A stretch of 64,000 bases of DNA from Acidobacteriota bacterium (lineage in GTDB: Bacteria > Acidobacteriota > Holophagae > Acanthopleuribacterales > Acanthopleuribacteraceae): assembly GCA_020439745.1 (NCBI GenBank), contig JAGQSC010000019.1, forward strand, positions 124,001 to 188,000, given 5' to 3'. Positions 1 through 64,000 of the stretch are shown one piece after another (within the stretch, counting starts at the first letter, position 1; the number at the start of each line of letters is the position of its first letter). The notes under the pieces are model-generated. The model saw only the letters and a list, made by a program, of their open reading frames with translations, had not been told where the DNA came from and searched no databases. The translations under genes were made by a program, and so were the position numbers.

Positions 1-84
1 CCTGGGACTGAGTGGCGTTTCGAATATCTGTGTCTGTCCCCAGGCCAAGGCCCCAAAACACAGTACGACCCATGTTCGAATCAT
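1..84 (-). CDS. N-terminus of a secreted protein (truncated by window edge)
   Basis: Reading leftward from an ATG at position 84 there are 28 open codons to the window edge. They translate as MIRTWVVLCFGALAWGQTQ followed by IFETPLSPR. This is a textbook Sec signal peptide: one Arg, a hydrophobic core, then an A-x-G-type cleavage region before QTQ. A GGGGG run at 93-97 on the complement gives a Shine-Dalgarno site about 8 nt upstream. A second in-frame ATG at 90 lies too close to that site. The mature protein lies outside the window, so its function cannot be read. It is probably a periplasmic or outer-surface protein. Confidence 0.6.
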   Translation of the reverse strand, partial: MIRTWVVLCFGALAWGQTQIFETPLSPR

Positions 85-96
85 TAGCATTACCCC

Positions 97-145
97 CTGA
101 TGGTTCCAGGCGTTATATCACAGTCAACACGGAACCGAGCATCAG
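97..145. repeat. Imperfect inverted repeat over a ribosome site
   Basis: CTGAT+GGTTCC (97-107) can pair with GGAACC+GAGC+ATCAG (131-145), giving 11 base pairs interrupted by a 4-nt bulge and closed by a 23-nt loop. One arm touches the G-run that serves the leftward gene starting at 84. No T-run follows on either strand, so it does not look like an intrinsic terminator. It could mask the ribosome site or bind a regulator; this is inference. Confidence 0.3.
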
Positions 146-176
146 TGCTTAAAAACGTCACAAAAGGGATCAGAGT

Positions 177-884
177 TTAGTCCTTTTTGTTGCAGTCTAG
201 TTTTGCAATGAGCTGGTCTACTTGAACGAGGGCAGCACGTGGTATCTCATGACCACCATCAAAGGGTATCCAAGACCCCTGAAGTCCCGCTGAACGCAGC
301 AACTGGTTCAACGATTCGGCAGCAGTAAATGACAATATGGGATCCATCCGGCCGTGACTTTGCACATAGGGAACCGAACTTCTTTTCTCAGCTGCCCTGC
401 GCCAAGACGGTGCATCCATGAGTGTGCCAGAAAAGGCAACCAATCCAGCTGGGGCTTCCTGCCCGGTCAATGCCAATTCAGTGGCGATCATGGCACCTTG
501 ACTGAATCCACCCAAGACAATCCGGCCCATCGGTATGTTCAGTTCATCCAACATCGCTCGAGCAGCCATGCAGGCTTCGTTCATGCCCGGAGGACGTTCG
601 CGGGCAAAGTCGCGATGGCCTCCTTGTGCCATTGCCTGGTTCAACGCGTCAATGTCGATAGGGAACCACGCACGACCCATCATATGGAATCCAAGAGGTA
701 CCTCAAGAACACCCTGCGGAAACAACCAACGTACTCGCCTACCATTCGTCAATTCCTGCGATAAAGGCAACAAATCAAAAGCATCCGCACCATAGCCGTG
801 AAACATGACTACGGTGATCCACGCGTCCGCTCGGCCCATCGAAAGCACGTCGAGGGGCCCCAATCGCAACATATTGGGATGCAT
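177..884 (-). CDS. Alpha/beta hydrolase, phospholipase/carboxylesterase family
   Basis: This 235-residue protein is the usual size for the Abhydrolase_2 family of carboxylesterase/lysophospholipase-like serine hydrolases. The oxyanion region reads HGYGADAFDLLP near residue 29. The nucleophile elbow is GFSQGA in mid-protein. The acid is the Asp of HGRMDPIL and the base the His of GGHEIP, so the full Ser-Asp-His triad is visible in the expected order. There is no signal peptide, so it should be cytosolic. It starts 8 nt after the upstream gene on the same strand, with a weak AGGG site, and is probably co-transcribed with it. The natural substrate cannot be told from sequence; a short-chain acyl ester is the family norm. 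Confidence 0.85.
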   Translation of the reverse strand: MHPNMLRLGPLDVLSMGRADAWITVVMFHGYGADAFDLLPLSQELTNGRRVRWLFPQGVLEVPLGFHMMGRAWFPIDIDALNQAMAQGGHRDFARERPPGMNEACMAARAMLDELNIPMGRIVLGGFSQGAMIATELALTGQEAPAGLVAFSGTLMDAPSWRRAAEKRSSVPYVQSHGRMDPILSFTAAESLNQLLRSAGLQGSWIPFDGGHEIPRAALVQVDQLIAKLDCNKKD

Positions 885-892
885 CTTTGACC

Positions 893-1768
893 CTAAAAAT
901 CCAACCTGAACGACCGATCCGCGTCGGTCTCCCCATTCTCGCCTTTTAACTCAGCCCAGTCCACCACTTCAGGTGAACCCGATTGCGGTTTCGCAGGAAT
1001 GGGACGAGAGGCCTCTACAGGAGGCCTTCTATCAACCGCAGGGGGTGTTGGCTCACTCATAGGTGGTGGTTGTACCTTGAGGGGTGGCTCAACCAAAGGT
1101 GGCCCCGAATCCTCCAAAGCATCAAACCGTTGCGACAAGGAAGCCAACTGCTCAGTCAGTTGGGATAGCGAGATGATGTGACCCTTTACAGTCAAACTGC
1201 GTACCGGACCCCCCTGGTCCACGCGATCAGCTTCATAAAAAACTATCTTCTGAAATAGTTGGGTTCGATCCGCATTGCGTGCTTTGCACTCGGCGATCTG
1301 TTTATGGAGACGACGCCGCTCAAAGAATCCGGTGTTGGGAGCTTCCAATGCTCTTTGATAGTCAGATATTCGCAATTCATCGTTCCGGTTGGACAAGGCA
1401 TAGTGCGTAAGGCTTTGAAACAATTTCACGTGCTGCGTATGGTCCTGTCCTTTGGGATCTTTGATCGTGAGCGGCACAGTATCGTCAGAGAACTGTTTGC
1501 TCAGTGCTTCAAACGCATGCCACACCTCAGGATCTTCAAACAAGAGCGTTAATGGTTTGGCCTTGCGGACAATCTGATCCAACGCCAATATCAGTTTCCT
1601 GCCGGGCTCCTCCTCAAAATCAGCATCGCTCAGACCAAACACACGACAAAGGTTGGCTTGAATCCGCTGAACGATGTTCACGCCCGAAATGGAGTCTCTC
1701 AACCAAGAACGTACCCGTTCTCGGATGCCTGAGTCCTTTTCAGGGTTGGAAGATTGATTCCCGACCAT
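893..1768 (-). CDS. Uncharacterised protein with proline-rich C-terminal linker
   Basis: I do not recognise a family for this 291-residue protein. The N-terminal two thirds is soluble and rich in charged helices, including a basic stretch around FFERRRLHKQIAECKAR and a short helix at about 200-220. It is followed by a low-complexity proline-rich segment (about residues 222-265: PPLVEPPLKV, PPPMSEPTPP) and a short acidic tail ending RSFRLDF. No signal peptide or membrane segment is seen. It ends 8 nt before the esterase gene, so the two are likely one transcript. The proline linker and conserved-looking terminal peptide suggest a protein-interaction role, but this is only inference. Confidence 0.6.
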   Translation of the reverse strand: MVGNQSSNPEKDSGIRERVRSWLRDSISGVNIVQRIQANLCRVFGLSDADFEEEPGRKLILALDQIVRKAKPLTLLFEDPEVWHAFEALSKQFSDDTVPLTIKDPKGQDHTQHVKLFQSLTHYALSNRNDELRISDYQRALEAPNTGFFERRRLHKQIAECKARNADRTQLFQKIVFYEADRVDQGGPVRSLTVKGHIISLSQLTEQLASLSQRFDALEDSGPPLVEPPLKVQPPPMSEPTPPAVDRRPPVEASRPIPAKPQSGSPEVVDWAELKGENGETDADRSFRLDF

Positions 1769-1813
1769 ATGGCTTAAAGATTATCTTAATTGTCACTGAT
1801 TGACCAGATTAGT

Positions 1814-3412
1814 TCACAGTTTCGGATAGACAGGTCTGATATCCACGGGGATTTTTGTCATTTTTGCAGTGGTAGCAGCCACTTCGGCAGGCAGAGTCGC
1901 ATAGCGTTCAAGAAACGACTTAGCCGCTTGGTAGTCTCCCAGCGCTTGAATCATGCACACGTCGCGGACCAACGCTTCAATGCCCTTCAACATGGCGTCC
2001 CGGTTCACCATGAACAAGCCATTTTGAGTGGAAAAGGCGCCTTTTTCTTTGAGGTAGTTGAATTGAAAGGCAGCACCCCCTCCGTGCGCTTCGTGTACAC
2101 CGAACCGCATCGATCGAAACAGACCTGCAAAATAGGTGGCCAACAAGGAGTCGGTACTCATCTCCGGCATTTCGCCCTGTGAATGCAAAAACAAGAGATT
2201 GTACACACCCATGACGTCGGCTTTCCCCTCCTCCATTTTCGAGTACGTCTCCTGAAGCTGGGCACCCACAGTGGTTTCTCGGCCATCAACCACAATGCTC
2301 CCAGGCCCCAATCCATGGGATAGTTCATGAAACAGAACTTCGTTGAAGAAATCTTGAAAGTTGACCCATTTTCTTTGTTCTTCCACCAGTATGAATTCAG
2401 TCATCGGCACCAGAATCCGTTCGTATTTGGCACGCATCACGTTGCGTAGCATGACTTTCTTAGAGCCCTTCATTTCACGTACCTTTTCATCGTTGGGGAG
2501 GTTGAACGCAATTGTTTGAACACCTGGTCGATTATCGCCTCCACCCGAAACTTGGTCGACGACCGCCAAGGGCGACTCTGCCCCGCGCTTAAAGTTCTTA
2601 TGCGCATCAGGTATCGGCAGATTTCGTTCCATAGCTGGCAGAAACGATTTATAGCGATTCAGCTTAGCGCTTTCTTGCGGTATTCGTACGGTAAGAAAGA
2701 TCTCAAAGAACGACTTCAATCCCATCAACTGGTCGGTATACACCTCGTACGGTCCCAAGGCCACCTCGATGGTACTATCCAAATCCATCCACGCCATTTC
2801 CGACTCAAAATAGTCGTCAGTGCGCAGGCTCTGCGCTCTGAGTGACAGGAACTTCTTCAAACTCGCGTTTTCACTGATTGCTGCTGCTTCTTCTAACAAA
2901 GCGGCAGCTTGAGCGATATCCTCTTTGTAAGCTTCGCTGTACGGAATAGCTACAAGCTGATCCCCTTTCCGACGAATGACGGTATACAGACTGCGAAAAT
3001 CGGATGACTGCTCGGGGTGTGCAGCTATCCACGCCTCGAACTCTTCCTTCGTCATATCTTGCGGGTATACACCAGCACCTGGAGGCCGAATCTTCTCGCC
3101 AAAGAAGGGCTTGTCCCCGTTCAAGCTGTCCCAGGGCCCAAAATGCAAATCGAACATACGCAGCCTGATGTCCCTATCCACTGACTCGCTTGAGGCGATC
3201 GTTTCGCGAATTTGTGGATTTTCATCACAGACCTGTGACAGGTAGATGCGGTCAAAAATCTCCCCTACGCGTTGTAGCTTCACCATCACTTGCCGTTCCC
3301 AGGGTTTTAGGTGATCCATCTCAACGACCATTTGGACTTCTGCGAATTTACGATAACTATCCTCGATCTGAGTCATGGGCGTACCTCCCATCATCATCAA
3401 AATCCAAAACAT
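1814..3412 (-). CDS. Dipeptidyl-peptidase III-like (M49-type) zinc metallopeptidase
   Basis: The 532-residue product carries a zinc-peptidase signature HELSHGLGPG at residues 362-371 and, about 30 residues later, EEGKAD (394-399). This is the arrangement of the M49 (DPP III) group and its bacterial relatives, in which two His and a downstream Glu hold zinc and the first Glu is the catalytic base. Classical DPP III has HEXXGH; this protein has HEXXH, as in the shorter bacterial branch. The N-terminus MFWILMMMGG is hydrophobic but short, so export is uncertain; an internal Met at residue 13 is an alternative start. It follows the rhomboid gene by 9 nt and is probably co-transcribed with it. Likely role: peptide trimming. 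Confidence 0.7.
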   Translation of the reverse strand: MFWILMMMGGTPMTQIEDSYRKFAEVQMVVEMDHLKPWERQVMVKLQRVGEIFDRIYLSQVCDENPQIRETIASSESVDRDIRLRMFDLHFGPWDSLNGDKPFFGEKIRPPGAGVYPQDMTKEEFEAWIAAHPEQSSDFRSLYTVIRRKGDQLVAIPYSEAYKEDIAQAAALLEEAAAISENASLKKFLSLRAQSLRTDDYFESEMAWMDLDSTIEVALGPYEVYTDQLMGLKSFFEIFLTVRIPQESAKLNRYKSFLPAMERNLPIPDAHKNFKRGAESPLAVVDQVSGGGDNRPGVQTIAFNLPNDEKVREMKGSKKVMLRNVMRAKYERILVPMTEFILVEEQRKWVNFQDFFNEVLFHELSHGLGPGSIVVDGRETTVGAQLQETYSKMEEGKADVMGVYNLLFLHSQGEMPEMSTDSLLATYFAGLFRSMRFGVHEAHGGGAAFQFNYLKEKGAFSTQNGLFMVNRDAMLKGIEALVRDVCMIQALGDYQAAKSFLERYATLPAEVAATTAKMTKIPVDIRPVYPKL

Positions 3413-3421
3413 TGCACCCTC

Positions 3422-4138
3422 CTAATCATTGACAAATGGACCCCTATTGGATCCTCCTTCGCCTTTCTTTACATCCCACTGGATCGATTTTCTCTTTATA
3501 GGTTGCTTGGCAAGAAAGAAACCCCAAGCAAAACCACCCACATGTGAGATGTAAGAAACCTGCGACACACTACCGGGCAAAGGCAAGAACGCGTTGAGCA
3601 GCGTGGGCATGAGCCACATCAAAATAGCCATCCAGACCGGGAACTCGAATTCCCGTATGCGCGTTCCTCGCCACCCCAACCTGATACGAAGCATATGGTC
3701 GCCAAACCAAACCAGATAAGCACCCATCAGACCACTTATGGCGCCACTGGCACCCACAACGAGACTTGTGGACTCGTGATTGGCAATCACGTGAGCCAAA
3801 AACCCAGCGATACCACAAGAAATGTAAAAGACAAAAAACCGAGGAGCCTTCAGTTTGGCTTCCACATTGCGCCCAAAAATCAACAAAAACAGCATGTTCC
3901 AAAACACATGGCTCCAGCCACCATGTAGGAACATACTCCATATGACCGTGATCAAGATAGGTGCGCGATGGGCATGAATCGCTTGGCCCGAAAACCATTC
4001 AAACGGCACAACCCCGCCAGCTCGCAACAAACCGGGATCATCCATCGTGGCCATTAATGCCAGCACGTTGATCGCGATCAAGTAGTACATCAGCCGTACG
4101 CGCCCGGGAACGCGGTAGTTGTCCCAAACTTTGATCAT
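3422..4138 (-). CDS. Rhomboid-family intramembrane serine protease
   Basis: Rhomboids cut transmembrane substrates within the bilayer using a Ser-His dyad. Here the Ser is in GASGAISG and the His in HVGGFAWG, both inside predicted membrane helices. The family loop HGGWSHVFWNM is also present, and six hydrophobic segments are visible. I place the start at the ATG at 4138 (MIKVWDNYR, 238 aa), just before the first helix. An upstream TTG at 4207 would add 23 residues of no rhomboid character. After the last helix there is a short basic, hydrophilic tail. It lies directly upstream of the M49-like peptidase gene, giving a two-gene proteolysis unit. Confidence 0.9.
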   Translation of the reverse strand: MIKVWDNYRVPGRVRLMYYLIAINVLALMATMDDPGLLRAGGVVPFEWFSGQAIHAHRAPILITVIWSMFLHGGWSHVFWNMLFLLIFGRNVEAKLKAPRFFVFYISCGIAGFLAHVIANHESTSLVVGASGAISGLMGAYLVWFGDHMLRIRLGWRGTRIREFEFPVWMAILMWLMPTLLNAFLPLPGSVSQVSYISHVGGFAWGFFLAKQPIKRKSIQWDVKKGEGGSNRGPFVND

Positions 4139-4245
4139 AATTGTGTGTTTCGCGCGGTTAGGTTCATTGCCGATGCGAGTATAGACGACCTGTCCCCTGC
4201 AAGACAAACCTATGCCACAACTCCATAATTGAATATGATGAGCCT

Positions 4246-4659
4246 ATGAGAAAAGAAGAAAAACGCCATTTGATCACTTGGATCGCTCGCATCCTTTTCA
4301 CAGCAGCTTTGGTGCTCACGGCTTATACGTTGTTCCAAACCAACACGCGCCTCAAAGCGAAAGGTTCCATCGTCGCCATAGGGAACACGGGATCAAACGG
4401 ATTACCCATCACGATTGAATTCGTTGATCAACGATTTGAAAACAACGTATTTGACGATTATGTCGCATATCCAATGGTCACAAGGGTACAGGTAGGAAGT
4501 GACGCCACGGTCTTATTCGATGGCGAAGACCCAAAAGCCACGGCCCAGTACTACGATCGTGTCGAGGTTTGGCTTTGGCCCGTTGTGTTGTTCGCTTGTT
4601 CCATTACTTTGTTTGCAACGCGAGGCAGTTTGTCGGTTGCAGGAAGCCACAGGCGTTGA
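4246..4659 (+). CDS. DUF3592-like two-span membrane protein
   Basis: This 137-residue protein has one membrane helix near residues 10-28, an extracytoplasmic beta-rich domain of about 75 residues, and a second helix near 108-125. The layout and the segment V..DGEDPKATAQYYDRVEVW just before the second helix match DUF3592 proteins, whose function is unknown. It is the first gene of a plus-strand run with the Ser/Thr kinase that starts 20 nt downstream. A role in envelope sensing with that kinase is possible but not shown by the sequence. Confidence 0.6.
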   Translation: MRKEEKRHLITWIARILFTAALVLTAYTLFQTNTRLKAKGSIVAIGNTGSNGLPITIEFVDQRFENNVFDDYVAYPMVTRVQVGSDATVLFDGEDPKATAQYYDRVEVWLWPVVLFACSITLFATRGSLSVAGSHRR

Positions 4660-4678
4660 CTAGCATATCTATGAGCCC

Positions 4679-6181
4679 ATGATTATGAATCAAGACCCAA
4701 AGGACCAGGAATTTGATATAGACCCAGCAGAGCCCACTGGGTCCACCGACGAAACGATCGTCTTGCCGGGCGATGAATCACGTCCGCAGCAGGTGGCCAG
4801 AGGTGGTCAGGATGGTCCCAAATATGAAGTTGTACGCGCGCTGGGTAAGGGCGGATTTGCCTGGGTGTACCTAGTTAAGAATCTTTATTTGGATCGTCTT
4901 GAGGCCCTCAAAATTCTTTCGGCCAAGTTAGTAGAGGACAAGGACGTGGTCGACCGATTCGTCAAAGAAGCGCGCATATCAGCCAATTTCAACCATCAGA
5001 ACATCGTAACTATTTTTGAAGTTGAACGAGCGGGTTATTGGTCAAACTTCAAAGCGCCTTCTAAGGTCATCACGAGACACGAGGAACCCTTCGTGTACTT
5101 CACCATGTCGTTCATTGAGGGCGACACGGCCACCAAATTGATCCGCACCCACGGTCGCATTCCAGACAAACGGGCCATCAAGATTGCCATGGATACCTGC
5201 CAGGCGCTTGAGTATGCCCACAGCAAGGGCATCGTACACCGCGACATCAAGCCGGACAACATCCTGGTGGACCGTCGTAATCAAGGAATCGTCAGCGATT
5301 TCGGGATTGCCAAGGTTGCCGACCAAACGAGACTCACCGCTGCGGGCACTTTTATGGGAACCGCTCGGTACGTATCACCGGAACAGGCAATGGGCCAGGA
5401 AATCGACGGTCGTAGCGATATTTACTCATTAGGCGTTACCTTGTATGAAATGGTAACTGGCACCGTGCCCTTCGATTCGGAAGCCTGGATGACGGTGTTG
5501 TATGCGCACATTCATCAACCACCGGACCCGCCGGAGACGTTTCACAAAGGGATCGACCGCGATCTTCAAGCCATCATCCTCAAGATGTTGGAAAAGAAAC
5601 CGGAAAACCGATTCCAGAATGCTCGACACTGTTACACCGCTCTGGCCGCTACCTACCAAAAACTAGGTGGTGACGACATATCCACCTCACCGTTGGACGA
5701 AATCCATACGCGGCCACAGGTTCTCAAGTCACAAGCGACCGATGCCACAGTGATGCAGCGAGACATCAATCGGCCGCCTGTACGAGAAGACAAACCCATT
5801 GGGAAAGCACCCAAAGCGACCCTCAGCCGGAATATGGCCATCGCGGTATTGGCGGTGTTGATGTTAATCGCCTTGTGGTTCGTGCCCAAGTGGTTTGCAC
5901 CGCCCGAACCGGCACCCGTGCAAAATGGAACGGTTATCATCTCGGCGTACCCCACTGGTGAGCTAGTGGCCATTAACGACAGCACGGGCGCCAGCATTTC
6001 TGTCACGGAAAAAAGGCTGCCACTGGTCTTGGATCTTCCTGAAGACGAATACACGATTTACGTTTCTTTTCAGGGTAACCAACAGAAAATGGTCGCATTA
6101 GTAAGACCCGGATCGCCCGCCAGAACACACGCCACATTCGCCTTTACCGATAATCTCTTACTGATGGATGACTTGAAATGA
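4679..6181 (+). CDS. Membrane Ser/Thr protein kinase with PEGA-type C-terminal domain
   Basis: This is a Hanks-type kinase of 500 residues. The kinase domain spans about 49-325: P-loop GKGGFAWV (57-64), ATP lysine in EALKIL (Lys78), catalytic loop HRDIKPDN (188-195), DFG (207-209) and a Thr-rich activation loop ending in SPEQ. A single membrane helix lies at about 385-404. It is followed by a roughly 90-residue extracytoplasmic domain whose opening GTVIISAYPTGELVAIND resembles PEGA domains. All catalytic residues are present, so it should be active in the cytosol and sense or bind something outside. Its stop overlaps the next start in ATGA, tying its translation to the secreted TPR protein, which is a natural partner candidate. 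Confidence 0.9.
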   Translation: MIMNQDPKDQEFDIDPAEPTGSTDETIVLPGDESRPQQVARGGQDGPKYEVVRALGKGGFAWVYLVKNLYLDRLEALKILSAKLVEDKDVVDRFVKEARISANFNHQNIVTIFEVERAGYWSNFKAPSKVITRHEEPFVYFTMSFIEGDTATKLIRTHGRIPDKRAIKIAMDTCQALEYAHSKGIVHRDIKPDNILVDRRNQGIVSDFGIAKVADQTRLTAAGTFMGTARYVSPEQAMGQEIDGRSDIYSLGVTLYEMVTGTVPFDSEAWMTVLYAHIHQPPDPPETFHKGIDRDLQAIILKMLEKKPENRFQNARHCYTALAATYQKLGGDDISTSPLDEIHTRPQVLKSQATDATVMQRDINRPPVREDKPIGKAPKATLSRNMAIAVLAVLMLIALWFVPKWFAPPEPAPVQNGTVIISAYPTGELVAINDSTGASISVTEKRLPLVLDLPEDEYTIYVSFQGNQQKMVALVRPGSPARTHATFAFTDNLLLMDDLK

Positions 6182-7329
6182 GAGGCTTACTCATCCTGAT
6201 GCTTCTTTATGCACCGGTCCAATCGGATCGAGAGTTCAAGACATTTTTCGCCGAAGGTAAAGCGCTGTACGAACAAGGCAACTACGAAGAAGCCGTCTCA
6301 AAGTTCCGCGAGGCACTGAGACTCAACGGCAAACCACAAAAAGTCAAGGTGGAGGGTACATTCTTCGAGCCTTATCAACCACGTTACTGGCTGGCGCTCT
6401 CACTCGAACATGTCGACGTGGAGGAAGCAGCAGATTGGGTGGACCAGTCCCAGCAAGCAGGCGAAGGCGATGTCGACAAGAATCGGAACCTGGTTGCTAA
6501 GTACAACAACGACTGTCAACGAATCAAAGACGCTGCTGCCACCGCAAAAATGCACCGAATCGCTCAGATCCGCATCCAACTGGACGAAGCTGAGCGGCTT
6601 CTGAACGAAAACCGTTTTGACGAGGCGAAAGCCAAGTACCAGAGCGTGCTAGAGAAGTTTCCGGACAATGCCGATGCCTATGCTGGGATTCAAAAAGTGT
6701 CCGTCTCCAAGTCCGGTTATATCGATTCGCGGTCCTTGGCTGCCAAACTGGCCATATCTGAAAAAAAGTACCAGGAGGCGGAGACACTCATTTCCGACAT
6801 TGAACGCACAGACCATAAACATCCTTCCATTTCGGAACTGCGCGCTCAGTTGACCCAAGCACAATCCACGCCCCAATTAGCGATTGTCGACCAGAAACCT
6901 CCCACAAAAACCCAGTCAAAGCCTCCAGAAACTAAGCCAACCACGCACCAAGCCCAACAACCGTCAGAGCCCATCAAAACACAGGCGCAAGTCGACGAGC
7001 CACCTGACAAGACCGCCATAAGGACCGCTCTGCTGGCCACCATCACACCCTACAAACAGGGCAATCCCAAGGGCGCGCTTCAGATGCTGGACAGCATTGA
7101 ACTCGAAGGGGTTGATAAATTTGGCAGCTACCATTGGCTGCGGGGCTTGTATTTGCTCACGATTCACTATCAACGCCATGACCACAACCAAGAGGTGCTT
7201 GAAGAGGGACTAGCCAGCTTGAAACAGGCGCTCAGCATCAATCCTGGGTTCCAACCCGATCCAGCCACCGTTCCCAATTACGTCCTCGAGAGCATTGCCA
7301 ATATTAGAGAACTTGCACCTCAAGAATGA
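6178..7329 (+). CDS. Exported TPR-repeat protein
   Basis: The N-terminus MRGLLILMLLYAPVQSD is a short signal peptide. The mature part has helical repeats of TPR type near residues 20-55 (EGKALYEQGNYEEAVSKFREAL) and about 135-165 (LLNENRFDEAKAKYQSVLEKFP), followed by more helices. A Pro/Thr/Gln-rich linker (about 235-282) leads to a final helical module. It would act as a periplasmic scaffold. The start ATG overlaps the kinase stop and its own stop overlaps the recQ start (both ATGA), so all three are translationally coupled. Coupling to the kinase suggests it works with that kinase's extracytoplasmic domain, which is inference. Confidence 0.75.
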   Translation: MRGLLILMLLYAPVQSDREFKTFFAEGKALYEQGNYEEAVSKFREALRLNGKPQKVKVEGTFFEPYQPRYWLALSLEHVDVEEAADWVDQSQQAGEGDVDKNRNLVAKYNNDCQRIKDAAATAKMHRIAQIRIQLDEAERLLNENRFDEAKAKYQSVLEKFPDNADAYAGIQKVSVSKSGYIDSRSLAAKLAISEKKYQEAETLISDIERTDHKHPSISELRAQLTQAQSTPQLAIVDQKPPTKTQSKPPETKPTTHQAQQPSEPIKTQAQVDEPPDKTAIRTALLATITPYKQGNPKGALQMLDSIELEGVDKFGSYHWLRGLYLLTIHYQRHDHNQEVLEEGLASLKQALSINPGFQPDPATVPNYVLESIANIRELAPQE

Positions 7330-9161
7330 TTGAACCGTTTACTGCCCTCAAGGAGATATGGGGCTACGAATCGTTTCGGCCACACCAGCAAGAAGTCGTC
7401 GAATCGGTGATCAACGGTCGAGACACGATGACGATTTTGCCCACTGGGGGCGGCAAATCGCTGTGCTATCAAATCCCTGCCGTGCTTATGAAGGGCACTG
7501 CCGTCGTCATTTCTCCGCTGATCTCTTTGATGCAAGACCAGGTCACATCCCTGCAGCTGTTAGGGATACCAAGTGGATGCCTCAACAGTGCCCAAAATGC
7601 CGACGCAGCCAAACAGGTTTACCGCGAGTTAATGCGTGGGCAGCTGAAATTGCTGTATATATCGCCTGAACGAGCTGCTATGCCGGGTTTTTCGGAAATC
7701 CTGCCACAAATAGACGTCAGTTTTCTGGCGGTTGACGAAGCGCATTGCATCAGTCAATGGGGCCATGATTTCAGGCCAGAGTACCGTCAATTAGCGTCGC
7801 TGCGGACAGCTCTTCCTGATGTGGGCATGCACGCATTCACGGCGACGGCCACGCCGGAAGTGAGACGCGATATTGCGGACCAACTATCGTTACAATCACC
7901 CTTGGTCCTCGTCGGCGATTACTTTCGCGCCAACCTAACCTATCGCGCCCACCCACGACACAATATCGCCAACCAACTGGAATCTGTGATGGCATCGCAC
8001 AATCCCATGGACCTGGGTATTGTCTATTGCTTGACCCGGAAAGAAACGGAACGCATAGCCGCCAAACTTCAACAGAAAGGCTACAGCGCGCTGCCCTATC
8101 ACGCAGGTCTAGATCACGAAACACGCGAACACAATCAAAGAGCCTTTGCCGAGGAGCGCGCCAAGATCATGGTTGCTACCGTAGCATTCGGCATGGGCAT
8201 CGACCAATCAAACGTGCGTTTTGTGGTGCACACAGGGATGCCGCGATCACTCGCGCATTACCTACAAGAGTCAGGACGGGCAGGACGGGATGGATTACCA
8301 GCCCAATGCACCCTCTTTTACAGTGAAGGCGACATCATGTTCTGGCGTACGATTATTGATCACGAACCGATGGATCAGGCACCGCGTTTACGGCAACTGC
8401 ATGACATGAGTGACTACGCCTATCGCGTGGGGTGTCGACATCAGATATTGGTCGAATATTTCGGACAACCATTTCACCAATCACCGTGCCACGCTTGCGA
8501 CTACTGCCTTGGAGAACTCGCTTCCATTCCAGAATCGCGGCGTGTGAGTCGGATGATTCTTTCTGCCGTGCTTAAGACGGGTCAACAATTCGGTGCGGGA
8601 TACGTGGCTCAAGTTCTTTCAGGTTCACGGGACGCGCGTATCGTAGCGAACCAACATACGGAACTCAGCGTCCACAATCTACTTGGGCAATACGCAAAAA
8701 CCCAAATTCACGATTGGATCAATCAGCTTGCCCAGCAAGGCTACCTGCAGAGTACCGGGAACGCAATGCCCATCATCAAAATGCACGAACGCGGTTATTG
8801 GTTGCTACGTCCAGACAAATTCGGCAAGGAAGAGTCTGAATTGCCAGTGACGTTAATTGCGACTCGCAGCGTTGCTAAGACGCCAAAAGAAACCCCAACC
8901 CACGGAGCACTGTACGATCGGCTTCGTCAAGAACGACGGGAGATAGCCGCTGAGTCAGCGATTCCCGCATACATGGTCTGTGGTGACCGGTCCCTTCAGG
9001 ATCTCGCCCGAAAACAGCCCACTGACCGTCCCGAGTTTCTAAAAGTGTTTGGGATGGGACCCGGAAGATGGGAACGATTCGGGCCTCGGTTCATCGCTGT
9101 CATTCAAGAATTCCTGAGCCGCCATGACGCACAAGGCGCTGCTTCATCACAGGACACCTGA
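7326..9161 (+). CDS. recQ: ATP-dependent DNA helicase RecQ
   Basis: RecQ unwinds DNA 3'-5' in recombinational repair and replication restart. The 611-residue protein has the RecQ entry motif YESFRPHQQEVV, Walker A PTGGGKS, the DEAH box VDEAHCISQWGHDFRP, and motif VI QESGRAGRDG. A four-Cys zinc site follows (CRHQ ... CHACDYC). Next comes a winged-helix RQC region and an HRDC-like domain at the end (LYDRLRQERREIAAESAIPAYMV). The order and length match the bacterial family, and nothing is missing. It begins within the stop of the TPR gene (ATGA at 7326). Co-occurrence with a kinase operon is unusual and may simply reflect compaction. Confidence 0.95.
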   Translation: MIEPFTALKEIWGYESFRPHQQEVVESVINGRDTMTILPTGGGKSLCYQIPAVLMKGTAVVISPLISLMQDQVTSLQLLGIPSGCLNSAQNADAAKQVYRELMRGQLKLLYISPERAAMPGFSEILPQIDVSFLAVDEAHCISQWGHDFRPEYRQLASLRTALPDVGMHAFTATATPEVRRDIADQLSLQSPLVLVGDYFRANLTYRAHPRHNIANQLESVMASHNPMDLGIVYCLTRKETERIAAKLQQKGYSALPYHAGLDHETREHNQRAFAEERAKIMVATVAFGMGIDQSNVRFVVHTGMPRSLAHYLQESGRAGRDGLPAQCTLFYSEGDIMFWRTIIDHEPMDQAPRLRQLHDMSDYAYRVGCRHQILVEYFGQPFHQSPCHACDYCLGELASIPESRRVSRMILSAVLKTGQQFGAGYVAQVLSGSRDARIVANQHTELSVHNLLGQYAKTQIHDWINQLAQQGYLQSTGNAMPIIKMHERGYWLLRPDKFGKEESELPVTLIATRSVAKTPKETPTHGALYDRLRQERREIAAESAIPAYMVCGDRSLQDLARKQPTDRPEFLKVFGMGPGRWERFGPRFIAVIQEFLSRHDAQGAASSQDT

Positions 9162-11087
<1,926 letters not shown>

Positions 11088-11088
11088 C

Positions 11089-12153
11089 ATGAAAGTAGGC
11101 ATTGCAGGAGCCGGCTTGTTGGGCCGACTGGTGGCCCTCGATCTAATCGACCGCGGCATTGAAGTGGTTCTGGTCGACGGGGATACGTATAACGGCAAAG
11201 ATTCTTGTGGCTATGCCGGGGCAGGGATGTTGGCACCCTTCTCTGAATTGGGCTCAGCGGAACCTTTGATTCATCAAATGGGTGTAGACTCATTGCCGAT
11301 ATGGAAGGACATATCGCGTTCGTTTGAGACGCCGATTTTCTTCCAGGACGAAGGCAGTTTGATCGTCGCTCACCCGTCCGATCGAAACGAACTCGATGCG
11401 CTACACGGTCGAATCATGCGTCGTTTACCCAGCCCTATCGGTGTTGAATGGGTTGACCGAGCGGGGATTCAACAACTGGAACCGCAACTGGATTCGAGGT
11501 TCAATCGTGCGATCTACTTGCCGTTTGAGGGTCAAGTCTCTTCGCGCGCCTTTTTTGAGGCATCGACTTTGAAACTTCGCAAGCACACCCAATGGCACGC
11601 GAACACACCAATCAAGAGCGTCACACCACAAAAAATTCAAACGCAAAATTCCGCATTCCATGTGGATATTGCGATCGATTGTCGCGGACTTGCAGGAAGA
11701 CAGTATTTTCCCCAATTGCGCGGCGTGCGGGGCGAGTTGTTGCGCATCCATGCCCCTGACGTTCACATCAACCGGCCCGTTCGATTGATGCACCCCCGTT
11801 ATCCGCTGTACGTGGTGCCCCGCCCCGATCAGATCTACCTAGTCGGCGCGACTATGATCGAGAGCGATGACATGAGTCCCATTACCGCACAATCAGCCAT
11901 GGAGTTGCTCTCAGCCGCATTTAGCCTGCACGTTGGTTTTGCCGAAGGTCGTATCTTAGAACAAGTCGTGCATTGCCGCCCCGCGTTGCCTGATAATCTT
12001 CCTCAGGTCCAAATTGCTGCAGGGCTCGCAACGGCGAATGGGCTCTATAGACACGGTTACTTAATCGGACCCGCCTTGGCAAAGTCTATTGGCGAATGGG
12101 TTCAACACCAGAGTTCAGACCATTACCCTCAGATCTTCAAAGTATGCACATGA
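11089..12153 (+). CDS. thiO: Glycine oxidase ThiO (FAD-dependent)
   Basis: ThiO oxidises glycine to the iminoglycine used in thiazole formation. The N-terminus MKVGIAGAGLLGRLVALDL is a Rossmann FAD site (GxGxxG), and the D-amino-acid-oxidase fold continues with GYAGAGMLAPFSE, typical of ThiO. C-terminal motifs include LYVVPRPDQIYLVGATMIE and GLYRHGYLIGPALA. The start is the ATG at 11089, 1 nt after the thiC stop; upstream in-frame codons lie inside thiC. Its stop overlaps the thiS start (ATGA). Having ThiO rather than ThiH suggests an oxygen-using route and fits an aerobe. Confidence 0.9.
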   Translation: MKVGIAGAGLLGRLVALDLIDRGIEVVLVDGDTYNGKDSCGYAGAGMLAPFSELGSAEPLIHQMGVDSLPIWKDISRSFETPIFFQDEGSLIVAHPSDRNELDALHGRIMRRLPSPIGVEWVDRAGIQQLEPQLDSRFNRAIYLPFEGQVSSRAFFEASTLKLRKHTQWHANTPIKSVTPQKIQTQNSAFHVDIAIDCRGLAGRQYFPQLRGVRGELLRIHAPDVHINRPVRLMHPRYPLYVVPRPDQIYLVGATMIESDDMSPITAQSAMELLSAAFSLHVGFAEGRILEQVVHCRPALPDNLPQVQIAAGLATANGLYRHGYLIGPALAKSIGEWVQHQSSDHYPQIFKVCT

Positions 12154-12353
12154 AATTGATGCTCAATGGCGAATGGGTCCAACTGGAAGGGCCCCTCACA
12201 GTTCAAGACCTGCTGAAAAGTCGTGGCTACCGCCTCGAAATGAAAATCGCGGTCGCTATTAACGGCCATTTCCTGCCGCGTCACGCCTACACCACTCATC
12301 TCATAGCCGATGCGGATGATATTGAAGTGGTAAGTCCCATGCAAGGGGGTTGA
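12150..12353 (+). CDS. thiS: Sulfur carrier protein ThiS
   Basis: ThiS carries sulfur as a C-terminal thiocarboxylate for thiazole synthesis. The 67-residue product has the ubiquitin-like ThiS pattern ([44 protein letters not shown]) and ends in the required Gly-Gly. The start is the ATG at 12150, which overlaps the thiO stop as ATGA; an ATG two codons upstream (12144) is possible. The gene ends 1 nt before thiG. No thiF-like adenylyltransferase is in the operon, so the activating enzyme must be encoded elsewhere (for example a MoeB/ThiF homologue). Confidence 0.93.
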
Positions 12354-12354
12354 C

Positions 12355-13137
12355 ATGTGGCTAATCGGTGATCGAGAAGTTGACTCACGCATGCTTCTGG
12401 GGACCGCCCAGTATCCATCCCCAAAGATTCTCAGCGACGCCATTCATGCGTCGGGCGCTTCGATTGTAACGGTTTCACTGCGCCGTCAGGCACCCCAACA
12501 AGGCGGCGGACAGGCGTTTTGGGATCTAATCAAATCCAGTGGCGCCCTGGTACTGCCTAACACGGCGGGATGCCGCACCACAAGGGAAGCCGTCACCACC
12601 GCCGAAATGGCGCGCGAACTGTTCGAAACCAATTGGATCAAGCTCGAAGTCATTGGCGATGATTACAACTTGCAACCCGATCCTTTCCAACTGTTGGAAG
12701 CCGCACGTGAACTCATCAGTATGGGTTTTGAAGTCTTTCCCTACTGCACGGATGATTTGGTGCTGTGTCAGAAATTAGTGGAGAGTGGATGTCGCATTAT
12801 CATGCCTTGGGGTGCACCCATAGGCTCAGGTAAGGGATTGCTAAACCCCTTTCAACTTGCGGTCTTAAGAGCGCGGCTCGGGGATGTTAATTTGATTGTG
12901 GATGCGGGAGTCGGCAAACCGTCTCATGCCGCACAGGCTATGGAGATGGGTTATGACGGCGTGTTAATTAATACTGCAGTGGCGCTAGCGGGTGATCCCG
13001 TCATCATGGCCGGTGCCTTTGCCAAAGCTATTGAGGCTGGACGTATGGCCTTTGAGTCGGGTGTGATGCCTGAACGCGAATTAGCGAAACCAAGCACACC
13101 CACACTGGGTACCCCTTTTTGGCACCAAAAACCGTGA
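12355..13137 (+). CDS. thiG: Thiazole synthase ThiG
   Basis: ThiG condenses deoxyxylulose 5-phosphate, iminoglycine and ThiS thiocarboxylate into the thiazole phosphate. It is a 260-residue TIM barrel. The Schiff-base lysine lies in [10 protein letters not shown], and family motifs include [10 protein letters not shown]-like [25 protein letters not shown] and [18 protein letters not shown]. Length and all motifs are normal. The stop TGA (13135-13137) overlaps the GTG start of thiDE as GTGA, so translation is coupled. Confidence 0.97.
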
Positions 13138-14582
13138 TTGCCTGGACCATTGCCGGTTCAGATTCCGGAGGTGGCGCTGGCGTCCAGGCCGACTTACTCA
13201 CCTTCAATGCACTAGGTGTTCATGGTTGTACGGCGATCACAGCAGTAACCGCTCAAAACAGCGTACATGTGGATGCATTTGAAGGTGTATCCCATGCCTT
13301 GCTGCAGTCCCAACTCAACGCTTTGTGGTTTGACCTGCCTCCAAAGGCTATCAAGACAGGCATGTTGCCAGACGTTGAATCGGTCATGATAACCGCCCGA
13401 ATGATTGAGAAAGCACAGGTGTCGTACATTTGTGATCCAGTCATGGTGGCAACAAGCGGTGATGTACTAATGAGCGACGATGTGCGTCACGCGATGATCC
13501 AACATCTGTTCCCCAAGGTCGATCTCTTAACACCCAACACGTCAGAGGCGAGTTTCTTGATCGGTGGTCCCGTCAACACCCCTGAAGAGATGCGTCAAGC
13601 GGCCACGCAGATCTGCGCAATGGGCTGCCGCGCAGTGCTCATAAAGGGCGGACACATGACCAGTCAAATGGCACAAGATTTTTATGCCGACGGCACCCAG
13701 TCGTTTTGGATACAAAGCCCGCGTCTTTCCACCACCCACACCCATGGCTCCGGATGTACCCTGTCCGCTGCGATCACGGCAGCGTGCGCATTGGGCTATC
13801 CGTTGCCTGATGCCGTGGTGATCGGGAAAGCCTTTGTCAACCAGGGTCTGCGATTGAGCCGTGCGACAGGGGCAGGACATGGGTGCCTCGCCAAACCGGG
13901 TTGGCCATCAGATGCCGCAGACGCACCCTGGGTCACCCTGGAAGCCGAACACGATCGCGAGAGCTTCCCGCCATGCGGTCAACTTGGTTTCTACCCCATC
14001 GTGGACCGGGCATCATGGCTAAAACGCCTCTTTTCGTGGGGTGTAAAAACCGCACAAATCCGAATCAAGGACCTGAAAGGAGAAGACCTCGAGCGCGAAC
14101 TCGTAGCTTCCATCCATCTTGCAAAACAGGCAGGTGCCAAGTTGTTCATTAACGACTACTGGCGTATGGCCATCGAACACGATGCCTACGGAGTACACCT
14201 CGGCCAGGAGGACTTGGACGTTGCAGATTTGAAAGCCATTCAGAGCGCCAAGTTGAGACTGGGTATCAGTACGCACACACCCTTTGAGCTAGCGAGAGCC
14301 CAGGCACATCGGCCCAGCTACATCGCCATTGGACCTGTTTATGAAACCACGCTCAAGAAGATGCCGTTCGCCCCACACGGTTCAGATGGCCTTCGCCGCT
14401 GGCGGAATTGGGTGCAAGGCCCGGTTGTGGCCATCGCGGGCATCACTTTGGAGCGAGCACCCGAAGTGCTCCGCTCAGGGGCCGACAGTATTGCCGTCGT
14501 CTCGGCCATCACACAATCACCGGACCCAGAACGGGACGCCAAACGATGGTTACAGCTTTTTGAAGAGGTTTCAGCGACCTAG
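13134..14582 (+). CDS. thiDE: Bifunctional HMP-P kinase / thiamin-phosphate synthase (ThiD-ThiE fusion)
   Basis: The first half (to about residue 265) is ThiD, which phosphorylates HMP and [39 protein letters not shown], and the anion-hole [12 protein letters not shown]. After a short linker, the second half is ThiE, which joins HMP-PP to thiazole phosphate: [40 protein letters not shown] and [11 protein letters not shown] choose the GTG at 13134, which overlaps the thiG stop as GTGA and gives the usual N-terminus ending at TIAGSD; a TTG at 13119 is the alternative. The 3' end overlaps the convergent gene by 12 nt. The fusion places the last two coupling steps in one chain. Confidence 0.93.
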
Positions 14583-16823
14583 CTCGCGATTGGCCAACTG
14601 CAGTGCCCTGATCCCGTCAGGATCATCCGGAAACACTTCGAGCATGTATAAGGCGCGGTGGCGCAAATTGAGCCAGTCTGTTCCATAAACGGCCAGTTGC
14701 ATTCTTGCCAAATGGGCCGATCTCATGCGTGCGTCATGAGTGATGGCTTGATCAAGCGCTGCTTCTGCGGCTGTTAACATGCCTCTTTTCTGGCAGGCCA
14801 GCCCCAAATAGAACCAGGCTTCTGCATGATTGGCATCCATCTCCAAGGCTTCTGACAGTCTCTTATCCGCCTGGTCGTAGTCACCGAGTAGCAATTTTGC
14901 TTGGCCCAATCCCACGAGTGCATCCACGGTTGGACGTGTGCGAATGGCTTGTTCCAAATAAGGCACAGCCTTTTCAGGTTCATTGGACACCACATAAAGG
15001 GCCCCGAGCAATTGATTCGCCTCCACGTGTTCCGGCTGGATCTTCAACACGTGTTCTAGATGGGTCACAACCTCGGTGTCCACGCCTTGCCCCATCAAAC
15101 TGCGGCTCAGGGCGATCAGGACGTCGACGTTCTCTGGTTCGGCAGCGTATGCGCGTTCCAACCAGGAATTGGCCTCTTCCAAATGACCCTTGGTGACCTG
15201 GATGACCGCCAGGTTAAGCATACTGGTTGCCTGGTTTTCGGTCTGTAGCGCCTCTTCAAAGCATTCTTGAGCACGATCAATTTCATTCAGGCCCAACCAC
15301 GAAAGGCCCATGCCTTGAAAAACCAACGCTTTTGAAGCACCTCGAGCAAGTGCCTGCTCATAGGTGTCCAGTGCCAACGTCCAGGCACCTGTCTGTCGGA
15401 GTCCATGGGCATAAGCGTAAAGCGCATCTCCATCAAGGGCGTCCCGTTCTTTAGCGTTTCCCAAGGCAAACACGCCCTGCTCCCAGTCCTTCATATCGAA
15501 AAGTACATGGGCCAGGTCCTTCCAAGCCTCAGCGTAACCTGGGTTCAGTGCCACGGCTCGTTCCAATGCGATACGGGCACCAGTAAGGTCTCCCTGTTGC
15601 CTGAGAAACTGGCCCATGCTCAAATGGGCCACGGGGTTGTGAGGCATAAGCGTCTGCAGTGCCTCCAGGCGTTCCGCTTTTCCCTTCAATTCACCATGTT
15701 GCAGAACCCCCATGATCATCAGCGGAACCACTAAATAGGCCCATTTCCAAGGCAATCGTACGGCTCTTGATTGCTTTTCCTGGCGTTGTAAACCCAATGT
15801 CTGGGCGGTGTGGGCCTCGTGTACTTTCCAAATAAACCCGTCGTAATAGAAGTGCAGGAGCGCCGACGCCACCATCAGGCCCACCATCATAGGCGCCCAT
15901 GTGTCAGGCAAAAGTTTCGTATCCACAAAGTCCCATGCTCCATAGGTTAAGACCAAGGCAAGATACAAAATCACCAACGAGAAGCGCTTGCGAAACAGAA
16001 AACGTGTGAAGCCGCCCACGGATCGGCCCTGATTGACTTGGTTGCGGTTGAACAGCCATACAATGGCCAAATACTGCACGTCGTGGAAAATTTCAAACAT
16101 GGCAACGCCCAGAATGATATTGGACGGCCAAATCATGGCGAACCACCAGAATCCAATGCTCGACACCATCAGTGCCCATTTGACGGGGCTGGTCTTGCCT
16201 GACTGGAGCAGGCGCCACTGTTGCATGAACCATGTAATCGTGATGATCGTCACTATCAGGGCAAATAGTCCATAGAACAGTTGCGCCGACAACCGAGATG
16301 GCAAATTCACACCCGACTGCATCATGAGGTCCATCAAAGCGAAGGTTCTATGGTCGGACGTCAAAAAACCAAACACAAACCAAGACAGACACATCCAAAA
16401 ATCAAGCCGCGCTGACCGGGAATCAACGACCCCCATCTTCCCGTCATAAATCCGCAGGAACCCAAACGTTTGCATCAGGCCATGCCATAAACCCCAAGCC
16501 AGTACCATGACACCAATGCCCGTATAACCCAACGCATAGGAACCCACACATATCGTGACCAGGAACAAAGGGGCCCATATGAAACGCGTCCGGAAACGCT
16601 GGAACAGTGCGCGATCACCATAGGCCCGCAACATCCCGGGTAGATGATGGCCCGTCGCACCAAATGCAGCCACGATCAGGGCAAGTTGCGCCTGTGGCAC
16701 GCGCTCGTTAGCCAACAACACCGCGGGAACAATCCACAAAGGTGCCGCCACAAAAAGCAAGGCGTCTGCCGGACCGTTGATCAGCCATTTCGATGGGGTT
16801 TGGATGGATTGAGCATGTGACAT
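14571..16823 (-). CDS. Polytopic membrane protein with C-terminal TPR array
   Basis: I do not recognise the family. The first 375 residues contain about ten hydrophobic segments, with polar motifs inside or at their edges: GHH (58-60), WGLWHG (110-115), RIYDGK (124-129), FEIFHDVQY (243-251) and HFYYDGFIWK (324-333). These His/Asp/Glu residues look like a metal or cofactor site. Residues about 385-750 are a long TPR solenoid of some ten repeats (for example HLSMGQFLRQQGDLTGARIA, QLLGALYVVSNEPEKAVPYL). It could be a membrane enzyme with a docking arm, with the arm's side of the membrane uncertain. The 3' end overlaps thiDE by 12 nt in convergent orientation. Confidence 0.7.
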   Translation of the reverse strand: MSHAQSIQTPSKWLINGPADALLFVAAPLWIVPAVLLANERVPQAQLALIVAAFGATGHHLPGMLRAYGDRALFQRFRTRFIWAPLFLVTICVGSYALGYTGIGVMVLAWGLWHGLMQTFGFLRIYDGKMGVVDSRSARLDFWMCLSWFVFGFLTSDHRTFALMDLMMQSGVNLPSRLSAQLFYGLFALIVTIITITWFMQQWRLLQSGKTSPVKWALMVSSIGFWWFAMIWPSNIILGVAMFEIFHDVQYLAIVWLFNRNQVNQGRSVGGFTRFLFRKRFSLVILYLALVLTYGAWDFVDTKLLPDTWAPMMVGLMVASALLHFYYDGFIWKVHEAHTAQTLGLQRQEKQSRAVRLPWKWAYLVVPLMIMGVLQHGELKGKAERLEALQTLMPHNPVAHLSMGQFLRQQGDLTGARIALERAVALNPGYAEAWKDLAHVLFDMKDWEQGVFALGNAKERDALDGDALYAYAHGLRQTGAWTLALDTYEQALARGASKALVFQGMGLSWLGLNEIDRAQECFEEALQTENQATSMLNLAVIQVTKGHLEEANSWLERAYAAEPENVDVLIALSRSLMGQGVDTEVVTHLEHVLKIQPEHVEANQLLGALYVVSNEPEKAVPYLEQAIRTRPTVDALVGLGQAKLLLGDYDQADKRLSEALEMDANHAEAWFYLGLACQKRGMLTAAEAALDQAITHDARMRSAHLARMQLAVYGTDWLNLRHRALYMLEVFPDDPDGIRALQLANRELGR

Positions 16824-16923
16824 GGTTCAAAAAACAGCACCTAGCATAACCCCTAGCGATGATTTGTTGAAATGAATCAGTCTCCATGAGTGTTAGGACA
16901 ATTGGAAAAGCCAGGAGGTCTTC

Positions 16924-18006
16924 ATGCGCCATGCATTTGCAACGACTCTAATCATCATTTCCGCCTGTACCACAGGCGTGGCAGTTGGGGAACCTGCTTA
17001 CCAGGATCATGCACCACCCCCTAATGCAGCAGTTGCCACATTTGCAGGAGGCTGTTTCTGGTGCATGGAAGCACCGTTTGAAAAGTTGCCCGGCGTATAT
17101 GCCGTGATATCTGGATACAGTGGCGGTGACGAACCAGATCCAACTTATAAGCAGGTGTCATCGGGTCATACAGGGCACGCTGAGTCGGTGCAAATACATT
17201 TCGACCCGTCGAGGATTTCCTACGAAACGCTGCTTGAAGTCTATTGGCGTCAAATCAATCCTACCGATGCGGGCGGTCAGTTTGTAGATCGCGGACGTCA
17301 ATACCGACCAGAGATTTTTGTCCACTCAGCGGAACAACGCGCTGCAGCAGAGGCATCCCGAGCTAAGTTAGAGGCCAGCGGTAGGTTCGACAGACCTCTC
17401 GCTACGCCGATTACTGATTTCAAATCATTTACCCCTGCAGAGGACTACCATCAGGACTTCTACAAGACCAACCCCGACCACTATAAGCGGTACCGCAACG
17501 GCTCCGGTCGGGATGCTTACCTAAAGAGTGTTTGGGGCGATGATCTGCACTTCAAACCCAAGCCACTCGCCTACTCGAAACCATCTGACGAAGCGATTCG
17601 CGCGAAATTGACGCCGCTGCAATACGAAGTCACGCAAAATGAAGGCACCGAACGGCCATTTTCAAACGAGTACTGGGATAACAAGCGTAAGGGCATCTAC
17701 GTGGATATCGTGTCGGGCGAGCCCCTTTTCAGTTCCGTCCACAAATACAAGTCTGGCACCGGATGGCCCAGTTTCACCCAACCCATCGGCGAGCTCGTGG
17801 AACATACCGACACCAAATTGGGCTACGCGCGAACGGAAGTCCGCAGCAAATATGCAGACTCCCATCTGGGCCACGTTTTCCCTGACGGTCCACAGCCCAC
17901 AGGTCTCAGGTATTGCATTAACTCTGCCGCGCTTCGTTTTGTCCCCGTTGAAGACATGGAAAAGGAAGGCTACGGCGCATTATTGGATGCATTTGAGAAG
18001 CGCTAG
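16924..18006 (+). CDS. msrAB: Exported methionine sulfoxide reductase MsrA-MsrB fusion
   Basis: This enzyme repairs both stereoisomers of methionine sulfoxide, here in the envelope. The N-terminus [18 protein letters not shown] is a signal peptide; ISAC also fits a lipobox, so it may be a lipoprotein. The MsrA domain (about 35-190) has the catalytic [16 protein letters not shown] (Cys44). The MsrB domain (about 230-355) has [19 protein letters not shown] and the catalytic Cys in [11 protein letters not shown]. The two CxxC zinc pairs of many MsrB enzymes are absent, as in zinc-free forms. A strong AGGAGG lies 5 nt before the ATG. The stop TAG shares the palindrome CTAG with the convergent gene's stop. 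Confidence 0.93.
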
Positions 18007-18296
18007 AGCAGCTCTTCAAAGACAAACACAAAGCGATTTACCAAGGGACGATCGTCCTTACGTTCCGTAGTCACGGTGACGGTCACGAAGTCACTACCCT
18101 GAATCACTTCTACTTTCAATGCTCGTTCGCTAGCTTTGATTTCGAGAGTCCCCGTCTCCTTGTTCGACGCAACCAACTCCCACCCATTCACTGAGCATAC
18201 TTCCTTACAGACACGCCAAGCCTGCTCGTAACTCATGATGTAGTTCTTGGAATGGACAGCGGGATCACCGAGATACAACCACAGAATCATCAACAA
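18003..18296 (-). CDS. Small uncharacterised, possibly exported protein
   Basis: The 97-residue product is not recognised. It opens with a short hydrophobic stretch ([14 protein letters not shown]) that may be a membrane anchor or weak signal, followed by a compact alpha/beta domain ([13 protein letters not shown], then beta strands [25 protein letters not shown]). The start is taken as the TTG at 18296, 6 nt after GGAGG; an ATG at 18290 is an alternative at a longer spacing. It lies convergent to msrAB, sharing the stop tetranucleotide CTAG. Confidence 0.55.
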
Positions 18297-18390
18297 GGTT
18301 CACCTCCCATATCCCATTAGACGATCGAATCCCAAAAATGGTTGAAGCTACATCCTGTTCAGCTAAGCTTAGGCTTCCGGGAGGCGATCC

Positions 18391-19329
18391 ATGACCAAAT
18401 TCGAAGTGGGACTTGCGCAACTGAGTCCTGCCTGGCTTGACAAGCAAAAGACACTTTCAAAAGTAGTCGATGCTCTGATTGAGGAACCAAATTGCCAGCT
18501 TATGGTCTTCTCGGAAGCCCTGGTTCCGGGTTACCCGTTCTGGCTCGAGTGGACGGGCGGTGCCCAATTCAACAACCCACGCCAAAAACGACTCTTCGCG
18601 CGTTATGCGGAAAACGCGGTGTGCATTGAGGCAGGCGACCTGAATCAGGTGTCGAAGGCGGCAAGAAACACCAAGACCGCAGTGGTTTTGGGCATCATTG
18701 AACGGCCTGTTGATCGCGGAGCACATAGCCTGTATGCATCTTTGGTCACGATCGATGACAGCGGCACCATCGTAAACGTACACCGCAAGCTCTGTCCCAC
18801 CTACGAAGAGCGACTGGTGTGGTCACCAGGGGATGGCTATGGTCTACGTTGTCACCAGGTGGGTCCTTTCACGATGGGCGCCCTCAATTGCTGGGAGAAC
18901 TGGATGCCGTTACCTCGGGCGGCCCTGTATGCGTTGGGTGAAGATCTGCACGTCATGGTTTGGCCCGGTAGTCGGCGCAATACCCATGACATTACACCCT
19001 TCTTAGCCAAGGAAGGGCGTAGTTTCGTGGTGTCTGTGGCCGCTCCCTTTCATCGGTCACTAATCCCCGATGAAGCAGATTTTGCGGAAATGCGTGAACA
19101 GGTTCCAGAATGGTTGACGGATGGAGGATCGTGTATCGCAGCACCCGACGGCAGTTGGATCTTGGAGCCTCAGGTACATTGCGAGGGTGTATTCACAGCG
19201 GAACTGGATTATCGCCAGGTGCTCGAAGAGCGTCAGAATTTCGATCCTGCGGGCCATTACTCGCGTCCAGATGTCACTCAATTAGTGGTGGACCGCACGC
19301 GTCAATCCACCTACCGCGACCGCCCGTGA
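18391..19329 (+). CDS. Nitrilase (carbon-nitrogen hydrolase superfamily)
   Basis: Nitrilases hydrolyse organic nitriles to the acid and ammonia. The 312-residue protein shows the catalytic Glu42 in FSEALVPGYPFW, Lys133 in HRKLCPTYEERLVW, and nucleophile Cys167 in NCWENWMPL. The GYPFW and CWEN signatures place it in the true nitrilase branch rather than among amidases or NAD synthetase domains. GGGAGG lies 6 nt before the ATG. No pathway neighbour identifies the substrate. The last 19 nt overlap the convergent kinase gene, and the C-terminus (VDRTRQSTYRDRP) is therefore constrained on both strands. Confidence 0.88.
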   Translation: MTKFEVGLAQLSPAWLDKQKTLSKVVDALIEEPNCQLMVFSEALVPGYPFWLEWTGGAQFNNPRQKRLFARYAENAVCIEAGDLNQVSKAARNTKTAVVLGIIERPVDRGAHSLYASLVTIDDSGTIVNVHRKLCPTYEERLVWSPGDGYGLRCHQVGPFTMGALNCWENWMPLPRAALYALGEDLHVMVWPGSRRNTHDITPFLAKEGRSFVVSVAAPFHRSLIPDEADFAEMREQVPEWLTDGGSCIAAPDGSWILEPQVHCEGVFTAELDYRQVLEERQNFDPAGHYSRPDVTQLVVDRTRQSTYRDRP

Positions 19330-21128
19330 AAGCGGCGCTGCAGATCACGCCTGATCTTCTGCTCAATCTGATTGGCGACACGTTCGGCCGACACCCGAGT
19401 GTACTCGCGTCGATCCGAGAACAACATGGTATTGCGGCTATCGTCAAAACGGTCCAGATAACGGATGGTGACCTGAGAGGTCCAAGCGGGTTCGTTGCGG
19501 TTCATGAATCGCAAGGTGCGTTCACTCAACAGGTCCACCGTGATGTAGATCAATCCGGTCACTTCGGAACCCTCAAGGCCAGCTAAGAGATCAGACGCAT
19601 CGCGATGACTGTTCACGAGCGATTCCAGTTGGGGGTTCAAGCGTTCGTCAACGACATGGGTGCGCTGCGACAGCGTTTTCATTAATGCGTCCCTGATGGG
19701 CAATGCCAACAGCGCGTCGCCTGCGGGTACCATGAATATGGTTCGCTCTTCAGGCATTTCGGCCTTGGCGGTTGGCGTAGGTTCGGCTCGTGTATCTGTC
19801 CTCGGAACCTCGTTGGTCTTGGCAGGCATCTTCTGGGGCTGCGCCACAGGGCTAGCCTCCGACTCAAGCTCCGCCTTTGCGGGATCTCCTCCCATAGTCG
19901 CGGCTTCGGTGTCCGCCGATGATGCCGATAGTAATGTCGTATCTGAGTCGGATTCCTCGTCTTCAAGGGTAGCCGTGATCAACTCAGATGAAGTTTCTTC
20001 TGGTTGATCCTCGACCATGGTTGGATCGTGCTGCGTTTGCAAGGTTTCAATATCCTTCGACGTGTCTTGTACTGTTGCATCCGTCTGAACTGCCGATACC
20101 GACTGGTTCGTCTGGTCTGGCTGACCCCATTTCCAATAAGCAACTCCGGCTGTAGCAATGACCACCACACAGGCAAGGCAAACAGCCAAAACAGCTCCCG
20201 CACTAATGCCCTTGGACCGGCGTTGTGACACGGATGCCGGTGCCATGACTTCCGTTTCGGCAAACATATTGACCGCCGGAGGAGGGACCGGTGGAGGTAC
20301 TGCAACCGTTTTCCCACCCTGCGTTAGTTGATCGATCGCCACATTCAACGACTCACAATCCTGAAACCGCGACTCCGGTTGCTTGGCGATCATCTTTTGC
20401 AGCAGTTGATAGGTTCCGGAATCTATATGAGGGTTGAGTGACCGTGGGTCCGCAGGTTCGGTTTGCGTGACTTTGTGCAAGATAGCCAGTACAGAATCTC
20501 CATCAAATGCCGGCCGGGCCGTCAACATCTCGTATAGGGTTATGCCCATGGAATAGATATCGGTCCGCGCGTCAGCGTCTTCGCCGATGCACTGTTCAGG
20601 TGCCAGATAGCCAGGTGTGCCGACGAACATACCTGTCTCGGTGAGTTTCGTATCGGTTTCCGGCCGAACCGCCAAGCCGAAATCCGCCAATTTGACTACA
20701 CCGTCCTTGGTAATCATGATATTGGCGGGTTTGATATCGCGATGGACCAGGCCCAACTTATGGGCGGCTTCAAGTCCTGTCAGTGCTTGACGGATAAGGG
20801 CTAATGCTCGCGATGGTTGTAGGGCCCCTTCCCGTTCAAGCAGATCCTTCACCGATTCGCCATTGACGTATTCCATGGCGTAATAGTGCAGTCCCTTGTC
20901 TTCACCAATGAAGTAGATACTCACTGCATTGGGATGATTGAGGGCCGCCGCGCTTTGCGCCTCTCGGACAAATCGAGCCACGTAGGTGGGGTCTCGAGTC
21001 AGTGATTCAGCCAACACCTTGATGGCCACAGTGCGGTTCAAGGACATTTCGTGCGCCTTATAGACCGCACCCATGCCGCCACGTCCCAGTTCACCGATAA
21101 TCTTGTAGTGCCCGATCATTTCACGCAT
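19311..21128 (-). CDS. Membrane Ser/Thr protein kinase with novel extracytoplasmic domain
   Basis: The kinase domain occupies residues 8-270: GRGGMGAVYK (15-24), Lys37 in VAIKVL, HRDIKPAN (129-136), DFG (149-151) and the activation segment TETGMFVGTPGYLAPEQ. A Pro-rich linker and a membrane helix (about 308-331) follow, then a long acidic Ser/Thr/Glu/Asp linker to about 465. The last 140 residues form a folded domain (FMVPAGDALLALPIRDAL, VTGLIYITVDLL, VTIRYLDRFDDS, ANQIEQKIRRDLQRRF) that I do not recognise. Its alternating strand/helix pattern recalls periplasmic CsgG/TolB-N-like folds, which is a guess. It should be an active kinase with an envelope sensor. The gene is divergent from the RNB gene. 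Confidence 0.9.
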   Translation of the reverse strand: MREMIGHYKIIGELGRGGMGAVYKAHEMSLNRTVAIKVLAESLTRDPTYVARFVREAQSAAALNHPNAVSIYFIGEDKGLHYYAMEYVNGESVKDLLEREGALQPSRALALIRQALTGLEAAHKLGLVHRDIKPANIMITKDGVVKLADFGLAVRPETDTKLTETGMFVGTPGYLAPEQCIGEDADARTDIYSMGITLYEMLTARPAFDGDSVLAILHKVTQTEPADPRSLNPHIDSGTYQLLQKMIAKQPESRFQDCESLNVAIDQLTQGGKTVAVPPPVPPPAVNMFAETEVMAPASVSQRRSKGISAGAVLAVCLACVVVIATAGVAYWKWGQPDQTNQSVSAVQTDATVQDTSKDIETLQTQHDPTMVEDQPEETSSELITATLEDEESDSDTTLLSASSADTEAATMGGDPAKAELESEASPVAQPQKMPAKTNEVPRTDTRAEPTPTAKAEMPEERTIFMVPAGDALLALPIRDALMKTLSQRTHVVDERLNPQLESLVNSHRDASDLLAGLEGSEVTGLIYITVDLLSERTLRFMNRNEPAWTSQVTIRYLDRFDDSRNTMLFSDRREYTRVSAERVANQIEQKIRRDLQRRFHGRSR

Positions 21129-21211
21129 AGGAAAACCTCACATGGCCTTATTTTATGCCAGTCGTGGGATTTTTGGATCGTCTCTGATAGGCTTGCAGCT
21201 GGTAACACACG

Positions 21212-22957
21212 ATGACCTTATCCCCCAAAACACCTCTTGAAGTACTCTTTGATGCCGGACAATGGACGGGACGTCGATCACCAGATGAGCGACCACGCCC
21301 CCTTTTGTTTGCAGATGATCAACATCCCCAGCACCAAGAACTATGGGCCGCTCGCGTCCAAGGCGATCATTTTGAATTGGTCGCCCGAATTGCTGAATCC
21401 AGTCCTTTCAACCTCCATTGGGCCATGTTGTTTCACAAACATCACGTGATGTTGATTCACGACGATCAAACCATCCACGAATCGAAGCAACTCGTCGAAC
21501 GAGCCGACTTCAACCACCCTTCACTTACGGACCTATGCCATCTTCCATTTGTGACTATTGACAACCAAGACAGTCGCGATCTCGATCAAGCGCTGTATGT
21601 GGACGCAACCGAAAACGGATTTGTCGTTTGGTATGCATTGGCTGATGCCTCATATTATGTAGATTCGCAAAGCCATTTGTTCCAACAAGCGGCTGTCAGA
21701 GGAAGTAGCTATTACTTGCCCGGTCTCAGCGCGCCCATGTTGCCACGCATCTTGTGCGAAGACCTGATTTCGCTAAATCCTCATGTCATACGGCGGGCAT
21801 TGGTATTCGAGATAGCGCTCAATCGTGAGGGTCGCGTGCTTGAGACCCAAGTCCACCGGGCGAAAATCAAGAGTAGGCACAAGCTCAGTTACCCCGGAGT
21901 CCAGGCCATGCTCGACGGCGATGTCGAAGCGCCCGATGATTGCGGTTCCTCATTAAGAGCATTGCAACAAGTTGGCCGTATTCGGATGAAGTTGGCAAGT
22001 GAACATCAGGCGATTCGGTTTCGTCATCGCAGTATTGATGTACGCGTTTCAGAGCACCATCCGCTCAAGTTCTCGGTAGGCTCCAACCAGGCATTGCCGG
22101 TCGAGCGCTACAATGAACAACTATCGCTAATGTGTAACATTGAAGGCGCCAAGCTGATTACGCGTCATGCCTCAGAAGACGTTCAGTCCATCTTCAAAGT
22201 CCATCCGGCCCCACAACCGCATGACTTAGAGCAGTTTGCGCGTTTAACATCCATTACGGCAACTCATTATCGGCTGCCTCACGACCCTTGGGTCTGGCAA
22301 GGACCCGACGTTCAGTCCCTTGCCGAGTACCTGGAGCGCTTACCCATCGAAGGTCCACATCACCGAGTGACTTGGGCACTGGATCGTCAGGCCCGCATGC
22401 TGAACCACCGCTCGTCTTTTCAGGACGAACCGGGCCTTCATTTCGGGATTGGTGCTCCCATCTATGCCCGCTTTTCTGCGCCGATGCGCGAGGCAGTGGG
22501 CATCTTTACCCATAAAGAGCTGCTCGAAGCGCTGGGCGCGGTGCCAAGAACCAGCCGTGAACGGGACGAGCAAATTAGGGACCGCATCATCAAGTCGGGC
22601 AACCGCGCCAAAGACATCCAAGGCAGACTCACGAAAGAAGGTAATCTGCTGATTCTGGATCAGTTCTTTCAGCACGAGCTGAGAAAGGACCCGACGCCCA
22701 GACACCCATCGACCGTTTTGGGACTCACCGCCACCAAGGCCTATGTGCAGATGGATGACCCACCCATTGAAGTAAAGTTATATCGCGCTGACGTAGAGCA
22801 GCAATTCGGATGTGAGTTGGTTCTCAACGGTCCAGGCACTGCTTGGACCACACTCAACCACAAAACGATCCTGAGCCTGGGCTCTGCCATTGAGCTCGAA
22901 GTGGATCATCGCGACGATACCCGCAACCGCTGGATCTTCCGCGTCCACACTCACTAG
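21212..22957 (+). CDS. RNB-domain exoribonuclease (RNase II/R family)
   Basis: The RNB catalytic domain starts at about residue 110 with FVTIDNQDSRDLDQALY, the acidic cluster that binds two magnesium ions, and continues through YALADASYYV, GSSYYLPGL, MLPRILCEDLISL and NREGRV. The later RNB core (ISAPMRE-like RFSAPMREAVGIF) is followed by a compact C-terminal region. At 581 residues it is shorter than RNase R; the N-terminal cold-shock domains are reduced to about 100 residues and no clear S1 domain is seen at the end. It is probably a 3'-5' RNA-degrading enzyme. The stop TAG is read from the palindrome CTAG shared with the convergent gene. Confidence 0.85.
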   Translation: MTLSPKTPLEVLFDAGQWTGRRSPDERPRPLLFADDQHPQHQELWAARVQGDHFELVARIAESSPFNLHWAMLFHKHHVMLIHDDQTIHESKQLVERADFNHPSLTDLCHLPFVTIDNQDSRDLDQALYVDATENGFVVWYALADASYYVDSQSHLFQQAAVRGSSYYLPGLSAPMLPRILCEDLISLNPHVIRRALVFEIALNREGRVLETQVHRAKIKSRHKLSYPGVQAMLDGDVEAPDDCGSSLRALQQVGRIRMKLASEHQAIRFRHRSIDVRVSEHHPLKFSVGSNQALPVERYNEQLSLMCNIEGAKLITRHASEDVQSIFKVHPAPQPHDLEQFARLTSITATHYRLPHDPWVWQGPDVQSLAEYLERLPIEGPHHRVTWALDRQARMLNHRSSFQDEPGLHFGIGAPIYARFSAPMREAVGIFTHKELLEALGAVPRTSRERDEQIRDRIIKSGNRAKDIQGRLTKEGNLLILDQFFQHELRKDPTPRHPSTVLGLTATKAYVQMDDPPIEVKLYRADVEQQFGCELVLNGPGTAWTTLNHKTILSLGSAIELEVDHRDDTRNRWIFRVHTH

Positions 22958-23466
22958 CTTGGTCCCAGGTATCGGTTGAGCAGGGCCATGAGCTGACGGG
23001 ATTGATCATCGTTCAGGCAGCGCTTGGGGATCAGATGATACAAGTGACTCGACAGATACAACAGGATCACGCCAGTGTCTTCCGCCCATCCCACATACAG
23101 GCCCCACTTGGTATGTGCTTCGGAGAAATCACTGTGCACATCTACGCCTGAGTCGCTGAACGTCCATCGCTGTAATCCTTGGAAGCCGGGTTGCTTGCGA
23201 ATGAAATTACGCGCATAGAACCTGGGCAGGCCAAACCGAATCAAAGGGTAAATAATCATCACCATCAACAGCATCACCACACATAGGATTCCCATCGTTC
23301 CACGAAACGCATCGGGATCCAAAAAATAGGTGATGGGTATGATCAGGGCGAGCACAAGCAAGAGCCAGTGAACGACGCGCATCGGTTTTTGTCGTTTAAC
23401 TGCAAACGTCATGGCACGTCGCAAATCCAACTCCGAGTAAGTAATTTCCAAAACCAAGGAATTCAA
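22954..23466 (-). CDS. YcxB-like membrane protein
   Basis: This 170-residue protein has two adjacent membrane helices (about 31-48 and 58-76), then a soluble C-terminal domain with the YcxB-type pattern (GFQGLQRWTFSDSGVDV, HTKWGLYVGWAEDTGVILLY, YHLIPKRCLNDDQ). YcxB-like proteins are widespread and of unknown function. The downstream side of the gene converges on the RNB ribonuclease gene with shared CTAG stops, and the YjbR-like gene lies 8 nt upstream on the same strand, so the pair is probably co-transcribed. Confidence 0.75.
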   Translation of the reverse strand: MNSLVLEITYSELDLRRAMTFAVKRQKPMRVVHWLLLVLALIIPITYFLDPDAFRGTMGILCVVMLLMVMIIYPLIRFGLPRFYARNFIRKQPGFQGLQRWTFSDSGVDVHSDFSEAHTKWGLYVGWAEDTGVILLYLSSHLYHLIPKRCLNDDQSRQLMALLNRYLGPS

Positions 23467-23474
23467 AGGTCAGC

Positions 23475-23795
23475 CTATCTGCGGGCGAGTCGCTTGGGCG
23501 CCAATTTGGCCCAGGTTTCACGCAAAAGCGTCTCAACCAGTGCCAGCTCTACCAAATCCAGGTTGATTTCGGTCCAGACTTGTACCCCCCAATACCGCTT
23601 CTTCACCGCTTCAGGCAATGCCCGAGCAAGTGCTTCTGCATCGGATTCGTCCAACTTGATTACGGCCAGCCGTTTGGACTCGTCCAAGGTGGCGATAATC
23701 TTGTTGCGAATGCGAAACGAAGTTCGCTCCCAATGGGGTTTCTCTTCCACTTCCGGCAACGATAAAGCGGCCGCACGAAATGCTGCGATATCCAC
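23475..23795 (-). CDS. MmcQ/YjbR-family protein
   Basis: The opening VDIAAFRAAALSLPEVEEKPHW, the middle RIRNKIIATLDES and the end of the 106-residue protein follow the MmcQ/YjbR family, whose fold is a double-wing, CyaY-like structure of unclear function. I choose the GTG at 23795, about 8 nt after a GGGAGGAG site; the longer frame from 23813 would run through that ribosome site. It is cytosolic with no membrane segment and precedes the YcxB-like gene by 8 nt on the same strand. Confidence 0.8.
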   Translation of the reverse strand: MDIAAFRAAALSLPEVEEKPHWERTSFRIRNKIIATLDESKRLAVIKLDESDAEALARALPEAVKKRYWGVQVWTEINLDLVELALVETLLRETWAKLAPKRLARR

Positions 23796-23891
23796 GATGT
23801 GTGCTCCTCCCACAACTATAAACGATTACTGCGGTGGGATTAGGAAGATGTCACAACCTGTCACGAATAAATTGATGCATCAGGAGGTTTT

Positions 23892-24356
23892 ATGACACGC
23901 ACATTTCAAATTGAGGCCCTCACCAAAGAGACTTTTAATACGGATCAAATGCCCAGTGAATGGGTGATCGCCAAAGGCTATCCAGGCTATCCCTGTAGGG
24001 TCAGCTTGCAAGACGCACAACCGGGCGAACGCGTGCTGCTGGTGCACTACACACACCACGCGGTTTCCACGCCCTACAGGGCGGCAGGCCCCATCTATAT
24101 TCGCGAGCAGGCGGAAAATGCACAGTTCGACCAAGGCGTCTGCCCTCCGTTCTTTCAAGGACGTCAACTATCCATGCGCGCCTACACGCACAAGGGCTAT
24201 CTGGCCAATGCACGTGTGTGCGAAGGCGTTGACGCCTCAGATTCCCTGAACAGTCTATTTGAGAACCCCAAGGTCGCTTACGTGCACATTCACTTCGCAG
24301 CGCCCGGTTGTTACTGCTGCACGGCCGTCCCCGTGGAGGCAGGTGTACCCGCCTGA
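23892..24356 (+). CDS. DUF1203-family protein
   Basis: The 154-residue product matches the DUF1203 pattern: KGYPGYPCRVSLQDAQPGERVLL, HHAVSTPYRAAGPIYIRE, and a C-terminal half with VAYVHIHFAAPGCYCCTAVPV. No function is established for the family. AGGAGG lies 5 nt before the ATG. Several Cys and His residues near the end (HIHF, CYCC) may bind metal, which is speculation. Its last 46 nt overlap the convergent histidine kinase gene, the longest such overlap in the window. Confidence 0.8.
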   Translation: MTRTFQIEALTKETFNTDQMPSEWVIAKGYPGYPCRVSLQDAQPGERVLLVHYTHHAVSTPYRAAGPIYIREQAENAQFDQGVCPPFFQGRQLSMRAYTHKGYLANARVCEGVDASDSLNSLFENPKVAYVHIHFAAPGCYCCTAVPVEAGVPA

Positions 24357-27300
24357 TCAGTGACCACCAATGGAATGCGCAGAACCGCGCACGCACCCTT
24401 ACCCAAACCATCACTGATCAAAGTGAGGGATCCGCCCATCTCGGTCATGGCGTTGGCCGCTGTATGCAAGCCATAGCCATGACCTTTTTCCTTTGTGGTG
24501 TAACCAAAGGTGAAAATCTGTCTCAATGAATCGCTGTCGATTCCGCAGCCGTTATCGGTGAATTTAATCATGACAAACCCGTCACCTGTGGATCGAACTT
24601 CAATATCGAGACGTTTTGGTAGATTGCGTTCGACGTTACACTCCAATGCGTCCTTAGCATTCTCGATCAAGTTGACAACGACATTCACAATTTTGGTTTT
24701 GGTCACTTGACAGGGTTCCTGAATCAGACCGTCCACATTGACTTCGATGCCGTGTCGTTCAAGAGATACATGCATCAACGAAAGCACCTCATTAATGATC
24801 TCGGCAGGCGTCATGGATTCGGCCAGAAATCCTGTTTGTGCATAGTCGTGCTGAACCTCAATGATTTCACGCATCATTTGTACGGCCCCCATGAGCTGCT
24901 CCAGTTCTCCTTCTACCGAGCGCTGCTCCTTGGCCAATTCATCGGCAAGCGTCTCGTAAAAGCGGATGAGGGACTTCCCTTTAGGATGGGCATCCAGTTG
25001 GTCTTCCATTTCCTTGAGCATGTCATTCGCCTTCTTCAGACGGGGCAGGTTGGATTGCGTGACCAATCTCCGAGCCTGATCAACACAGATATTCGTTGAA
25101 TTGAGGATGTTACCCACGTTATGCAGGACACCTGTCGCGATTTCGGCCATGCCAGCACGGTGCGCGGTTTCCACCAGCTTCTTCTGGGTCTCTTCGAGGT
25201 GGTGCGTCCGCTCCCGCACCAAGCGTTTGAGTTCACGCTCTGTGTGTTTCAGTGCGCGTAGGCGCAAGAAATGGATACTCATTACAAGACCGATCACGCC
25301 AATGGCGTAAAGAATATAGGCCCACCATGTCTTCCAAATAGGTGGCGCAATTCGAAAATGGACCGCTTTCTCCTCAAGATTCCAAACCCCATCGTTATTT
25401 GAACCAATCACTTTGAACGTGTAATTGCCGTGGGGCAGTTGCGTGTAACTGGCAAAATTTCGGGTGCCAGCCTTAACCCAATCCCCATCTACACCCTCCA
25501 GCTGATATGAGAACTCGTTGTTCTTGGGGTACGTAAAATCCAGAGCCGCAAACTCAAAAGTGATGAAGTTAAGGTCGTAACGAAACTCCAATGAACTTCC
25601 ATTCGCCATGGCCTGTTCAAACGGTACCGGATTGCCATGTACTTTCATGGCGGTAATGATGATATTGGGCACATGTTGGTTGTCGACAATCTCATCGGGC
25701 TTGAAGTGATTGAAGCCTGCCAGGCCCCCGAAAAACAACTGTCCATCGGCTGCGTGAAACGATGATCCTTCAAGAAACTCATTGCTTTGAAGACCATCGG
25801 TGATGTCGTAACTCTTAAACGTCTGGGACCTGGTATCCAAGCGGAATAGACCCATATTGGTGCTCACCCAAAGTTCACCTTGTGATCCAGGCTGAATGCC
25901 ATGTACAGGACTCACAGGCACGCCGACTCTTCGGCCAATCCAATCCACGCGGAACGATAAGGGATCCACCGCGTTGAGCCCTTGCGCCGTACCCACCCAT
26001 AAAGTCGCACCATCAAAATAGGCACAACTGACGGAAGCGTGATCCAAAGTTTTGCCCTCGTCACCCTTATCAGACAGTTGCACCAGCTCAGACCCATCGG
26101 CGCTCAGACGCAGTAGACCACGCGTATAGGTACCCAGCCAAGTGGCCCCGTCACCTTCCTCAATGCTTTTGATGCTTCGACTGCTTAAACGCTCTCCATT
26201 AGGCAGCAGTGGATCAATCCATTGAATGCCGTCTTCCCGCTTGTCAAACGCACATAACCCCTGTCTCGTACCCACCCAAATGCGGCCGTCACTATGGGCA
26301 AAGAGGGTCTGGATCGTGTTATCGGACAGTCCCACTTCGCCTGCAGGCGGTTTTACGTATCGTGTGAGTCGTCCAGTTTCGGGATTCAGTCTGTGGAGTC
26401 CACCGTAGTAGGTGCCAATCCAGATTTCGCCGTCCCCGTCTTCAACCAAACACATGACCGATGTGGACGTTCGACTTTGCGCGACGTCGGGGAAAACGGC
26501 CACGTGACGAAAGGTATTGAGGTCGTCACTTACGTCCAGGCCCACATCGGTACCCACCCAAATGCGGTTTTTCCGATCCAACATCAAAGAGTGAACCCGT
26601 TCGCCCGAAATACTGTGTTCAAGGCGCGGGTCGCGTTTGACCAATGCGAATTTGCGCGGCTTGGTATCCATCACATTGAGGCCATCTTGATAGGTGCTGA
26701 TCCAAACCAGTCCCGTGCGGTCCGTGTAGATGTCCAGTACATCGTTGCCCGATAATCCTGCCTGCGACAGAGGATCGCGCTTGGCCTGCCAAGAATCACC
26801 TGTCTCTGGCACGACGCGCCATAGCCCGTCCACTGTACCCACCCAAATATGGCCGCGTTCGTCTTCACGAACCGTATTGATCCAGGCCGTATGTAGCACA
26901 TGATCTGGAGGCAAAAGGTGGGACAGGGGAATCAATCTCCCAGTTTCACTTTCCAACCTATTCAACCCCCGCGTAGTGCCCACCCAAATAGAGCCATCGC
27001 GAGAAGCGCATAAGGACCGAACCTGGTTGTGACTGAGCCCCTGGTCGGTTGAAAGCGAAACGCGGTCTTCATCATCTAAATAGCCAAAAAGGCCCTCATT
27101 CGTACCTACCCAAATTCGACCGAACGCGTCCTCGCACAAGGCTCGAACGTCAAAATCGATACACGTATCGGGGATGGCATTCACTTCATAAAAACGTTGC
27201 TTTTCGACGTCAAAGAAACAAACGCCGCCCTCGTAGGTCCCAATCCACAAGCCGCCATTTGCTGCTTCCAGCAAACAACGTATGTAGTTGGCACTGAGTC

Positions 27301-27691
27301 CCTCGGTTATTTGGGCAAAGAACGGCTCAATTGCCATAGTAATTGGATCGATTCGGTTCAATCCATTCTTGGTTCCCGCCCACAAAAACCCACGGCTGTC
27401 CATGGCAAGGGCCAACACACGATTGTCTGTCAATCCGCCACCTTCAATACTTTGCCGGTAGACCGCAAAACGATATCCGTCGTGTTTGTTCAGCCCATCT
27501 TCAGTACCAAACCACATGAATCCCTGCTGGTCCTGCTTAATGCACCACACTGTGCTTTGCGATAGCCCATCTTCAGAGGTGATATGGCGAAAGTCAGAGA
27601 ATCCTTCTCCCGGCTGCTGCCAGGCAAAAAGGACCAACGTCGTCATCAGGCAGGCGATATTCATTGTGTTAGCTAGGATCTCTATCAGCAT
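24311..27691 (-). CDS. Propeller-sensor hybrid-type histidine kinase (no receiver)
   Basis: This 1126-residue sensor begins with a signal peptide (about residues 10-25; start at the ATG at 27691 or 27664) and about fourteen Reg_prop blade repeats with the pattern (I/V)W(V/I)GT..GL, forming two periplasmic beta-propellers. A Y_Y_Y domain follows (FEFAALDFTYPKNNEFSYQL). A membrane helix at about 787-808 and a coiled linker lead to the dimerisation helix with phosphoacceptor His near 855 in GVLHNVGNILNS. The ATPase domain is intact: N-box VVNLIENAKDAL, G1 FTDNGCGID, GYTTKEKGHGYGLHTA. It should autophosphorylate in response to a periplasmic ligand, perhaps a polysaccharide fragment as in hybrid two-component systems. 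No receiver or DNA-binding domain is fused, so the partner is unknown. Confidence 0.9.
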   Translation of the reverse strand: MLIEILANTMNIACLMTTLVLFAWQQPGEGFSDFRHITSEDGLSQSTVWCIKQDQQGFMWFGTEDGLNKHDGYRFAVYRQSIEGGGLTDNRVLALAMDSRGFLWAGTKNGLNRIDPITMAIEPFFAQITEGLSANYIRCLLEAANGGLWIGTYEGGVCFFDVEKQRFYEVNAIPDTCIDFDVRALCEDAFGRIWVGTNEGLFGYLDDEDRVSLSTDQGLSHNQVRSLCASRDGSIWVGTTRGLNRLESETGRLIPLSHLLPPDHVLHTAWINTVREDERGHIWVGTVDGLWRVVPETGDSWQAKRDPLSQAGLSGNDVLDIYTDRTGLVWISTYQDGLNVMDTKPRKFALVKRDPRLEHSISGERVHSLMLDRKNRIWVGTDVGLDVSDDLNTFRHVAVFPDVAQSRTSTSVMCLVEDGDGEIWIGTYYGGLHRLNPETGRLTRYVKPPAGEVGLSDNTIQTLFAHSDGRIWVGTRQGLCAFDKREDGIQWIDPLLPNGERLSSRSIKSIEEGDGATWLGTYTRGLLRLSADGSELVQLSDKGDEGKTLDHASVSCAYFDGATLWVGTAQGLNAVDPLSFRVDWIGRRVGVPVSPVHGIQPGSQGELWVSTNMGLFRLDTRSQTFKSYDITDGLQSNEFLEGSSFHAADGQLFFGGLAGFNHFKPDEIVDNQHVPNIIITAMKVHGNPVPFEQAMANGSSLEFRYDLNFITFEFAALDFTYPKNNEFSYQLEGVDGDWVKAGTRNFASYTQLPHGNYTFKVIGSNNDGVWNLEEKAVHFRIAPPIWKTWWAYILYAIGVIGLVMSIHFLRLRALKHTERELKRLVRERTHHLEETQKKLVETAHRAGMAEIATGVLHNVGNILNSTNICVDQARRLVTQSNLPRLKKANDMLKEMEDQLDAHPKGKSLIRFYETLADELAKEQRSVEGELEQLMGAVQMMREIIEVQHDYAQTGFLAESMTPAEIINEVLSLMHVSLERHGIEVNVDGLIQEPCQVTKTKIVNVVVNLIENAKDALECNVERNLPKRLDIEVRSTGDGFVMIKFTDNGCGIDSDSLRQIFTFGYTTKEKGHGYGLHTAANAMTEMGGSLTLISDGLGKGACAVLRIPLVVTDQAGTPASTGTAVQQ

Positions 27692-27733
27692 CTTAACACG
27701 CCATTTTTGTCGTGACTCAAATCCGGCAAGTGC

Positions 27734-27762
27734 TTGTTACTTTTTGACCCTCAAGTTAGAGT
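27734..27762 (+). promoter_or_regulatory. Weak candidate promoter for the beta-helix gene
   Basis: TTGTTA (27734-27739) and TAGAGT (27757-27762) are 17 nt apart in the divergent gap between the histidine kinase and the beta-helix gene. Each box matches four of six consensus bases, so this is only a plausible site. Confidence 0.25.
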
Positions 27763-27798
27763 GAGGCTCATGATTACCCTGTCTTGGCGGTCCTAATT

Positions 27799-29352
27799 AT
27801 GGCCAAAACCATGCTGTTCTTCTGCTTGACAGGCATGTCCTTCGGACAAGTTTTCTACGTTTCGACGACCGGGTCGAACACAACTGGGTCAGGCAGTATG
27901 GGAAACCCATGGGCTACGATTGAGTTTGCCGTAGAAAACGTCCCTGACCATGCCACGATCTTGGTAGCTGCAGGCCTTTATTCAGGCCGCATACGTTTGG
28001 ACGAACACTTTGTCAACGGAATCGCCATTCAAAGTGATCCGCCCTACTTAGCCCTGTTGCGCCACACCAGTACCGTGCTCACTTGTTTCGATGGATCAGG
28101 GATCACCCTGGAGGGCTTCGACATCGCTCACACGAGTAGTGGCGCGGGCCCACTTGTGATGCAGGTTCAGGGCGCAAATACTGAGCGGCTCATCATCCGT
28201 AACAACATCTTTCACGACAGTTACAACAACGATTTGTTGAAAATCAATAACGGATGTCGCGATGTTCTGGTGGAAGGCAATGTGTTTTATAACCAGTCGG
28301 GCTCCGACGAACACATCGACATCAATGGCGTTGTCAATGTGGAAGTCCGCGACAATATTTTCTTCAATGATTTCGTCGGCAGTGGTCGCGTCAACAACAA
28401 CAATACGAGCAGTTACATCGTCATCAAGAACTCGGGCGGGTTACCGCAAAACGAACAGTTCCATGTTCACCGAAACATCTTCCTCAATTGGGAAGGCTCT
28501 TCAGGATCCAATTTTTTGTTGTTTGGTGAGGACGGGCATGGTTTCTACGAAGCCCGCGACGCATTGGTAGAGAACAACCTCTTCATAGGTAACTCGAGCA
28601 ACAACATGCGGGCTTGTTTTGGCGTTAAGGGGTGCCGTGAAATCACCTTCCGCAATAACACGGTAGTTGGTGACCTGCCCTCGCTGGCGTTTGCCATGCG
28701 CTTAAACCGCGAAGGCTCCAATCTGATCAATGAAGAAATCTATTTCTACAACAACATCTGGTCAGACCCAACTGGCACCATGGGTGCTGAGTTTGGCACC
28801 AGCAACAATGACTTCTCTGACACGCCCCCAGCCGACACCAACACCTTTGCCATCGACAACAATCTCTACTGGAACAACGGATCCGCCATCCCGTTCCAGG
28901 CAGGTGAACTGGTGAACTACACCGACGACAGCAACCGCATTGAAGGTAACCCAATGTTACCAATCCACGCGGGGATTGTACTTCCCCGGTGGGATCCCCT
29001 CGCCATGCAGTTCCTCAGTGGAAACCTCAGCATTCGCAGTGAATTTGAACGGCTCGCACAACTAGCGGCAATTGCCGCTGGTAGTTTCGCCATTGATGTC
29101 GCCAATCCCACTCAAAGTCCAGTAGACGACATCTTAGGTGAGAACCGCGGACCATCGCCAGATATCGGTGCATTTGAATCGAATCCCTGTATGTTAATCG
29201 GAGACTTGGACAGCGACTCCGACGTGGATTTCGATGATCTTCTCTTGCTTTTGCCAAACTGGAGGCAAAGTACGTATGATTTGGATGGCGATGGCACGGT
29301 AACTATTCTGGATGGCGCCTTATTAATCCAGTCATTTGGTAGCTGTCCTTAA
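27799..29352 (+). CDS. Secreted right-handed parallel beta-helix protein with dockerin-like tail
   Basis: After a signal peptide (MAKTMLFFCLTGMSFGQ) the 517-residue protein opens with YVSTTGSNTTGSGSMGNPWATIEFA, the usual start of right-handed beta-helix polysaccharide-binding or lyase-like proteins. It continues with many Asn-rich turns (IIRNNIFHDS, LVEGNVFYN, EVRDNIFFND, LVENNLFIGN). The last 50 residues contain two calcium-loop repeats, GDLDSDSDVDFDDLLLLL and DLDGDGTVTILDGALL, as in dockerin-type modules. It could bind or cleave an extracellular polysaccharide; no catalytic set is identifiable. The start is the ATG at 27799. It lies between a propeller kinase and a propeller-kinase transcription-factor-like protein. 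Its TAA stop is shared with the convergent gene through TTAA. Confidence 0.8.
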   Translation: MAKTMLFFCLTGMSFGQVFYVSTTGSNTTGSGSMGNPWATIEFAVENVPDHATILVAAGLYSGRIRLDEHFVNGIAIQSDPPYLALLRHTSTVLTCFDGSGITLEGFDIAHTSSGAGPLVMQVQGANTERLIIRNNIFHDSYNNDLLKINNGCRDVLVEGNVFYNQSGSDEHIDINGVVNVEVRDNIFFNDFVGSGRVNNNNTSSYIVIKNSGGLPQNEQFHVHRNIFLNWEGSSGSNFLLFGEDGHGFYEARDALVENNLFIGNSSNNMRACFGVKGCREITFRNNTVVGDLPSLAFAMRLNREGSNLINEEIYFYNNIWSDPTGTMGAEFGTSNNDFSDTPPADTNTFAIDNNLYWNNGSAIPFQAGELVNYTDDSNRIEGNPMLPIHAGIVLPRWDPLAMQFLSGNLSIRSEFERLAQLAAIAAGSFAIDVANPTQSPVDDILGENRGPSPDIGAFESNPCMLIGDLDSDSDVDFDDLLLLLPNWRQSTYDLDGDGTVTILDGALLIQSFGSCP

Positions 29353-32264
29353 GGGCTAAAAACCGACACCCAGCGATCAAAATCTGGAACCAGTATGAGC
29401 TGTGACGTGGCCGAAACGACTCCGCCCACCATCAATGACCCGTGCCAGTCGTACCAATTGCTGAGACTCGCGCCATCTGGTAGCTGCCACAACACGCGGG
29501 ATTGTGCGGGATTATCCAGCATGAGCGCTACGACGCGTATCCTTCCCTGAACATCCATTTCATCAAACACCAACTCACGGGAATCGGGCGAGAACCTCGG
29601 GCGCATTCCTGCCTTGCCGGCACTTCTGGCCCGATTGATTACGAATCGTTCGTTCACGATGGTTCCATCACGGTCAAGCTCGGCAACGTGAAGGCTTTGC
29701 GTGGTGGATGAGCGAATCACGGCTGCCAGGAATCGGCCGTCTGCCGAAATCGACGGATTAACACCTTCCATGCATCTCTTCATCTCTCCGGTATTTAGGG
29801 TCATCCTAAACACCTCTTCCACGCCATCGCGGTCCGTCACCCAATAAATCGACTTGCCATCGGGATGCCAAACTGGTTGAAAGTCGTTGGCCATATCTTG
29901 TGTCAAGGGACGCGCATTCGATCCATCCACACCAGCAATCCACAAATCGCTCTGCGTCTCGGAAACGCTGGAATAGGCGAGACGATCTCCTTCGGGCGAC
30001 CACGCCGGATTGCACGACGCCACACCCGTGGCAATAGCAGGATAGGTCGATCCATCCCGCAAGTCCAATACCCAGATCTCGTAGTTACGCGTCAAATAGG
30101 CCAGTCGTTCGCCTGTGGGGTCAAATCTCGGTTGAGAACATTCAAAACGATCCACCAGTGCCGGAATTCGCGGATCCGGTTCTTCAGACAGATTCCAAGC
30201 CATCAGCCGAGTTGTGACTTGTTCATGACGTACCAACAAATGTGCTCGAGATTGATCCAAGCTTGGACTGCGAAACCGACCGGGAAACGAGAAAACGCGG
30301 GTGAAAGGCTGGTGCCGTGGCCCGCTGAGCACCAAATTGGGTCCCAAACCATCTGCCTCCAGAACGCTCCAAACTACGGAGCCGTCGCCAGCCACGGCCA
30401 AACCACGACCGCACCATCCCGCCACTTGCGCGATGGTCGTCAAGTCACCCTTTTCATTGACACGAAAAAGCGAAGCATGATGGTATCCATCCGTGCGCGA
30501 CAAGATAAGTTCATCTTTGTCAAAGGCCAAACCGTATGGTTCGTCAGCTCCTTCAAGGACCAACCACTCGGTCCGATCGGTTCCGTCCCGATTCACGACG
30601 ATCAAGACGTTCTTATGGTCTCGCTGATCAAAGCAGGCCACCTTGGTGCCATCGCTTGAAACAGCGGGCCACCAGCCCGACGTGATCCGACGGGGAGAAC
30701 CCCCCGACCAGGGCACTTCGAATATGGCAGCATGCTGCTCGGCATCCACTGCATCAAAAAAGAGGAACTCACCGCGAGGATCCGTCGCAAGGTTACCCAC
30801 AAGTTCGCGGTCCAAGATCCTACGGGACTCGCCAGGTCCAATCGGAGCAACCCATATTCCGGGCTGGTTCACCTTCGAATACGCGAACATGGAGACATCA
30901 GGCGCCAATACAGAGTAATTGGTTTCCTGAGCCAGAATTCGCATGTTTGCCTGGGGCGGTTCCGTTTGCTTTAATCCCGCCACCAAAAGGCCAAGCCACA
31001 ATCCGATGGCAAGCAAGCCCAGCCCTATCAAAGGACGAACCCAGGAAAAACTATGTTCAGGAGTATCTTCAAGGTCCAATAACACATCGCGTGCATGGTG
31101 GTACCGACGGTTTCGGTCCGAATTCAAGCAACGCACCAGTACTTGGGAAAAGGCGCGTGCCGATGTCGGCAATAAAGACGGGTCAAATTCAAAGCACATT
31201 AACGATGCCAATTGTTCGTGCATGGGTCCTGCCCGAAATAGAGGCTTGTGGCAAATCATCTCGAAAAAAACGGCGCCAAACGAAAAGATATCCGCCCGAA
31301 TATCCACGGCTAGGTTTTCAAGTTGTTCAGGTGCAAGGTAACCGGGTGTGCCGACGAATACACCCTCGCGGGTGAGGTTTGGTGTGTCGTCAGATTCATG
31401 GGTAACCTGTGGGCTTGGGGTCAAATCAGCTGCCAACTTGGCCAACCCTAAATCAAGAATTTTGATGTGGCCCTCATCAGTCACCATGATGTTTTCCGGC
31501 TTGATATCCCGATGCACGATGCCTCTATCGTGGGCAACCGCCAGGCCTTCCAACAATTGCCTTGCCAACGAAAGCGCTTCGCTTGTTGAAGGTCGATGGC
31601 GTTTCAACCAGGTACGGAGTGTTTCGCCCTTGACCATTTCCATCACCAGGAAAGGCACCAATGTGGGGTTTTCTGGCGGCCAATACCCCTCACCTACTTC
31701 GTAGATTTGCGCAATACATGGGTGATTGAAGGCTGCTAGTGCTACCATCTCCCGTTTGAAGCGCAGTTGGGTATCTTCCAGAATGGAAGGGCTTCGAAAT
31801 GTCTTAATAGCCACATCGCGGTTGAGTTTGGTGTCTCGAGCCTTCCAAACTGACGCCATACCCCCGCTCCCAATCAGACACTCCATCTCGAAACGGTCTA
31901 ATCGGTAGGTAGACAGGGTCGTGTTAGGGTGTGTCACGGGGACGACCTCGCGCCCTTCCTCTATTTCAAATACCCATTTGTAACCTTTCTTGGGAAAGTT
32001 CTGAATGAACCGTTCGTCGCGTGCACTACTTCCCAGATGGGTTCGTAGTTCTCGAATTGCTTGGAACAACACTTGATCGGAAACTGCCGTTTCGGCCCAA
32101 ACACGCTCCATAATGATCGACTTGGTAAGCAGATTGCCACGGTTTTCCAGAAACAAGGCAAGAAGATGCGCCACTTTCGGTCGCATCTCGACAACCTGAC
32201 CATCTCCCTGCAGCTCTCCCGTATGGCTATCGAAGACAAATTCACCAAAACGGTAGAGGGCCAC
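29349..32264 (-). CDS. Winged-helix / Ser-Thr kinase / TolB-propeller fusion
   Basis: Residues 1-103 are an OmpR/CadC-type winged helix (YRFGEFVFDSHTGEL, FLENRGNLLTKSIIMERVW, FIQNFPKKGYKWVFEIE). Residues 124-400 are a Hanks kinase with GSGGMASVWK (132-141), Lys154, HRDIKPEN (251-258) and DLG (271-273) in place of DFG. A membrane helix lies at about 409-430, followed by some 530 residues of PD40/TolB-like propeller blades (TDPRGEFLFFD, WWPAVSSDGTKVACF, PAWSPEGDRLAYSS, RPRFSPDSRELVFDE). One chain could therefore bind DNA, phosphorylate proteins and sense the periplasm, as known in acidobacterial genomes. The start is the GTG at 32264. The target promoter is unknown. Confidence 0.9.
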   Translation of the reverse strand: MALYRFGEFVFDSHTGELQGDGQVVEMRPKVAHLLALFLENRGNLLTKSIIMERVWAETAVSDQVLFQAIRELRTHLGSSARDERFIQNFPKKGYKWVFEIEEGREVVPVTHPNTTLSTYRLDRFEMECLIGSGGMASVWKARDTKLNRDVAIKTFRSPSILEDTQLRFKREMVALAAFNHPCIAQIYEVGEGYWPPENPTLVPFLVMEMVKGETLRTWLKRHRPSTSEALSLARQLLEGLAVAHDRGIVHRDIKPENIMVTDEGHIKILDLGLAKLAADLTPSPQVTHESDDTPNLTREGVFVGTPGYLAPEQLENLAVDIRADIFSFGAVFFEMICHKPLFRAGPMHEQLASLMCFEFDPSLLPTSARAFSQVLVRCLNSDRNRRYHHARDVLLDLEDTPEHSFSWVRPLIGLGLLAIGLWLGLLVAGLKQTEPPQANMRILAQETNYSVLAPDVSMFAYSKVNQPGIWVAPIGPGESRRILDRELVGNLATDPRGEFLFFDAVDAEQHAAIFEVPWSGGSPRRITSGWWPAVSSDGTKVACFDQRDHKNVLIVVNRDGTDRTEWLVLEGADEPYGLAFDKDELILSRTDGYHHASLFRVNEKGDLTTIAQVAGWCGRGLAVAGDGSVVWSVLEADGLGPNLVLSGPRHQPFTRVFSFPGRFRSPSLDQSRAHLLVRHEQVTTRLMAWNLSEEPDPRIPALVDRFECSQPRFDPTGERLAYLTRNYEIWVLDLRDGSTYPAIATGVASCNPAWSPEGDRLAYSSVSETQSDLWIAGVDGSNARPLTQDMANDFQPVWHPDGKSIYWVTDRDGVEEVFRMTLNTGEMKRCMEGVNPSISADGRFLAAVIRSSTTQSLHVAELDRDGTIVNERFVINRARSAGKAGMRPRFSPDSRELVFDEMDVQGRIRVVALMLDNPAQSRVLWQLPDGASLSNWYDWHGSLMVGGVVSATSQLILVPDFDRWVSVFSP

Positions 32265-32358
32265 GTCATCTCACTTGCTTTTTTGGGCTATTTTAACCTA
32301 CGTGTAACCCATATGACTCCTAACCCCGTCTAACCAAACAAAACCGAAGGAGGTCATG

Positions 32359-33093
32359 ATGATTGCATTTGTATTACTTAGTGGTTTGTTGTTGAGTCAT
32401 GAAGCGACCCAACAATATCAATTCGAGGTATCGGCCGGTAGCGCCCTTCAACTGGAGACCCACAAGGGTCATGTAGAAATTCGGCGCCACAGCAAGCCCC
32501 AGATCACGGTGCACGTCCGTAAGTGGGACAACTACGAAGGCGAAACACTGGACCAAGTCACCGTAAACGTCACCCAACACGGTAACCAAGTGACAGCCGA
32601 AGTGGATTACCGCGACGCCGATTTCAGCGGTATTTGGCAAAAACGCGACACCGAAAGCCCCTTCGTGGACTTCACCATATTCGTGCCTGACGACTGTGAC
32701 CTCACGGTTGAAGACCATAAGTCGGATTTGGATATTGAAGCCACAACCGGTCGAATGAGGCTGGACACCCACAAGGGTGAGGGTCGCATCTTCAACGTGG
32801 AAGGGCCCCTGACTCTTGACACTCATAAAGGCGTGATCGAAGTGTCATTCGTGGTGTTCAAAGGAGCGCAAGTGGACACCCACAAGGGGAAAGTGACGCT
32901 GAAAACAGGGCGCTTGGCCGATGTAGACATTTGGGCCGAAACCCACAAGGGCGACATCATTTTTCAAGGGACCGACCTCAAAATGCAGCGGAATGATGAT
33001 CACGAAATGGTGCTCCAGCGTAAACTGGGCGCCGGTACTTGGCCCCTTCGCATTGATACCCATAAAGGCGAAGTGACGATTGATGCTCGCTGA
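32359..33093 (+). CDS. Exported DUF4097-like beta-solenoid protein with THKG repeats
   Basis: A signal peptide (MIAFVLLSGLLLSHEA) precedes a repetitive beta protein of about 230 residues. The hydrophobic-Asp/Glu-Thr-His-Lys-Gly-x-(V/I) turn recurs: LETHKGHVEI, LDTHKGEGRI, LDTHKGVIEV, VDTHKGKVTL, AETHKGDIIF, IDTHKGEVTI, plus a variant EDHKSDLDI. Spacing in the second half is 18, 18, 19, 21 and 39 residues, as expected for successive solenoid turns. In DUF4097 adhesin-like proteins the equivalent turn is usually SGD, so the fold assignment is likely but the HKG ladder is distinctive. AAGGAGG lies 5 nt before the second ATG (32359), preferred over 32356. The gene overlaps the ECF sigma gene by 11 nt. 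Confidence 0.7.
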   Translation: MIAFVLLSGLLLSHEATQQYQFEVSAGSALQLETHKGHVEIRRHSKPQITVHVRKWDNYEGETLDQVTVNVTQHGNQVTAEVDYRDADFSGIWQKRDTESPFVDFTIFVPDDCDLTVEDHKSDLDIEATTGRMRLDTHKGEGRIFNVEGPLTLDTHKGVIEVSFVVFKGAQVDTHKGKVTLKTGRLADVDIWAETHKGDIIFQGTDLKMQRNDDHEMVLQRKLGAGTWPLRIDTHKGEVTIDAR

Positions 33094-33610
33094 AAGCGAA
33101 CTGGTCAAGCAGTCGCAAAAGGGCGACGCAACTGCTTTCATGCAGTTGATTGAACGGCATGACCACCGCATTATGTCGGTGGTCCACCGTTTCACTTTTG
33201 ACCAGTTCGATCGCGATGATATCTACCAGGAAGTCTTCCTGGCCGCATTCAAGAATGTCCGTCGCTTTCGAGGTGATTGTGCCTTTGCAACCTGGTTGCT
33301 GCGCATTGCGCTCAATCGCTGCATCGATCTGGAGCGGAAACGCAAGAAAGAGCGTTGGCTGGAACTGCCCAGCCAGGCTATTGATCCCCAACAATCACAA
33401 AAACTGGCAAGCGTGTATCGGGCCCTTCGCCACCTGGCGAAAGGCCCTCGAACCTGCTTCCAACTCCACTATCTGGAAGGTATGACCGTCGAAGAAATCG
33501 CGGATTTGCTGTCATGTCGGTCCGGAACTGTAAAGAGCCAGTTGAATCGAGCAAGGAAACAAATCCGCCAACACGATGAGGTGCAACAATGGATCCAGGC
33601 AACCGCTTAA
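33083..33610 (+). CDS. ECF-type RNA polymerase sigma factor
   Basis: The 175-residue protein has a sigma-70 region 2 (QKGDATAFMQLIERHDHRI, FDRDDIYQEVFLAAFKNVRRF, FATWLLRIALNRCIDLERKR) and region 4 (LHYLEGMTVEEIADLLSCRSGTVKSQLNRARKQI) with the helix-turn-helix. That is the minimal ECF layout. The ATG at 33083 lies inside the 3' end of the THKG-repeat gene, and the 3' end overlaps the next membrane-protein gene by 22 nt, so the three are coupled. ECF factors are normally held by a membrane anti-sigma, for which the downstream protein is the obvious candidate. Target promoters cannot be named. Confidence 0.93.
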   Translation: MLAESELVKQSQKGDATAFMQLIERHDHRIMSVVHRFTFDQFDRDDIYQEVFLAAFKNVRRFRGDCAFATWLLRIALNRCIDLERKRKKERWLELPSQAIDPQQSQKLASVYRALRHLAKGPRTCFQLHYLEGMTVEEIADLLSCRSGTVKSQLNRARKQIRQHDEVQQWIQATA

Positions 33611-34122
33611 GAGACACAATCGTAACCACAGAGGAAGAATTGGTTCAGCGCCGTCAAGCGCTTGCCCGAAAATTGATCCATGCGCCCAATCCTCAGCGAT
33701 TTTGGCCATTCGCAGTGCCAGTGTTGGCCGCCGCCCTGGCCTTGATGATCTTATTTTGGCCAGCAGCTTCGCTTGACCGCGCAGACATTGATACGCTCAA
33801 CGCATTCTTGTCGGAAAATCAGGCTGAAACGGTGCGCATCCAGGCGCACAAGCTAATCAATTCCGGGTCATTTACCGCACAAACCAATGGCCACTACCTG
33901 ATGGCCATGAGCCAACCCAACGGTCAAGGACTGGGTGCTTTGCTGGCCGCTCTGGAGGCTCAGCCACCCTATCCCTATCGACAGATCTACCTGGAACGAT
34001 TAATCGATCTATCTGATTCTTACCGACTTGGCGATGATTTGCTGGATCATTGGGTAGATCTGGAGACAGATCCCTTGTGCATGGATTTGCTGGAAGTGCT
34101 GGTCACCGCGAATTCAGGTTGA
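33589..34122 (+). CDS. Single-span membrane protein, candidate anti-sigma factor
   Basis: This 177-residue protein has a roughly 40-residue cytoplasmic part rich in Arg/Glu (TTEEELVQRRQALARKL), one membrane helix (about 44-62: FAVPVLAAALALMILFW), and a roughly 110-residue periplasmic helical domain. The topology is that of an anti-sigma factor, but I see no zinc-binding HxxxCxxC anti-sigma motif, so it may be an atypical or unrelated regulator. Its start overlaps the sigma gene by 22 nt, which supports a functional pairing. Confidence 0.6.
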   Translation: MDPGNRLRDTIVTTEEELVQRRQALARKLIHAPNPQRFWPFAVPVLAAALALMILFWPAASLDRADIDTLNAFLSENQAETVRIQAHKLINSGSFTAQTNGHYLMAMSQPNGQGLGALLAALEAQPPYPYRQIYLERLIDLSDSYRLGDDLLDHWVDLETDPLCMDLLEVLVTANSG

Positions 34123-34147
34123 GCAGTAACGAGCCCGCTTCAGCACG

Positions 34148-37100
34148 TCAATGAAGAGAGACTTGATCAGGTTTTTCCAAGAACGTTTCCTGACCACCAT
34201 GTGGTAACCAGATCTTGAGTTCGTAACGCGACCCCTTCTTCTCGGCACGAATCTTTCCTCCCACCTCTTGAATCAGATTGGCTGATTCATGCATGTCGAT
34301 ATGCGCTTGGCTGGAGTAGACATCATGGTACTGAGTAAACAGGTGCTGCAGTGCCGATCCACTTAGGCTTGGCGCTGAACCCGAAATACAAATGGCGGGC
34401 GCCGGGTTTTCTCCCACGTGAATCGTCACGGGATCGTCTGCATGGCCGTCCAAAGACCATTTCAAAAAGGTGGTCAGTGCTTTCTTCAAATGGTAACGGG
34501 GAATTTCGACAACCTTATGATCGTCACACACAATTTGCAGGCGTTCTACGTCGGTTGCAGTGGTGACCTCCGTTCGAATCTCGTTGAGAAGGGTACACAA
34601 ATTCACGCGCTGCTGGAGTAGCGGCATTGCGGCCATATTCTCCTGGTCTTTGATGGCATCGCACAAAGTTTGAACAGAAAGTTCCAGATCTCTCAGTTCG
34701 TGGAGTGCCGCATCGGTGCGTTTTCCTTGGATACCCGTGAATCGACGCAAGGCAGCAACAATCGTTTCAATTGTCGCTGTATCTGAATTACGTTCTAGTC
34801 GGTCCACCAGCCTATGAATAAACGCCACTTCCGAAGGGTCCCCTGCTTTTTCCTTTAGTTCCTGGACGGACACCTGCAGGCTATTCAAGGTGTTGCCGAT
34901 GCGGTGTAGAGATTGCCGCGCCTGTTGTGCCATTCCGGCAACATGGGCGGACTCCACCAGTTGTTCCTGTAAGTTCACCAGTTCCCGATTGGCTTGCCGC
35001 AGAGACTGGGTGCGTTTGCTGATCTCCAGCTCGAGGACACGTTTGCGCTTCCTGATGGCACGAATACGCATACGGCCAATCCAAATAGAAACCAAAACAC
35101 ACATCACCAAAAAGCCAATTTGAAACAAACTGGTTTCCCACCAAGCCTGTCGCACCACAAACGGAAAATGCGCAACCTGCTTTGAAGGACGACCCAATGC
35201 GTCCAGCGTTCGTAACTCAAACACGTATTTGCCAGAACCTAGTTTGGCAAAAACCACACGAGGCGACTCCTGTGATTCAGACCACTGTTGGTCGGCACCA
35301 ACTAATCGGTATTGAAACGGCACACGTCCTCTCAAGTGGATGGCGTGGAAGTCGATGGTCAAATCGGGTTCATGGGCCAGCGTTTGGCCGGGACTTATTT
35401 CCTTTCCGTTCACGCGGATGGCATCAATGACAGGTACAGGTTCTCGGTTATGAGCACGTTCCAAGAATGGGATGTAACGGCTCAAGCCTTTGCCACAACC
35501 AAACCACAGTCCATTGTTCTTGTCCCGAGCGATGGCTGTGGCTGTGGCTTCAAGCCCAGCAATCCCATCGTCCAAATCAAAGTTAAACCATTGGCCTGCA
35601 GGAGTCCTCAAACTGATGCCTTGGTTATGGGCCAGCCATAGCGCATCCTGGTGGGCCATCACTTGCCACACAAAGTTGTTCTTAAGGCCTTGTTCTTTAT
35701 CCATAATATCCACGGACTCGCCATCCACACAAACCACACCCAATCCGTTGGTTGCCCACCAGATTCGGTCCCGCTCATCGCAATAGATGGACCAGGCCGT
35801 GGCAGGGGCAAGTGCGGAAAAATCGCGGGTTTCTCCCGAATCTGGATCAAAAGAGATGACACCATTTGAGGTGGCTATCCACAATTTTCCGTGACTATCT
35901 TCAGTGAACGCGACCACGTTTCTGCCTTTGAGTCCGATCTCCACAGTTTCGTATGAACCGTCTCGATGCCAGAGCGTCAATTGACTATGGCCAATCCATC
36001 TTCTGCCGCGCTTGTCCACATACACGGATTGCATGGGAAAATTGGGGCCTTCGTCTTTTGAAATGGTCCGCAATTGGGAACCATCCCATACATAAAGCCC
36101 TTCAGCGGTTGCAAATAAAACGGTGCCATCGGTGTCCTGGCTGATGCCGTAAACCGAAGGCTTCATGCGTGGATCCGGCTGTATGAACACGCCCTTGTCT
36201 TCATAGGCAATACCAGCCCGAGTCCCGATCCAGACACGGTTTGTGGCGTCTACATAAATGGCACGAACCACAGGGCTTGGCAGGCCATCAGCTAATCCAA
36301 ATCGCTGAAAAGGACCCGGTAAGTAGACAGCCAGTGAGTCCACGGTGGCTATCCAAAGGTTTTGTTCTTCGTCCAGAAGAACATCACCAATGTCGTCACT
36401 GGGCAGGCCATGTTGCGTGGTGATGTGTATCCAATAGGTTTGATGGCGCAACCAAATGCCATTTTGTGCACCAATCCACAGGTTCCCATTTGGCGAAGCC
36501 ACGCATGCGTTCACCAGCAGATCTTCATCCGGAAATGGAATCAAATCTTGTGATTGGCTGTCCCATACTCCATCCGGAGTCACCAACATCACTTCGGCTG
36601 CTCCTCGGACCAAGGCAAACGCACGTAATCCCCTGGGAATTGTCACAGGCTCCCAGTTGGATCCACGGCGAACCAGCACCCCTTCGGGCGCAAAATACGC
36701 GACACGACCGTCGCGCAAAGACACAAGATCAGAATCAAAAGACTGATCATAGGTGAAGATACTCGTGCTTTGATTGCCAGTCAGTTCCAGAAGCCCGACC
36801 GACGTGGCCACAAAAGTACGGCCATCCACAGTCACCATAGCCCTCGGATTGGCATCCGGCAAGATATGGGTCCATTGCCCATCATCTCTACTCCAGACCC
36901 CCCCGTCTTGATAACCTATCAGCGGAGTACCGTCTGTTTTCAAACAAATACAAGATGTTTTGGCAGCTTGCATACCGATCGGACTGCCGTAATCCTTCCA
37001 ATTGACACCATCAAATCGCGTCAATCCGGCATAGGTCGCCACCCACAAATAACCCGAATCATCGAGATAAATCGCCAATGGCTGGCTTTGCGGCATACCG

Positions 37101-37180
37101 TCGCGTACAGAAAATGCCTTGAAATTGAGCTGCTGGGCCATGCCCAACCAACACGCCATCCATATGCCACAAATGCGCAC
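34148..37180 (-). CDS. Propeller sensor with degenerate histidine kinase domain
   Basis: The 1010-residue protein has a signal peptide (MRICGIWMACWLGMAQQ, GTG start), about twelve Reg_prop blades (LWVATYAGLTRFDGVNW, LWIGAQNGIWLR, VWIGTRAGIAYED), a Y_Y_Y domain (DFHAIHLRGRVPFQYRLVG), and a membrane helix near 690. The coiled helix pair retains a phosphoacceptor-like His near 758 (SLHRIGNTLNS). The ATP-binding domain is decayed: the N-box position reads ALTTFLKWSLDG with no Asn, the G1 position reads CISGSAPSLSG with no DxG, and the G2 region reads IDMHESANLI. It probably cannot bind ATP. It may act as a receptor or phosphotransfer partner for another kinase, such as the intact propeller kinase at 24.3-27.7 kb. 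Confidence 0.85.
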   Translation of the reverse strand: MRICGIWMACWLGMAQQLNFKAFSVRDGMPQSQPLAIYLDDSGYLWVATYAGLTRFDGVNWKDYGSPIGMQAAKTSCICLKTDGTPLIGYQDGGVWSRDDGQWTHILPDANPRAMVTVDGRTFVATSVGLLELTGNQSTSIFTYDQSFDSDLVSLRDGRVAYFAPEGVLVRRGSNWEPVTIPRGLRAFALVRGAAEVMLVTPDGVWDSQSQDLIPFPDEDLLVNACVASPNGNLWIGAQNGIWLRHQTYWIHITTQHGLPSDDIGDVLLDEEQNLWIATVDSLAVYLPGPFQRFGLADGLPSPVVRAIYVDATNRVWIGTRAGIAYEDKGVFIQPDPRMKPSVYGISQDTDGTVLFATAEGLYVWDGSQLRTISKDEGPNFPMQSVYVDKRGRRWIGHSQLTLWHRDGSYETVEIGLKGRNVVAFTEDSHGKLWIATSNGVISFDPDSGETRDFSALAPATAWSIYCDERDRIWWATNGLGVVCVDGESVDIMDKEQGLKNNFVWQVMAHQDALWLAHNQGISLRTPAGQWFNFDLDDGIAGLEATATAIARDKNNGLWFGCGKGLSRYIPFLERAHNREPVPVIDAIRVNGKEISPGQTLAHEPDLTIDFHAIHLRGRVPFQYRLVGADQQWSESQESPRVVFAKLGSGKYVFELRTLDALGRPSKQVAHFPFVVRQAWWETSLFQIGFLVMCVLVSIWIGRMRIRAIRKRKRVLELEISKRTQSLRQANRELVNLQEQLVESAHVAGMAQQARQSLHRIGNTLNSLQVSVQELKEKAGDPSEVAFIHRLVDRLERNSDTATIETIVAALRRFTGIQGKRTDAALHELRDLELSVQTLCDAIKDQENMAAMPLLQQRVNLCTLLNEIRTEVTTATDVERLQIVCDDHKVVEIPRYHLKKALTTFLKWSLDGHADDPVTIHVGENPAPAICISGSAPSLSGSALQHLFTQYHDVYSSQAHIDMHESANLIQEVGGKIRAEKKGSRYELKIWLPHGGQETFLEKPDQVSLH

Positions 37181-37620
37181 CTAGAACCGCCCATGACGAC
37201 AAACCGTTTTGTTCACAATCTGCATTCAATTTCGAGAAGATGCCACTTTTGATCTGATTGGCAAGACAGTACCAAGAGACCCGGTGCGCTCCTCGCATGA
37301 CCATAGGACAAACACCTACCCAACTCGTCGCTCTGGGACTCAAACGCTAAGCCATCATTGCCAGACGACCATTGATGACGGCATCGCTATTCGCGCATGA
37401 GCGCTTGGTACGGATGAAATGGGTTGGCCAGCAGTCTGGATAGGATTGCATACTTCTGCCAACACCAACGCAGCAAGGACCCCCTCCCACTGAAAGGTAA
37501 TCCACTTCAAGTCAATATTTGGATTTTCTAGAAATTGAGTACCGTGCAGCGATTCGTTCTTTAGTTGTAGTGTAAATAGCCGATAATGTGACTAAGGAAC
37601 GATGTAACCTCGGGGTCGTA
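37181..37620. other. Divergent intergenic region, 440 nt
   Basis: This stretch lies between the degenerate propeller sensor (leftward) and the REC-PAS-GGDEF-EAL gene (rightward). Short open frames within it have no ribosome site and no recognisable product. There is no good TTGACA/TATAAT pair. A GGGG lies 5 nt before the GTG at 37621. The region has scattered GGACAAAC and GGGACTCAAACGCTAAGCC segments that loosely recall a c-di-GMP riboswitch but do not fit its consensus. It is long enough for a regulatory RNA or multiple operators, but nothing firm is visible. Confidence 0.4.
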
Positions 37621-39693
37621 GTGTCACCAAAACGAATACTCATTGTGGATGACAATGAGTTAAACAGAGAGATCTTGTACCATCACCTAAGTGCCGCTGG
37701 ATACAACGCGGTCACTGCTGACAGCGGTTTGGAAGCCATTCGCTTAGCGGACGAGAAACGGGTCGATTTGATGCTGTTGGACGTGATGATGCCCGAGATG
37801 GACGGATTCGAAACCCTGCATCGCATCCGCGAGAAACACCCGCTTTCGGAATTGCCGGTGATCATGATCACCGCTCTGTCACAGAGCAAAGACATTATCA
37901 AAGCGCTTTCCATGGGTGCCAACGATTACATTGCCAAGCCTATTGACACCGCTGTAGCTTTGGCGCGCATTCGAACGCAGCTCCACCTGCTTGAATCGGA
38001 ACAGGCTCTCAGGGAAAGCCAGGAACGCTATGCCCTGGCTTCTGAAGGAGCCAATGACGGCCTGTGGGACTGGAATCTGAAAACCCAAGAAATTTACCTT
38101 TCGCCGCGCTGGAAAGCCATGATGGGGTTTTCAGACGAACATGTTTGCGATGCAGATGCCAGTTGGTTCGAACGCATACACCCCGATGATCGCGCCCGTG
38201 TACAATCCGACTTGCGCCGGCACTTAGAAGGTGAATGTGAGAATTTTGCCTCCGAATACCGCATCCTTCATGCAGAAGGTACCTACATCTGGGTATTTTG
38301 TAGGGGACTAGCGGTTCGCGACGCCCAGGGTACACCTTACCGAATGGCCGGTTCACAAACGGACATCACCAACCACGGCATGCACGACGCATTGACTGGG
38401 CTGCCCAAACGGTCGCTGTTCCTTCACAGTCTCACGCGGGCGGTAAATCACCAAGGCAAGTTCGACGCGCACTACGCGGTACTCTATTTGGATCTGGACC
38501 GATTCAAGATGATCAACGACAACTTCGGCCACCAGGTGGGTGACGATGTGCTGATTGAGGTCGGTCGACGCCTGGACGCCTGTATTGATGCGCGCGATAC
38601 ACTGGCCCGATTGGAAGGCGACGATTTCGCGATATTACATCGAGAGATGCCAGAATTGGACGATGCGTTGGCCCTGGCACACAAGATCCAAGCCCATATC
38701 GCCGAGCCGCAGCATGTCAATGGTCGCGACATAGCCATGGAAGTAAGCATAGGCATAGCCTACGGAGGGTCTCATGGTGATGATGCGGAAGTCCTATTGC
38801 GCAACGCACATATCGCTCTTTTCCACGCCAAGAAGATGGGTAGCGGCTCCATCAACATCTATGATGCCGAGATGCATCAAGAGGCAGTCCGCCGTCTTAG
38901 GCTGGAATCCAACTTGCGCAAGGCGGTCCGCAACTGCGATTTCAGTCTTTGTTTTCAGCCACAGGTTGAACTGAAGACGCGAGAACTAACCGGTCTCGAA
39001 GCCTTGATTCGTTGGACGGACCCCGAGTTGGGCGTTGTCCCACCTTCTGATTTCATTCCTGCAGCCGAAGAATTGGGCCTGATTGGATCCATTGGAGACT
39101 GGGTTCTTGAGCAGGTGATATCGGAAGCCAAGCGTTGGCAAGCCGAAGGACTGGATCCGATTAGAGTTGCCATCAATATCTCACCCAAGCAATTCTCGCA
39201 ATTCGATATGGTGGATCGATTGTCACATGTCCTCAGCAAACACGCTTTTGAACCCAAATACCTTGAAATCGAAATCACGGAATCAGTATTGATGGATCAC
39301 AGCGATCTTGCGGTAGAAACCTTAAATGCCATTCACCGCATGGGATGTCGCATCAGTATTGACGACTTCGGAACAGGCTACTCGTCGCTTGGTTACCTTA
39401 AGAGGTTTCCGATTGACTGCATCAAGATCGACCGTTCGTTTGTTCGAGAGATCAATGTAAACCCGGACGATGCCGCCATTACCTCGGCCATCGTAGCCAT
39501 TGCGCACAACCTGAAGATGTGCGTCATCGCAGAAGGTGTTGAGCACGAAGATCATGTGCAACACCTTCTGGACATTGGTTGCGAGGAGGCCCAGGGCAAT
39601 TACTTCGCCTCACCACTTACTGCCATTGAGACGCGCCGTTTCTTAGCGAACCTGAAGCAGCAATCAACGAACAACATGCGAGTTGTCGGCTGA
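37621..39693 (+). CDS. Response regulator with PAS, degenerate GGDEF and EAL domains
   Basis: The receiver domain (about 1-120) has the acidic pair DD (10-11) and phosphoacceptor Asp54 in LLDVMMPEMDG. A PAS domain (about 135-250: LWDWNLKTQEIYLSPRW, WVFCRGLAV) is followed by GGDEF (about 255-420; DLDRFKMINDNFGHQVGDD) whose signature reads LEGDDF instead of GGDEF. The EAL domain (about 430-680) keeps EALIRW, INISPKQF, EIEITES, DDFGTGYSSL, KIDRSF and AEGVEHEDH. The likely activity is therefore phosphorylation-controlled c-di-GMP hydrolysis, with the GGDEF part perhaps a GTP-binding regulator. The start is the GTG at 37621 behind GGGG; a GTG at 37588 would add 11 residues. The 3' end overlaps the convergent transglutaminase gene by 30 nt. 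Confidence 0.92.
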   Translation: MSPKRILIVDDNELNREILYHHLSAAGYNAVTADSGLEAIRLADEKRVDLMLLDVMMPEMDGFETLHRIREKHPLSELPVIMITALSQSKDIIKALSMGANDYIAKPIDTAVALARIRTQLHLLESEQALRESQERYALASEGANDGLWDWNLKTQEIYLSPRWKAMMGFSDEHVCDADASWFERIHPDDRARVQSDLRRHLEGECENFASEYRILHAEGTYIWVFCRGLAVRDAQGTPYRMAGSQTDITNHGMHDALTGLPKRSLFLHSLTRAVNHQGKFDAHYAVLYLDLDRFKMINDNFGHQVGDDVLIEVGRRLDACIDARDTLARLEGDDFAILHREMPELDDALALAHKIQAHIAEPQHVNGRDIAMEVSIGIAYGGSHGDDAEVLLRNAHIALFHAKKMGSGSINIYDAEMHQEAVRRLRLESNLRKAVRNCDFSLCFQPQVELKTRELTGLEALIRWTDPELGVVPPSDFIPAAEELGLIGSIGDWVLEQVISEAKRWQAEGLDPIRVAINISPKQFSQFDMVDRLSHVLSKHAFEPKYLEIEITESVLMDHSDLAVETLNAIHRMGCRISIDDFGTGYSSLGYLKRFPIDCIKIDRSFVREINVNPDDAAITSAIVAIAHNLKMCVIAEGVEHEDHVQHLLDIGCEEAQGNYFASPLTAIETRRFLANLKQQSTNNMRVVG

Positions 39694-40638
39694 CCGAACC
39701 GCAAAGAAATGATGTGAGTCGTACATGAGTTCGCGTTCGTAGGTATGTTTACCGGGATCGCTAACGGTTGGGTCAAAAATGACACCCTCATATTCACACC
39801 ACGCATGTCCTGCGCGTTTACCGTCGCCATTTCTCTTGATGTACCCCACAACCACACGCGTTGATATGCCGTAGGTCTCAGCAATTGCCTGAAAGAGATT
39901 GGCAAAATCTTCACAATCACCGGTCTTGCTGAGCAAGGTCTCCAGCGGTAACTGCCAGAAATCTTCTGCATAAGGTTCCACCACCGGCTGAATTTCCTTG
40001 CGTATGGCTTTGTCTAGTCGCTTCAACCGCTCCATCGCATCTGCCTCGGACGACATGAAACGCACCCATTTCTTTGGCAGGTACTTAGCTAATGACTCAG
40101 CGTCAATGAAGTCGCGTCTGTCATTCCAACGGGCATCCAGCCTTCGATCAAAGCAAAGCGACGCTACGGGCACATGTTCCACAATCAAGAGTTGGTAGAT
40201 ACCCGATGGGTCCGTGGTACTTAACTTCAAATCGAACGACCCATCCAAGGCATCAACAATAGCCAAAAATGAGGCATGTTCAATGGGATTGGAAAAGGTC
40301 ATCAAACTAAACGCAGAATGCGCATGTGTTCTCAGATAGAGGGTACTAATGAATTGGGCAAGCTGGGACGGCGTCGCTCGAACAATCACTTCAGGCACTT
40401 CGCCCCGGGTGCTCTGTTCCAATTGCACGGCACGATCCACGATCATTCGCCCAGACCCAAGCTCTTCGGTGAGCGGACGCAGAAACGAAAGGGGTGCCAA
40501 TCTCGGGTCTTCGCTTGACTGCTCGACGATCATTAGTGCCGAGACAATCACCGCGCGCAGATCTCCCTCTGCTAGGTTCAGGTCGCGCACTTGGCCAAAG
40601 ACCAAGGTGCAGCATGCACTCAGCCACAACATGCGCAT
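39664..40638 (-). CDS. Secreted transglutaminase-like protein
   Basis: A signal peptide (MRMLWLSACCTLVFGQV) leads a 324-residue protein. The C-terminal third has the transglutaminase-like triad: Cys in KTGDCEDFANLFQAIAE, His in AGHAWCEYEG and Asp in IFDPTVSDP. Such bacterial proteins act as cysteine peptidases or amide-forming enzymes in the envelope. The ATG at 40638 is chosen because AGGAG lies 5 nt upstream; the GTG at 40659 is upstream of that site. It lies 56 nt after ychF on the same strand. Its 3' end overlaps the c-di-GMP gene by 30 nt, so antisense transcription could link the two. Confidence 0.82.
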   Translation of the reverse strand: MRMLWLSACCTLVFGQVRDLNLAEGDLRAVIVSALMIVEQSSEDPRLAPLSFLRPLTEELGSGRMIVDRAVQLEQSTRGEVPEVIVRATPSQLAQFISTLYLRTHAHSAFSLMTFSNPIEHASFLAIVDALDGSFDLKLSTTDPSGIYQLLIVEHVPVASLCFDRRLDARWNDRRDFIDAESLAKYLPKKWVRFMSSEADAMERLKRLDKAIRKEIQPVVEPYAEDFWQLPLETLLSKTGDCEDFANLFQAIAETYGISTRVVVGYIKRNGDGKRAGHAWCEYEGVIFDPTVSDPGKHTYERELMYDSHHFFAVRSADNSHVVR

Positions 40639-40694
40639 AGGCACTCCTGCATCACGCACTTGTACCTATCTTATCGGATTAGAGGTAGAAAACG

Positions 40695-41780
40695 TTAGAC
40701 GTTAAACCGAAAATGCATGATGTCGCCATCAGCAACCACGTATTCTTTACCTTCCAAACGCATCAGTCCTCGCGCCTTAATCTCCGCTTCCGAACCACAT
40801 TGTTCCAGGTCTTCCAGAGTGTAGACTTCAGCTCGAATGAACCCTTTTTCAAAGTCAGTGTGAATGACACCCGCAGCCTCGGGCGCTTTGGTCCCCTTGG
40901 TAATGGTCCATGCGCGTATCTCCTTGGGTCCAGCTGTGAAATAACTCTGAAGCCCCAAGAGTTGATAGGCTTCCCGTGCCAATGCATCAAGACCCGATTC
41001 TGCCAAGCCCAGCTCTGCCAGGAATTCTTTGGATTCCGTCGCATCTAGCTCGGTAAGCTCTTCCTCAATCCGACCGCAAATAGACACCACACCCGCGCCG
41101 TGGCCAGCGGCATAATCCCTCACTTTGGTTAGATGAGGATTGTCTGCACCAATATCCGTTTCGTGAAGATTGGCCAAAAAAAGCACCGGTTTCATGGAAA
41201 GCAGAAACAAGGGACGCAGCAAGGTGCGTTCTTCATCAGTCCACTCCAAATTTCCCAACCATCGCCCCTGGTCCAACAGCGTCTTCACGCGACCAAGCAG
41301 TTCACGCTCTTGTTTGAACCCGGGCTCATTGCGCTTTGCGATGCGCGCCTCGCGTTTCGTAATGGCATCCATATCCGCGAGAATCAATTCCACTTCAATG
41401 GTCTCAATGTCTCGTATGGGATCCACGCCACCTTCGACGTGTACCACATCTTCATCCTCAAAGCAGCGCACCACATGCAAAATGGCGTCTACCTCTCGGA
41501 TGTGGCCCAAGAACTGGTTACCCAGCCCTTCACCCTGACTAGCACCGCGCACCAATCCAGCGATATCCACCACTTCCAATACGGCTGGGATGATTTTCTC
41601 GGTAGGTCTTTTGGCTGCAATTCGATGCAGACGTGCATCAGGCACGGCTACGACGCCCATATTCGGCTCAATCGTGCAAAACGGATAGTTTGCACTTTGT
41701 GCTTTGCCCGAACTCAACGCATTAAAGATGGTCGATTTGCCCACGTTCGGTAAGCCGACAATTCCCGCTGAAAGACCCAC
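40695..41780 (-). CDS. ychF: Redox-regulated ATPase YchF (OLA1 family)
   Basis: YchF is a ribosome-associated ATP-preferring P-loop protein of the Obg group. The 361-residue product is standard in size. It shows [14 protein letters not shown] (P-loop), [38 protein letters not shown], the YchF-specific base-recognition motif NLHE, and a C-terminal TGS domain ([13 protein letters not shown] ... [31 protein letters not shown]). It lies 52 nt after hutI on the same strand and probably can be transcribed with it. Confidence 0.97.
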
Positions 41781-41832
41781 AACCGCCTCCTCTGGCGCAA
41801 AGCTGGCATTCTAGCGGAAATTCAGCGGCCTG

Positions 41833-43089
41833 TCATTCGGGGCGCCTAATCTGGCGTTGCCATACCGCCCAACTACCTGCCTTCATGACGTGACAGACAT
41901 GATTGATCCCCCAGTAATAAACTAAGTTCACGGCGTCTTCCACATCCAGGATTGCGATATCGGCAAGCTTCCCGGGCTCCAATGAACCAACGCGATGTGC
42001 CTCGTGGATGGCTGCAGCTGCATTGAGCGTGGTCCCGACTAACGTCTCCTCAAAGGTCATGCCCATATTCATACAGGCCAACGCCATCATCAATGCTTGG
42101 GAGCATGTATGACTGGAACCGGGATTGAAGTCGGTACTCAGCGCAATGGCGCAGCCCGCTTCTTTGAATGCCTTGGCGTCAGCATAGTTACCTCGAAGGA
42201 AGAAACTAGTACCCGGTAACAAGGTCGCAATCACACCGGCATCCGCCATCTTCTTCATGTCAGACTTGCTGGCATATACCACGTGATCGGCGCTGACCGC
42301 ACCCAGATCAGCTGCCAGTCCAGCACCACCCATGTGCACCAGCTCGTCGGCATGAAAACGCAAACCGAAGCCGTGTTCTGCCGCCGCCTGCATGTGCAGG
42401 CGAGTCGCTTCTAATTCGAAGACGCCACGCTCACAAAAAATGTCCACGTAGCGAACGTCACCGCGACGCTTGATCTCGGGCAACATGTCCCGATTGAGGA
42501 ATGCGACGTAAGCCATGGCATCGCCTTTGTATTCTTTGGGTACTTCGTGGGCACCCATAAACGTCTGGACCATGTCCACGGGATGACTAGCTGACAGGTC
42601 ACGCATCACATTCAACTGTTTCAATTCCGTATCATGATCCAATCCATAGCCTGACTTGGCCTCGATGGTGGTGACCCCGTGGAGCAACATTTGGTCAAGC
42701 ACACGTGTGGCGCGTCGACGCAGGTCACTTTCGTCTGCCTGACGAGTCGCTCGTACGGTGGCATGAATGCCGCCGCCACCCTGGGCAATAGACACATAGG
42801 TCTCACCATGGAGGCGACGATTAAATTCGTCAGCTCGGTTCCCGGCAAACACGAGATGCGTATGTGGATCGACCAGTCCCGGAATGGCAGTTTTGCCTGA
42901 CATGTCTAAGATCTGGTTGGGCTCTCTACAACGCTCATGCACCTCTTGGGACGTGCCAATATCCACAATCACGTCACCTTCCACCATGATGGCGCCGTCG
43001 CGCCAATGGAGCAATTGAGGTGTTCCTACGATGGCCTGTTGTCCTTTGGGTGTTGCGATGTGGGCGAAATGATCAAGCAGAAGCCGCAT
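41833..43089 (-). CDS. hutI: Imidazolonepropionase HutI
   Basis: HutI opens the imidazolone ring in histidine breakdown. The 418-residue amidohydrolase has the metal motif VDPHTHLVFAG, the substrate loop EFNRRLHGETYVSIAQGGGGI, HGVTTIEAKSGYGL, the His in MGAHEVP, FHADE and the Asp in STDFNPGSSHT. All catalytic features are present. The ATG overlaps the stop of the DivIVA-domain gene (TGATG), so the two are coupled. No hutH, hutU, hutG or hutF is nearby, which leaves the rest of the pathway elsewhere. Confidence 0.95.
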   Translation of the reverse strand: MRLLLDHFAHIATPKGQQAIVGTPQLLHWRDGAIMVEGDVIVDIGTSQEVHERCREPNQILDMSGKTAIPGLVDPHTHLVFAGNRADEFNRRLHGETYVSIAQGGGGIHATVRATRQADESDLRRRATRVLDQMLLHGVTTIEAKSGYGLDHDTELKQLNVMRDLSASHPVDMVQTFMGAHEVPKEYKGDAMAYVAFLNRDMLPEIKRRGDVRYVDIFCERGVFELEATRLHMQAAAEHGFGLRFHADELVHMGGAGLAADLGAVSADHVVYASKSDMKKMADAGVIATLLPGTSFFLRGNYADAKAFKEAGCAIALSTDFNPGSSHTCSQALMMALACMNMGMTFEETLVGTTLNAAAAIHEAHRVGSLEPGKLADIAILDVEDAVNLVYYWGINHVCHVMKAGSWAVWQRQIRRPE

Positions 43090-43616
43090 CAGGCTTCTTT
43101 CCGGGGTCGCTCTACCGGTACGGGTCGCGAGGATTCGTTGCTGAAACTTCTGAGCTTGTCGGACTCGTGAGCCATGTGTCGTTCTGCTTCCACAAAATGC
43201 GTAAATCGGGCCACCATCATCTCAACTTCAGCCAGCATGTCATTGCGCACACGGCGAATTTCCTGAACCTGCCGGGCAACCTTGTCCACTTCCTTCTTGG
43301 CATGTTCAAACAGTCCCTCCGCCTTCAATTGGCCCTCACGAACTGTGAGTTCGGCTTCCTTGATTGCGTTCTCGTGAATCTCACGCTTGATTTGCTGAGC
43401 TGATATCAGGGTATCCTTCAGGATCTTGTCGCGATCTTCCATATCGCGAACCCTGGCCCGTAACACGGAAAGTTCTTTTGACATTTCATGGTTTTGTTCT
43501 AGAAGCGTGGCGAATTCTTCGGACAAAAGATAGAGAAAGTGTTTCACTTCTTGCGGGTCGAGACCCCGCATTTTGGACGCAAATTCCTGATTCTGAATCT
43601 CAAGTGGGGTAATCAT
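43089..43616 (-). CDS. DivIVA-domain coiled-coil protein
   Basis: The first 35 residues (MITPLEIQNQEFASKMRGLDPQEVKHFLY) match the DivIVA membrane-curvature-binding N-terminal motif. The rest of the 175-residue protein is heptad-rich coiled coil (LLEQNHEMSKELSVLRARV, ELTVREGQLKAEGLFEHAKKEVDKV), ending in a basic tail. DivIVA proteins mark poles and septa and recruit partners. AAGGTG lies about 4-6 nt before the ATG. Its place downstream of yggT and yggS is the well-known cell-division neighbourhood of Gram-positive and many other bacteria, here extended by hutI. Confidence 0.85.
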   Translation of the reverse strand: MITPLEIQNQEFASKMRGLDPQEVKHFLYLLSEEFATLLEQNHEMSKELSVLRARVRDMEDRDKILKDTLISAQQIKREIHENAIKEAELTVREGQLKAEGLFEHAKKEVDKVARQVQEIRRVRNDMLAEVEMMVARFTHFVEAERHMAHESDKLRSFSNESSRPVPVERPRKEA

Positions 43617-43677
43617 CGTTCACCTTCGGGGAGAAAAAAGGCATAAACCATGATATCACAAGGCGATCGGCCAACCT

Positions 43678-43953
43678 TTATTGGCCAAGGATTATCAACA
43701 ATCGCTCGATCACAAGCACGGAGAAAACTAAGATCACCGGTGCGAAATCAAGATTCCCAACCGTGGTCCTCCCTTGGGTCCATCGGCGGATACGCCTTAG
43801 CGGCGGTTCAATCATTTCTTCGAGAAACACAAACCAGGGTGCATCGCGATCATTCACAAAAAAAGTGGAGACTACGTAGATCACAATCAGGCCCAAATAG
43901 ACATTTACCGCGAGGATTAATACCTTGAAAATAAAAAGCTTAAGCGCAATCAA
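43678..43953 (-). CDS. YggT-family membrane protein
   Basis: This 91-residue protein has two hydrophobic helices (about 5-30 and 70-90) separated by the YggT loop EPPLRRIRRW....GNLDFAPVILV. YggT proteins are small membrane proteins of uncertain role in osmotic tolerance and envelope function. The start overlaps the yggS stop as ATGA. A 61-nt gap separates it from the DivIVA gene downstream. The yggS-yggT-divIVA order is conserved in many phyla. Confidence 0.88.
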   Translation of the reverse strand: MIALKLFIFKVLILAVNVYLGLIVIYVVSTFFVNDRDAPWFVFLEEMIEPPLRRIRRWTQGRTTVGNLDFAPVILVFSVLVIERLLIILGQ

Positions 43954-44651
43954 GCCAATCGCTCCCCAAAGATCTCGGTGCCTATCCTAACGTAATTGGC
44001 ACCCGCCGCAATGGCCCACTCAAAATCTCGTGACATGCCCATGCTCAATCGACCAGGCCACTCAGGATTCTCAGAGCGCAGTGTACTGCGCAGGTTTGCC
44101 AAGTCTTTGAAAAAGCCCAAGGTTTCACCTTCACCCAAATCCAGGGGCGGGATTCCCATCAACCCAATGCAGCTCAAGTGAGGGCAACCGAGTGCTTCCT
44201 TCAATACCACGGCAACGGATTCGGCGGTCATACCGTGTTTATCTGGGTCCATGGCTAGGTTCACCTGTAGGAACACTTCGGGCCGAAAACGCTCTTCCCC
44301 GGCAATTTGATTGATTCGTTGCAAGAGTTTGACGCTGTCAACACTATGGATGTACTGGAAGTGTTTGACACAAGCTCGTACCTTGTTTTTTTGTAGGTGC
44401 CCAACAAAATGCCAATGAATATCTTTGGGTGCGGCCTTGATTTTTGGGACACCCTCTTGAATCTGACTTTCTCCAAAGTGTCGAAGACCCAGATCGTGGG
44501 CCACTTGAACGGCGCGAAGTGGTTGACGCTTGGAAACCGCCACCATGCAGAGATTCTCCCTGTTGCGAAGTGAGTGGCTGAGCGCCGCGTCAATCCGTGA
44601 CTCCACCTGAGTCAATCGGTCCCGCATAGCGCTTTCGGCGACTCTCGCCAT
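43950..44651 (-). CDS. PLP-homeostasis protein YggS (PROSC family)
   Basis: YggS binds pyridoxal phosphate and balances vitamin B6 and amino-acid pools. The 233-residue TIM-barrel protein has the PLP lysine in MVAVSKRQPL, and family motifs HFGESQIQEGVPKI, WHFVGHLQKNKV, IHSVDS, GLMGIPP, SMGMSRDFEWAI and RIGTEIFGER. The ATG at 44651 overlaps the upstream stop (TGATG) and gives a normal N-terminus; the longer frame from 44696 lies inside the upstream gene. It is coupled to both neighbours. Confidence 0.93.
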   Translation of the reverse strand: MARVAESAMRDRLTQVESRIDAALSHSLRNRENLCMVAVSKRQPLRAVQVAHDLGLRHFGESQIQEGVPKIKAAPKDIHWHFVGHLQKNKVRACVKHFQYIHSVDSVKLLQRINQIAGEERFRPEVFLQVNLAMDPDKHGMTAESVAVVLKEALGCPHLSCIGLMGIPPLDLGEGETLGFFKDLANLRSTLRSENPEWPGRLSMGMSRDFEWAIAAGANYVRIGTEIFGERLA

Positions 44652-45370
44652 CAGGTTGTCAGAACTTCCTCTTCGAAGTAGAGGATCCGCTGGCAACTGT
44701 CACACTGGATCACCTTATTATTGTGCCGAATCTTTTCCACCACGTTTTGACGGATATGCACGTTGCAGGCAGAACAAACCGACTTCACACACAAAGCGAG
44801 TCCGATCCCATTTCGCCGATCGGCGATGCGTTGGAATTGCTTCATCAATGCTGCAGGAATCTCAGCTTTCATCTGATCGCGCTCAGAAATACGTTGATTA
44901 AGCTCCGTTTGAATTTCACTTTGCGTGGCTCGAAACGCGGCAAGCGCCTCATCGTATTTACTCTTGGACTCAGCAGCCAGCTGCTCACATTCGGCCGTGT
45001 TGGTTTCAATATCTTCCAGTTCGACCATGCGCTGAGAAATGTCTTCATTGAGACCACTAAGACGTTTGCGTATAGCGTCAATTTCCTTAATCACCGCGTT
45101 GTATTCTTTGCTATTGGTGACATCATTAAGATCCCGCTCGAACTTCTTCGATTTATCGGTCGCCTCTTCAAGTGCGAGCATCTGCGTCTTTTGTGTTGCG
45201 AGTTGCTCTTCCTGGCGGGTCTTCAATTCCGCCATGCGCGCTTCCATGGATTGCCATTCGGTTTCCAATGAACGCACATCTTCGGGAACAAACGACATCA
45301 GCCGTTCCAGTTCAGCCACACGATGCAGGATTTGTTGGTAGTCTCTCAATGACTTCAAAGCTTCGTTCAA
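44651..45370 (-). CDS. Coiled-coil protein with C-terminal C4 zinc ribbon (zf-RING_7)
   Basis: The 239-residue product is almost all helical hairpin (coiled coil of about 180 residues), then a four-Cys zinc ribbon: VCSACNVHI and QCDSCQRIL. This is the architecture of the CT398/zf-RING_7 family, whose members have been linked to type III secretion and flagellar proteins in Chlamydia and Campylobacter relatives but are widespread. The start is the TTG at 45370 (MNEALKSLRDY), 5 nt after GGAGG; upstream codons run through a terminator hairpin. It is the first gene of the yggS-yggT-divIVA-hutI run. Confidence 0.83.
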   Translation of the reverse strand: MNEALKSLRDYQQILHRVAELERLMSFVPEDVRSLETEWQSMEARMAELKTRQEEQLATQKTQMLALEEATDKSKKFERDLNDVTNSKEYNAVIKEIDAIRKRLSGLNEDISQRMVELEDIETNTAECEQLAAESKSKYDEALAAFRATQSEIQTELNQRISERDQMKAEIPAALMKQFQRIADRRNGIGLALCVKSVCSACNVHIRQNVVEKIRHNNKVIQCDSCQRILYFEEEVLTT

Positions 45371-45394
45371 TTCGCCCTCCACGGTCCTAGAAAG

Positions 45395-45419
45395 CAAAAA
45401 AGGTGCGTTTTTCGCACCT
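45395..45419 (-). terminator. Intrinsic terminator after the tRNA gene
   Basis: Leftward reading gives AGGTGCG, loop AAAAA, CGCACCT, then a T-run: a perfect 7-bp stem (45401-45407 with 45413-45419) followed by five or six T. It lies 72 nt downstream of the tRNA and 25 nt upstream of the zinc-ribbon gene's start codon. Confidence 0.85.
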
Positions 45420-45490
45420 CTGGTTGACCGGTAATTTTCCGTGATTCGTGCCGAAGTGGATTGGATCGCATCACAAAGCCTCGAATTTAA

Positions 45491-45567
45491 TGGTGGGCCC
45501 ACCAGGACTCGAACCTGGGACAGCCCGGTTATGAGCCGGGGGCTCTAACCAACTGAGCTATAGGCCC
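45491..45567 (-). tRNA. tRNA with CAU anticodon, probably tRNA-Ile2
   Basis: The 77-nt gene folds as a full cloverleaf. The acceptor is GGGCCTA/TGGGCCC with A73 and an encoded CCA, the D arm is AGCTCAGTTGGTTAGAGC, the anticodon arm is CCCGGCTCATAACCGGG, and the T arm is CCAGGTTCGAGTCCTGG. The anticodon is CAT. The acceptor opening GGGCCTATAG and the GGCTCATAACC anticodon arm look like tRNA-Ile2, in which C34 is changed to lysidine by TilS, more than elongator Met. Elongator Met remains possible. It is not the initiator, since the acceptor is fully paired. Confidence 0.95.
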
Positions 45568-45643
45568 TTGGCGCACGGTACGCGCAAGTCCAGCATTATA
45601 GTACGCGACTTGTGTCAAGTCTAGCCCGTGGATCAGTTTCCAT

Positions 45644-46444
45644 CTAATGCCGCCCCCATTCTGGTTTGAATGCATCGGGCGTCGGTAGGATCTTGAGCCC
45701 CATCGATTGAAATCTAGCGGTGATTCGGTGTGCAAAAGACAAATCCACAAGATGGTATTCACTTAGAAATTTCATCCAGATATCTTGCAGCTCGCCCTGT
45801 GTCAATGACGCACTCAATGCCCACCAAAGGGATGACTCCAACTCGGCACTGGGCCTCGTGACTTTGCGCACAGGTTCAAAAGACTTTCGATGGAAGGGAC
45901 AGGGCCCCAGTTGCTGCAGCGTCTCAAGGTGGCGTGCCGTTCCATATCCCTTGTGAACCGCAAATCCGTAATCCTGAAAGGGAGCCTGCACCATGAGTTG
46001 GTCGCGATAGTTCTTTGCCACAATTGAGGCGGCAGCCACACAGCTCACATGCCGATCACCCTTCACGACCGCATGCGCATAGGCAAGTGTGACTGGCTTA
46101 AGATGGCCGTCAACGATAACCGCGTGGTCTTCTCGGCTTGGAGGCGCCACCAATTCAAACCCGTGAAGACTAGCTTGGGTCACATTCATGAGGTCCACCA
46201 ATAAAGGGTGGACCACAGATACCCTGACTCGAACGGATCTCAACAGTGCGGTGCAAATCCTAGCTCGCTGAGTCGCCGTCATCATTTTCGAGTCTTTTAC
46301 CTCAGAAAACCATGTCTGTTGTTCAGCCCAAGATTGGCGCCACGTCACAGAAGCAACCACGACGGGACCCGCCAAGCACCCCCGTCCCGCCTCATCGATT
46401 CCAGTTCTCCAGTCCTTGAATTCAGCGTCCCTCGAGAACACCAA
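45644..46444 (-). CDS. rnhB: Ribonuclease HII
   Basis: RNase HII cuts RNA in RNA/DNA hybrids, including single ribonucleotides. The DEDD active site is visible: GIDEAGRGCLAGP near the start, IVDGH in the middle and the Asp in SIVAKNYRDQLM. The motif HKGYGTARHLETLQQLGPCPFHRKSF is also typical. I choose the TTG at 46444, 5 nt after GGAGG (266 aa); the open frame continues 85 codons upstream without family similarity. The C-terminus carries about 70 residues beyond the usual end. It is divergent from the DUF3857 gene and 76 nt upstream of the tRNA on the same strand. Confidence 0.9.
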   Translation of the reverse strand: MVFSRDAEFKDWRTGIDEAGRGCLAGPVVVASVTWRQSWAEQQTWFSEVKDSKMMTATQRARICTALLRSVRVRVSVVHPLLVDLMNVTQASLHGFELVAPPSREDHAVIVDGHLKPVTLAYAHAVVKGDRHVSCVAAASIVAKNYRDQLMVQAPFQDYGFAVHKGYGTARHLETLQQLGPCPFHRKSFEPVRKVTRPSAELESSLWWALSASLTQGELQDIWMKFLSEYHLVDLSFAHRITARFQSMGLKILPTPDAFKPEWGRH

Positions 46445-46565
46445 GTACACCTCCAAACCGGATTCCAATTGGGGGAATAGTCGCACAATTGTAGGTGCAC
46501 GCAACCTAATTGACGGCACATTGCGTATGATTCTTGCACCAGGCAACTCATCTGGAGGTGTAACT

Positions 46566-49500
46566 TTGCTACGAGTCTTGTGTCTGATATTAGCGACCAG
46601 CTTGATTTTTGCCGACTCCAACTTTGCGGATGCCCATGTGGATACGCTTGCCCAGCGGGTATCCGAATTGACCGAGCACGAAGATCCATTGGCCGCCATG
46701 CTTGTAGCAGAAGAGCTTTATTACCTGAGCCATGAATCGAGTCGGCAATCCGAAATATTGAATCTCATCCAACACCTGTTCGACCATAGCAAGCACCAAG
46801 ATGCTCGAGTGGAAATGGCCTTCTTCTTGACACAGTTGTACCGCCAATTGGGCCAACTTGACACACTGCAACAATTGATCACCGGACTGGGTTATGTGGA
46901 AGAATGGCAAATTTTGGGTCCCGTCAGTGAATATCAATCCGACTTGCGCGAGATATGGACCGACCAAGCCCAACAGGGCGCACATCGTCAAATTCAATGG
47001 CGGAATCTGCGCGCATGGGGTCAAGAGGATCATTTCAGTACAGGCTTGGGACACTACGGATTTCTTCACGCGAATACCGCCATCTTTCCCAATCAATCAT
47101 CAGGTGCCTACTTCACCACGAGTTTTGAGTTAGATCAGGCGCAAGTTGTGAGACTGGGACTGGGTTTCACCGACCGGATCCGCGTTTGGATCAACCGTAC
47201 GCTTATCGTTGACACACAGGAGGATCAAACACCTCACCCGGACCAACTCGTGGTTCGAACACGTCTAAAAAAGGGCAAACATCAACTTACCATTTACCGA
47301 GAAACGACCCAGTCCGACTCAAACCTAGGCTTTTTTGCCCGCCTGACGAATGCGAAAGGGGAAGCGATCCAATGTGCGGCAGCCACGCGGAACAAACTGG
47401 GCCGCAGTAAGCCATCCCAAGTAACGGCAGGACTTTCTGAACTGTTGCAATTGGCGTCAAACAAAGCCGAGCTGGGCAGCTTGATGTTAATCAAGGAGTT
47501 CAGTCAACATTCCGAACTGGGCAACCCCCGTGATGTTTTATTGGCGGCATATGAGCAAGCTCCCAGCCAGAAACTGGCCGAACAGATCTATTCACTGACG
47601 TATGAACCCAATGAACGCGTGGCCCTGATCAACCGATTCTTGCGACAGTTTCCCGATTCTGCTTGGGGATACACCCAACTAGGCCAAGTAGCCCTGGGTC
47701 AAGATCGCTATTGGGAAGCTCGCGACTACGCTCAAAAAGCGAAGCTCGCTGACCCTTCCTACTGGCCAGCAGATATCCTGCTTAATAACACCCTGGCCTC
47801 GCTCCGATTGACGGGAGAAGCGCTTCGTCGAACAGAACAACTGTCCAAGAGGTATCCTGGTGTGCCCTGGATCATGATGGATTTGTGCGATCTCTACTGG
47901 GCCATGGAATTTGACCGCGAAAGCGAGCGACTTCTGGATGACATCCTGGCCATCAGAGAAGGTCAAGCCAAATATACCGAACGCAAGATAGATCTGCTCA
48001 AACGCCGTGGCGATATCGAGGGATTAGACCGCACCTACCGCCAACTCATGCGGGATGCTCCCTACTCCCTAAATATCGCCCAGGAATATGCCGAGTATTT
48101 GAGTGTCAACCGCCGATTTGATGAAGCAGTCGACCTGCTGACGGCTTTCGCTCAACAGACTCCGGAAAATCCCTCATTGCTACAAACGCTTGGCGAGATA
48201 AGACTTCGTCGTGGTGACCAAGATGCGTTGGCACTCCTCAAGAAGTCCTTGGCTTTGAGACCACAAAACCCTGCGCTGGAACGAATGGTCGTGGCATTGG
48301 AACAAGATCAGGCGGACTTCTTTGCCGCATATCGCATCGAAAGCCCAGATGTGCCCGTCCTTCATAAATCCGGCGTGGTGATCAACGTGAACAACACCGT
48401 CGTCAAAGTGGCGCCCGACGGGCAAAGTTCTCTCTATCACCAATTGGAATACGAAATTACCGATCCATCGGGAATCACAGATTTGCCGGGATACTCGTTC
48501 TCTTACGCCCCTTTGCGCCAATCAACCAAACTGATTTCCGCAGTGCTCTTGAGAGGGAACGAACGCATGCTGATCACACAGACCGGTCGCGCTCGGATTA
48601 GCGACCCTGAATATCGTATGTATTACGACCTCCTCGCCTACCAAATCGCCTTTCCGCCATTGAAGATTGGAGATCGGATCCAATTGGAGTACCGGATAGA
48701 CGATCACGACACAGCTAACATGTTTGGCGACTACTTCGGTGACTTGACCTACCTTGCATCGAGATACCCCACGCGGGCGGCTCAGTACACCGTTTTGGTT
48801 CCCAAAGAGCGAAAGATCGTCTACCGCACCACAAACATGGATGCCGAACCGGACATAACGGAAGATGGCGAATATAAGGTGTACCAATGGCGCATGGACC
48901 AAATTCCCCCATACGAAACCGAATCGCGCATGCCGGGACTCTCAGGTTACATGCCCACTATTAGTGTTTCGACCTTTTCGGATTGGCAAGATATGTCTCA
49001 GTGGTATGCCCAGTTAATCAAGCCGCAACTGCAGTTGGACCTCGAAACCAAGGCCATTGTCAATTCATTGGTTGGCGATACGAAAGACCACCTGGAAATC
49101 CTCAAACGAATCCACGAGTACGTCGTGACACATACTCGTTACGTAGCATTGGAATTTGGCATTCACGGATTCAAACCCTACCCAGTGAATCAAGTTTGCA
49201 ATCGCCAGTTTGGGGATTGTAAGGACAAAGCTAGCCTCATGGTGGCGATGCTTCGGGAAGCTGGCGTAGACGCAAATATCGCCATCGTACGTACCTACGA
49301 TAAAGGTAAGATCGACACATTCCCAGCCTCGCTGTCGTATTTTAATCACGCCATCGCCTACGTGCCGGAGTTCAACCTGTTCTTGGACGGAACAGCAGAG
49401 TTCTCTGGCCTTTACGAACTGCCGGAGATGGACCAGGGCGCGTTGGCGCTGGTCGTGGATCAAAATGGTAAGGGCACATTGACACAGATACCCTTCAACC

Positions 49501-50147
49501 AAAACAACAAGCGTGCCTACCTCCTCGATGTCGACCTCAATGCCGATGGCCGTGCAGCCATTAAAGGGGAGCTATCTTATGCGGGATCGCAAGGGCCACC
49601 CGTTCGTCAATATCTTTCCATTGAATCCAAGTTAGACCAAAACGTTCGAAACTTGATGACTTCCCTGCTTCCCGGTCTCGAAGTTGACTCTGTCGAGCGT
49701 CACGATCATGGCTTGCAAGAGCCCATTCAACTCGCGTTTCGCGGACAAAGCGACAAGCTCCTGCAAAAGGACGGAAATGGTTATCGATTACCTCTTAGGC
49801 TCTTGAACGATCCGCTCACTCAGTTCTACACGCCTAACTCCAGACGTATTTTCCCGGTTGAAATGGGCACGCCAAGGGAGCAAGTGATACGAATGGACAT
49901 CGCCACGCCAGACGATTTGGTGGTGCAGTCGCTTCCGGACTCCATTGAACTGGAAGACAGCCATGTCCGCCTGCACATTACGTTTGACCGCCCCTCTAAC
50001 CAAAAAATTAGAGTCAACTACTCCCTAAGGTTCAAATCCAATCGTGTGGAGCCCAGCGATTATCAGGCGCTTCGCGATTTGTTCCTGGCTCACGATCAAG
50101 CATTAAACCAATCGATCCGCTGGTCCCAGTCAGGAGGCACGCTTTGA
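46566..50147 (+). CDS. Exported DUF3857/transglutaminase protein, triad intact
   Basis: The N-terminus MLRVLCLILATSLIFADS is a signal peptide, and the 1193-residue mature protein is periplasmic or extracellular. The first half is a helical/TPR region with an inserted lectin-like beta domain (about 150-230). Residues about 620-850 are the DUF3857 beta domain. The transglutaminase core has Cys885 in FGDCKDKAS, His928 in FNHAIAYV and Asp941 in LDGTAE. A C-terminal beta domain ends the chain. It should act as a cysteine peptidase or cross-linking enzyme. The TTG at 46566 is preferred because GGAGG lies 6 nt upstream. Its stop overlaps the next start (TTGA). Confidence 0.87.
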   Translation: MLRVLCLILATSLIFADSNFADAHVDTLAQRVSELTEHEDPLAAMLVAEELYYLSHESSRQSEILNLIQHLFDHSKHQDARVEMAFFLTQLYRQLGQLDTLQQLITGLGYVEEWQILGPVSEYQSDLREIWTDQAQQGAHRQIQWRNLRAWGQEDHFSTGLGHYGFLHANTAIFPNQSSGAYFTTSFELDQAQVVRLGLGFTDRIRVWINRTLIVDTQEDQTPHPDQLVVRTRLKKGKHQLTIYRETTQSDSNLGFFARLTNAKGEAIQCAAATRNKLGRSKPSQVTAGLSELLQLASNKAELGSLMLIKEFSQHSELGNPRDVLLAAYEQAPSQKLAEQIYSLTYEPNERVALINRFLRQFPDSAWGYTQLGQVALGQDRYWEARDYAQKAKLADPSYWPADILLNNTLASLRLTGEALRRTEQLSKRYPGVPWIMMDLCDLYWAMEFDRESERLLDDILAIREGQAKYTERKIDLLKRRGDIEGLDRTYRQLMRDAPYSLNIAQEYAEYLSVNRRFDEAVDLLTAFAQQTPENPSLLQTLGEIRLRRGDQDALALLKKSLALRPQNPALERMVVALEQDQADFFAAYRIESPDVPVLHKSGVVINVNNTVVKVAPDGQSSLYHQLEYEITDPSGITDLPGYSFSYAPLRQSTKLISAVLLRGNERMLITQTGRARISDPEYRMYYDLLAYQIAFPPLKIGDRIQLEYRIDDHDTANMFGDYFGDLTYLASRYPTRAAQYTVLVPKERKIVYRTTNMDAEPDITEDGEYKVYQWRMDQIPPYETESRMPGLSGYMPTISVSTFSDWQDMSQWYAQLIKPQLQLDLETKAIVNSLVGDTKDHLEILKRIHEYVVTHTRYVALEFGIHGFKPYPVNQVCNRQFGDCKDKASLMVAMLREAGVDANIAIVRTYDKGKIDTFPASLSYFNHAIAYVPEFNLFLDGTAEFSGLYELPEMDQGALALVVDQNGKGTLTQIPFNQNNKRAYLLDVDLNADGRAAIKGELSYAGSQGPPVRQYLSIESKLDQNVRNLMTSLLPGLEVDSVERHDHGLQEPIQLAFRGQSDKLLQKDGNGYRLPLRLLNDPLTQFYTPNSRRIFPVEMGTPREQVIRMDIATPDDLVVQSLPDSIELEDSHVRLHITFDRPSNQKIRVNYSLRFKSNRVEPSDYQALRDLFLAHDQALNQSIRWSQSGGTL

Positions 50148-53100
50148 GAAAAATTTTACTCACTCTATGTTTCAGTTGCCTTGCATTCGCTTCAGATGAG
50201 GCTTGGACGGAACTCGCAAATAACCGCTTTCAAACGGCGCGGGCCCTTTACGAGCAAGAAATGGTTTTGGCAGAGCATCCTACGTTGGCCAAAATAGGCT
50301 GGTTTCTCACATTCACGCCACAGGGACCGGGAGACGAACTAACAAGGGCAGCCATGACCATCTTGGAAAAAGACCCTCAAGACCCCGCCTGCGAATTTGT
50401 CATGGTCTGGATGAAGTCGCAACGCGACCAAAATCCTCAATGGGACATGGAAGCGGGTCAGCTATTGAGTACCGTTCAACCCACAAGCCCCGAACTGCGC
50501 ATTCACTACTCCAATCACTTGCGTCACATCGCCAGCCGCCAAGGCAATCGCGACATGTTCCAACAAGCATTGGAGCAGTCCTCGTACCTGACACAATGGC
50601 GCTTCGCTTCTCGGTTTGGGGCCAACCCAATCCCAGACTATGACCGAAGCTGGCCAGCCGAAAAAGCGGCGTATTGGTCCGATGAACCCATTTCTTCCTT
50701 TCGCAGTGGCGTTGTAATTCCAGAAGGCAGAGCTGCCGGGACGGGGATTGTCTACGCATTCTCGGCTTTTCAACTAGACCAACCAGCCACAACGCTCTTC
50801 CGCGTGTTCAGCTACCAGAACATCACAATTTACGTCGACGGGAAACAGCTGTTGAACATGCCACACTTGGAGTTGGAAACCGGGCGAGTGAAAGCATTTA
50901 CGGCGTCATTGCCCGCTGGACTGCACGAAGTGATGGTCAAGGTCACTCAGACCCGCGGTCAGAATGGTCAATTTTCACTCAATCTGGAAGCGGATGGACT
51001 TTCTTTCCCCGAACCTGGTTATCCTCAGCTTGATGTCAGTAACCAGAAACTGCCTGCGAAACCCACCACCTACGGTTTGAAAGCGTTCGTCGACCAATCA
51101 TCGACCGAACTGGCCCGTTTTGTGGACGGTTACCTCGCAGCGGGTGAGCGAGATTTTCAACGCTCACTGGCGCGTTTCGATGAACTGTCCCAGATCTGGC
51201 CAAATAGCCAAATCATCGGAGGGGCACTGTCTGAGTTACTGATTGGTGGGCTGCGCTTTTTGCCTCAAGAAGAGAGTTTGGGTCGTGCATACCAAACCCT
51301 CTCCCAGCTCTGTGCTGTGGACGACAGAACCACCGAGAACACCGTTCGTTTGGGCCGCCTGTTGCTAAAAGCCGGATACAGCCAGGAGGCGCTGGCGCCC
51401 ATTCAAGCCGCGCTGCAAATGTCTCCGCTGAATTGTGAAGCCATCGAGACTTTGCTGGATATCTCCATCGCTGAAGGCCTTGTGGATATTCGTGAACAGG
51501 CTTTGGCCAAGCTGGAATCTCTAGGTGACGAGCATATGTGGGCCTTGCAATTGCGATTGGCCAATGCTGTGGCCGAAGGAAACGTGGTTGATCGACGACA
51601 TTTACTGGAGAAGTTGGCCGCTTTGGCACCCTGGGATCGATACGGCGCCGATTTGCTGGAAATGAATGAGGACTATGCCGGAGCGATTGCAGACCTTGAG
51701 TCGCGCTGGGAGTTGTATCCCGAAAAGGACGACTATCCGTACAACATCGCTTCCAATTACGCGCGATTGGGCGACCGTACCCAGCAACGACACTGGCTGG
51801 AAGTCACGTTGGACCGCAATCCCAGCCACCGGGCGGCGTTGTTGGACCTGATCAACCTTGACTGCTACCAGGGCAACATGGACGCCGCTCGAACCAAGAT
51901 ACTGGATTATCTAGAAATCGAGCCCGCAGATGCCGATTTCCGCCAAATGCTGAGTCATTTGGATGGCTCAACAGCCTTCGAATCACTGCGCATCAAGACT
52001 CAAGACGTGATTGATGCGGCCAAAAATGCGCCGATGTCCAAGAACGCCGACTCAGAGCTCTTACTGGACCAACTTATGGTTCGCCTGTTTCCGGATGGCT
52101 CACAAATGAGATACACCCACCTGGTGACCCGGGTCCTGACCAAGGACGGTGTGGACAGCGAAAGCGAAATATCTCTGGGCAACGATTTGGAGGTGCTCGA
52201 ACTGCGTACCATCAAGAATGAAGGCACCGTTTTTTATCCAGCCGATATCGAAAACAAATCGACGATCTCCCTTAGTGGGATCGGGGTTGGTGACTTCATT
52301 GACGAAGAACACATCGAATACCTGCCACCTGCTTACTACGACCGAGACGGCCTCGACGGTAGCATGAGCTTCGTCTTCCAAGGTGTCGACCGTATCTATC
52401 ACCACAGCGAGCTGGTCTTGGTGTATCCATCAGATCTGGAACCAAAACCAGATATCTACTCCCGTAATTTCCCCAATCCTGTCGATATCCACGAGGAGCA
52501 GGGGATGACCATCGTGCGATGGTTGACCAAAGATATGCCTCCCGTGGCTCCGGAACCCTCCATGCCTAATCCTGGGACATTTCTGCCTCGAGCCACATTC
52601 ACCTACAACACGAACTGGGAGGAGATTCGCGACTTTTTCATCAACGCAGTCCGACTTCGTATGGTCATGACGGATACGTTGCAGACGCAATTGGAGCAAT
52701 GGCAGGAGCAAGAAAGCGATCCTCGAGCGTTAGCAGAACTTATCTATCGCGAAGTCGTGGACGCCGTGGAACCCGAAAACCAGTTTTATCAGAACATCAA
52801 CTTGGTTTGGTCCACCAAACATGGCAACGCATCCTTATTGTTGGCCAAGCTTTACGAAGAAGCAGGCCTGGATGCAACCATGGTATTGGCACGCCCGCGC
52901 GGTTTACTCGACGTAGCTTTTGACATTCCCCTGCCCGACCTCTTCACCTACGCGTTGATCAGACTGAATCTTGACGGCGAAACCATCTGGGTGGACCCAA
53001 ACCGAAAGCACCTGCCTTTTGGCTACATTCCTTTTGATTACCGTGGCGCCAATGGCCTGTGGTTGAAACAAGACCATGACAAAGTGTTAGTAGACATTCC

Positions 53101-53755
53101 ATCTGCTGACGACGAAACTGAGCGTATCGAATTCCAATACGACATCGAAATCGACGATGAAGGCGTGGCTCATGCCAAGGGCGAAGAAATATTCTTCGGG
53201 TCACTGGCCAGTCAGCTTAGTGAGCACTTTGCCACGTTAAACCGCCCAGAAATTCGCCAAAGGGTAGAGGTTGGCGTGAATGCCAATTTCCCGGGTGCCA
53301 AGGTCAGTGAGGCCAAGGTCGATGAAGACCGACCCATAGGTGAGTTTGCGATCGAAAGCAGCTTCACGCATAGAGATTTGATTCAACGTAATCAGAATTG
53401 GATCATCGAGAATCTGATTCCGCGCAACTCAATTCAGGGGAAATACGCCAGTCTGCCCAGCAGAAACTTGCCCGTAAAAATTGACCAACCCCATATCAAT
53501 GTCGGCAAAGTGATTTTGCATTTACCTGATGGATGGCGCTGGCAAAACGAACCCAGATGGGTGACAAAGGAAACGGAATTTGGTTCATTCGCACTCAATG
53601 TGAACGTGGTTGACTCACAAACACTAGAACTCACGCGACGTTATGCCCTACCGGCGCAAACCATTTCGCCTGACTCCTATCACGCTTTCCTTGAGTTCTG
53701 CGAGTTCATGACCGAGAATGAGGAGGTTCGCCTGGAAGCAGCCCCCAAGGAGTAA
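50144..53755 (+). CDS. Exported DUF3857/transglutaminase homologue lacking the catalytic Cys and His
   Basis: This 1203-residue protein mirrors its neighbour: signal peptide (MRKILLTLCFSCLAFAS), beta insert, TPR-like helices, DUF3857 domain, transglutaminase fold, C-terminal beta domain. Aligning by NASLLLAKLYEEAGLDA against KASLMVAMLREAGVDA places Lys892 at the Cys position and Tyr936 at the His position, while Asp951 (WVDPN) is kept. It is therefore a probable pseudoenzyme. It starts from TTG overlapping the previous stop (TTGA), behind AGGAGG. Coupled translation suggests the two chains work together, the second perhaps as a regulator or substrate-holding subunit. Confidence 0.87.
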   Translation: MRKILLTLCFSCLAFASDEAWTELANNRFQTARALYEQEMVLAEHPTLAKIGWFLTFTPQGPGDELTRAAMTILEKDPQDPACEFVMVWMKSQRDQNPQWDMEAGQLLSTVQPTSPELRIHYSNHLRHIASRQGNRDMFQQALEQSSYLTQWRFASRFGANPIPDYDRSWPAEKAAYWSDEPISSFRSGVVIPEGRAAGTGIVYAFSAFQLDQPATTLFRVFSYQNITIYVDGKQLLNMPHLELETGRVKAFTASLPAGLHEVMVKVTQTRGQNGQFSLNLEADGLSFPEPGYPQLDVSNQKLPAKPTTYGLKAFVDQSSTELARFVDGYLAAGERDFQRSLARFDELSQIWPNSQIIGGALSELLIGGLRFLPQEESLGRAYQTLSQLCAVDDRTTENTVRLGRLLLKAGYSQEALAPIQAALQMSPLNCEAIETLLDISIAEGLVDIREQALAKLESLGDEHMWALQLRLANAVAEGNVVDRRHLLEKLAALAPWDRYGADLLEMNEDYAGAIADLESRWELYPEKDDYPYNIASNYARLGDRTQQRHWLEVTLDRNPSHRAALLDLINLDCYQGNMDAARTKILDYLEIEPADADFRQMLSHLDGSTAFESLRIKTQDVIDAAKNAPMSKNADSELLLDQLMVRLFPDGSQMRYTHLVTRVLTKDGVDSESEISLGNDLEVLELRTIKNEGTVFYPADIENKSTISLSGIGVGDFIDEEHIEYLPPAYYDRDGLDGSMSFVFQGVDRIYHHSELVLVYPSDLEPKPDIYSRNFPNPVDIHEEQGMTIVRWLTKDMPPVAPEPSMPNPGTFLPRATFTYNTNWEEIRDFFINAVRLRMVMTDTLQTQLEQWQEQESDPRALAELIYREVVDAVEPENQFYQNINLVWSTKHGNASLLLAKLYEEAGLDATMVLARPRGLLDVAFDIPLPDLFTYALIRLNLDGETIWVDPNRKHLPFGYIPFDYRGANGLWLKQDHDKVLVDIPSADDETERIEFQYDIEIDDEGVAHAKGEEIFFGSLASQLSEHFATLNRPEIRQRVEVGVNANFPGAKVSEAKVDEDRPIGEFAIESSFTHRDLIQRNQNWIIENLIPRNSIQGKYASLPSRNLPVKIDQPHINVGKVILHLPDGWRWQNEPRWVTKETEFGSFALNVNVVDSQTLELTRRYALPAQTISPDSYHAFLEFCEFMTENEEVRLEAAPKE

Positions 53756-53757
53756 AG

Positions 53758-55068
53758 ATGGTCCAGTCTTTTGCCGCGCACATTCAAACACTCCAACGAC
53801 AAGTTGAGGAAACCTTGTCATTACTGGAGCCAGAAGGAATTCGAATTGATGCCGTTCTATTTCACAGCGGTACAGAGGGTGTGTATTTCGGTGACGACAA
53901 ACACATCCCGTTCGAAGCGCATGCGCATTACATGCGTTGGGTGCCGGTGGCACGACCTGACCAAATGGTCTTGGTCCAACCCCACAAAAAGCCTCGATAT
54001 TTTCAGGTCGTACCTACAGATTTTTGGTATGAACAGACCTTCAACGTCGCCTCTTGGTGGGCCGACTCATTTGAGGTCGTTCCACTGAGTGATCCCAACC
54101 AAATCATGGATCTCTTACCCAGTAACCGGCGTATCGCGTTCATGGGTGAGAACACGGCGTTTGCTTCTCAAATGGGTCTTCCTTCAAACCTCCATAACGA
54201 ACGTCACCTTCGCAACCGACTGGATTACCACCGTAGCGTGAAAACACCCTTTGAAGTGGAACAAATACGCATTGCCAATCAACACGCTTTGAAAGGGCAT
54301 GAGGCTGCGCACCAAGCGTTCATGGCCGGCAAGTCTGAATGGGGTATTCACATGGACTACCTGTTAGCCGCTGGTATGACTGAGTTCGACACACCCTACA
54401 CCAATATCGTTGCGGTCAATGAAAAATCAGCAATCCTGCACTACCAGAACAAGCGCATGACTAACCCGGGTCAAAACCATCTTTTGTTGATCGATGCAGG
54501 TCACCGTGCCAATGGTTATTGCTCGGACATCACTCGAACCTACACTCAAGATAGCGTACATCCAGTCATGACGGCACTTTGCGAGGGTGTGAACAAGTTG
54601 CAATTGCATCTGGTTGACCAGGTGCGTCCCGGCATCTCCTACATCGAACTCCACGAGCAAGCCCATGCAGGTATTCTCGATCTGCTCCTGGAACATGATG
54701 TTGTCCGTGGTTCACGCAGCCAACTGGAAGAAGATAAGGTTTCCTCCCTGTTCTATCCCCACGGTACAGGTCATTTGTTGGGTTTGCAGGTGCACGATGT
54801 GAGCGGTCATTTCAAAGATGAAACCGGCATACTGGCACCGCCACCAGAGGATCACAAATTCCTTCGCCTCACACGTCAAATGGAACCAGGCATGGTCTTC
54901 ACTGTTGAACCCGGACTTTACTTCATCCCCGTACTCTTGGACCCCAAGCGCAATGACACGAACACGTTCAACTGGTCATTGATCGACCAATTGATCCCAT
55001 TTGGCGGTATCCGCATTGAGGACAACATTTTGGTTACCGAACAAGGTCAAACCAACCTAACGCGCTGA
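53758..55068 (+). CDS. pepQ: Xaa-Pro dipeptidase PepQ
   Basis: PepQ cleaves X-Pro dipeptides with a binuclear metal site. The pita-bread fold ligands are visible: the two Asp in LIDAGHRANGYCSDITRTY, His in HGTGHLLGLQVHDV, Glu in FTVEPGLYF and Glu in RIEDNILVT. The N-terminal domain (AVLFHSGTEGVYFGDD, HIPFEAHAHYMRWVP) is typical of the PepQ/prolidase branch. Length 436 is normal. AAGGAG lies 8 nt before the ATG, and the gene starts 2 nt after the DUF3857 homologue's stop, so it shares that transcript. Working with exported proteases is a plausible peptide-recycling link. Confidence 0.93.
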   Translation: MVQSFAAHIQTLQRQVEETLSLLEPEGIRIDAVLFHSGTEGVYFGDDKHIPFEAHAHYMRWVPVARPDQMVLVQPHKKPRYFQVVPTDFWYEQTFNVASWWADSFEVVPLSDPNQIMDLLPSNRRIAFMGENTAFASQMGLPSNLHNERHLRNRLDYHRSVKTPFEVEQIRIANQHALKGHEAAHQAFMAGKSEWGIHMDYLLAAGMTEFDTPYTNIVAVNEKSAILHYQNKRMTNPGQNHLLLIDAGHRANGYCSDITRTYTQDSVHPVMTALCEGVNKLQLHLVDQVRPGISYIELHEQAHAGILDLLLEHDVVRGSRSQLEEDKVSSLFYPHGTGHLLGLQVHDVSGHFKDETGILAPPPEDHKFLRLTRQMEPGMVFTVEPGLYFIPVLLDPKRNDTNTFNWSLIDQLIPFGGIRIEDNILVTEQGQTNLTR

Positions 55069-55332
55069 TCAGACAGCCACCTCTTCGCGCAAGATGGCCG
55101 GGACTTTCCAAAACTGACTGACCACAAGTGCAAAATCTCGCACATTGTGCCACGGGTCGTCGACTTCGTAAAAAGTGGGGTAGGGATGGGTCACGACGCC
55201 ACCACGGCGAACCGCTCGTTCGATGAGTTCACGTACTTCTTCCGACTGAGGCCCCCAAATCTCCCCTGTTTCCGGGTCCCATGACACGGTTCCTCCTGAA
55301 CGACGTCCGATAGGTTTGAGTTCGATTTTCAT
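55069..55332 (-). CDS. Small uncharacterised protein
   Basis: The 87-residue product is not recognised. It is a soluble protein with a beta start (MKIELKPIGRRSGGTVSWD), one amphipathic helix (SEEVRELIERAVRRGG) and an aromatic-rich second half (HPYPTFYEVDDPWHNVRDF). A good ribosome site, GGAGG, lies 6 nt before the ATG, which supports it as a real gene. Its stop abuts the pepQ stop with no gap. It is divergent from thrS. Confidence 0.6.
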   Translation of the reverse strand: MKIELKPIGRRSGGTVSWDPETGEIWGPQSEEVRELIERAVRRGGVVTHPYPTFYEVDDPWHNVRDFALVVSQFWKVPAILREEVAV

Positions 55333-55711
55333 GATAGACCTCCGCAGCGTGCCGGTTGACGAGTGCGACGTTTCTGAGTCTTACGATTCCGGTCCTGCAA
55401 TGTTGTCGATGAATTAGGCAAGTTTCGGGCCAGATCCTATAGGAAAGGACGTAAATACCGAGGTCTCTGGTCGATTGTTTTTCCAAAGATTTACGCAACA
55501 GCTCGATTCAGGATCTAGCGTCACAGGATCCCCACCCGTTTCACCCCGATCAGCCTGAATGATTGTCATCTACGGGGTACGAATGAACTGGTTAGCCATC
55601 CCAAACCCCGCCAACTTGACACAATTGGGGTGATCGACTACATTCCTTAGACTCTGCGTCTTAGAGACGAAGCATGTCCCCATTTGTGCGCGGGACAGTC
55701 TGGGAGACACC
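55333..55711. other. Divergent intergenic region upstream of thrS
   Basis: This 379-nt gap separates the small leftward gene from thrS. It holds the thrS promoter at 55616-55644, a perfect 10-bp palindrome TCCTATAGGA around 55436-55445, and, in the thrS leader, a small hairpin GTCT-GGG-AGAC whose loop and stem include the GGGAG ribosome site. No T-box specifier/antiterminator pattern is seen. The stretch from 55450 to 55615 shows nothing I can name. Confidence 0.5.
55616..55644 (+). promoter_or_regulatory. Sigma-70 promoter of thrS
   Basis: A consensus TTGACA (55616-55621) is followed after exactly 17 nt by TACATT (55639-55644). Transcription would begin near 55651, leaving a leader of about 60 nt before thrS. 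It is the best promoter match in the window. Confidence 0.7.
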
Positions 55712-57628
55712 ATGATCCAAGTTACGCTACCTGATGCATCTCAAATACAGTTGGAGCCTGGATCGACCGCCTTTGATCTGGCGATGAAAATCAGCCCTGG
55801 GCTCGCTCGCAACGCCGTAGCTGCCGTGATCAATAACGAAGCGCGGGACGTAAGTCGCACGCTTCAAGATGGGGATAAAGTTCGTATCCTTACGTTCAAT
55901 GACGACGAGGGGAAGCGCATTTTTTGGCACTCTTCTGCCCACATTTTGGCACAGGCAGTCACGCGCTTATTCCCAGAAGCAAAACCCACCATCGGCCCAC
56001 CCATTGAGCAGGGGTTCTTTTACGACTTCGCCGACCTCCTAGTGAGCGAGGAGGATTTTGACCGAATCGAAAAAGAGATTCAGTCGATTCTGAATGACAA
56101 CTATGAGACACATCGCATTGAATACCCCTCGCAACAAGTCGCACTGGAAGAGTTCTCCAACAACCCCTTCAAACGAGAGTTGATCGAGAATCTGGAGGAA
56201 GGCCTGTCTGCCTATCGCCAAGGCGAATTCGTGGATTTGTGCACCGGCCCACATATACCCAAAGTAGGCATGGCCAAGGCATTCAAGGTTCTCAAAACCT
56301 CCGGAGCCTACTGGCGAGGCGACAGCGCCAACACCCAGTTGACGCGCATTTATGCCATCAGTTTCCCCGACAAGAAGTTACTCAAAGCATACCTCCACCA
56401 GATGGAGGAAGCCAAGAAACGGGACCACCGAATTCTGGGCAAGCGATTCGGCCTGTTCTCTTTCCAAAAGGAAGGACCAGGCATGCCATTTATCCACCCA
56501 GCCGGTATGGTGATCTGGAATGAATTGATGGCCTTCTGGCGCGAGCTGCATATTGAGGACGACTACACGGAAATCAAAACACCTGCCATGTTGGGTCGAG
56601 AACTTTGGGAAACATCGGGTCACTGGCACAACTACCGTGAAAATATGTACACCTCAGAAATCGAGGAGAAGATCTTTGCCATCAAGCCCATGAACTGTCC
56701 AGGCGGCATGTTGTTCTACAAAGAAAATCAGTTCTCATATCGTGACTTGCCACAGCGAGTCGCTGAGGTAGGCAACGTTCATCGACACGAGATGAGCGGT
56801 GCCCTTTCGGGTATGTTCCGCGTCCGCTCGTTCCACCAGGATGACGCACACATATTCATGAAACCAACCGACATCAAGAGCGAAATACTGGGGGTTCTGC
56901 GGTTGGCTCATCGCATTTACAGTCAGTTTGATTTGAGTTACCACTTGGAGCTCAGCACGCGGCCCGAAAAGTCAATTGGTCGCGATGAAGACTGGGAATT
57001 GACCACCGAAGGACTGCGCAGTGCGCTTGAAGAATACGGCATGCCCTATCAACTTAATGAAGGCGATGGTGCGTTCTATGGTCCAAAGATCGATTTCCAC
57101 ATACGGGACGCCATAGGCAGAACGTGGCAATGCGGCACCATTCAGCTGGATATGTCACTCCCGGAACGTTTCGATTTGGGTTACATCAATGAAGAGGGCG
57201 AGCGGGTGCGTCCGATCATGTTGCACCGTGCACTGTATGGCTCCATCGAACGCTTCTTTGCCATTCTCGTGGAGCACTACGCAGCTAAGTTCCCGCTTTG
57301 GCTATCTCCGGTACAGGTTCGATTCCTGCCCGTAGCGGATCGACACCACGAGCAAGCCCAGAAGTGGCGCCTGGCGTGTAAGGCCCAAGGCATTCGTGCT
57401 GATGTGGATGCATCCAGCGAGTCAATCAATAAGAAAGTACGCAATGCTCAGCTCGAACACGTGAACTACATCATCGTCGTGGGTGACCGCGAGGTCGCCG
57501 ATCCGGTGCTCAGTGTTCGGACCAGAGACACGCATGTCCACGGCGGCGTACCCTTTGGCCAATTCCTGGAAATGGTGCAAAGAGAATACACTTCGCGATC
57601 CTCGCAACCCTCGGTAGGCGCTCAATAG
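55712..57628 (+). CDS. thrS: Threonyl-tRNA synthetase
   Basis: ThrRS charges tRNA-Thr and edits mis-acylated serine. The 638-residue class II enzyme has an N-terminal TGS domain (MIQVTLPDASQIQLEPGST), an editing/SAD domain (FWHSSAHILAQAV, EFVDLCTGPHIP), and the catalytic core with zinc ligands in MNCPGGMLFYK, GNVHRHE and LHRALYGSIERF, plus an anticodon-binding domain (VRFLPVADRHHEQA, NKKVRNAQLEHVNYIIVVGD). Length and motifs are complete. GGGAG lies 5 nt before the ATG. A good promoter precedes it, and a small perfect hairpin separates it from ispDF. Confidence 0.97.
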   Translation: MIQVTLPDASQIQLEPGSTAFDLAMKISPGLARNAVAAVINNEARDVSRTLQDGDKVRILTFNDDEGKRIFWHSSAHILAQAVTRLFPEAKPTIGPPIEQGFFYDFADLLVSEEDFDRIEKEIQSILNDNYETHRIEYPSQQVALEEFSNNPFKRELIENLEEGLSAYRQGEFVDLCTGPHIPKVGMAKAFKVLKTSGAYWRGDSANTQLTRIYAISFPDKKLLKAYLHQMEEAKKRDHRILGKRFGLFSFQKEGPGMPFIHPAGMVIWNELMAFWRELHIEDDYTEIKTPAMLGRELWETSGHWHNYRENMYTSEIEEKIFAIKPMNCPGGMLFYKENQFSYRDLPQRVAEVGNVHRHEMSGALSGMFRVRSFHQDDAHIFMKPTDIKSEILGVLRLAHRIYSQFDLSYHLELSTRPEKSIGRDEDWELTTEGLRSALEEYGMPYQLNEGDGAFYGPKIDFHIRDAIGRTWQCGTIQLDMSLPERFDLGYINEEGERVRPIMLHRALYGSIERFFAILVEHYAAKFPLWLSPVQVRFLPVADRHHEQAQKWRLACKAQGIRADVDASSESINKKVRNAQLEHVNYIIVVGDREVADPVLSVRTRDTHVHGGVPFGQFLEMVQREYTSRSSQPSVGAQ

Positions 57629-57642
57629 CTCAATAAGAGCTA
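57626..57642. repeat. Small inverted repeat at the thrS stop
   Basis: TAGCTC (57626-57631) and GAGCTA (57637-57642) form a perfect 6-bp stem with a 5-nt AATAA loop that starts on the thrS stop codon. No T-run follows, so it is more likely an RNA-stability or processing element than a terminator. Confidence 0.4.
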
Positions 57643-57652
57643 GAATAACTTT

Positions 57653-58774
57653 ATGAATCAGAAGGCGATTGCGATTATTCCCGCTGGTGGCACTGGCACT
57701 CGTATGGGTTTGCCATACCCCAAGCAGCTGATGCCTTTTCGGGGTCAAACTTTGATCGAGGCCACCCTGGCGCTGTTCGAAGGCATACCCACATATGTAC
57801 CGGTACCTTTGGATCACCGTGATGTTTTTGAGTCGCTGATAGGAACAAGAGCACAGGTTGTGACAGGCGGCGCCACCCGACACGAATCTGTGCGCAATGC
57901 GTTTGAATCAGCCAATCCTCACCCCAATACTTGGGTCATCATCCACGATGCAGCCCGCCCCTACTGGGACCCTTCCACGCTTGAAAGGGCACTGGCAGCA
58001 GCGACATCACACGGTGCCTTAATTTATGCGACACCTGCAACTGACACCGTCAAGTGGGTCGACCGAGACACGGTTGAAAAAACGCTGAATCGAGATCGTG
58101 TTTGGTTGGCTCAAACGCCCCAGATCTTCAAGGCATCGTTGTTGCGAGCTTGCTATGACGCAACTCCCGACCCCATGGCTACTGACGAAGCGACCATGGT
58201 AGAAATGCAGGGACATACTGTTATGGTGTTTCCTTCTTCAATCGCCAACAAAAAGATCACGCAACCGGAGGACGTCCTGCATTTGCAATCAAGTTTGAGA
58301 ATGGGACACGGTTACGATGTCCACAGATTCGACGCCGGCAGGCCACTATTCTTGGGTGGCATTGAAATACCCGGTGGTCCTGGTCTGTTGGGGCATAGCG
58401 ATGCCGATGTGGCGATTCACGCCTTAATCGATGCCATGTTAGGGGCAGCGGGCAGGGGTGACATAGGACAATGGTTCCCGGATAACGATCCCTCCTTGAA
58501 AGGGATTCGGTCCACAGAACTATTGGCACGGGTTTGGGCCGATCTGAGCGTCTCATTTGACCTGGTGAACGCCGACATTACGATTCAAGCTCAAGTTCCC
58601 AAGCTTGCACCCCACACTTCCGCTATGCGTCAGAAATTGGCAGAAATCATGCGCATCGACATCAGCTGCATTAACATCAAGGCCACAACGACCGAAGGAT
58701 TGGGATTTATTGGTGAATGCCAAGGTATGGCCGCTGACGCGGTTGCTTTGCTGAGCCAGAGGCGGTCCATATGA
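57653..58774 (+). CDS. ispDF: Bifunctional IspD-IspF enzyme of the MEP isoprenoid pathway
   Basis: The N-terminal part (about 1-218) is IspD, which makes CDP-ME from MEP and CTP: IPAGGTGTRMG, PKQLMPF, GGATRHESV, HDAARP. The C-terminal part (about 220-373) is IspF, which forms the cyclic diphosphate: GHGYDVHRF, LGHSDADVAIHALIDAMLGA, GDIGQWFPD and the KATTTEGLGF loop. Both active sites look complete. Fusions that bring these non-consecutive steps together are known in alphaproteobacteria and some others. The gene starts 24 nt after thrS and its stop overlaps the plsB start (ATGA). Confidence 0.95.
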   Translation: MNQKAIAIIPAGGTGTRMGLPYPKQLMPFRGQTLIEATLALFEGIPTYVPVPLDHRDVFESLIGTRAQVVTGGATRHESVRNAFESANPHPNTWVIIHDAARPYWDPSTLERALAAATSHGALIYATPATDTVKWVDRDTVEKTLNRDRVWLAQTPQIFKASLLRACYDATPDPMATDEATMVEMQGHTVMVFPSSIANKKITQPEDVLHLQSSLRMGHGYDVHRFDAGRPLFLGGIEIPGGPGLLGHSDADVAIHALIDAMLGAAGRGDIGQWFPDNDPSLKGIRSTELLARVWADLSVSFDLVNADITIQAQVPKLAPHTSAMRQKLAEIMRIDISCINIKATTTEGLGFIGECQGMAADAVALLSQRRSI

Positions 58775-61335
58775 TAGAGACCCAACCAAAGTTCGGCTGG
58801 ATCTATCATGTGTTGCGGGTCATACTGCAACCATTTACTCGACGGGTAAAACACGTTGAAGGCGTTGAACAACATCTAACGTCCGTCGCACAGCGGGGGC
58901 AGATCGTCTATGTGGGTCGGGCAGCCTCGTTTATCGAATGGTTGGTGATCGCAGAAGTGCTTCGCAAGCACAGTCTTCCGACACCCACGTGTGTCAACGG
59001 TGTAAACCCCCTGCTCTGGATGCCATTGAGCCGCGCCCTTCCTTTGGTATTTTCACGGATCTTTCAGTCCGAAGAACGAATTGGCAAGGATGAAGTGAGA
59101 GATCTCCTTCAGGCGATTGATGAAGGTCAACACGTGCTGACCTTTTTGAAGGTGCGTCGCGGCTGGTTCCAGGATGCTGACTATCATTACGAAGGGTTGT
59201 TTGGCCAAATTGCCACGACGCGTTCTCGTCGTCGCGCGCCAACGTACATGCTTCCCACATCCGTCTTTCTCACCCGCAAACGCAAAAACACGGAACGAAC
59301 GCTGCGCGACATCTTCTTTGGTACTTATGATGTACCGGGAAGATTTCGGACCTTAGCTCAACTCATACTCTCGGGCAGCAAGGGTATTGTGCTCTTTTCT
59401 CGGGAAATCGACCTCGATGCTGAAATGGAACGCTTGGGCGAACGCGAACTCGGCGAGGTCGCACTAGAGAAAAAACTGCGGTGGACCCTTCTATTCCACT
59501 TAAACAACGAGGACCGCGCTTATCGCGGCCCCAATAAACGCAGTACAGGCCGAAAGGTACGTCGTATTCTCAAAGAGAAGCGGCTTCGCGCTGAACTCGC
59601 GAAGGTTGCCGAGCGCCAGAATCGCAGTTTTGAAAGTGTGCTCAAAGAGGCTGACAAAGATCTCCATGACATCACCTCAGATACTTCTGAGAAGATGATC
59701 AATTTCCTGCGCTTGATCTTTGATTTTGTATGGGCGCGCACCTTGGAAGGTATTGATTTCAAGCCAAGCGACTTCAATCGCATGCGCGAACTGAGCAAGC
59801 AAGGGCCCGTGGTGTTCTTACCATGCCACCGCAGTCACGCTGACTACTTGGTCTTTGCCTACATGTTTGAAAAGCAGGGCATGAACAACCCTCGCTTTGC
59901 GGCCGGCGACAACCTGTCCAAGTGGCCATTGGGGATGTTTTTTCGCCGCGCGGGTGCCTTTTTTATCCGCAGAACGTTCAAAGGCGAACCGATTTTCCCT
60001 TTGGTGTTTGACGCATACATACGCCACATACTCAGGGACCGACACTTGATCGCGTTTTTCATGGAGGGTGGTCGTTCGCGCACTGGGAAATTGCTTCACC
60101 CCAAGGTGGGCATGTTAGGCATGATTCTCGATGCCTGGACGAAAGGTGTGGTGGAAGATGTGCCGTTAGTCCCCATCACCATCGACTACGGTCGCGTATT
60201 CGAAGGAGCCTCTTACCTCAGTGAAATGAGCGGTCAGGAAAAGCAAAAGGAGAACCTGCGTTCTTTGCTTCGTACACCAAAGTTTTTGCGGAAGAAACAC
60301 GGAATCATACGCATTCGCTTTAACGACCCGATTTCCTTGCGCCAATTCGTGGCAGATAATGATTTGGGACCAGAAGACATCGGATTCCGTAACAAATTGC
60401 CGCTGCTCCACGCATTGGGCCACCGAGTGATGCAACAAATCAACCAATCGGTCACCATCACTGCTGCCAATGTGTTGGCGGGGATCCTTATGGGCAACCC
60501 ACGACGCGGGTTGACGGATGTAGAGATTCGAGCGTTGTTTGTACTCAGTGTTCGTTACCTTGATCGTCGAGGCGTCGAATTGGCCTTCCAAGAGAAGAGT
60601 CTTGACCTTGCCTTGGAAAATGCCACCCAAACATTTCAAGAGTGGGAGACGATTGTCAGCGTGAAAGTGGCAGGTCAAACCATCATCAACATCCCTCCTG
60701 CCAAACGACCGGAAATGGAGTATTACAAAAACAACGGGCTTCATTTCATGTTGGATCTGGCGCTTGTCGCGTCGGCCGTCAAATGTCTGCGCGAACCCTT
60801 CGAGGATCAAATCACCGGACTCGCATCCGAAATATTCGAGTTACTCCAATTAGAGTTTGTCATGCCCGAGGGCTACCCCTCGGAAGAACTCTTGAAAAAC
60901 GCGATTCAAAACTTTGTCGACATGGGTGCGCTTAAACGCGAGGCCGGTTACCTTCGTCGAGGTGCAGATCCCATTGGGCGTCTTGCCTTCGACGTGTGTA
61001 GCCATCTACTTGTCAATCTGATGGAGTCCTATTTTGCGGTAGCTGAGTACCTCTTAAGTGACCTCAAAAGTGAAAACACGACAACCAAGGACGCTCTCAA
61101 GGGTATGATTGATCGAGCCGAACTGCTGTATGCCGTTGGAACCATACAGAAACGGGAATCCATCAACAAAGTCACCTTTGACCTCGCTATTGGCCGCTTC
61201 AATAAAATGTCATATATACAACTACGTACACCAAAAGGTCAAAAGCACCCCAGCATCTCGCTCAATACCCAGAAGACCGCAGAGTTTCGCGCCTTGCGGG
61301 AAAAGCTACTGCAATGGATTCAAGCCATAGACTAA
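58771..61335 (+). CDS. plsB: Glycerol-3-phosphate 1-O-acyltransferase PlsB
   Basis: PlsB makes lysophosphatidic acid, the first step of phospholipid synthesis, using acyl-ACP or acyl-CoA. The 854-residue protein has the acyltransferase blocks in order: CHRSHADYLVF near 353 (HX4D), GAFFIRRTFKGE, FMEGGRSRTGKLLHPK and VPLVPITIDYGRV. The long N-terminal and C-terminal helical regions match PlsB rather than the short PlsY or PlsC. It is a peripheral inner-membrane enzyme. The start overlaps ispDF (ATGA) and the end overlaps mutS2 by 22 nt, so three unrelated housekeeping enzymes are translationally tied. Confidence 0.93.
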   Translation: MIETQPKFGWIYHVLRVILQPFTRRVKHVEGVEQHLTSVAQRGQIVYVGRAASFIEWLVIAEVLRKHSLPTPTCVNGVNPLLWMPLSRALPLVFSRIFQSEERIGKDEVRDLLQAIDEGQHVLTFLKVRRGWFQDADYHYEGLFGQIATTRSRRRAPTYMLPTSVFLTRKRKNTERTLRDIFFGTYDVPGRFRTLAQLILSGSKGIVLFSREIDLDAEMERLGERELGEVALEKKLRWTLLFHLNNEDRAYRGPNKRSTGRKVRRILKEKRLRAELAKVAERQNRSFESVLKEADKDLHDITSDTSEKMINFLRLIFDFVWARTLEGIDFKPSDFNRMRELSKQGPVVFLPCHRSHADYLVFAYMFEKQGMNNPRFAAGDNLSKWPLGMFFRRAGAFFIRRTFKGEPIFPLVFDAYIRHILRDRHLIAFFMEGGRSRTGKLLHPKVGMLGMILDAWTKGVVEDVPLVPITIDYGRVFEGASYLSEMSGQEKQKENLRSLLRTPKFLRKKHGIIRIRFNDPISLRQFVADNDLGPEDIGFRNKLPLLHALGHRVMQQINQSVTITAANVLAGILMGNPRRGLTDVEIRALFVLSVRYLDRRGVELAFQEKSLDLALENATQTFQEWETIVSVKVAGQTIINIPPAKRPEMEYYKNNGLHFMLDLALVASAVKCLREPFEDQITGLASEIFELLQLEFVMPEGYPSEELLKNAIQNFVDMGALKREAGYLRRGADPIGRLAFDVCSHLLVNLMESYFAVAEYLLSDLKSENTTTKDALKGMIDRAELLYAVGTIQKRESINKVTFDLAIGRFNKMSYIQLRTPKGQKHPSISLNTQKTAEFRALREKLLQWIQAID

Positions 61336-63671
61336 GCGATCTCGCCGAACTCCAAAGCGTCACGCGTCGTGACTTAGCGTGGGATCAAATCAAGGGGTAT
61401 TTTGGCCGTCGTGCCCAGACTGCCGAAGGTCGCCGACTGATCTCAGATCAAGACCTCATGGACCAGAACACCCTCATCACCCATTTTGAAGCGCTGAACC
61501 GTTGGCTCGAGTGGTTGGCACACCGGCCTCCATTCAGCTTTCCGGCACTGCCCGCGGTTTCCGATCTAGACCGAAACCCTCACTTGAGCCCCTTTTCTTC
61601 GGAAAAACTGATCTGTTTTCGCGATGTCACGGCGTTTTGGCTAGAACAAGAAGAGATGCCATGCGAAAGACAACCTCCTTCAGCAAGCTTCGTGTCAATC
61701 CATAACCGCCTCAAGAGCCTGTTTACGGCGCAAGGTACCTGGTCAGTCGATGCGTCGCCTACCTACCGTAAACTGATCAGCGAACAAGATAAGATTCATG
61801 CCCAGGTTGAACGGCAATTGTTGCAGATCATCGAAAAGAATCGCGATGTTCTCAGTGAGTCCATTGTGTTCGAACGAAATGGTCGAAAGGTGCTCGCCGT
61901 GCAGGCTTCCTTCAAAGGGAAATTGCGGGGTATGGTGCAAGACTCCAGCGCATCCGGGCAAAGTGTCTTCATAGAACCCGAATCCATCATTGCACTGCAA
62001 AATCGCGAAGTGGAGCTGATAGGCGAAATCCGCGAAGAACTGCTTCGGATTTCCCGCGAGGTAACGACATTGATCGTCGCTGAACCTTCATTTTCAACAT
62101 TGCTGTCCTTTTTGGCGGACATGGATCGCATGCAGGCTTTGGCTCTGGTCACCAAGGAGACCCAAAGTCAGGTGGTCGTGCCAAATTCGTTGCGTACCCT
62201 CGATCTAAAGAATGCAAGACATCCGTTTCTCGATGCAGCATATGCTTCATTGAGGCAAGAGGATGGACACGCCCCTGATGATCGGATCATGGTTCCGTTT
62301 GATTTGCAGTTGGACGCAATTCAGAGGGGTCTTCTGATATCCGGTGCCAACACAGGTGGCAAAACTGTGACCCTCAAAACCACGGGTCTGATCAGCTTGA
62401 TGGCCAATTCAGGCTTCCCCATTCCTGTCTCGGAGGGCAGTCAGGTTCCTTTTTACGACACCATCCTGGCAGATATCGGCGATCATCAGTCCATGGCCCA
62501 GAGCCTCTCTACGTTTGCGTCTCATCTCAAAACACTGAACATGATGGCCAATCAACACCCGCAAAACGCCCTCCTTTTGATTGATGAATTGGGGTCTGGC
62601 ACCGATCCCATGGAAGCCGACGCGCTGAGTCAGGCCCTGCTCGAGCGCTTCATGGCATCGCTTGCACATGTAATTTGCACCACCCATCACCAAGTGCTTT
62701 GTGCTTTTGCATTGGAACATCCCAACCTCGTCAATGGCTCCATGGCCTTCAACCCGCAACTCATGGTGCCCACTTTTCGTTTTACCCAGGGGGTGCCAGA
62801 GCGCTCTCATGCGTTGGAAATCGCTCAGCAGGCTGGGTTTCCCAAGGCCGTGATGGAACGCGCCAAATCGCTATTGGACAATAATATGGTCGACGTTCAA
62901 TCCGCCATCACCCAGTTACAGAAACAGGCCCGTGAATTACACCGCGCCAAAGCCAAAGTCCGGCGAAAAGAAATCGCACTTCACAAAAGCCAGAAAGAAA
63001 ACGAGATGCGAGCAAACGAACTGGCATCCAAAGCAGCGCGGCTCGAAGATCAGGCACAGGAACGCCTTCAGAACAAGCTGAAACAGTTGGAAAGGCGTGT
63101 TCGCGGTTTGATGGCTGAGCTCTCGTCGAAGAAGGACCGGCGAGAAGCGGCCCAACAGTTTTCAATGATTGAGCAAGAAATTCAGCCCACCGTCGAAAAG
63201 ATAGAAATTCCTTCTTCAGGTCAACCCTCATCCGCTTGGCGACCAGGCGATGCAGTGTATGTACAGAGCTTTGCGCGACATGGTGTCCTTGTCGCGGTGG
63301 ATCGAAAGACAGCCCGCGTCAATCTAAACGGGATGATGCTCCAAGCATCGCTTGACGACGTCATTCATACGATTCAAACGGATCCCGCAACACCACCGCA
63401 GGTGAAGGAACTTTCTGAACTCAGCAACAACAACCCATCACTTGAATTGAAGTTGTTGGGGATGACCGTGGACGATGCCTTATTGGAGGTTGATCGGGCC
63501 ATAGACCTGGCCCTTCGTGTGGGCCAGCCGTACCTTATATTCATACATGGTCATGGTTCAGGACGATTGAAGGGTGCCGTTAGGCAATTCCTGCAGCAAC
63601 ACCAAGCCAGTGACCACTGGGACGTCGTGCTCAACGAAAATGATGGGCAAACAGAACTGCACTTTAACTGA
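61314..63671 (+). CDS. mutS2: MutS2 (RqcU-like) ATPase with Smr domain
   Basis: MutS2 is a MutS-like clamp ATPase. In Bacillus it binds collided ribosomes, and elsewhere it suppresses recombination. The 785-residue protein has a MutS III-type core, Walker A GANTGGKTVTLKT near 344, signature DIGDHQSMAQSLSTFASHLK, Walker B LLIDELGSGTDP near 422, a long Lys/Arg/Glu coiled coil (about 525-610) and a C-terminal Smr domain (LLGMTVDDALLEVDRAID, FIHGHGSGRLKGAV). The canonical Smr motif LDLRG reads LKLLG here, so the nuclease-linked function may be altered. The start lies inside plsB. Its 3' end overlaps the right-edge gene by 8 nt. Confidence 0.93.
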   Translation: MDSSHRLSDLAELQSVTRRDLAWDQIKGYFGRRAQTAEGRRLISDQDLMDQNTLITHFEALNRWLEWLAHRPPFSFPALPAVSDLDRNPHLSPFSSEKLICFRDVTAFWLEQEEMPCERQPPSASFVSIHNRLKSLFTAQGTWSVDASPTYRKLISEQDKIHAQVERQLLQIIEKNRDVLSESIVFERNGRKVLAVQASFKGKLRGMVQDSSASGQSVFIEPESIIALQNREVELIGEIREELLRISREVTTLIVAEPSFSTLLSFLADMDRMQALALVTKETQSQVVVPNSLRTLDLKNARHPFLDAAYASLRQEDGHAPDDRIMVPFDLQLDAIQRGLLISGANTGGKTVTLKTTGLISLMANSGFPIPVSEGSQVPFYDTILADIGDHQSMAQSLSTFASHLKTLNMMANQHPQNALLLIDELGSGTDPMEADALSQALLERFMASLAHVICTTHHQVLCAFALEHPNLVNGSMAFNPQLMVPTFRFTQGVPERSHALEIAQQAGFPKAVMERAKSLLDNNMVDVQSAITQLQKQARELHRAKAKVRRKEIALHKSQKENEMRANELASKAARLEDQAQERLQNKLKQLERRVRGLMAELSSKKDRREAAQQFSMIEQEIQPTVEKIEIPSSGQPSSAWRPGDAVYVQSFARHGVLVAVDRKTARVNLNGMMLQASLDDVIHTIQTDPATPPQVKELSELSNNNPSLELKLLGMTVDDALLEVDRAIDLALRVGQPYLIFIHGHGSGRLKGAVRQFLQQHQASDHWDVVLNENDGQTELHFN

Positions 63672-64000
63672 AGAGCTTCGAATCCAACGCTTCCCAGACA
63701 TCGCCGTTCATCGGCCGTTTATAGAATTGAGGCCTGCCGGGGGTTGCAACGGCACGAACGTCGATATACGCCTCCGTAACCAGCACATGGACACGAGCCA
63801 CATCAGTGAGGGGCCCCAGGTTATAACCCACGGCAGGACCAACCACAAAAATATGACTGAGCCCAGTCGCACGTTTCTGCATCGCACGCCCAATCCTTAA
63901 CATACGCGTTCGGTCAGCTAGGGTGGCATGGGCACCGACCAGATTCCCACCCGCCACACCGGTTAAGGCAATACATGTCTGAATGTTCGGAAAGATAAGC
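63664..64000 (-). CDS. C-terminal part of an unrecognised protein (truncated by window edge)
   Basis: The frame is open from the window edge to the stop at 63664, 111 codons, so the gene starts beyond the window. The visible part is a soluble alpha/beta sequence: IALTGVAGGNLVGAHATLADRTRMLRIG, then IFVVGPAVGYNLGPL, HVLVTEAYIDVRAV and a tail FYKRPMNGDVWEALDSKLFS. Small-residue-rich GVAGGNLVGAH and VVGPAVG segments suggest a compact enzyme-like fold, but I cannot name it. It converges on mutS2 with an 8-nt overlap. Confidence 0.6.
   Translation of the reverse strand, partial: LIFPNIQTCIALTGVAGGNLVGAHATLADRTRMLRIGRAMQKRATGLSHIFVVGPAVGYNLGPLTDVARVHVLVTEAYIDVRAVATPGRPQFYKRPMNGDVWEALDSKLFS

Follow-up and report, generated by a model that had tools for sequence, protein, structure and literature searches.

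A His-Lys turn ladder in a DUF4097/toastrack protein encoded beside an ECF sigma factor in an Acidobacteriota bacterium

The toastrack gene and its product

Within the window, the 64,000 nucleotide stretch of Acidobacteriota DNA that was analysed, a gene for a DUF4097/toastrack protein of 244 amino acids lies on the forward strand at 32359-33093. The open reading frame runs from 32356 to 33093 and the ATG at 32359, which has a GGAGG upstream, is the probable start. The PF13349 (DUF4097/toastrack) profile matches the protein at 34.9 bits against a curated cut-off of 22.9 (E 1.3e-8), in agreement with the initial annotation of this DNA, which had described a DUF4097-type solenoid. The N-terminus resembles a signal peptide, and hydrophobic N-termini were also seen by eye in the orthologues. 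Judged from these features the protein is presumably exported and periplasmic, although one study (PMC11237479) argues for an intracellular location of toastrack domains and this counts against such a placement. The overall composition is acidic, with 40 Asp and Glu residues against 28 Lys and Arg.

An AlphaFold model generated from a two-sequence alignment of the window protein and a second toastrack, L142, had a pLDDT of 76 and a pTM of 0.76. The best matches to this model by Foldseek and VIA-align were 3lyc, 3ljy, 4opw, 3pet and 4qrk with Z of about 15 (14.8-15.6 by VIA-align against toastrack-type structures). The Foldseek E value of 1.2e-6 to 4qrk identifies the right-handed single-stranded beta-helix fold of the 4QRK/4OPW type. 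Unlike the fold search, PDB sequence searches run with A2 and L228 produced no convincing match.

The ECF operon

The ATG of the following gene (33083-33610, forward strand) precedes the toastrack stop codon (33091-33093) and the two genes overlap by 11 bases, confirming the overlap reported in the initial annotation. The product is an ECF sigma factor with both Sigma70 region 2 and region 4 (PF04542 and PF08281, both about 4e-16). The sigma gene in turn overlaps by 22 bases a third forward-strand gene (33589-34122) encoding an anti-sigma-like protein that probably has a single transmembrane segment. This protein has no Pfam match and matches an NCBIfam anti-sigma model weakly (20.3 bits against a cut-off of 100, E 4.5e-4); it is 26-29% identical to the gene product at the same place in three relatives (alignment A5). 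The order toastrack, ECF factor, anti-sigma-like protein is common to the window and the genomes G001, G004 and G269. To this extent the coupling of ladder and ECF factor suggested at the outset is upheld, but it is not specific to the His-Lys-Gly (HKG) ladder: toastracks of the same bacterial family with VSG and MGG ladders also adjoin ECF genes, and in G003 the HKG ladder is kept while no ECF gene was found in the neighbourhood retrieved. Operons in which a toastrack is linked to a sigma factor have been noted previously (PMC11237479).

A candidate ECF-type promoter (GTAACC-N17-CGTC) lies upstream of the operon at 32304-32330 on the forward strand. Both boxes are present in G001 with a different spacer, and the first box, GTAACC, is present upstream of the operon in G004. 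The motif was no commoner genome-wide than a reversed control in G000 and G001, and a scan for sigma-70 promoters found nothing.

The operon is flanked by two reverse-strand genes. The divergent gene at 29349-32264 encodes winged-helix DNA-binding and Ser/Thr kinase domains and PD40 repeats in a single protein. That at 34148-37180 encodes a long protein with Reg_prop propeller repeats and a Y_Y_Y domain, the C-terminal stretch of which resembles a sensor kinase by eye. Elsewhere in the window's own genome (L043:5439-7810, reverse strand) genes for an ECF factor, an anti-sigma-like protein and a toastrack with an MGG ladder occur in a row; the anti-sigma-like protein there has a weak HEAT match, as does that of G269.

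The HKG turns of the window protein

HKG occurs six times and HKS once in the window protein, at residues 35-37 (HKG, 32461-32469), 120-122 (HKS, 32716-32724), 138-140 (HKG, 32770-32778), 156-158 (HKG, 32824-32832), 175-177 (HKG, 32881-32889), 196-198 (HKG, 32944-32952) and 235-237 (HKG, 33061-33069), all on the forward strand. Consecutive HK pairs are thus separated by 85, 18, 18, 19, 21 and 39 residues, and a recount gave the same numbers and spacings as the initial annotation. In 20,000 shuffles of the sequence HKG occurred a mean of 0.065 times and at most twice. The HK codons vary over the seven turns (CACAAG, CATAAG and CATAAA), which indicates that the turns did not arise recently by copying of a single DNA unit. 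Recent duplication of the turns at the DNA level was rejected on this ground and because the strand positions are not alike.

In the AlphaFold model each HKG or HKS lies between two consecutive strands and the middle turns are spaced one coil apart. This is as expected of the column of His and Lys on one face that had been proposed for the protein; the regular spacing suggests that the turns are stacked along one edge. Asp or Glu stands two residues ahead of His in most coils.

The nearest relatives of the protein (in G001, G004 and G003) all belong to the same bacterial family; G002 and G006 gave weak, distant matches only and G005 gave none. In an alignment of the window protein with three orthologues (A1; four genomes from three genera), which are approximately 33-49% identical to it, all seven HK pairs are invariant, and the residues of the HKG and HKS turns account for 21 of the 47 invariant columns. 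The conservation in orthologues that the initial annotation had named as a check is therefore present.

Back-translated patterns found no close relatives in genome contigs, with the single window protein as source, and, with A2 as source, none in viral contigs; a plasmid megablast gave no match. The matches listed for a three-HKG DNA pattern in genome contigs were mostly CRISPR arrays and low-complexity repeats, L142 being the one true toastrack among them. Profile searches within the phylum recovered relatives whose ladders are TYKG, THNG, TDRG, TVNG, TVSG and others, and the closest relatives outside the family have TYKG turns.

Uniform ladders across DUF4097

The HKG ladder had been regarded as unusual for DUF4097. 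This view does not hold, as in most of the sampled DUF4097 proteins a single turn dipeptide predominates and recurs around the solenoid; it may be VN, SG, VS, YK, HK, GD or another. Among 96 non-redundant DUF4097-type proteins, identity between the turns of one protein was 0.39 at the first and 0.55 at the second turn residue, compared with 0.11 and 0.16 in a permuted control in which turns were dealt among proteins; these figures are indicative, since turns were located by a regular expression in which both turn residues are unconstrained, and since the Acidobacteriota proteins were mostly gathered with an HK/YK model that favours basic ladders. The set had been freed by eye of 22 spurious frames; with none removed (all 118 proteins) the values were 0.37 and 0.50 against 0.10 and 0.14. 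By phylum the 96 comprise 57 Acidobacteriota, 27 Bacteroidota, 8 Pseudomonadota and 4 others, and homogeneity was not convincing in the 8 Pseudomonadota proteins on their own. The excess lies mainly at positions -2 and -1 from the Gly; it is smaller at +1, -3 and -4, and strand positions show almost none.

Identity at turn position x1 also depends on the distance between coils, falling from 0.65 for adjacent coils through 0.59, 0.53 and 0.51 to 0.48 at five apart. Shuffling the order of the turns gave about 0.57, and none of 1000 shuffles reached the adjacent value. This decay fits stacking between adjoining coils, although the similarity of neighbours could in part reflect shared coil history or end effects, as first and last turns often differ. 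Mixed ladders do occur, with Phe or His among Tyr and Phe among His. Asp or Glu is found at -2 before x1 in 72% of cases in HK, YK and DR ladders against 31% in other ladders, which is consistent with charge balance. In one Bacteroidota toastrack, L239, the ladder is TSHG, with His at the second turn position too.

Switching of the ladder between relatives

Related proteins with aligned coils differ in their whole ladders. The clearest case is the operon copy in G269, in which all seven turns have Tyr instead of His with Lys unchanged (alignment A4); this copy lies on a 5.5 kb contig in an assembly with 5% contamination and the contig may itself be a contaminant. In a maximum-likelihood tree built with the turns masked, HK ladders fall in two separate regions and well-supported branches force at least two changes of HK state; the tree is rooted at its midpoint only and gives no direction of change. 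The second HK ladder has an HN ladder as its partner in the tree, and the DR ladders are nested among the YK ladders. No description of ladder-wide switching of turn type was found in a limited search of the open-access literature.

Paralogous toastracks in one genome may also carry different ladders; the window's genome, for example, has HK, VS and MG, and G101 has IN, VS, GD and DR. It is conceivable, though doubtful, that each paralogue has a uniform ladder of its own which serves as a recognition code, through homotypic edge pairing or a ladder-specific ligand, and so keeps paralogous envelope-stress circuits apart.

A possible function for the ladder

These data can be accommodated if seven equivalent strand-strand turns of a presumed periplasmic DUF4097 beta-solenoid, each bearing His-Lys-Gly/Ser, stack into a column in which planar side chains (His) accompany basic ones (Lys). 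Neighbour-to-neighbour stacking of coils would disfavour mixed ladders and could thereby account for the uniformity; a mixed ladder being less favourable, a lineage would change its whole ladder (Tyr/His, Lys/Asn, YK/DR). The toastrack gene opens an operon in which it is followed by overlapping genes for the ECF sigma factor and the membrane anti-sigma-like protein, and the most likely role of its product would be to take part, from the periplasm, in an envelope-stress circuit. The protein may use its ladder edge both to bind an anionic partner or another protein and to act on the anti-sigma factor, and the operon may be autoregulated from the ECF-like promoter. On balance we consider it probable that the toastrack belongs to a possibly autoregulated ECF/anti-sigma module and that its ladder of Lys and planar residues (His, Tyr or Phe) forms a stacked edge that may be a binding surface.

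More tentatively, the ladder may present a face that binds an anionic polymer or a glycan, with Lys as the key residue and His, Tyr or Phe serving for stacking. The constancy of Lys across HK and YK ladders and the regular spacing of one turn per coil would suit such a face, whereas related proteins of the same fold have uncharged ladders (VN, TN, VS), the acidic -2 residues could neutralise the column, and acidic residues outnumber basic ones in the entire protein. The initial annotation had pointed to His as the operative residue, in an array that binds metal or senses pH, and this we now regard as very unlikely. Seven invariant His residues in four genomes and three genera, together with His at the same turn position in the HN ladder of another family, are what such an array would predict, but Tyr stands in place of every one of the seven in a copy of the same operon and of most in the wider clade, and Phe is found in some turns. 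With Tyr at seven of seven turns in one operon copy, where Lys is kept, and TYKG in the closest relatives outside the family, a conserved function specific to His is unlikely; the lack of His conservation that the annotation itself took as telling against it is seen outside the family and not inside. That the likeness of turns arises solely from coil duplication or gene conversion is improbable, for although solenoids usually grow by coil duplication and neighbouring turns are the more alike, the likeness is confined to the turn with no excess at strand positions, codons differ between the turn copies and related proteins with aligned coils differ in whole ladders.

Relation to known systems

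Side-chain ladders are known in beta-helices, for example the Asn ladders of pectate lyases, which are similar in that like residues stack along a solenoid. The toastrack ladder differs in lying at a strand-strand turn and in being switched as a set between relatives. The LiaG model of Firmicutes envelope stress (NF049997) matches residues 128-242 of the window protein (E 9.7e-9), but at 34.8 bits against an equivalog cut-off of 285 the protein is not assigned to LiaG. DUF4097 is also found in LiaX. The regulators differ, LiaG and LiaX systems having LiaFSR where the window module has an ECF factor and an anti-sigma-like protein. In LiaX, itself part of a stress system, the C-terminal domain is what controls signalling (PMC11601895). 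The window protein resembles the toastrack domain (DUF4097/DUF2154/DUF2807) of PMC11237479 in its Pfam match, in its fold (4QRK, 4OPW) and in its association with transcriptional regulators, an operonic sigma factor among them. It differs in that it stands alone with a signal-peptide-like N-terminus instead of being fused to PspC or LiaI-LiaF-TM; no mention of a uniform turn ladder was found in the parts of that study available.

The ladder has the appearance of a family-wide stacking rule in DUF4097 rather than of a special histidine sensor of metal or acid. The most defensible claim is that toastracks carry a ladder that is restricted to the turn, coupled between neighbours and switchable, of which the window protein is the HK example in an ECF module. 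If stacking forces the turns to change jointly, a simple, readable rule would sort a widespread and poorly understood family into ladder types. Such a rule, if true, would offer a direct test of side-chain stacking as a constraint on solenoid evolution and a handle on what stress-linked toastrack domains bind.

Follow-up and report, generated by a model that had tools for sequence, protein, structure and literature searches.

A putative pseudo-histidine-kinase with a propeller sensor, a preserved phosphoacceptor helix and a degenerate ATP site

The window, a 64,000-nucleotide stretch of a 5.1-Mb genome (G000, contig C63, positions 124001–188000), encodes a propeller sensor whose reading frame starts with GTG and contains no internal stop (Table 1). 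A signal-like start, a Reg_prop propeller (E 2.8e-30; 100.9 bits, cut-off 20.4), a Y_Y_Y domain (30.5 bits, cut-off 26.6), a probable transmembrane helix, a long helix and a C-terminal kinase-like domain follow one another, and Reg_prop repeats that precede a Y_Y_Y domain, both above the Pfam cut-offs, identify a two-component propeller sensor. In the hybrid two-component systems of Bacteroides, the kinase is followed by a receiver and an AraC-type DNA-binding domain. Pfam detected neither of them here (no match to Response_reg), and the protein terminates after its CA-like domain.

Table 1. Features of the propeller-sensor gene and of other genes in the window (window positions).
Feature	Position	Strand	Basis
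Propeller-sensor putative pseudokinase, 1010 aa	34148..37180	(-)	ORF, Pfam, profile match
N-terminal hydrophobic stretch, residues 1-17, signal-peptide-like	37130..37180	(-)	by eye, without predictor
Reg_prop propeller region, about residues 17-575, limits approximate	35456..37132	(-)	Pfam Reg_prop, 5 stretches
Y_Y_Y domain, residues 619-676	35153..35326	(-)	Pfam PF07495, E 3.3e-7
Probable transmembrane helix, residues 684-702	35075..35131	(-)	by eye
H-box SLHRIGNTLNS, residues 757-767, His759 and Asn763 retained	34880..34912	(-)	profile alignment
Former N-box, residues 904-913, Trp908 in place of Asn	34442..34471	(-)	profile alignment
Former G1 box, residues 933-940, DxGxG replaced by GxAxS	34361..34384	(-)	profile alignment
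Former F/G2 region, residues 947-969, F retained, G2 glycines replaced by His960 and Asp962	34274..34342	(-)	profile alignment
Intact propeller kinase, same C-terminal family, 1126 aa, proposed partner	24311..27691	(-)	HATPase_c 1e-15; motifs intact
REC-PAS-GGDEF-EAL protein, 701 aa, divergent neighbor, candidate receiver only	37588..39693	(+)	Pfam; link not conserved
OmpR-type DNA-binding domain + Ser/Thr kinase + PD40 propeller, in G000-only block	29349..32264	(-)	Pfam

The earlier note had described a sensor that keeps its H-box but lacks the ATP-binding residues, and the alignment of the C-terminal domain that it proposed bears this description out. The Pfam scan that recovers HATPase_c (PF02518) in the intact kinase at 24.3–27.7 kb returned no match to it in this protein even at E ≤ 10; a profile built from the C-terminal domains of 18 relatives covers nearly the whole domain (142 bits, residues 693–984). 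In the profile alignment, the H-box reads RQSLHRIGNTLNS and retains His759, which aligns with the phosphoacceptor histidine of 115 intact relatives, whereas the N-box reads TFLKWSLDG (the Asn replaced by Trp908), G1 reads ISGSAPSL (D934G, G936A and G938S), and G2 reads QAHIDMH (G960H and G962D). Lacking the N, G1 and G2 residues of an ATP-dependent histidine kinase, the protein, judged by its motifs, cannot be an ordinary autokinase.

The losses are concentrated in the CA domain. Among the columns conserved at ≥75% identity in the 115 intact relatives, the protein retains 14 of 16 in the DHp domain but only 5 of 25 in the CA domain (Fisher p = 2.8e-5); its nearest intact paralogues keep 13–15 and 19–24, respectively. 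The two lost DHp columns are a Glu replaced by Gln at H-7 and an Asn replaced by Arg at H+1, which may affect phosphotransfer. The phosphoacceptor His (100% in the 115 relatives, a set chosen for this residue) is present, as is Asn763 at H+4 (column 71; the Asn likewise 100%). On this sequence pattern, the protein is a pseudokinase and not a product of random decay, and the preservation of its phosphoacceptor helix makes a role that relies on the phosphate of another kinase likely.

The CA domain is predicted to retain a Bergerat/GHKL-like fold. An AlphaFold2 model based on a five-row alignment (the pseudokinase and four intact relatives) has a mean pLDDT of 70.2, compared with 70.3 for a control with the same rows but the intact window kinase in first place, and is thus as confident as the control. 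Its CA part matches the catalytic domain of ThkA (Z 18.8, rmsd 2.2, 142 residues), and the whole core matches RetS (Z 17.5) and DivL (Z 17.4) equally well, as matches within 1 Z count as tied; the four intact kinases in the alignment may bias the model toward an intact fold. Of 25 hydrophobic CA columns, 19 are kept (background 0.39, p = 2e-4).

The closest full-length relatives among the matches listed share 32% identity and all have intact ATP sites (G000:C59:79482–82424, and G001:C35:71178–74144 and G001:C4:24618–27554 in the genus mate G001). The pseudokinase probably derives from the subfamily of the C59 kinase and has since lost its ATP binding. Conservation of the degenerate form in relatives, which the earlier note had proposed as a check, could not be demonstrated, because searches of 61 relatives (best ≤13 candidates per genome), of 396 phylum genomes (E ≤ 1e-90, best ≤2 candidates per genome) and of GTDB contigs (six loci) yielded no orthologue and no full-length match closer than 32%. 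In G001, the matches to the flanking regions 27784–29352 and 37588–39693 (63% and 68% identity) adjoin each other, which indicates that an 8-kb block comprising the pseudokinase, an ECF sigma gene and a Ser/Thr kinase is missing there. At E ≤ 1e-100, nothing in G001, G003 or G005 matches the Ser/Thr kinase, a fusion with an OmpR-type DNA-binding domain and a PD40 propeller; among these four genomes, it is matched in G000 alone.

Degenerate histidine kinases have so far been single cases (RetS, PhyT, Spo0B, DivL); here, they make up 18 of 127 domains among the matches listed from four genomes and occur in all possible forms. The family was defined as domains with an LHNVGN-like H-box, and degenerate members as those without the His or without two or more of N, G1 and G2. 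It comprises 20 domains in G000, 22 in G001, at least 43 in G003 and at least 42 in G005, the last two being lower bounds drawn from the best 150 of 288 and the best 150 of 232 candidates (44 domains of G003 were classified and 43 entered the final count, which omits two weak full-length matches of 105.7 and 92.4 bits). From G004 and G006, a sample of seven domains each was taken, and G002 lies outside the classification. Eight domains with one changed G2 glycine (four each in G003 and G005) were counted as not degenerate; such changes (e.g., GHGFSLH) occur in otherwise intact kinases and are common to G003 and G005 in at least two cases.

Within G000, 3 of the 20 domains keep the His but have lost the ATP site (the pseudokinase and those on C27 and C33), one retains the ATP site without the His (C60:232213), and one has lost both (C8). 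Proteins that keep only the ATP site also lack the Asn at H+4 and would therefore be neither acceptors nor phosphatases. Several degenerate forms recur between species, namely C60 with G001:C8:730945 (DHp 63%, CA 67%), C8 with G001:C22 (79% and 74%), G003:3805797 with G005:C45 (43% and 53%), G003:11029150 with G005:C54 (52% and 69%), joined by G006:C24, and G003:5509433 with G005:C52:29908 (52% and 48%); the last is of the His-kept, ATP-lost form, as is a weak match between C27 and G001:C4:355182 (38% and 19%). A FastTree tree requires at least three changes for the His and six for the ATP site, a rough guide in view of its long branches. Kinases of this bacterial family appear to break repeatedly, and the broken ones to be retained, often beside intact ones. 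The C8 protein (L097:5329–6297) and its counterpart G001:C22:287190–288032 are small membrane proteins without His and ATP site that are 74–79% identical.

The matches listed from the four genomes include eight pairs of family domains whose starts lie less than 4 kb apart (L098:4690–11161 on G000:C60, L170, L171, L173, L236, L244, L249 and L251). In all eight, both genes lie on one strand, the intact one first and the degenerate one second. Genome-wise shuffling of the labels rendered all eight pairs mixed in 0 of 20,000 cases, although the pairs represent only about four lineages and are not independent. In several of them (G000:C60, G001:C39, G005:C45), the reading frames share a few bases if each is extended to its first possible start codon, which suggests coupled translation. 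A comparable intact-first, His-less-second arrangement, with the genes about 8 kb apart, is found in G003, G005 and G006. The consistent pairing of intact with degenerate genes supports heteromeric split kinases in general, and split pairs of propeller kinases probably exist in this family. Nevertheless, the second gene has lost both sites in two of the eight pairs, which argues against a simple split-kinase story, and several degenerate members are not near any family member (including the acceptor-only G000:C27 and C33, and G005:C20 and C30). No description of paired propeller kinases of this kind was found in the titles and abstract openings listed from the PubMed Central open set; the intact-first, broken-second rule would open heteromeric histidine kinases with two inputs to direct testing.

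The split-kinase idea of the earlier note thus gains ground for the family, but the pseudokinase itself is in no such pair: it has no same-strand intact partner directly upstream, and the genes on either side (33589–34122 and 37588–39693, both on the forward strand) do not encode histidine kinases. That note had likened the H-box of the partner that it named, the intact kinase at 24.3–27.7 kb (VLHNVGNILNS), to SLHRIGNTLNS. This likeness holds only as a family motif; the nearest relatives of the pseudokinase lie elsewhere (C59 and G001). The two proteins are 23% identical, and their DHp domains share 23%, compared with 35% for the C59 kinase. The proposed partner lies downstream, 9.9 kb away by its kinase domain and separated by opposite-strand genes, whereas the degenerate gene comes second in all adjacent pairs; by rough arithmetic, about 8% of members would lie this near another family member by chance. 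Distance, order, intervening genes and DHp identity all disfavor this partnership. Whether the proximity is conserved cannot be demonstrated, because nothing closer than the 32% paralogues was recovered from the 396 phylum genomes at E ≤ 1e-90.

The divergent REC-PAS-GGDEF-EAL gene was considered as a source of the cognate receiver, and its partnership with the pseudokinase was set aside because the neighborhood is not conserved. In G001, the 68% orthologue stands without a comparable neighbor, and the windows around its best homologues in G003–G006 contain no gene matching the pseudokinase, although one G003 window (L168) contains a family kinase. The pairing had its appeal because a related protein (42% identical) is encoded near the acceptor-only kinase at G000:C33.

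Known systems illustrate what a sensor without an ATP site may still do. Passages of PMC5992135 describe RetS of Pseudomonas aeruginosa as having a degenerate HATPase domain without G-boxes and no autophosphorylation but a retained phosphatase activity of the H-box, which implies that a degenerate HATPase domain is compatible with active phosphatase chemistry. The pseudokinase resembles RetS in its degenerate HATPase domain and retained H-box; the H+4 residue to which phosphatase activity is attributed is Thr in RetS and Asn in the pseudokinase, although this assignment comes from HisKA-type proteins and is extended to the present family by inference. Whereas RetS, as portrayed there, combines receiver domains with a HisKA-type HExxT motif, the pseudokinase has an HRIGN H-box, propeller input and no receiver that could take the phosphate. 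A second parallel is PhyT/PhyP of Sphingomonas melonis, which sections of PMC5898713 present as a membrane protein that transfers phosphate and combines a putative periplasmic sensor with an HRxxN motif in its DHp domain and a degenerate ATPase domain; PhyP, however, belongs to an alphaproteobacterial general stress system, and the shared HRxxN motif may be due to chance, as most relatives of the pseudokinase have HNxxN. The same source names Spo0B and ChpT as degenerate histidine kinases (PMC5898713). They are dimeric His phosphotransfer proteins that originated from histidine kinases by degeneration, as the pseudokinase would be. Spo0B and ChpT are soluble and have no sensor, in contrast to the large periplasmic sensor encoded here. 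DivL of Caulobacter is likewise a pseudokinase with a preserved core fold. It lacks the phosphoacceptor His and thus corresponds to the His-less class among the relatives rather than to the pseudokinase itself.

By analogy, we tentatively favor a function as a ligand-gated transmitter phosphatase or phosphotransferase of the RetS or PhyT type that operates on the phosphate of other kinases, because the DHp domain is the sole conserved output and has kept the His as well as the Asn at H+4. The protein would be a membrane-anchored pseudo-histidine-kinase in which a ligand bound to the periplasmic propeller may alter the DHp four-helix bundle. It could then act without ATP, either by removing phosphate from a receiver domain, as RetS does, or by carrying phosphate between receivers via His759, in the manner of PhyT and Spo0B. 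Against this function speak the homologues of the adjacent candidate receiver, which occur without a comparable neighbor, as well as the lack of an orthologue in the searches above, the Arg at H+1 and the possible bias of the structural model.

The main rival is a plausible one, namely trans-phosphorylation in a mixed dimer, in which an ATP-competent paralogue would phosphorylate His759 and two propellers would read two ligands; for this protein, we consider it rather doubtful. Complementary broken forms within G000, the uniform order and overlapping frames of the adjacent pairs, and the C59 kinase as the closest ATP-competent DHp domain among those compared all speak for it, but the isolated position of the pseudokinase, the distant, downstream location of the 24.3–27.7 kb kinase and its dissimilar DHp domain do not, and identities of 23–35% between DHp domains render mixed dimers uncertain. 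Its plausibility derives from the family-wide pairs, as the immediate context of the pseudokinase offers no partner. Blocking the autophosphorylation of a bound kinase, for which His759 would be dispensable, is one of three mechanisms listed for RetS in the relevant passages of PMC5992135. The conservation of two lineages that have lost both sites (74–79% between G000:C8 and G001:C22) implies that a role without His or ATP site exists, yet such proteins keep only 8–10 of the 16 DHp columns, compared with 14 in the pseudokinase, which makes an allosteric decoy improbable here.

Even less probable is a decaying pseudogene or a relaxed duplicate without present function. Such an origin would agree with the long branch (1.57 changes per column in the FastTree tree), the missing orthologues and the location in a block absent from the syntenic site of the genus mate. 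However, 1010 codons have stayed open, the H-box is intact, and the hydrophobic core is retained; when all divergence is placed on the pseudokinase, neutral drift to 17–25% identity leaves a stop-free frame in only 0–0.4% of simulations.

The protein serves as a test of the acceptor-only case, i.e., of whether a sensor without an ATP site still controls the flow of phosphate. As a pseudo-histidine-kinase, it is ordinary in kind but unusual in its setting, a family of propeller sensors with repeated kinase breakage. It is conceivable, though unlikely, that these propeller kinases are mix-and-match heteromers in which complete kinases pair with broken ones, either acceptor-only or ATP-site-only, and that the pseudokinase is an unpaired acceptor-only subunit through whose propeller a second ligand gates the phosphate output of several kinases within one cell.

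At G000:C33 (L096:6714–9689) and G001:C19 (L161:7850–10903), a different type of propeller sensor combines a HisKA helix with a receiver and lacks an ATPase domain. In both species, a REC-PAS-GGDEF-EAL gene comes after it, and in G000, the divergent gene at its side is the acceptor-only kinase (L096:5175–6644). In the REC-PAS-GGDEF-EAL homologue of this locus (L096:9697–11808), the GGDEF motif reads ESSQF and the receiver, judged by eye, lacks the usual acidic pair; it is perhaps a phosphodiesterase only.
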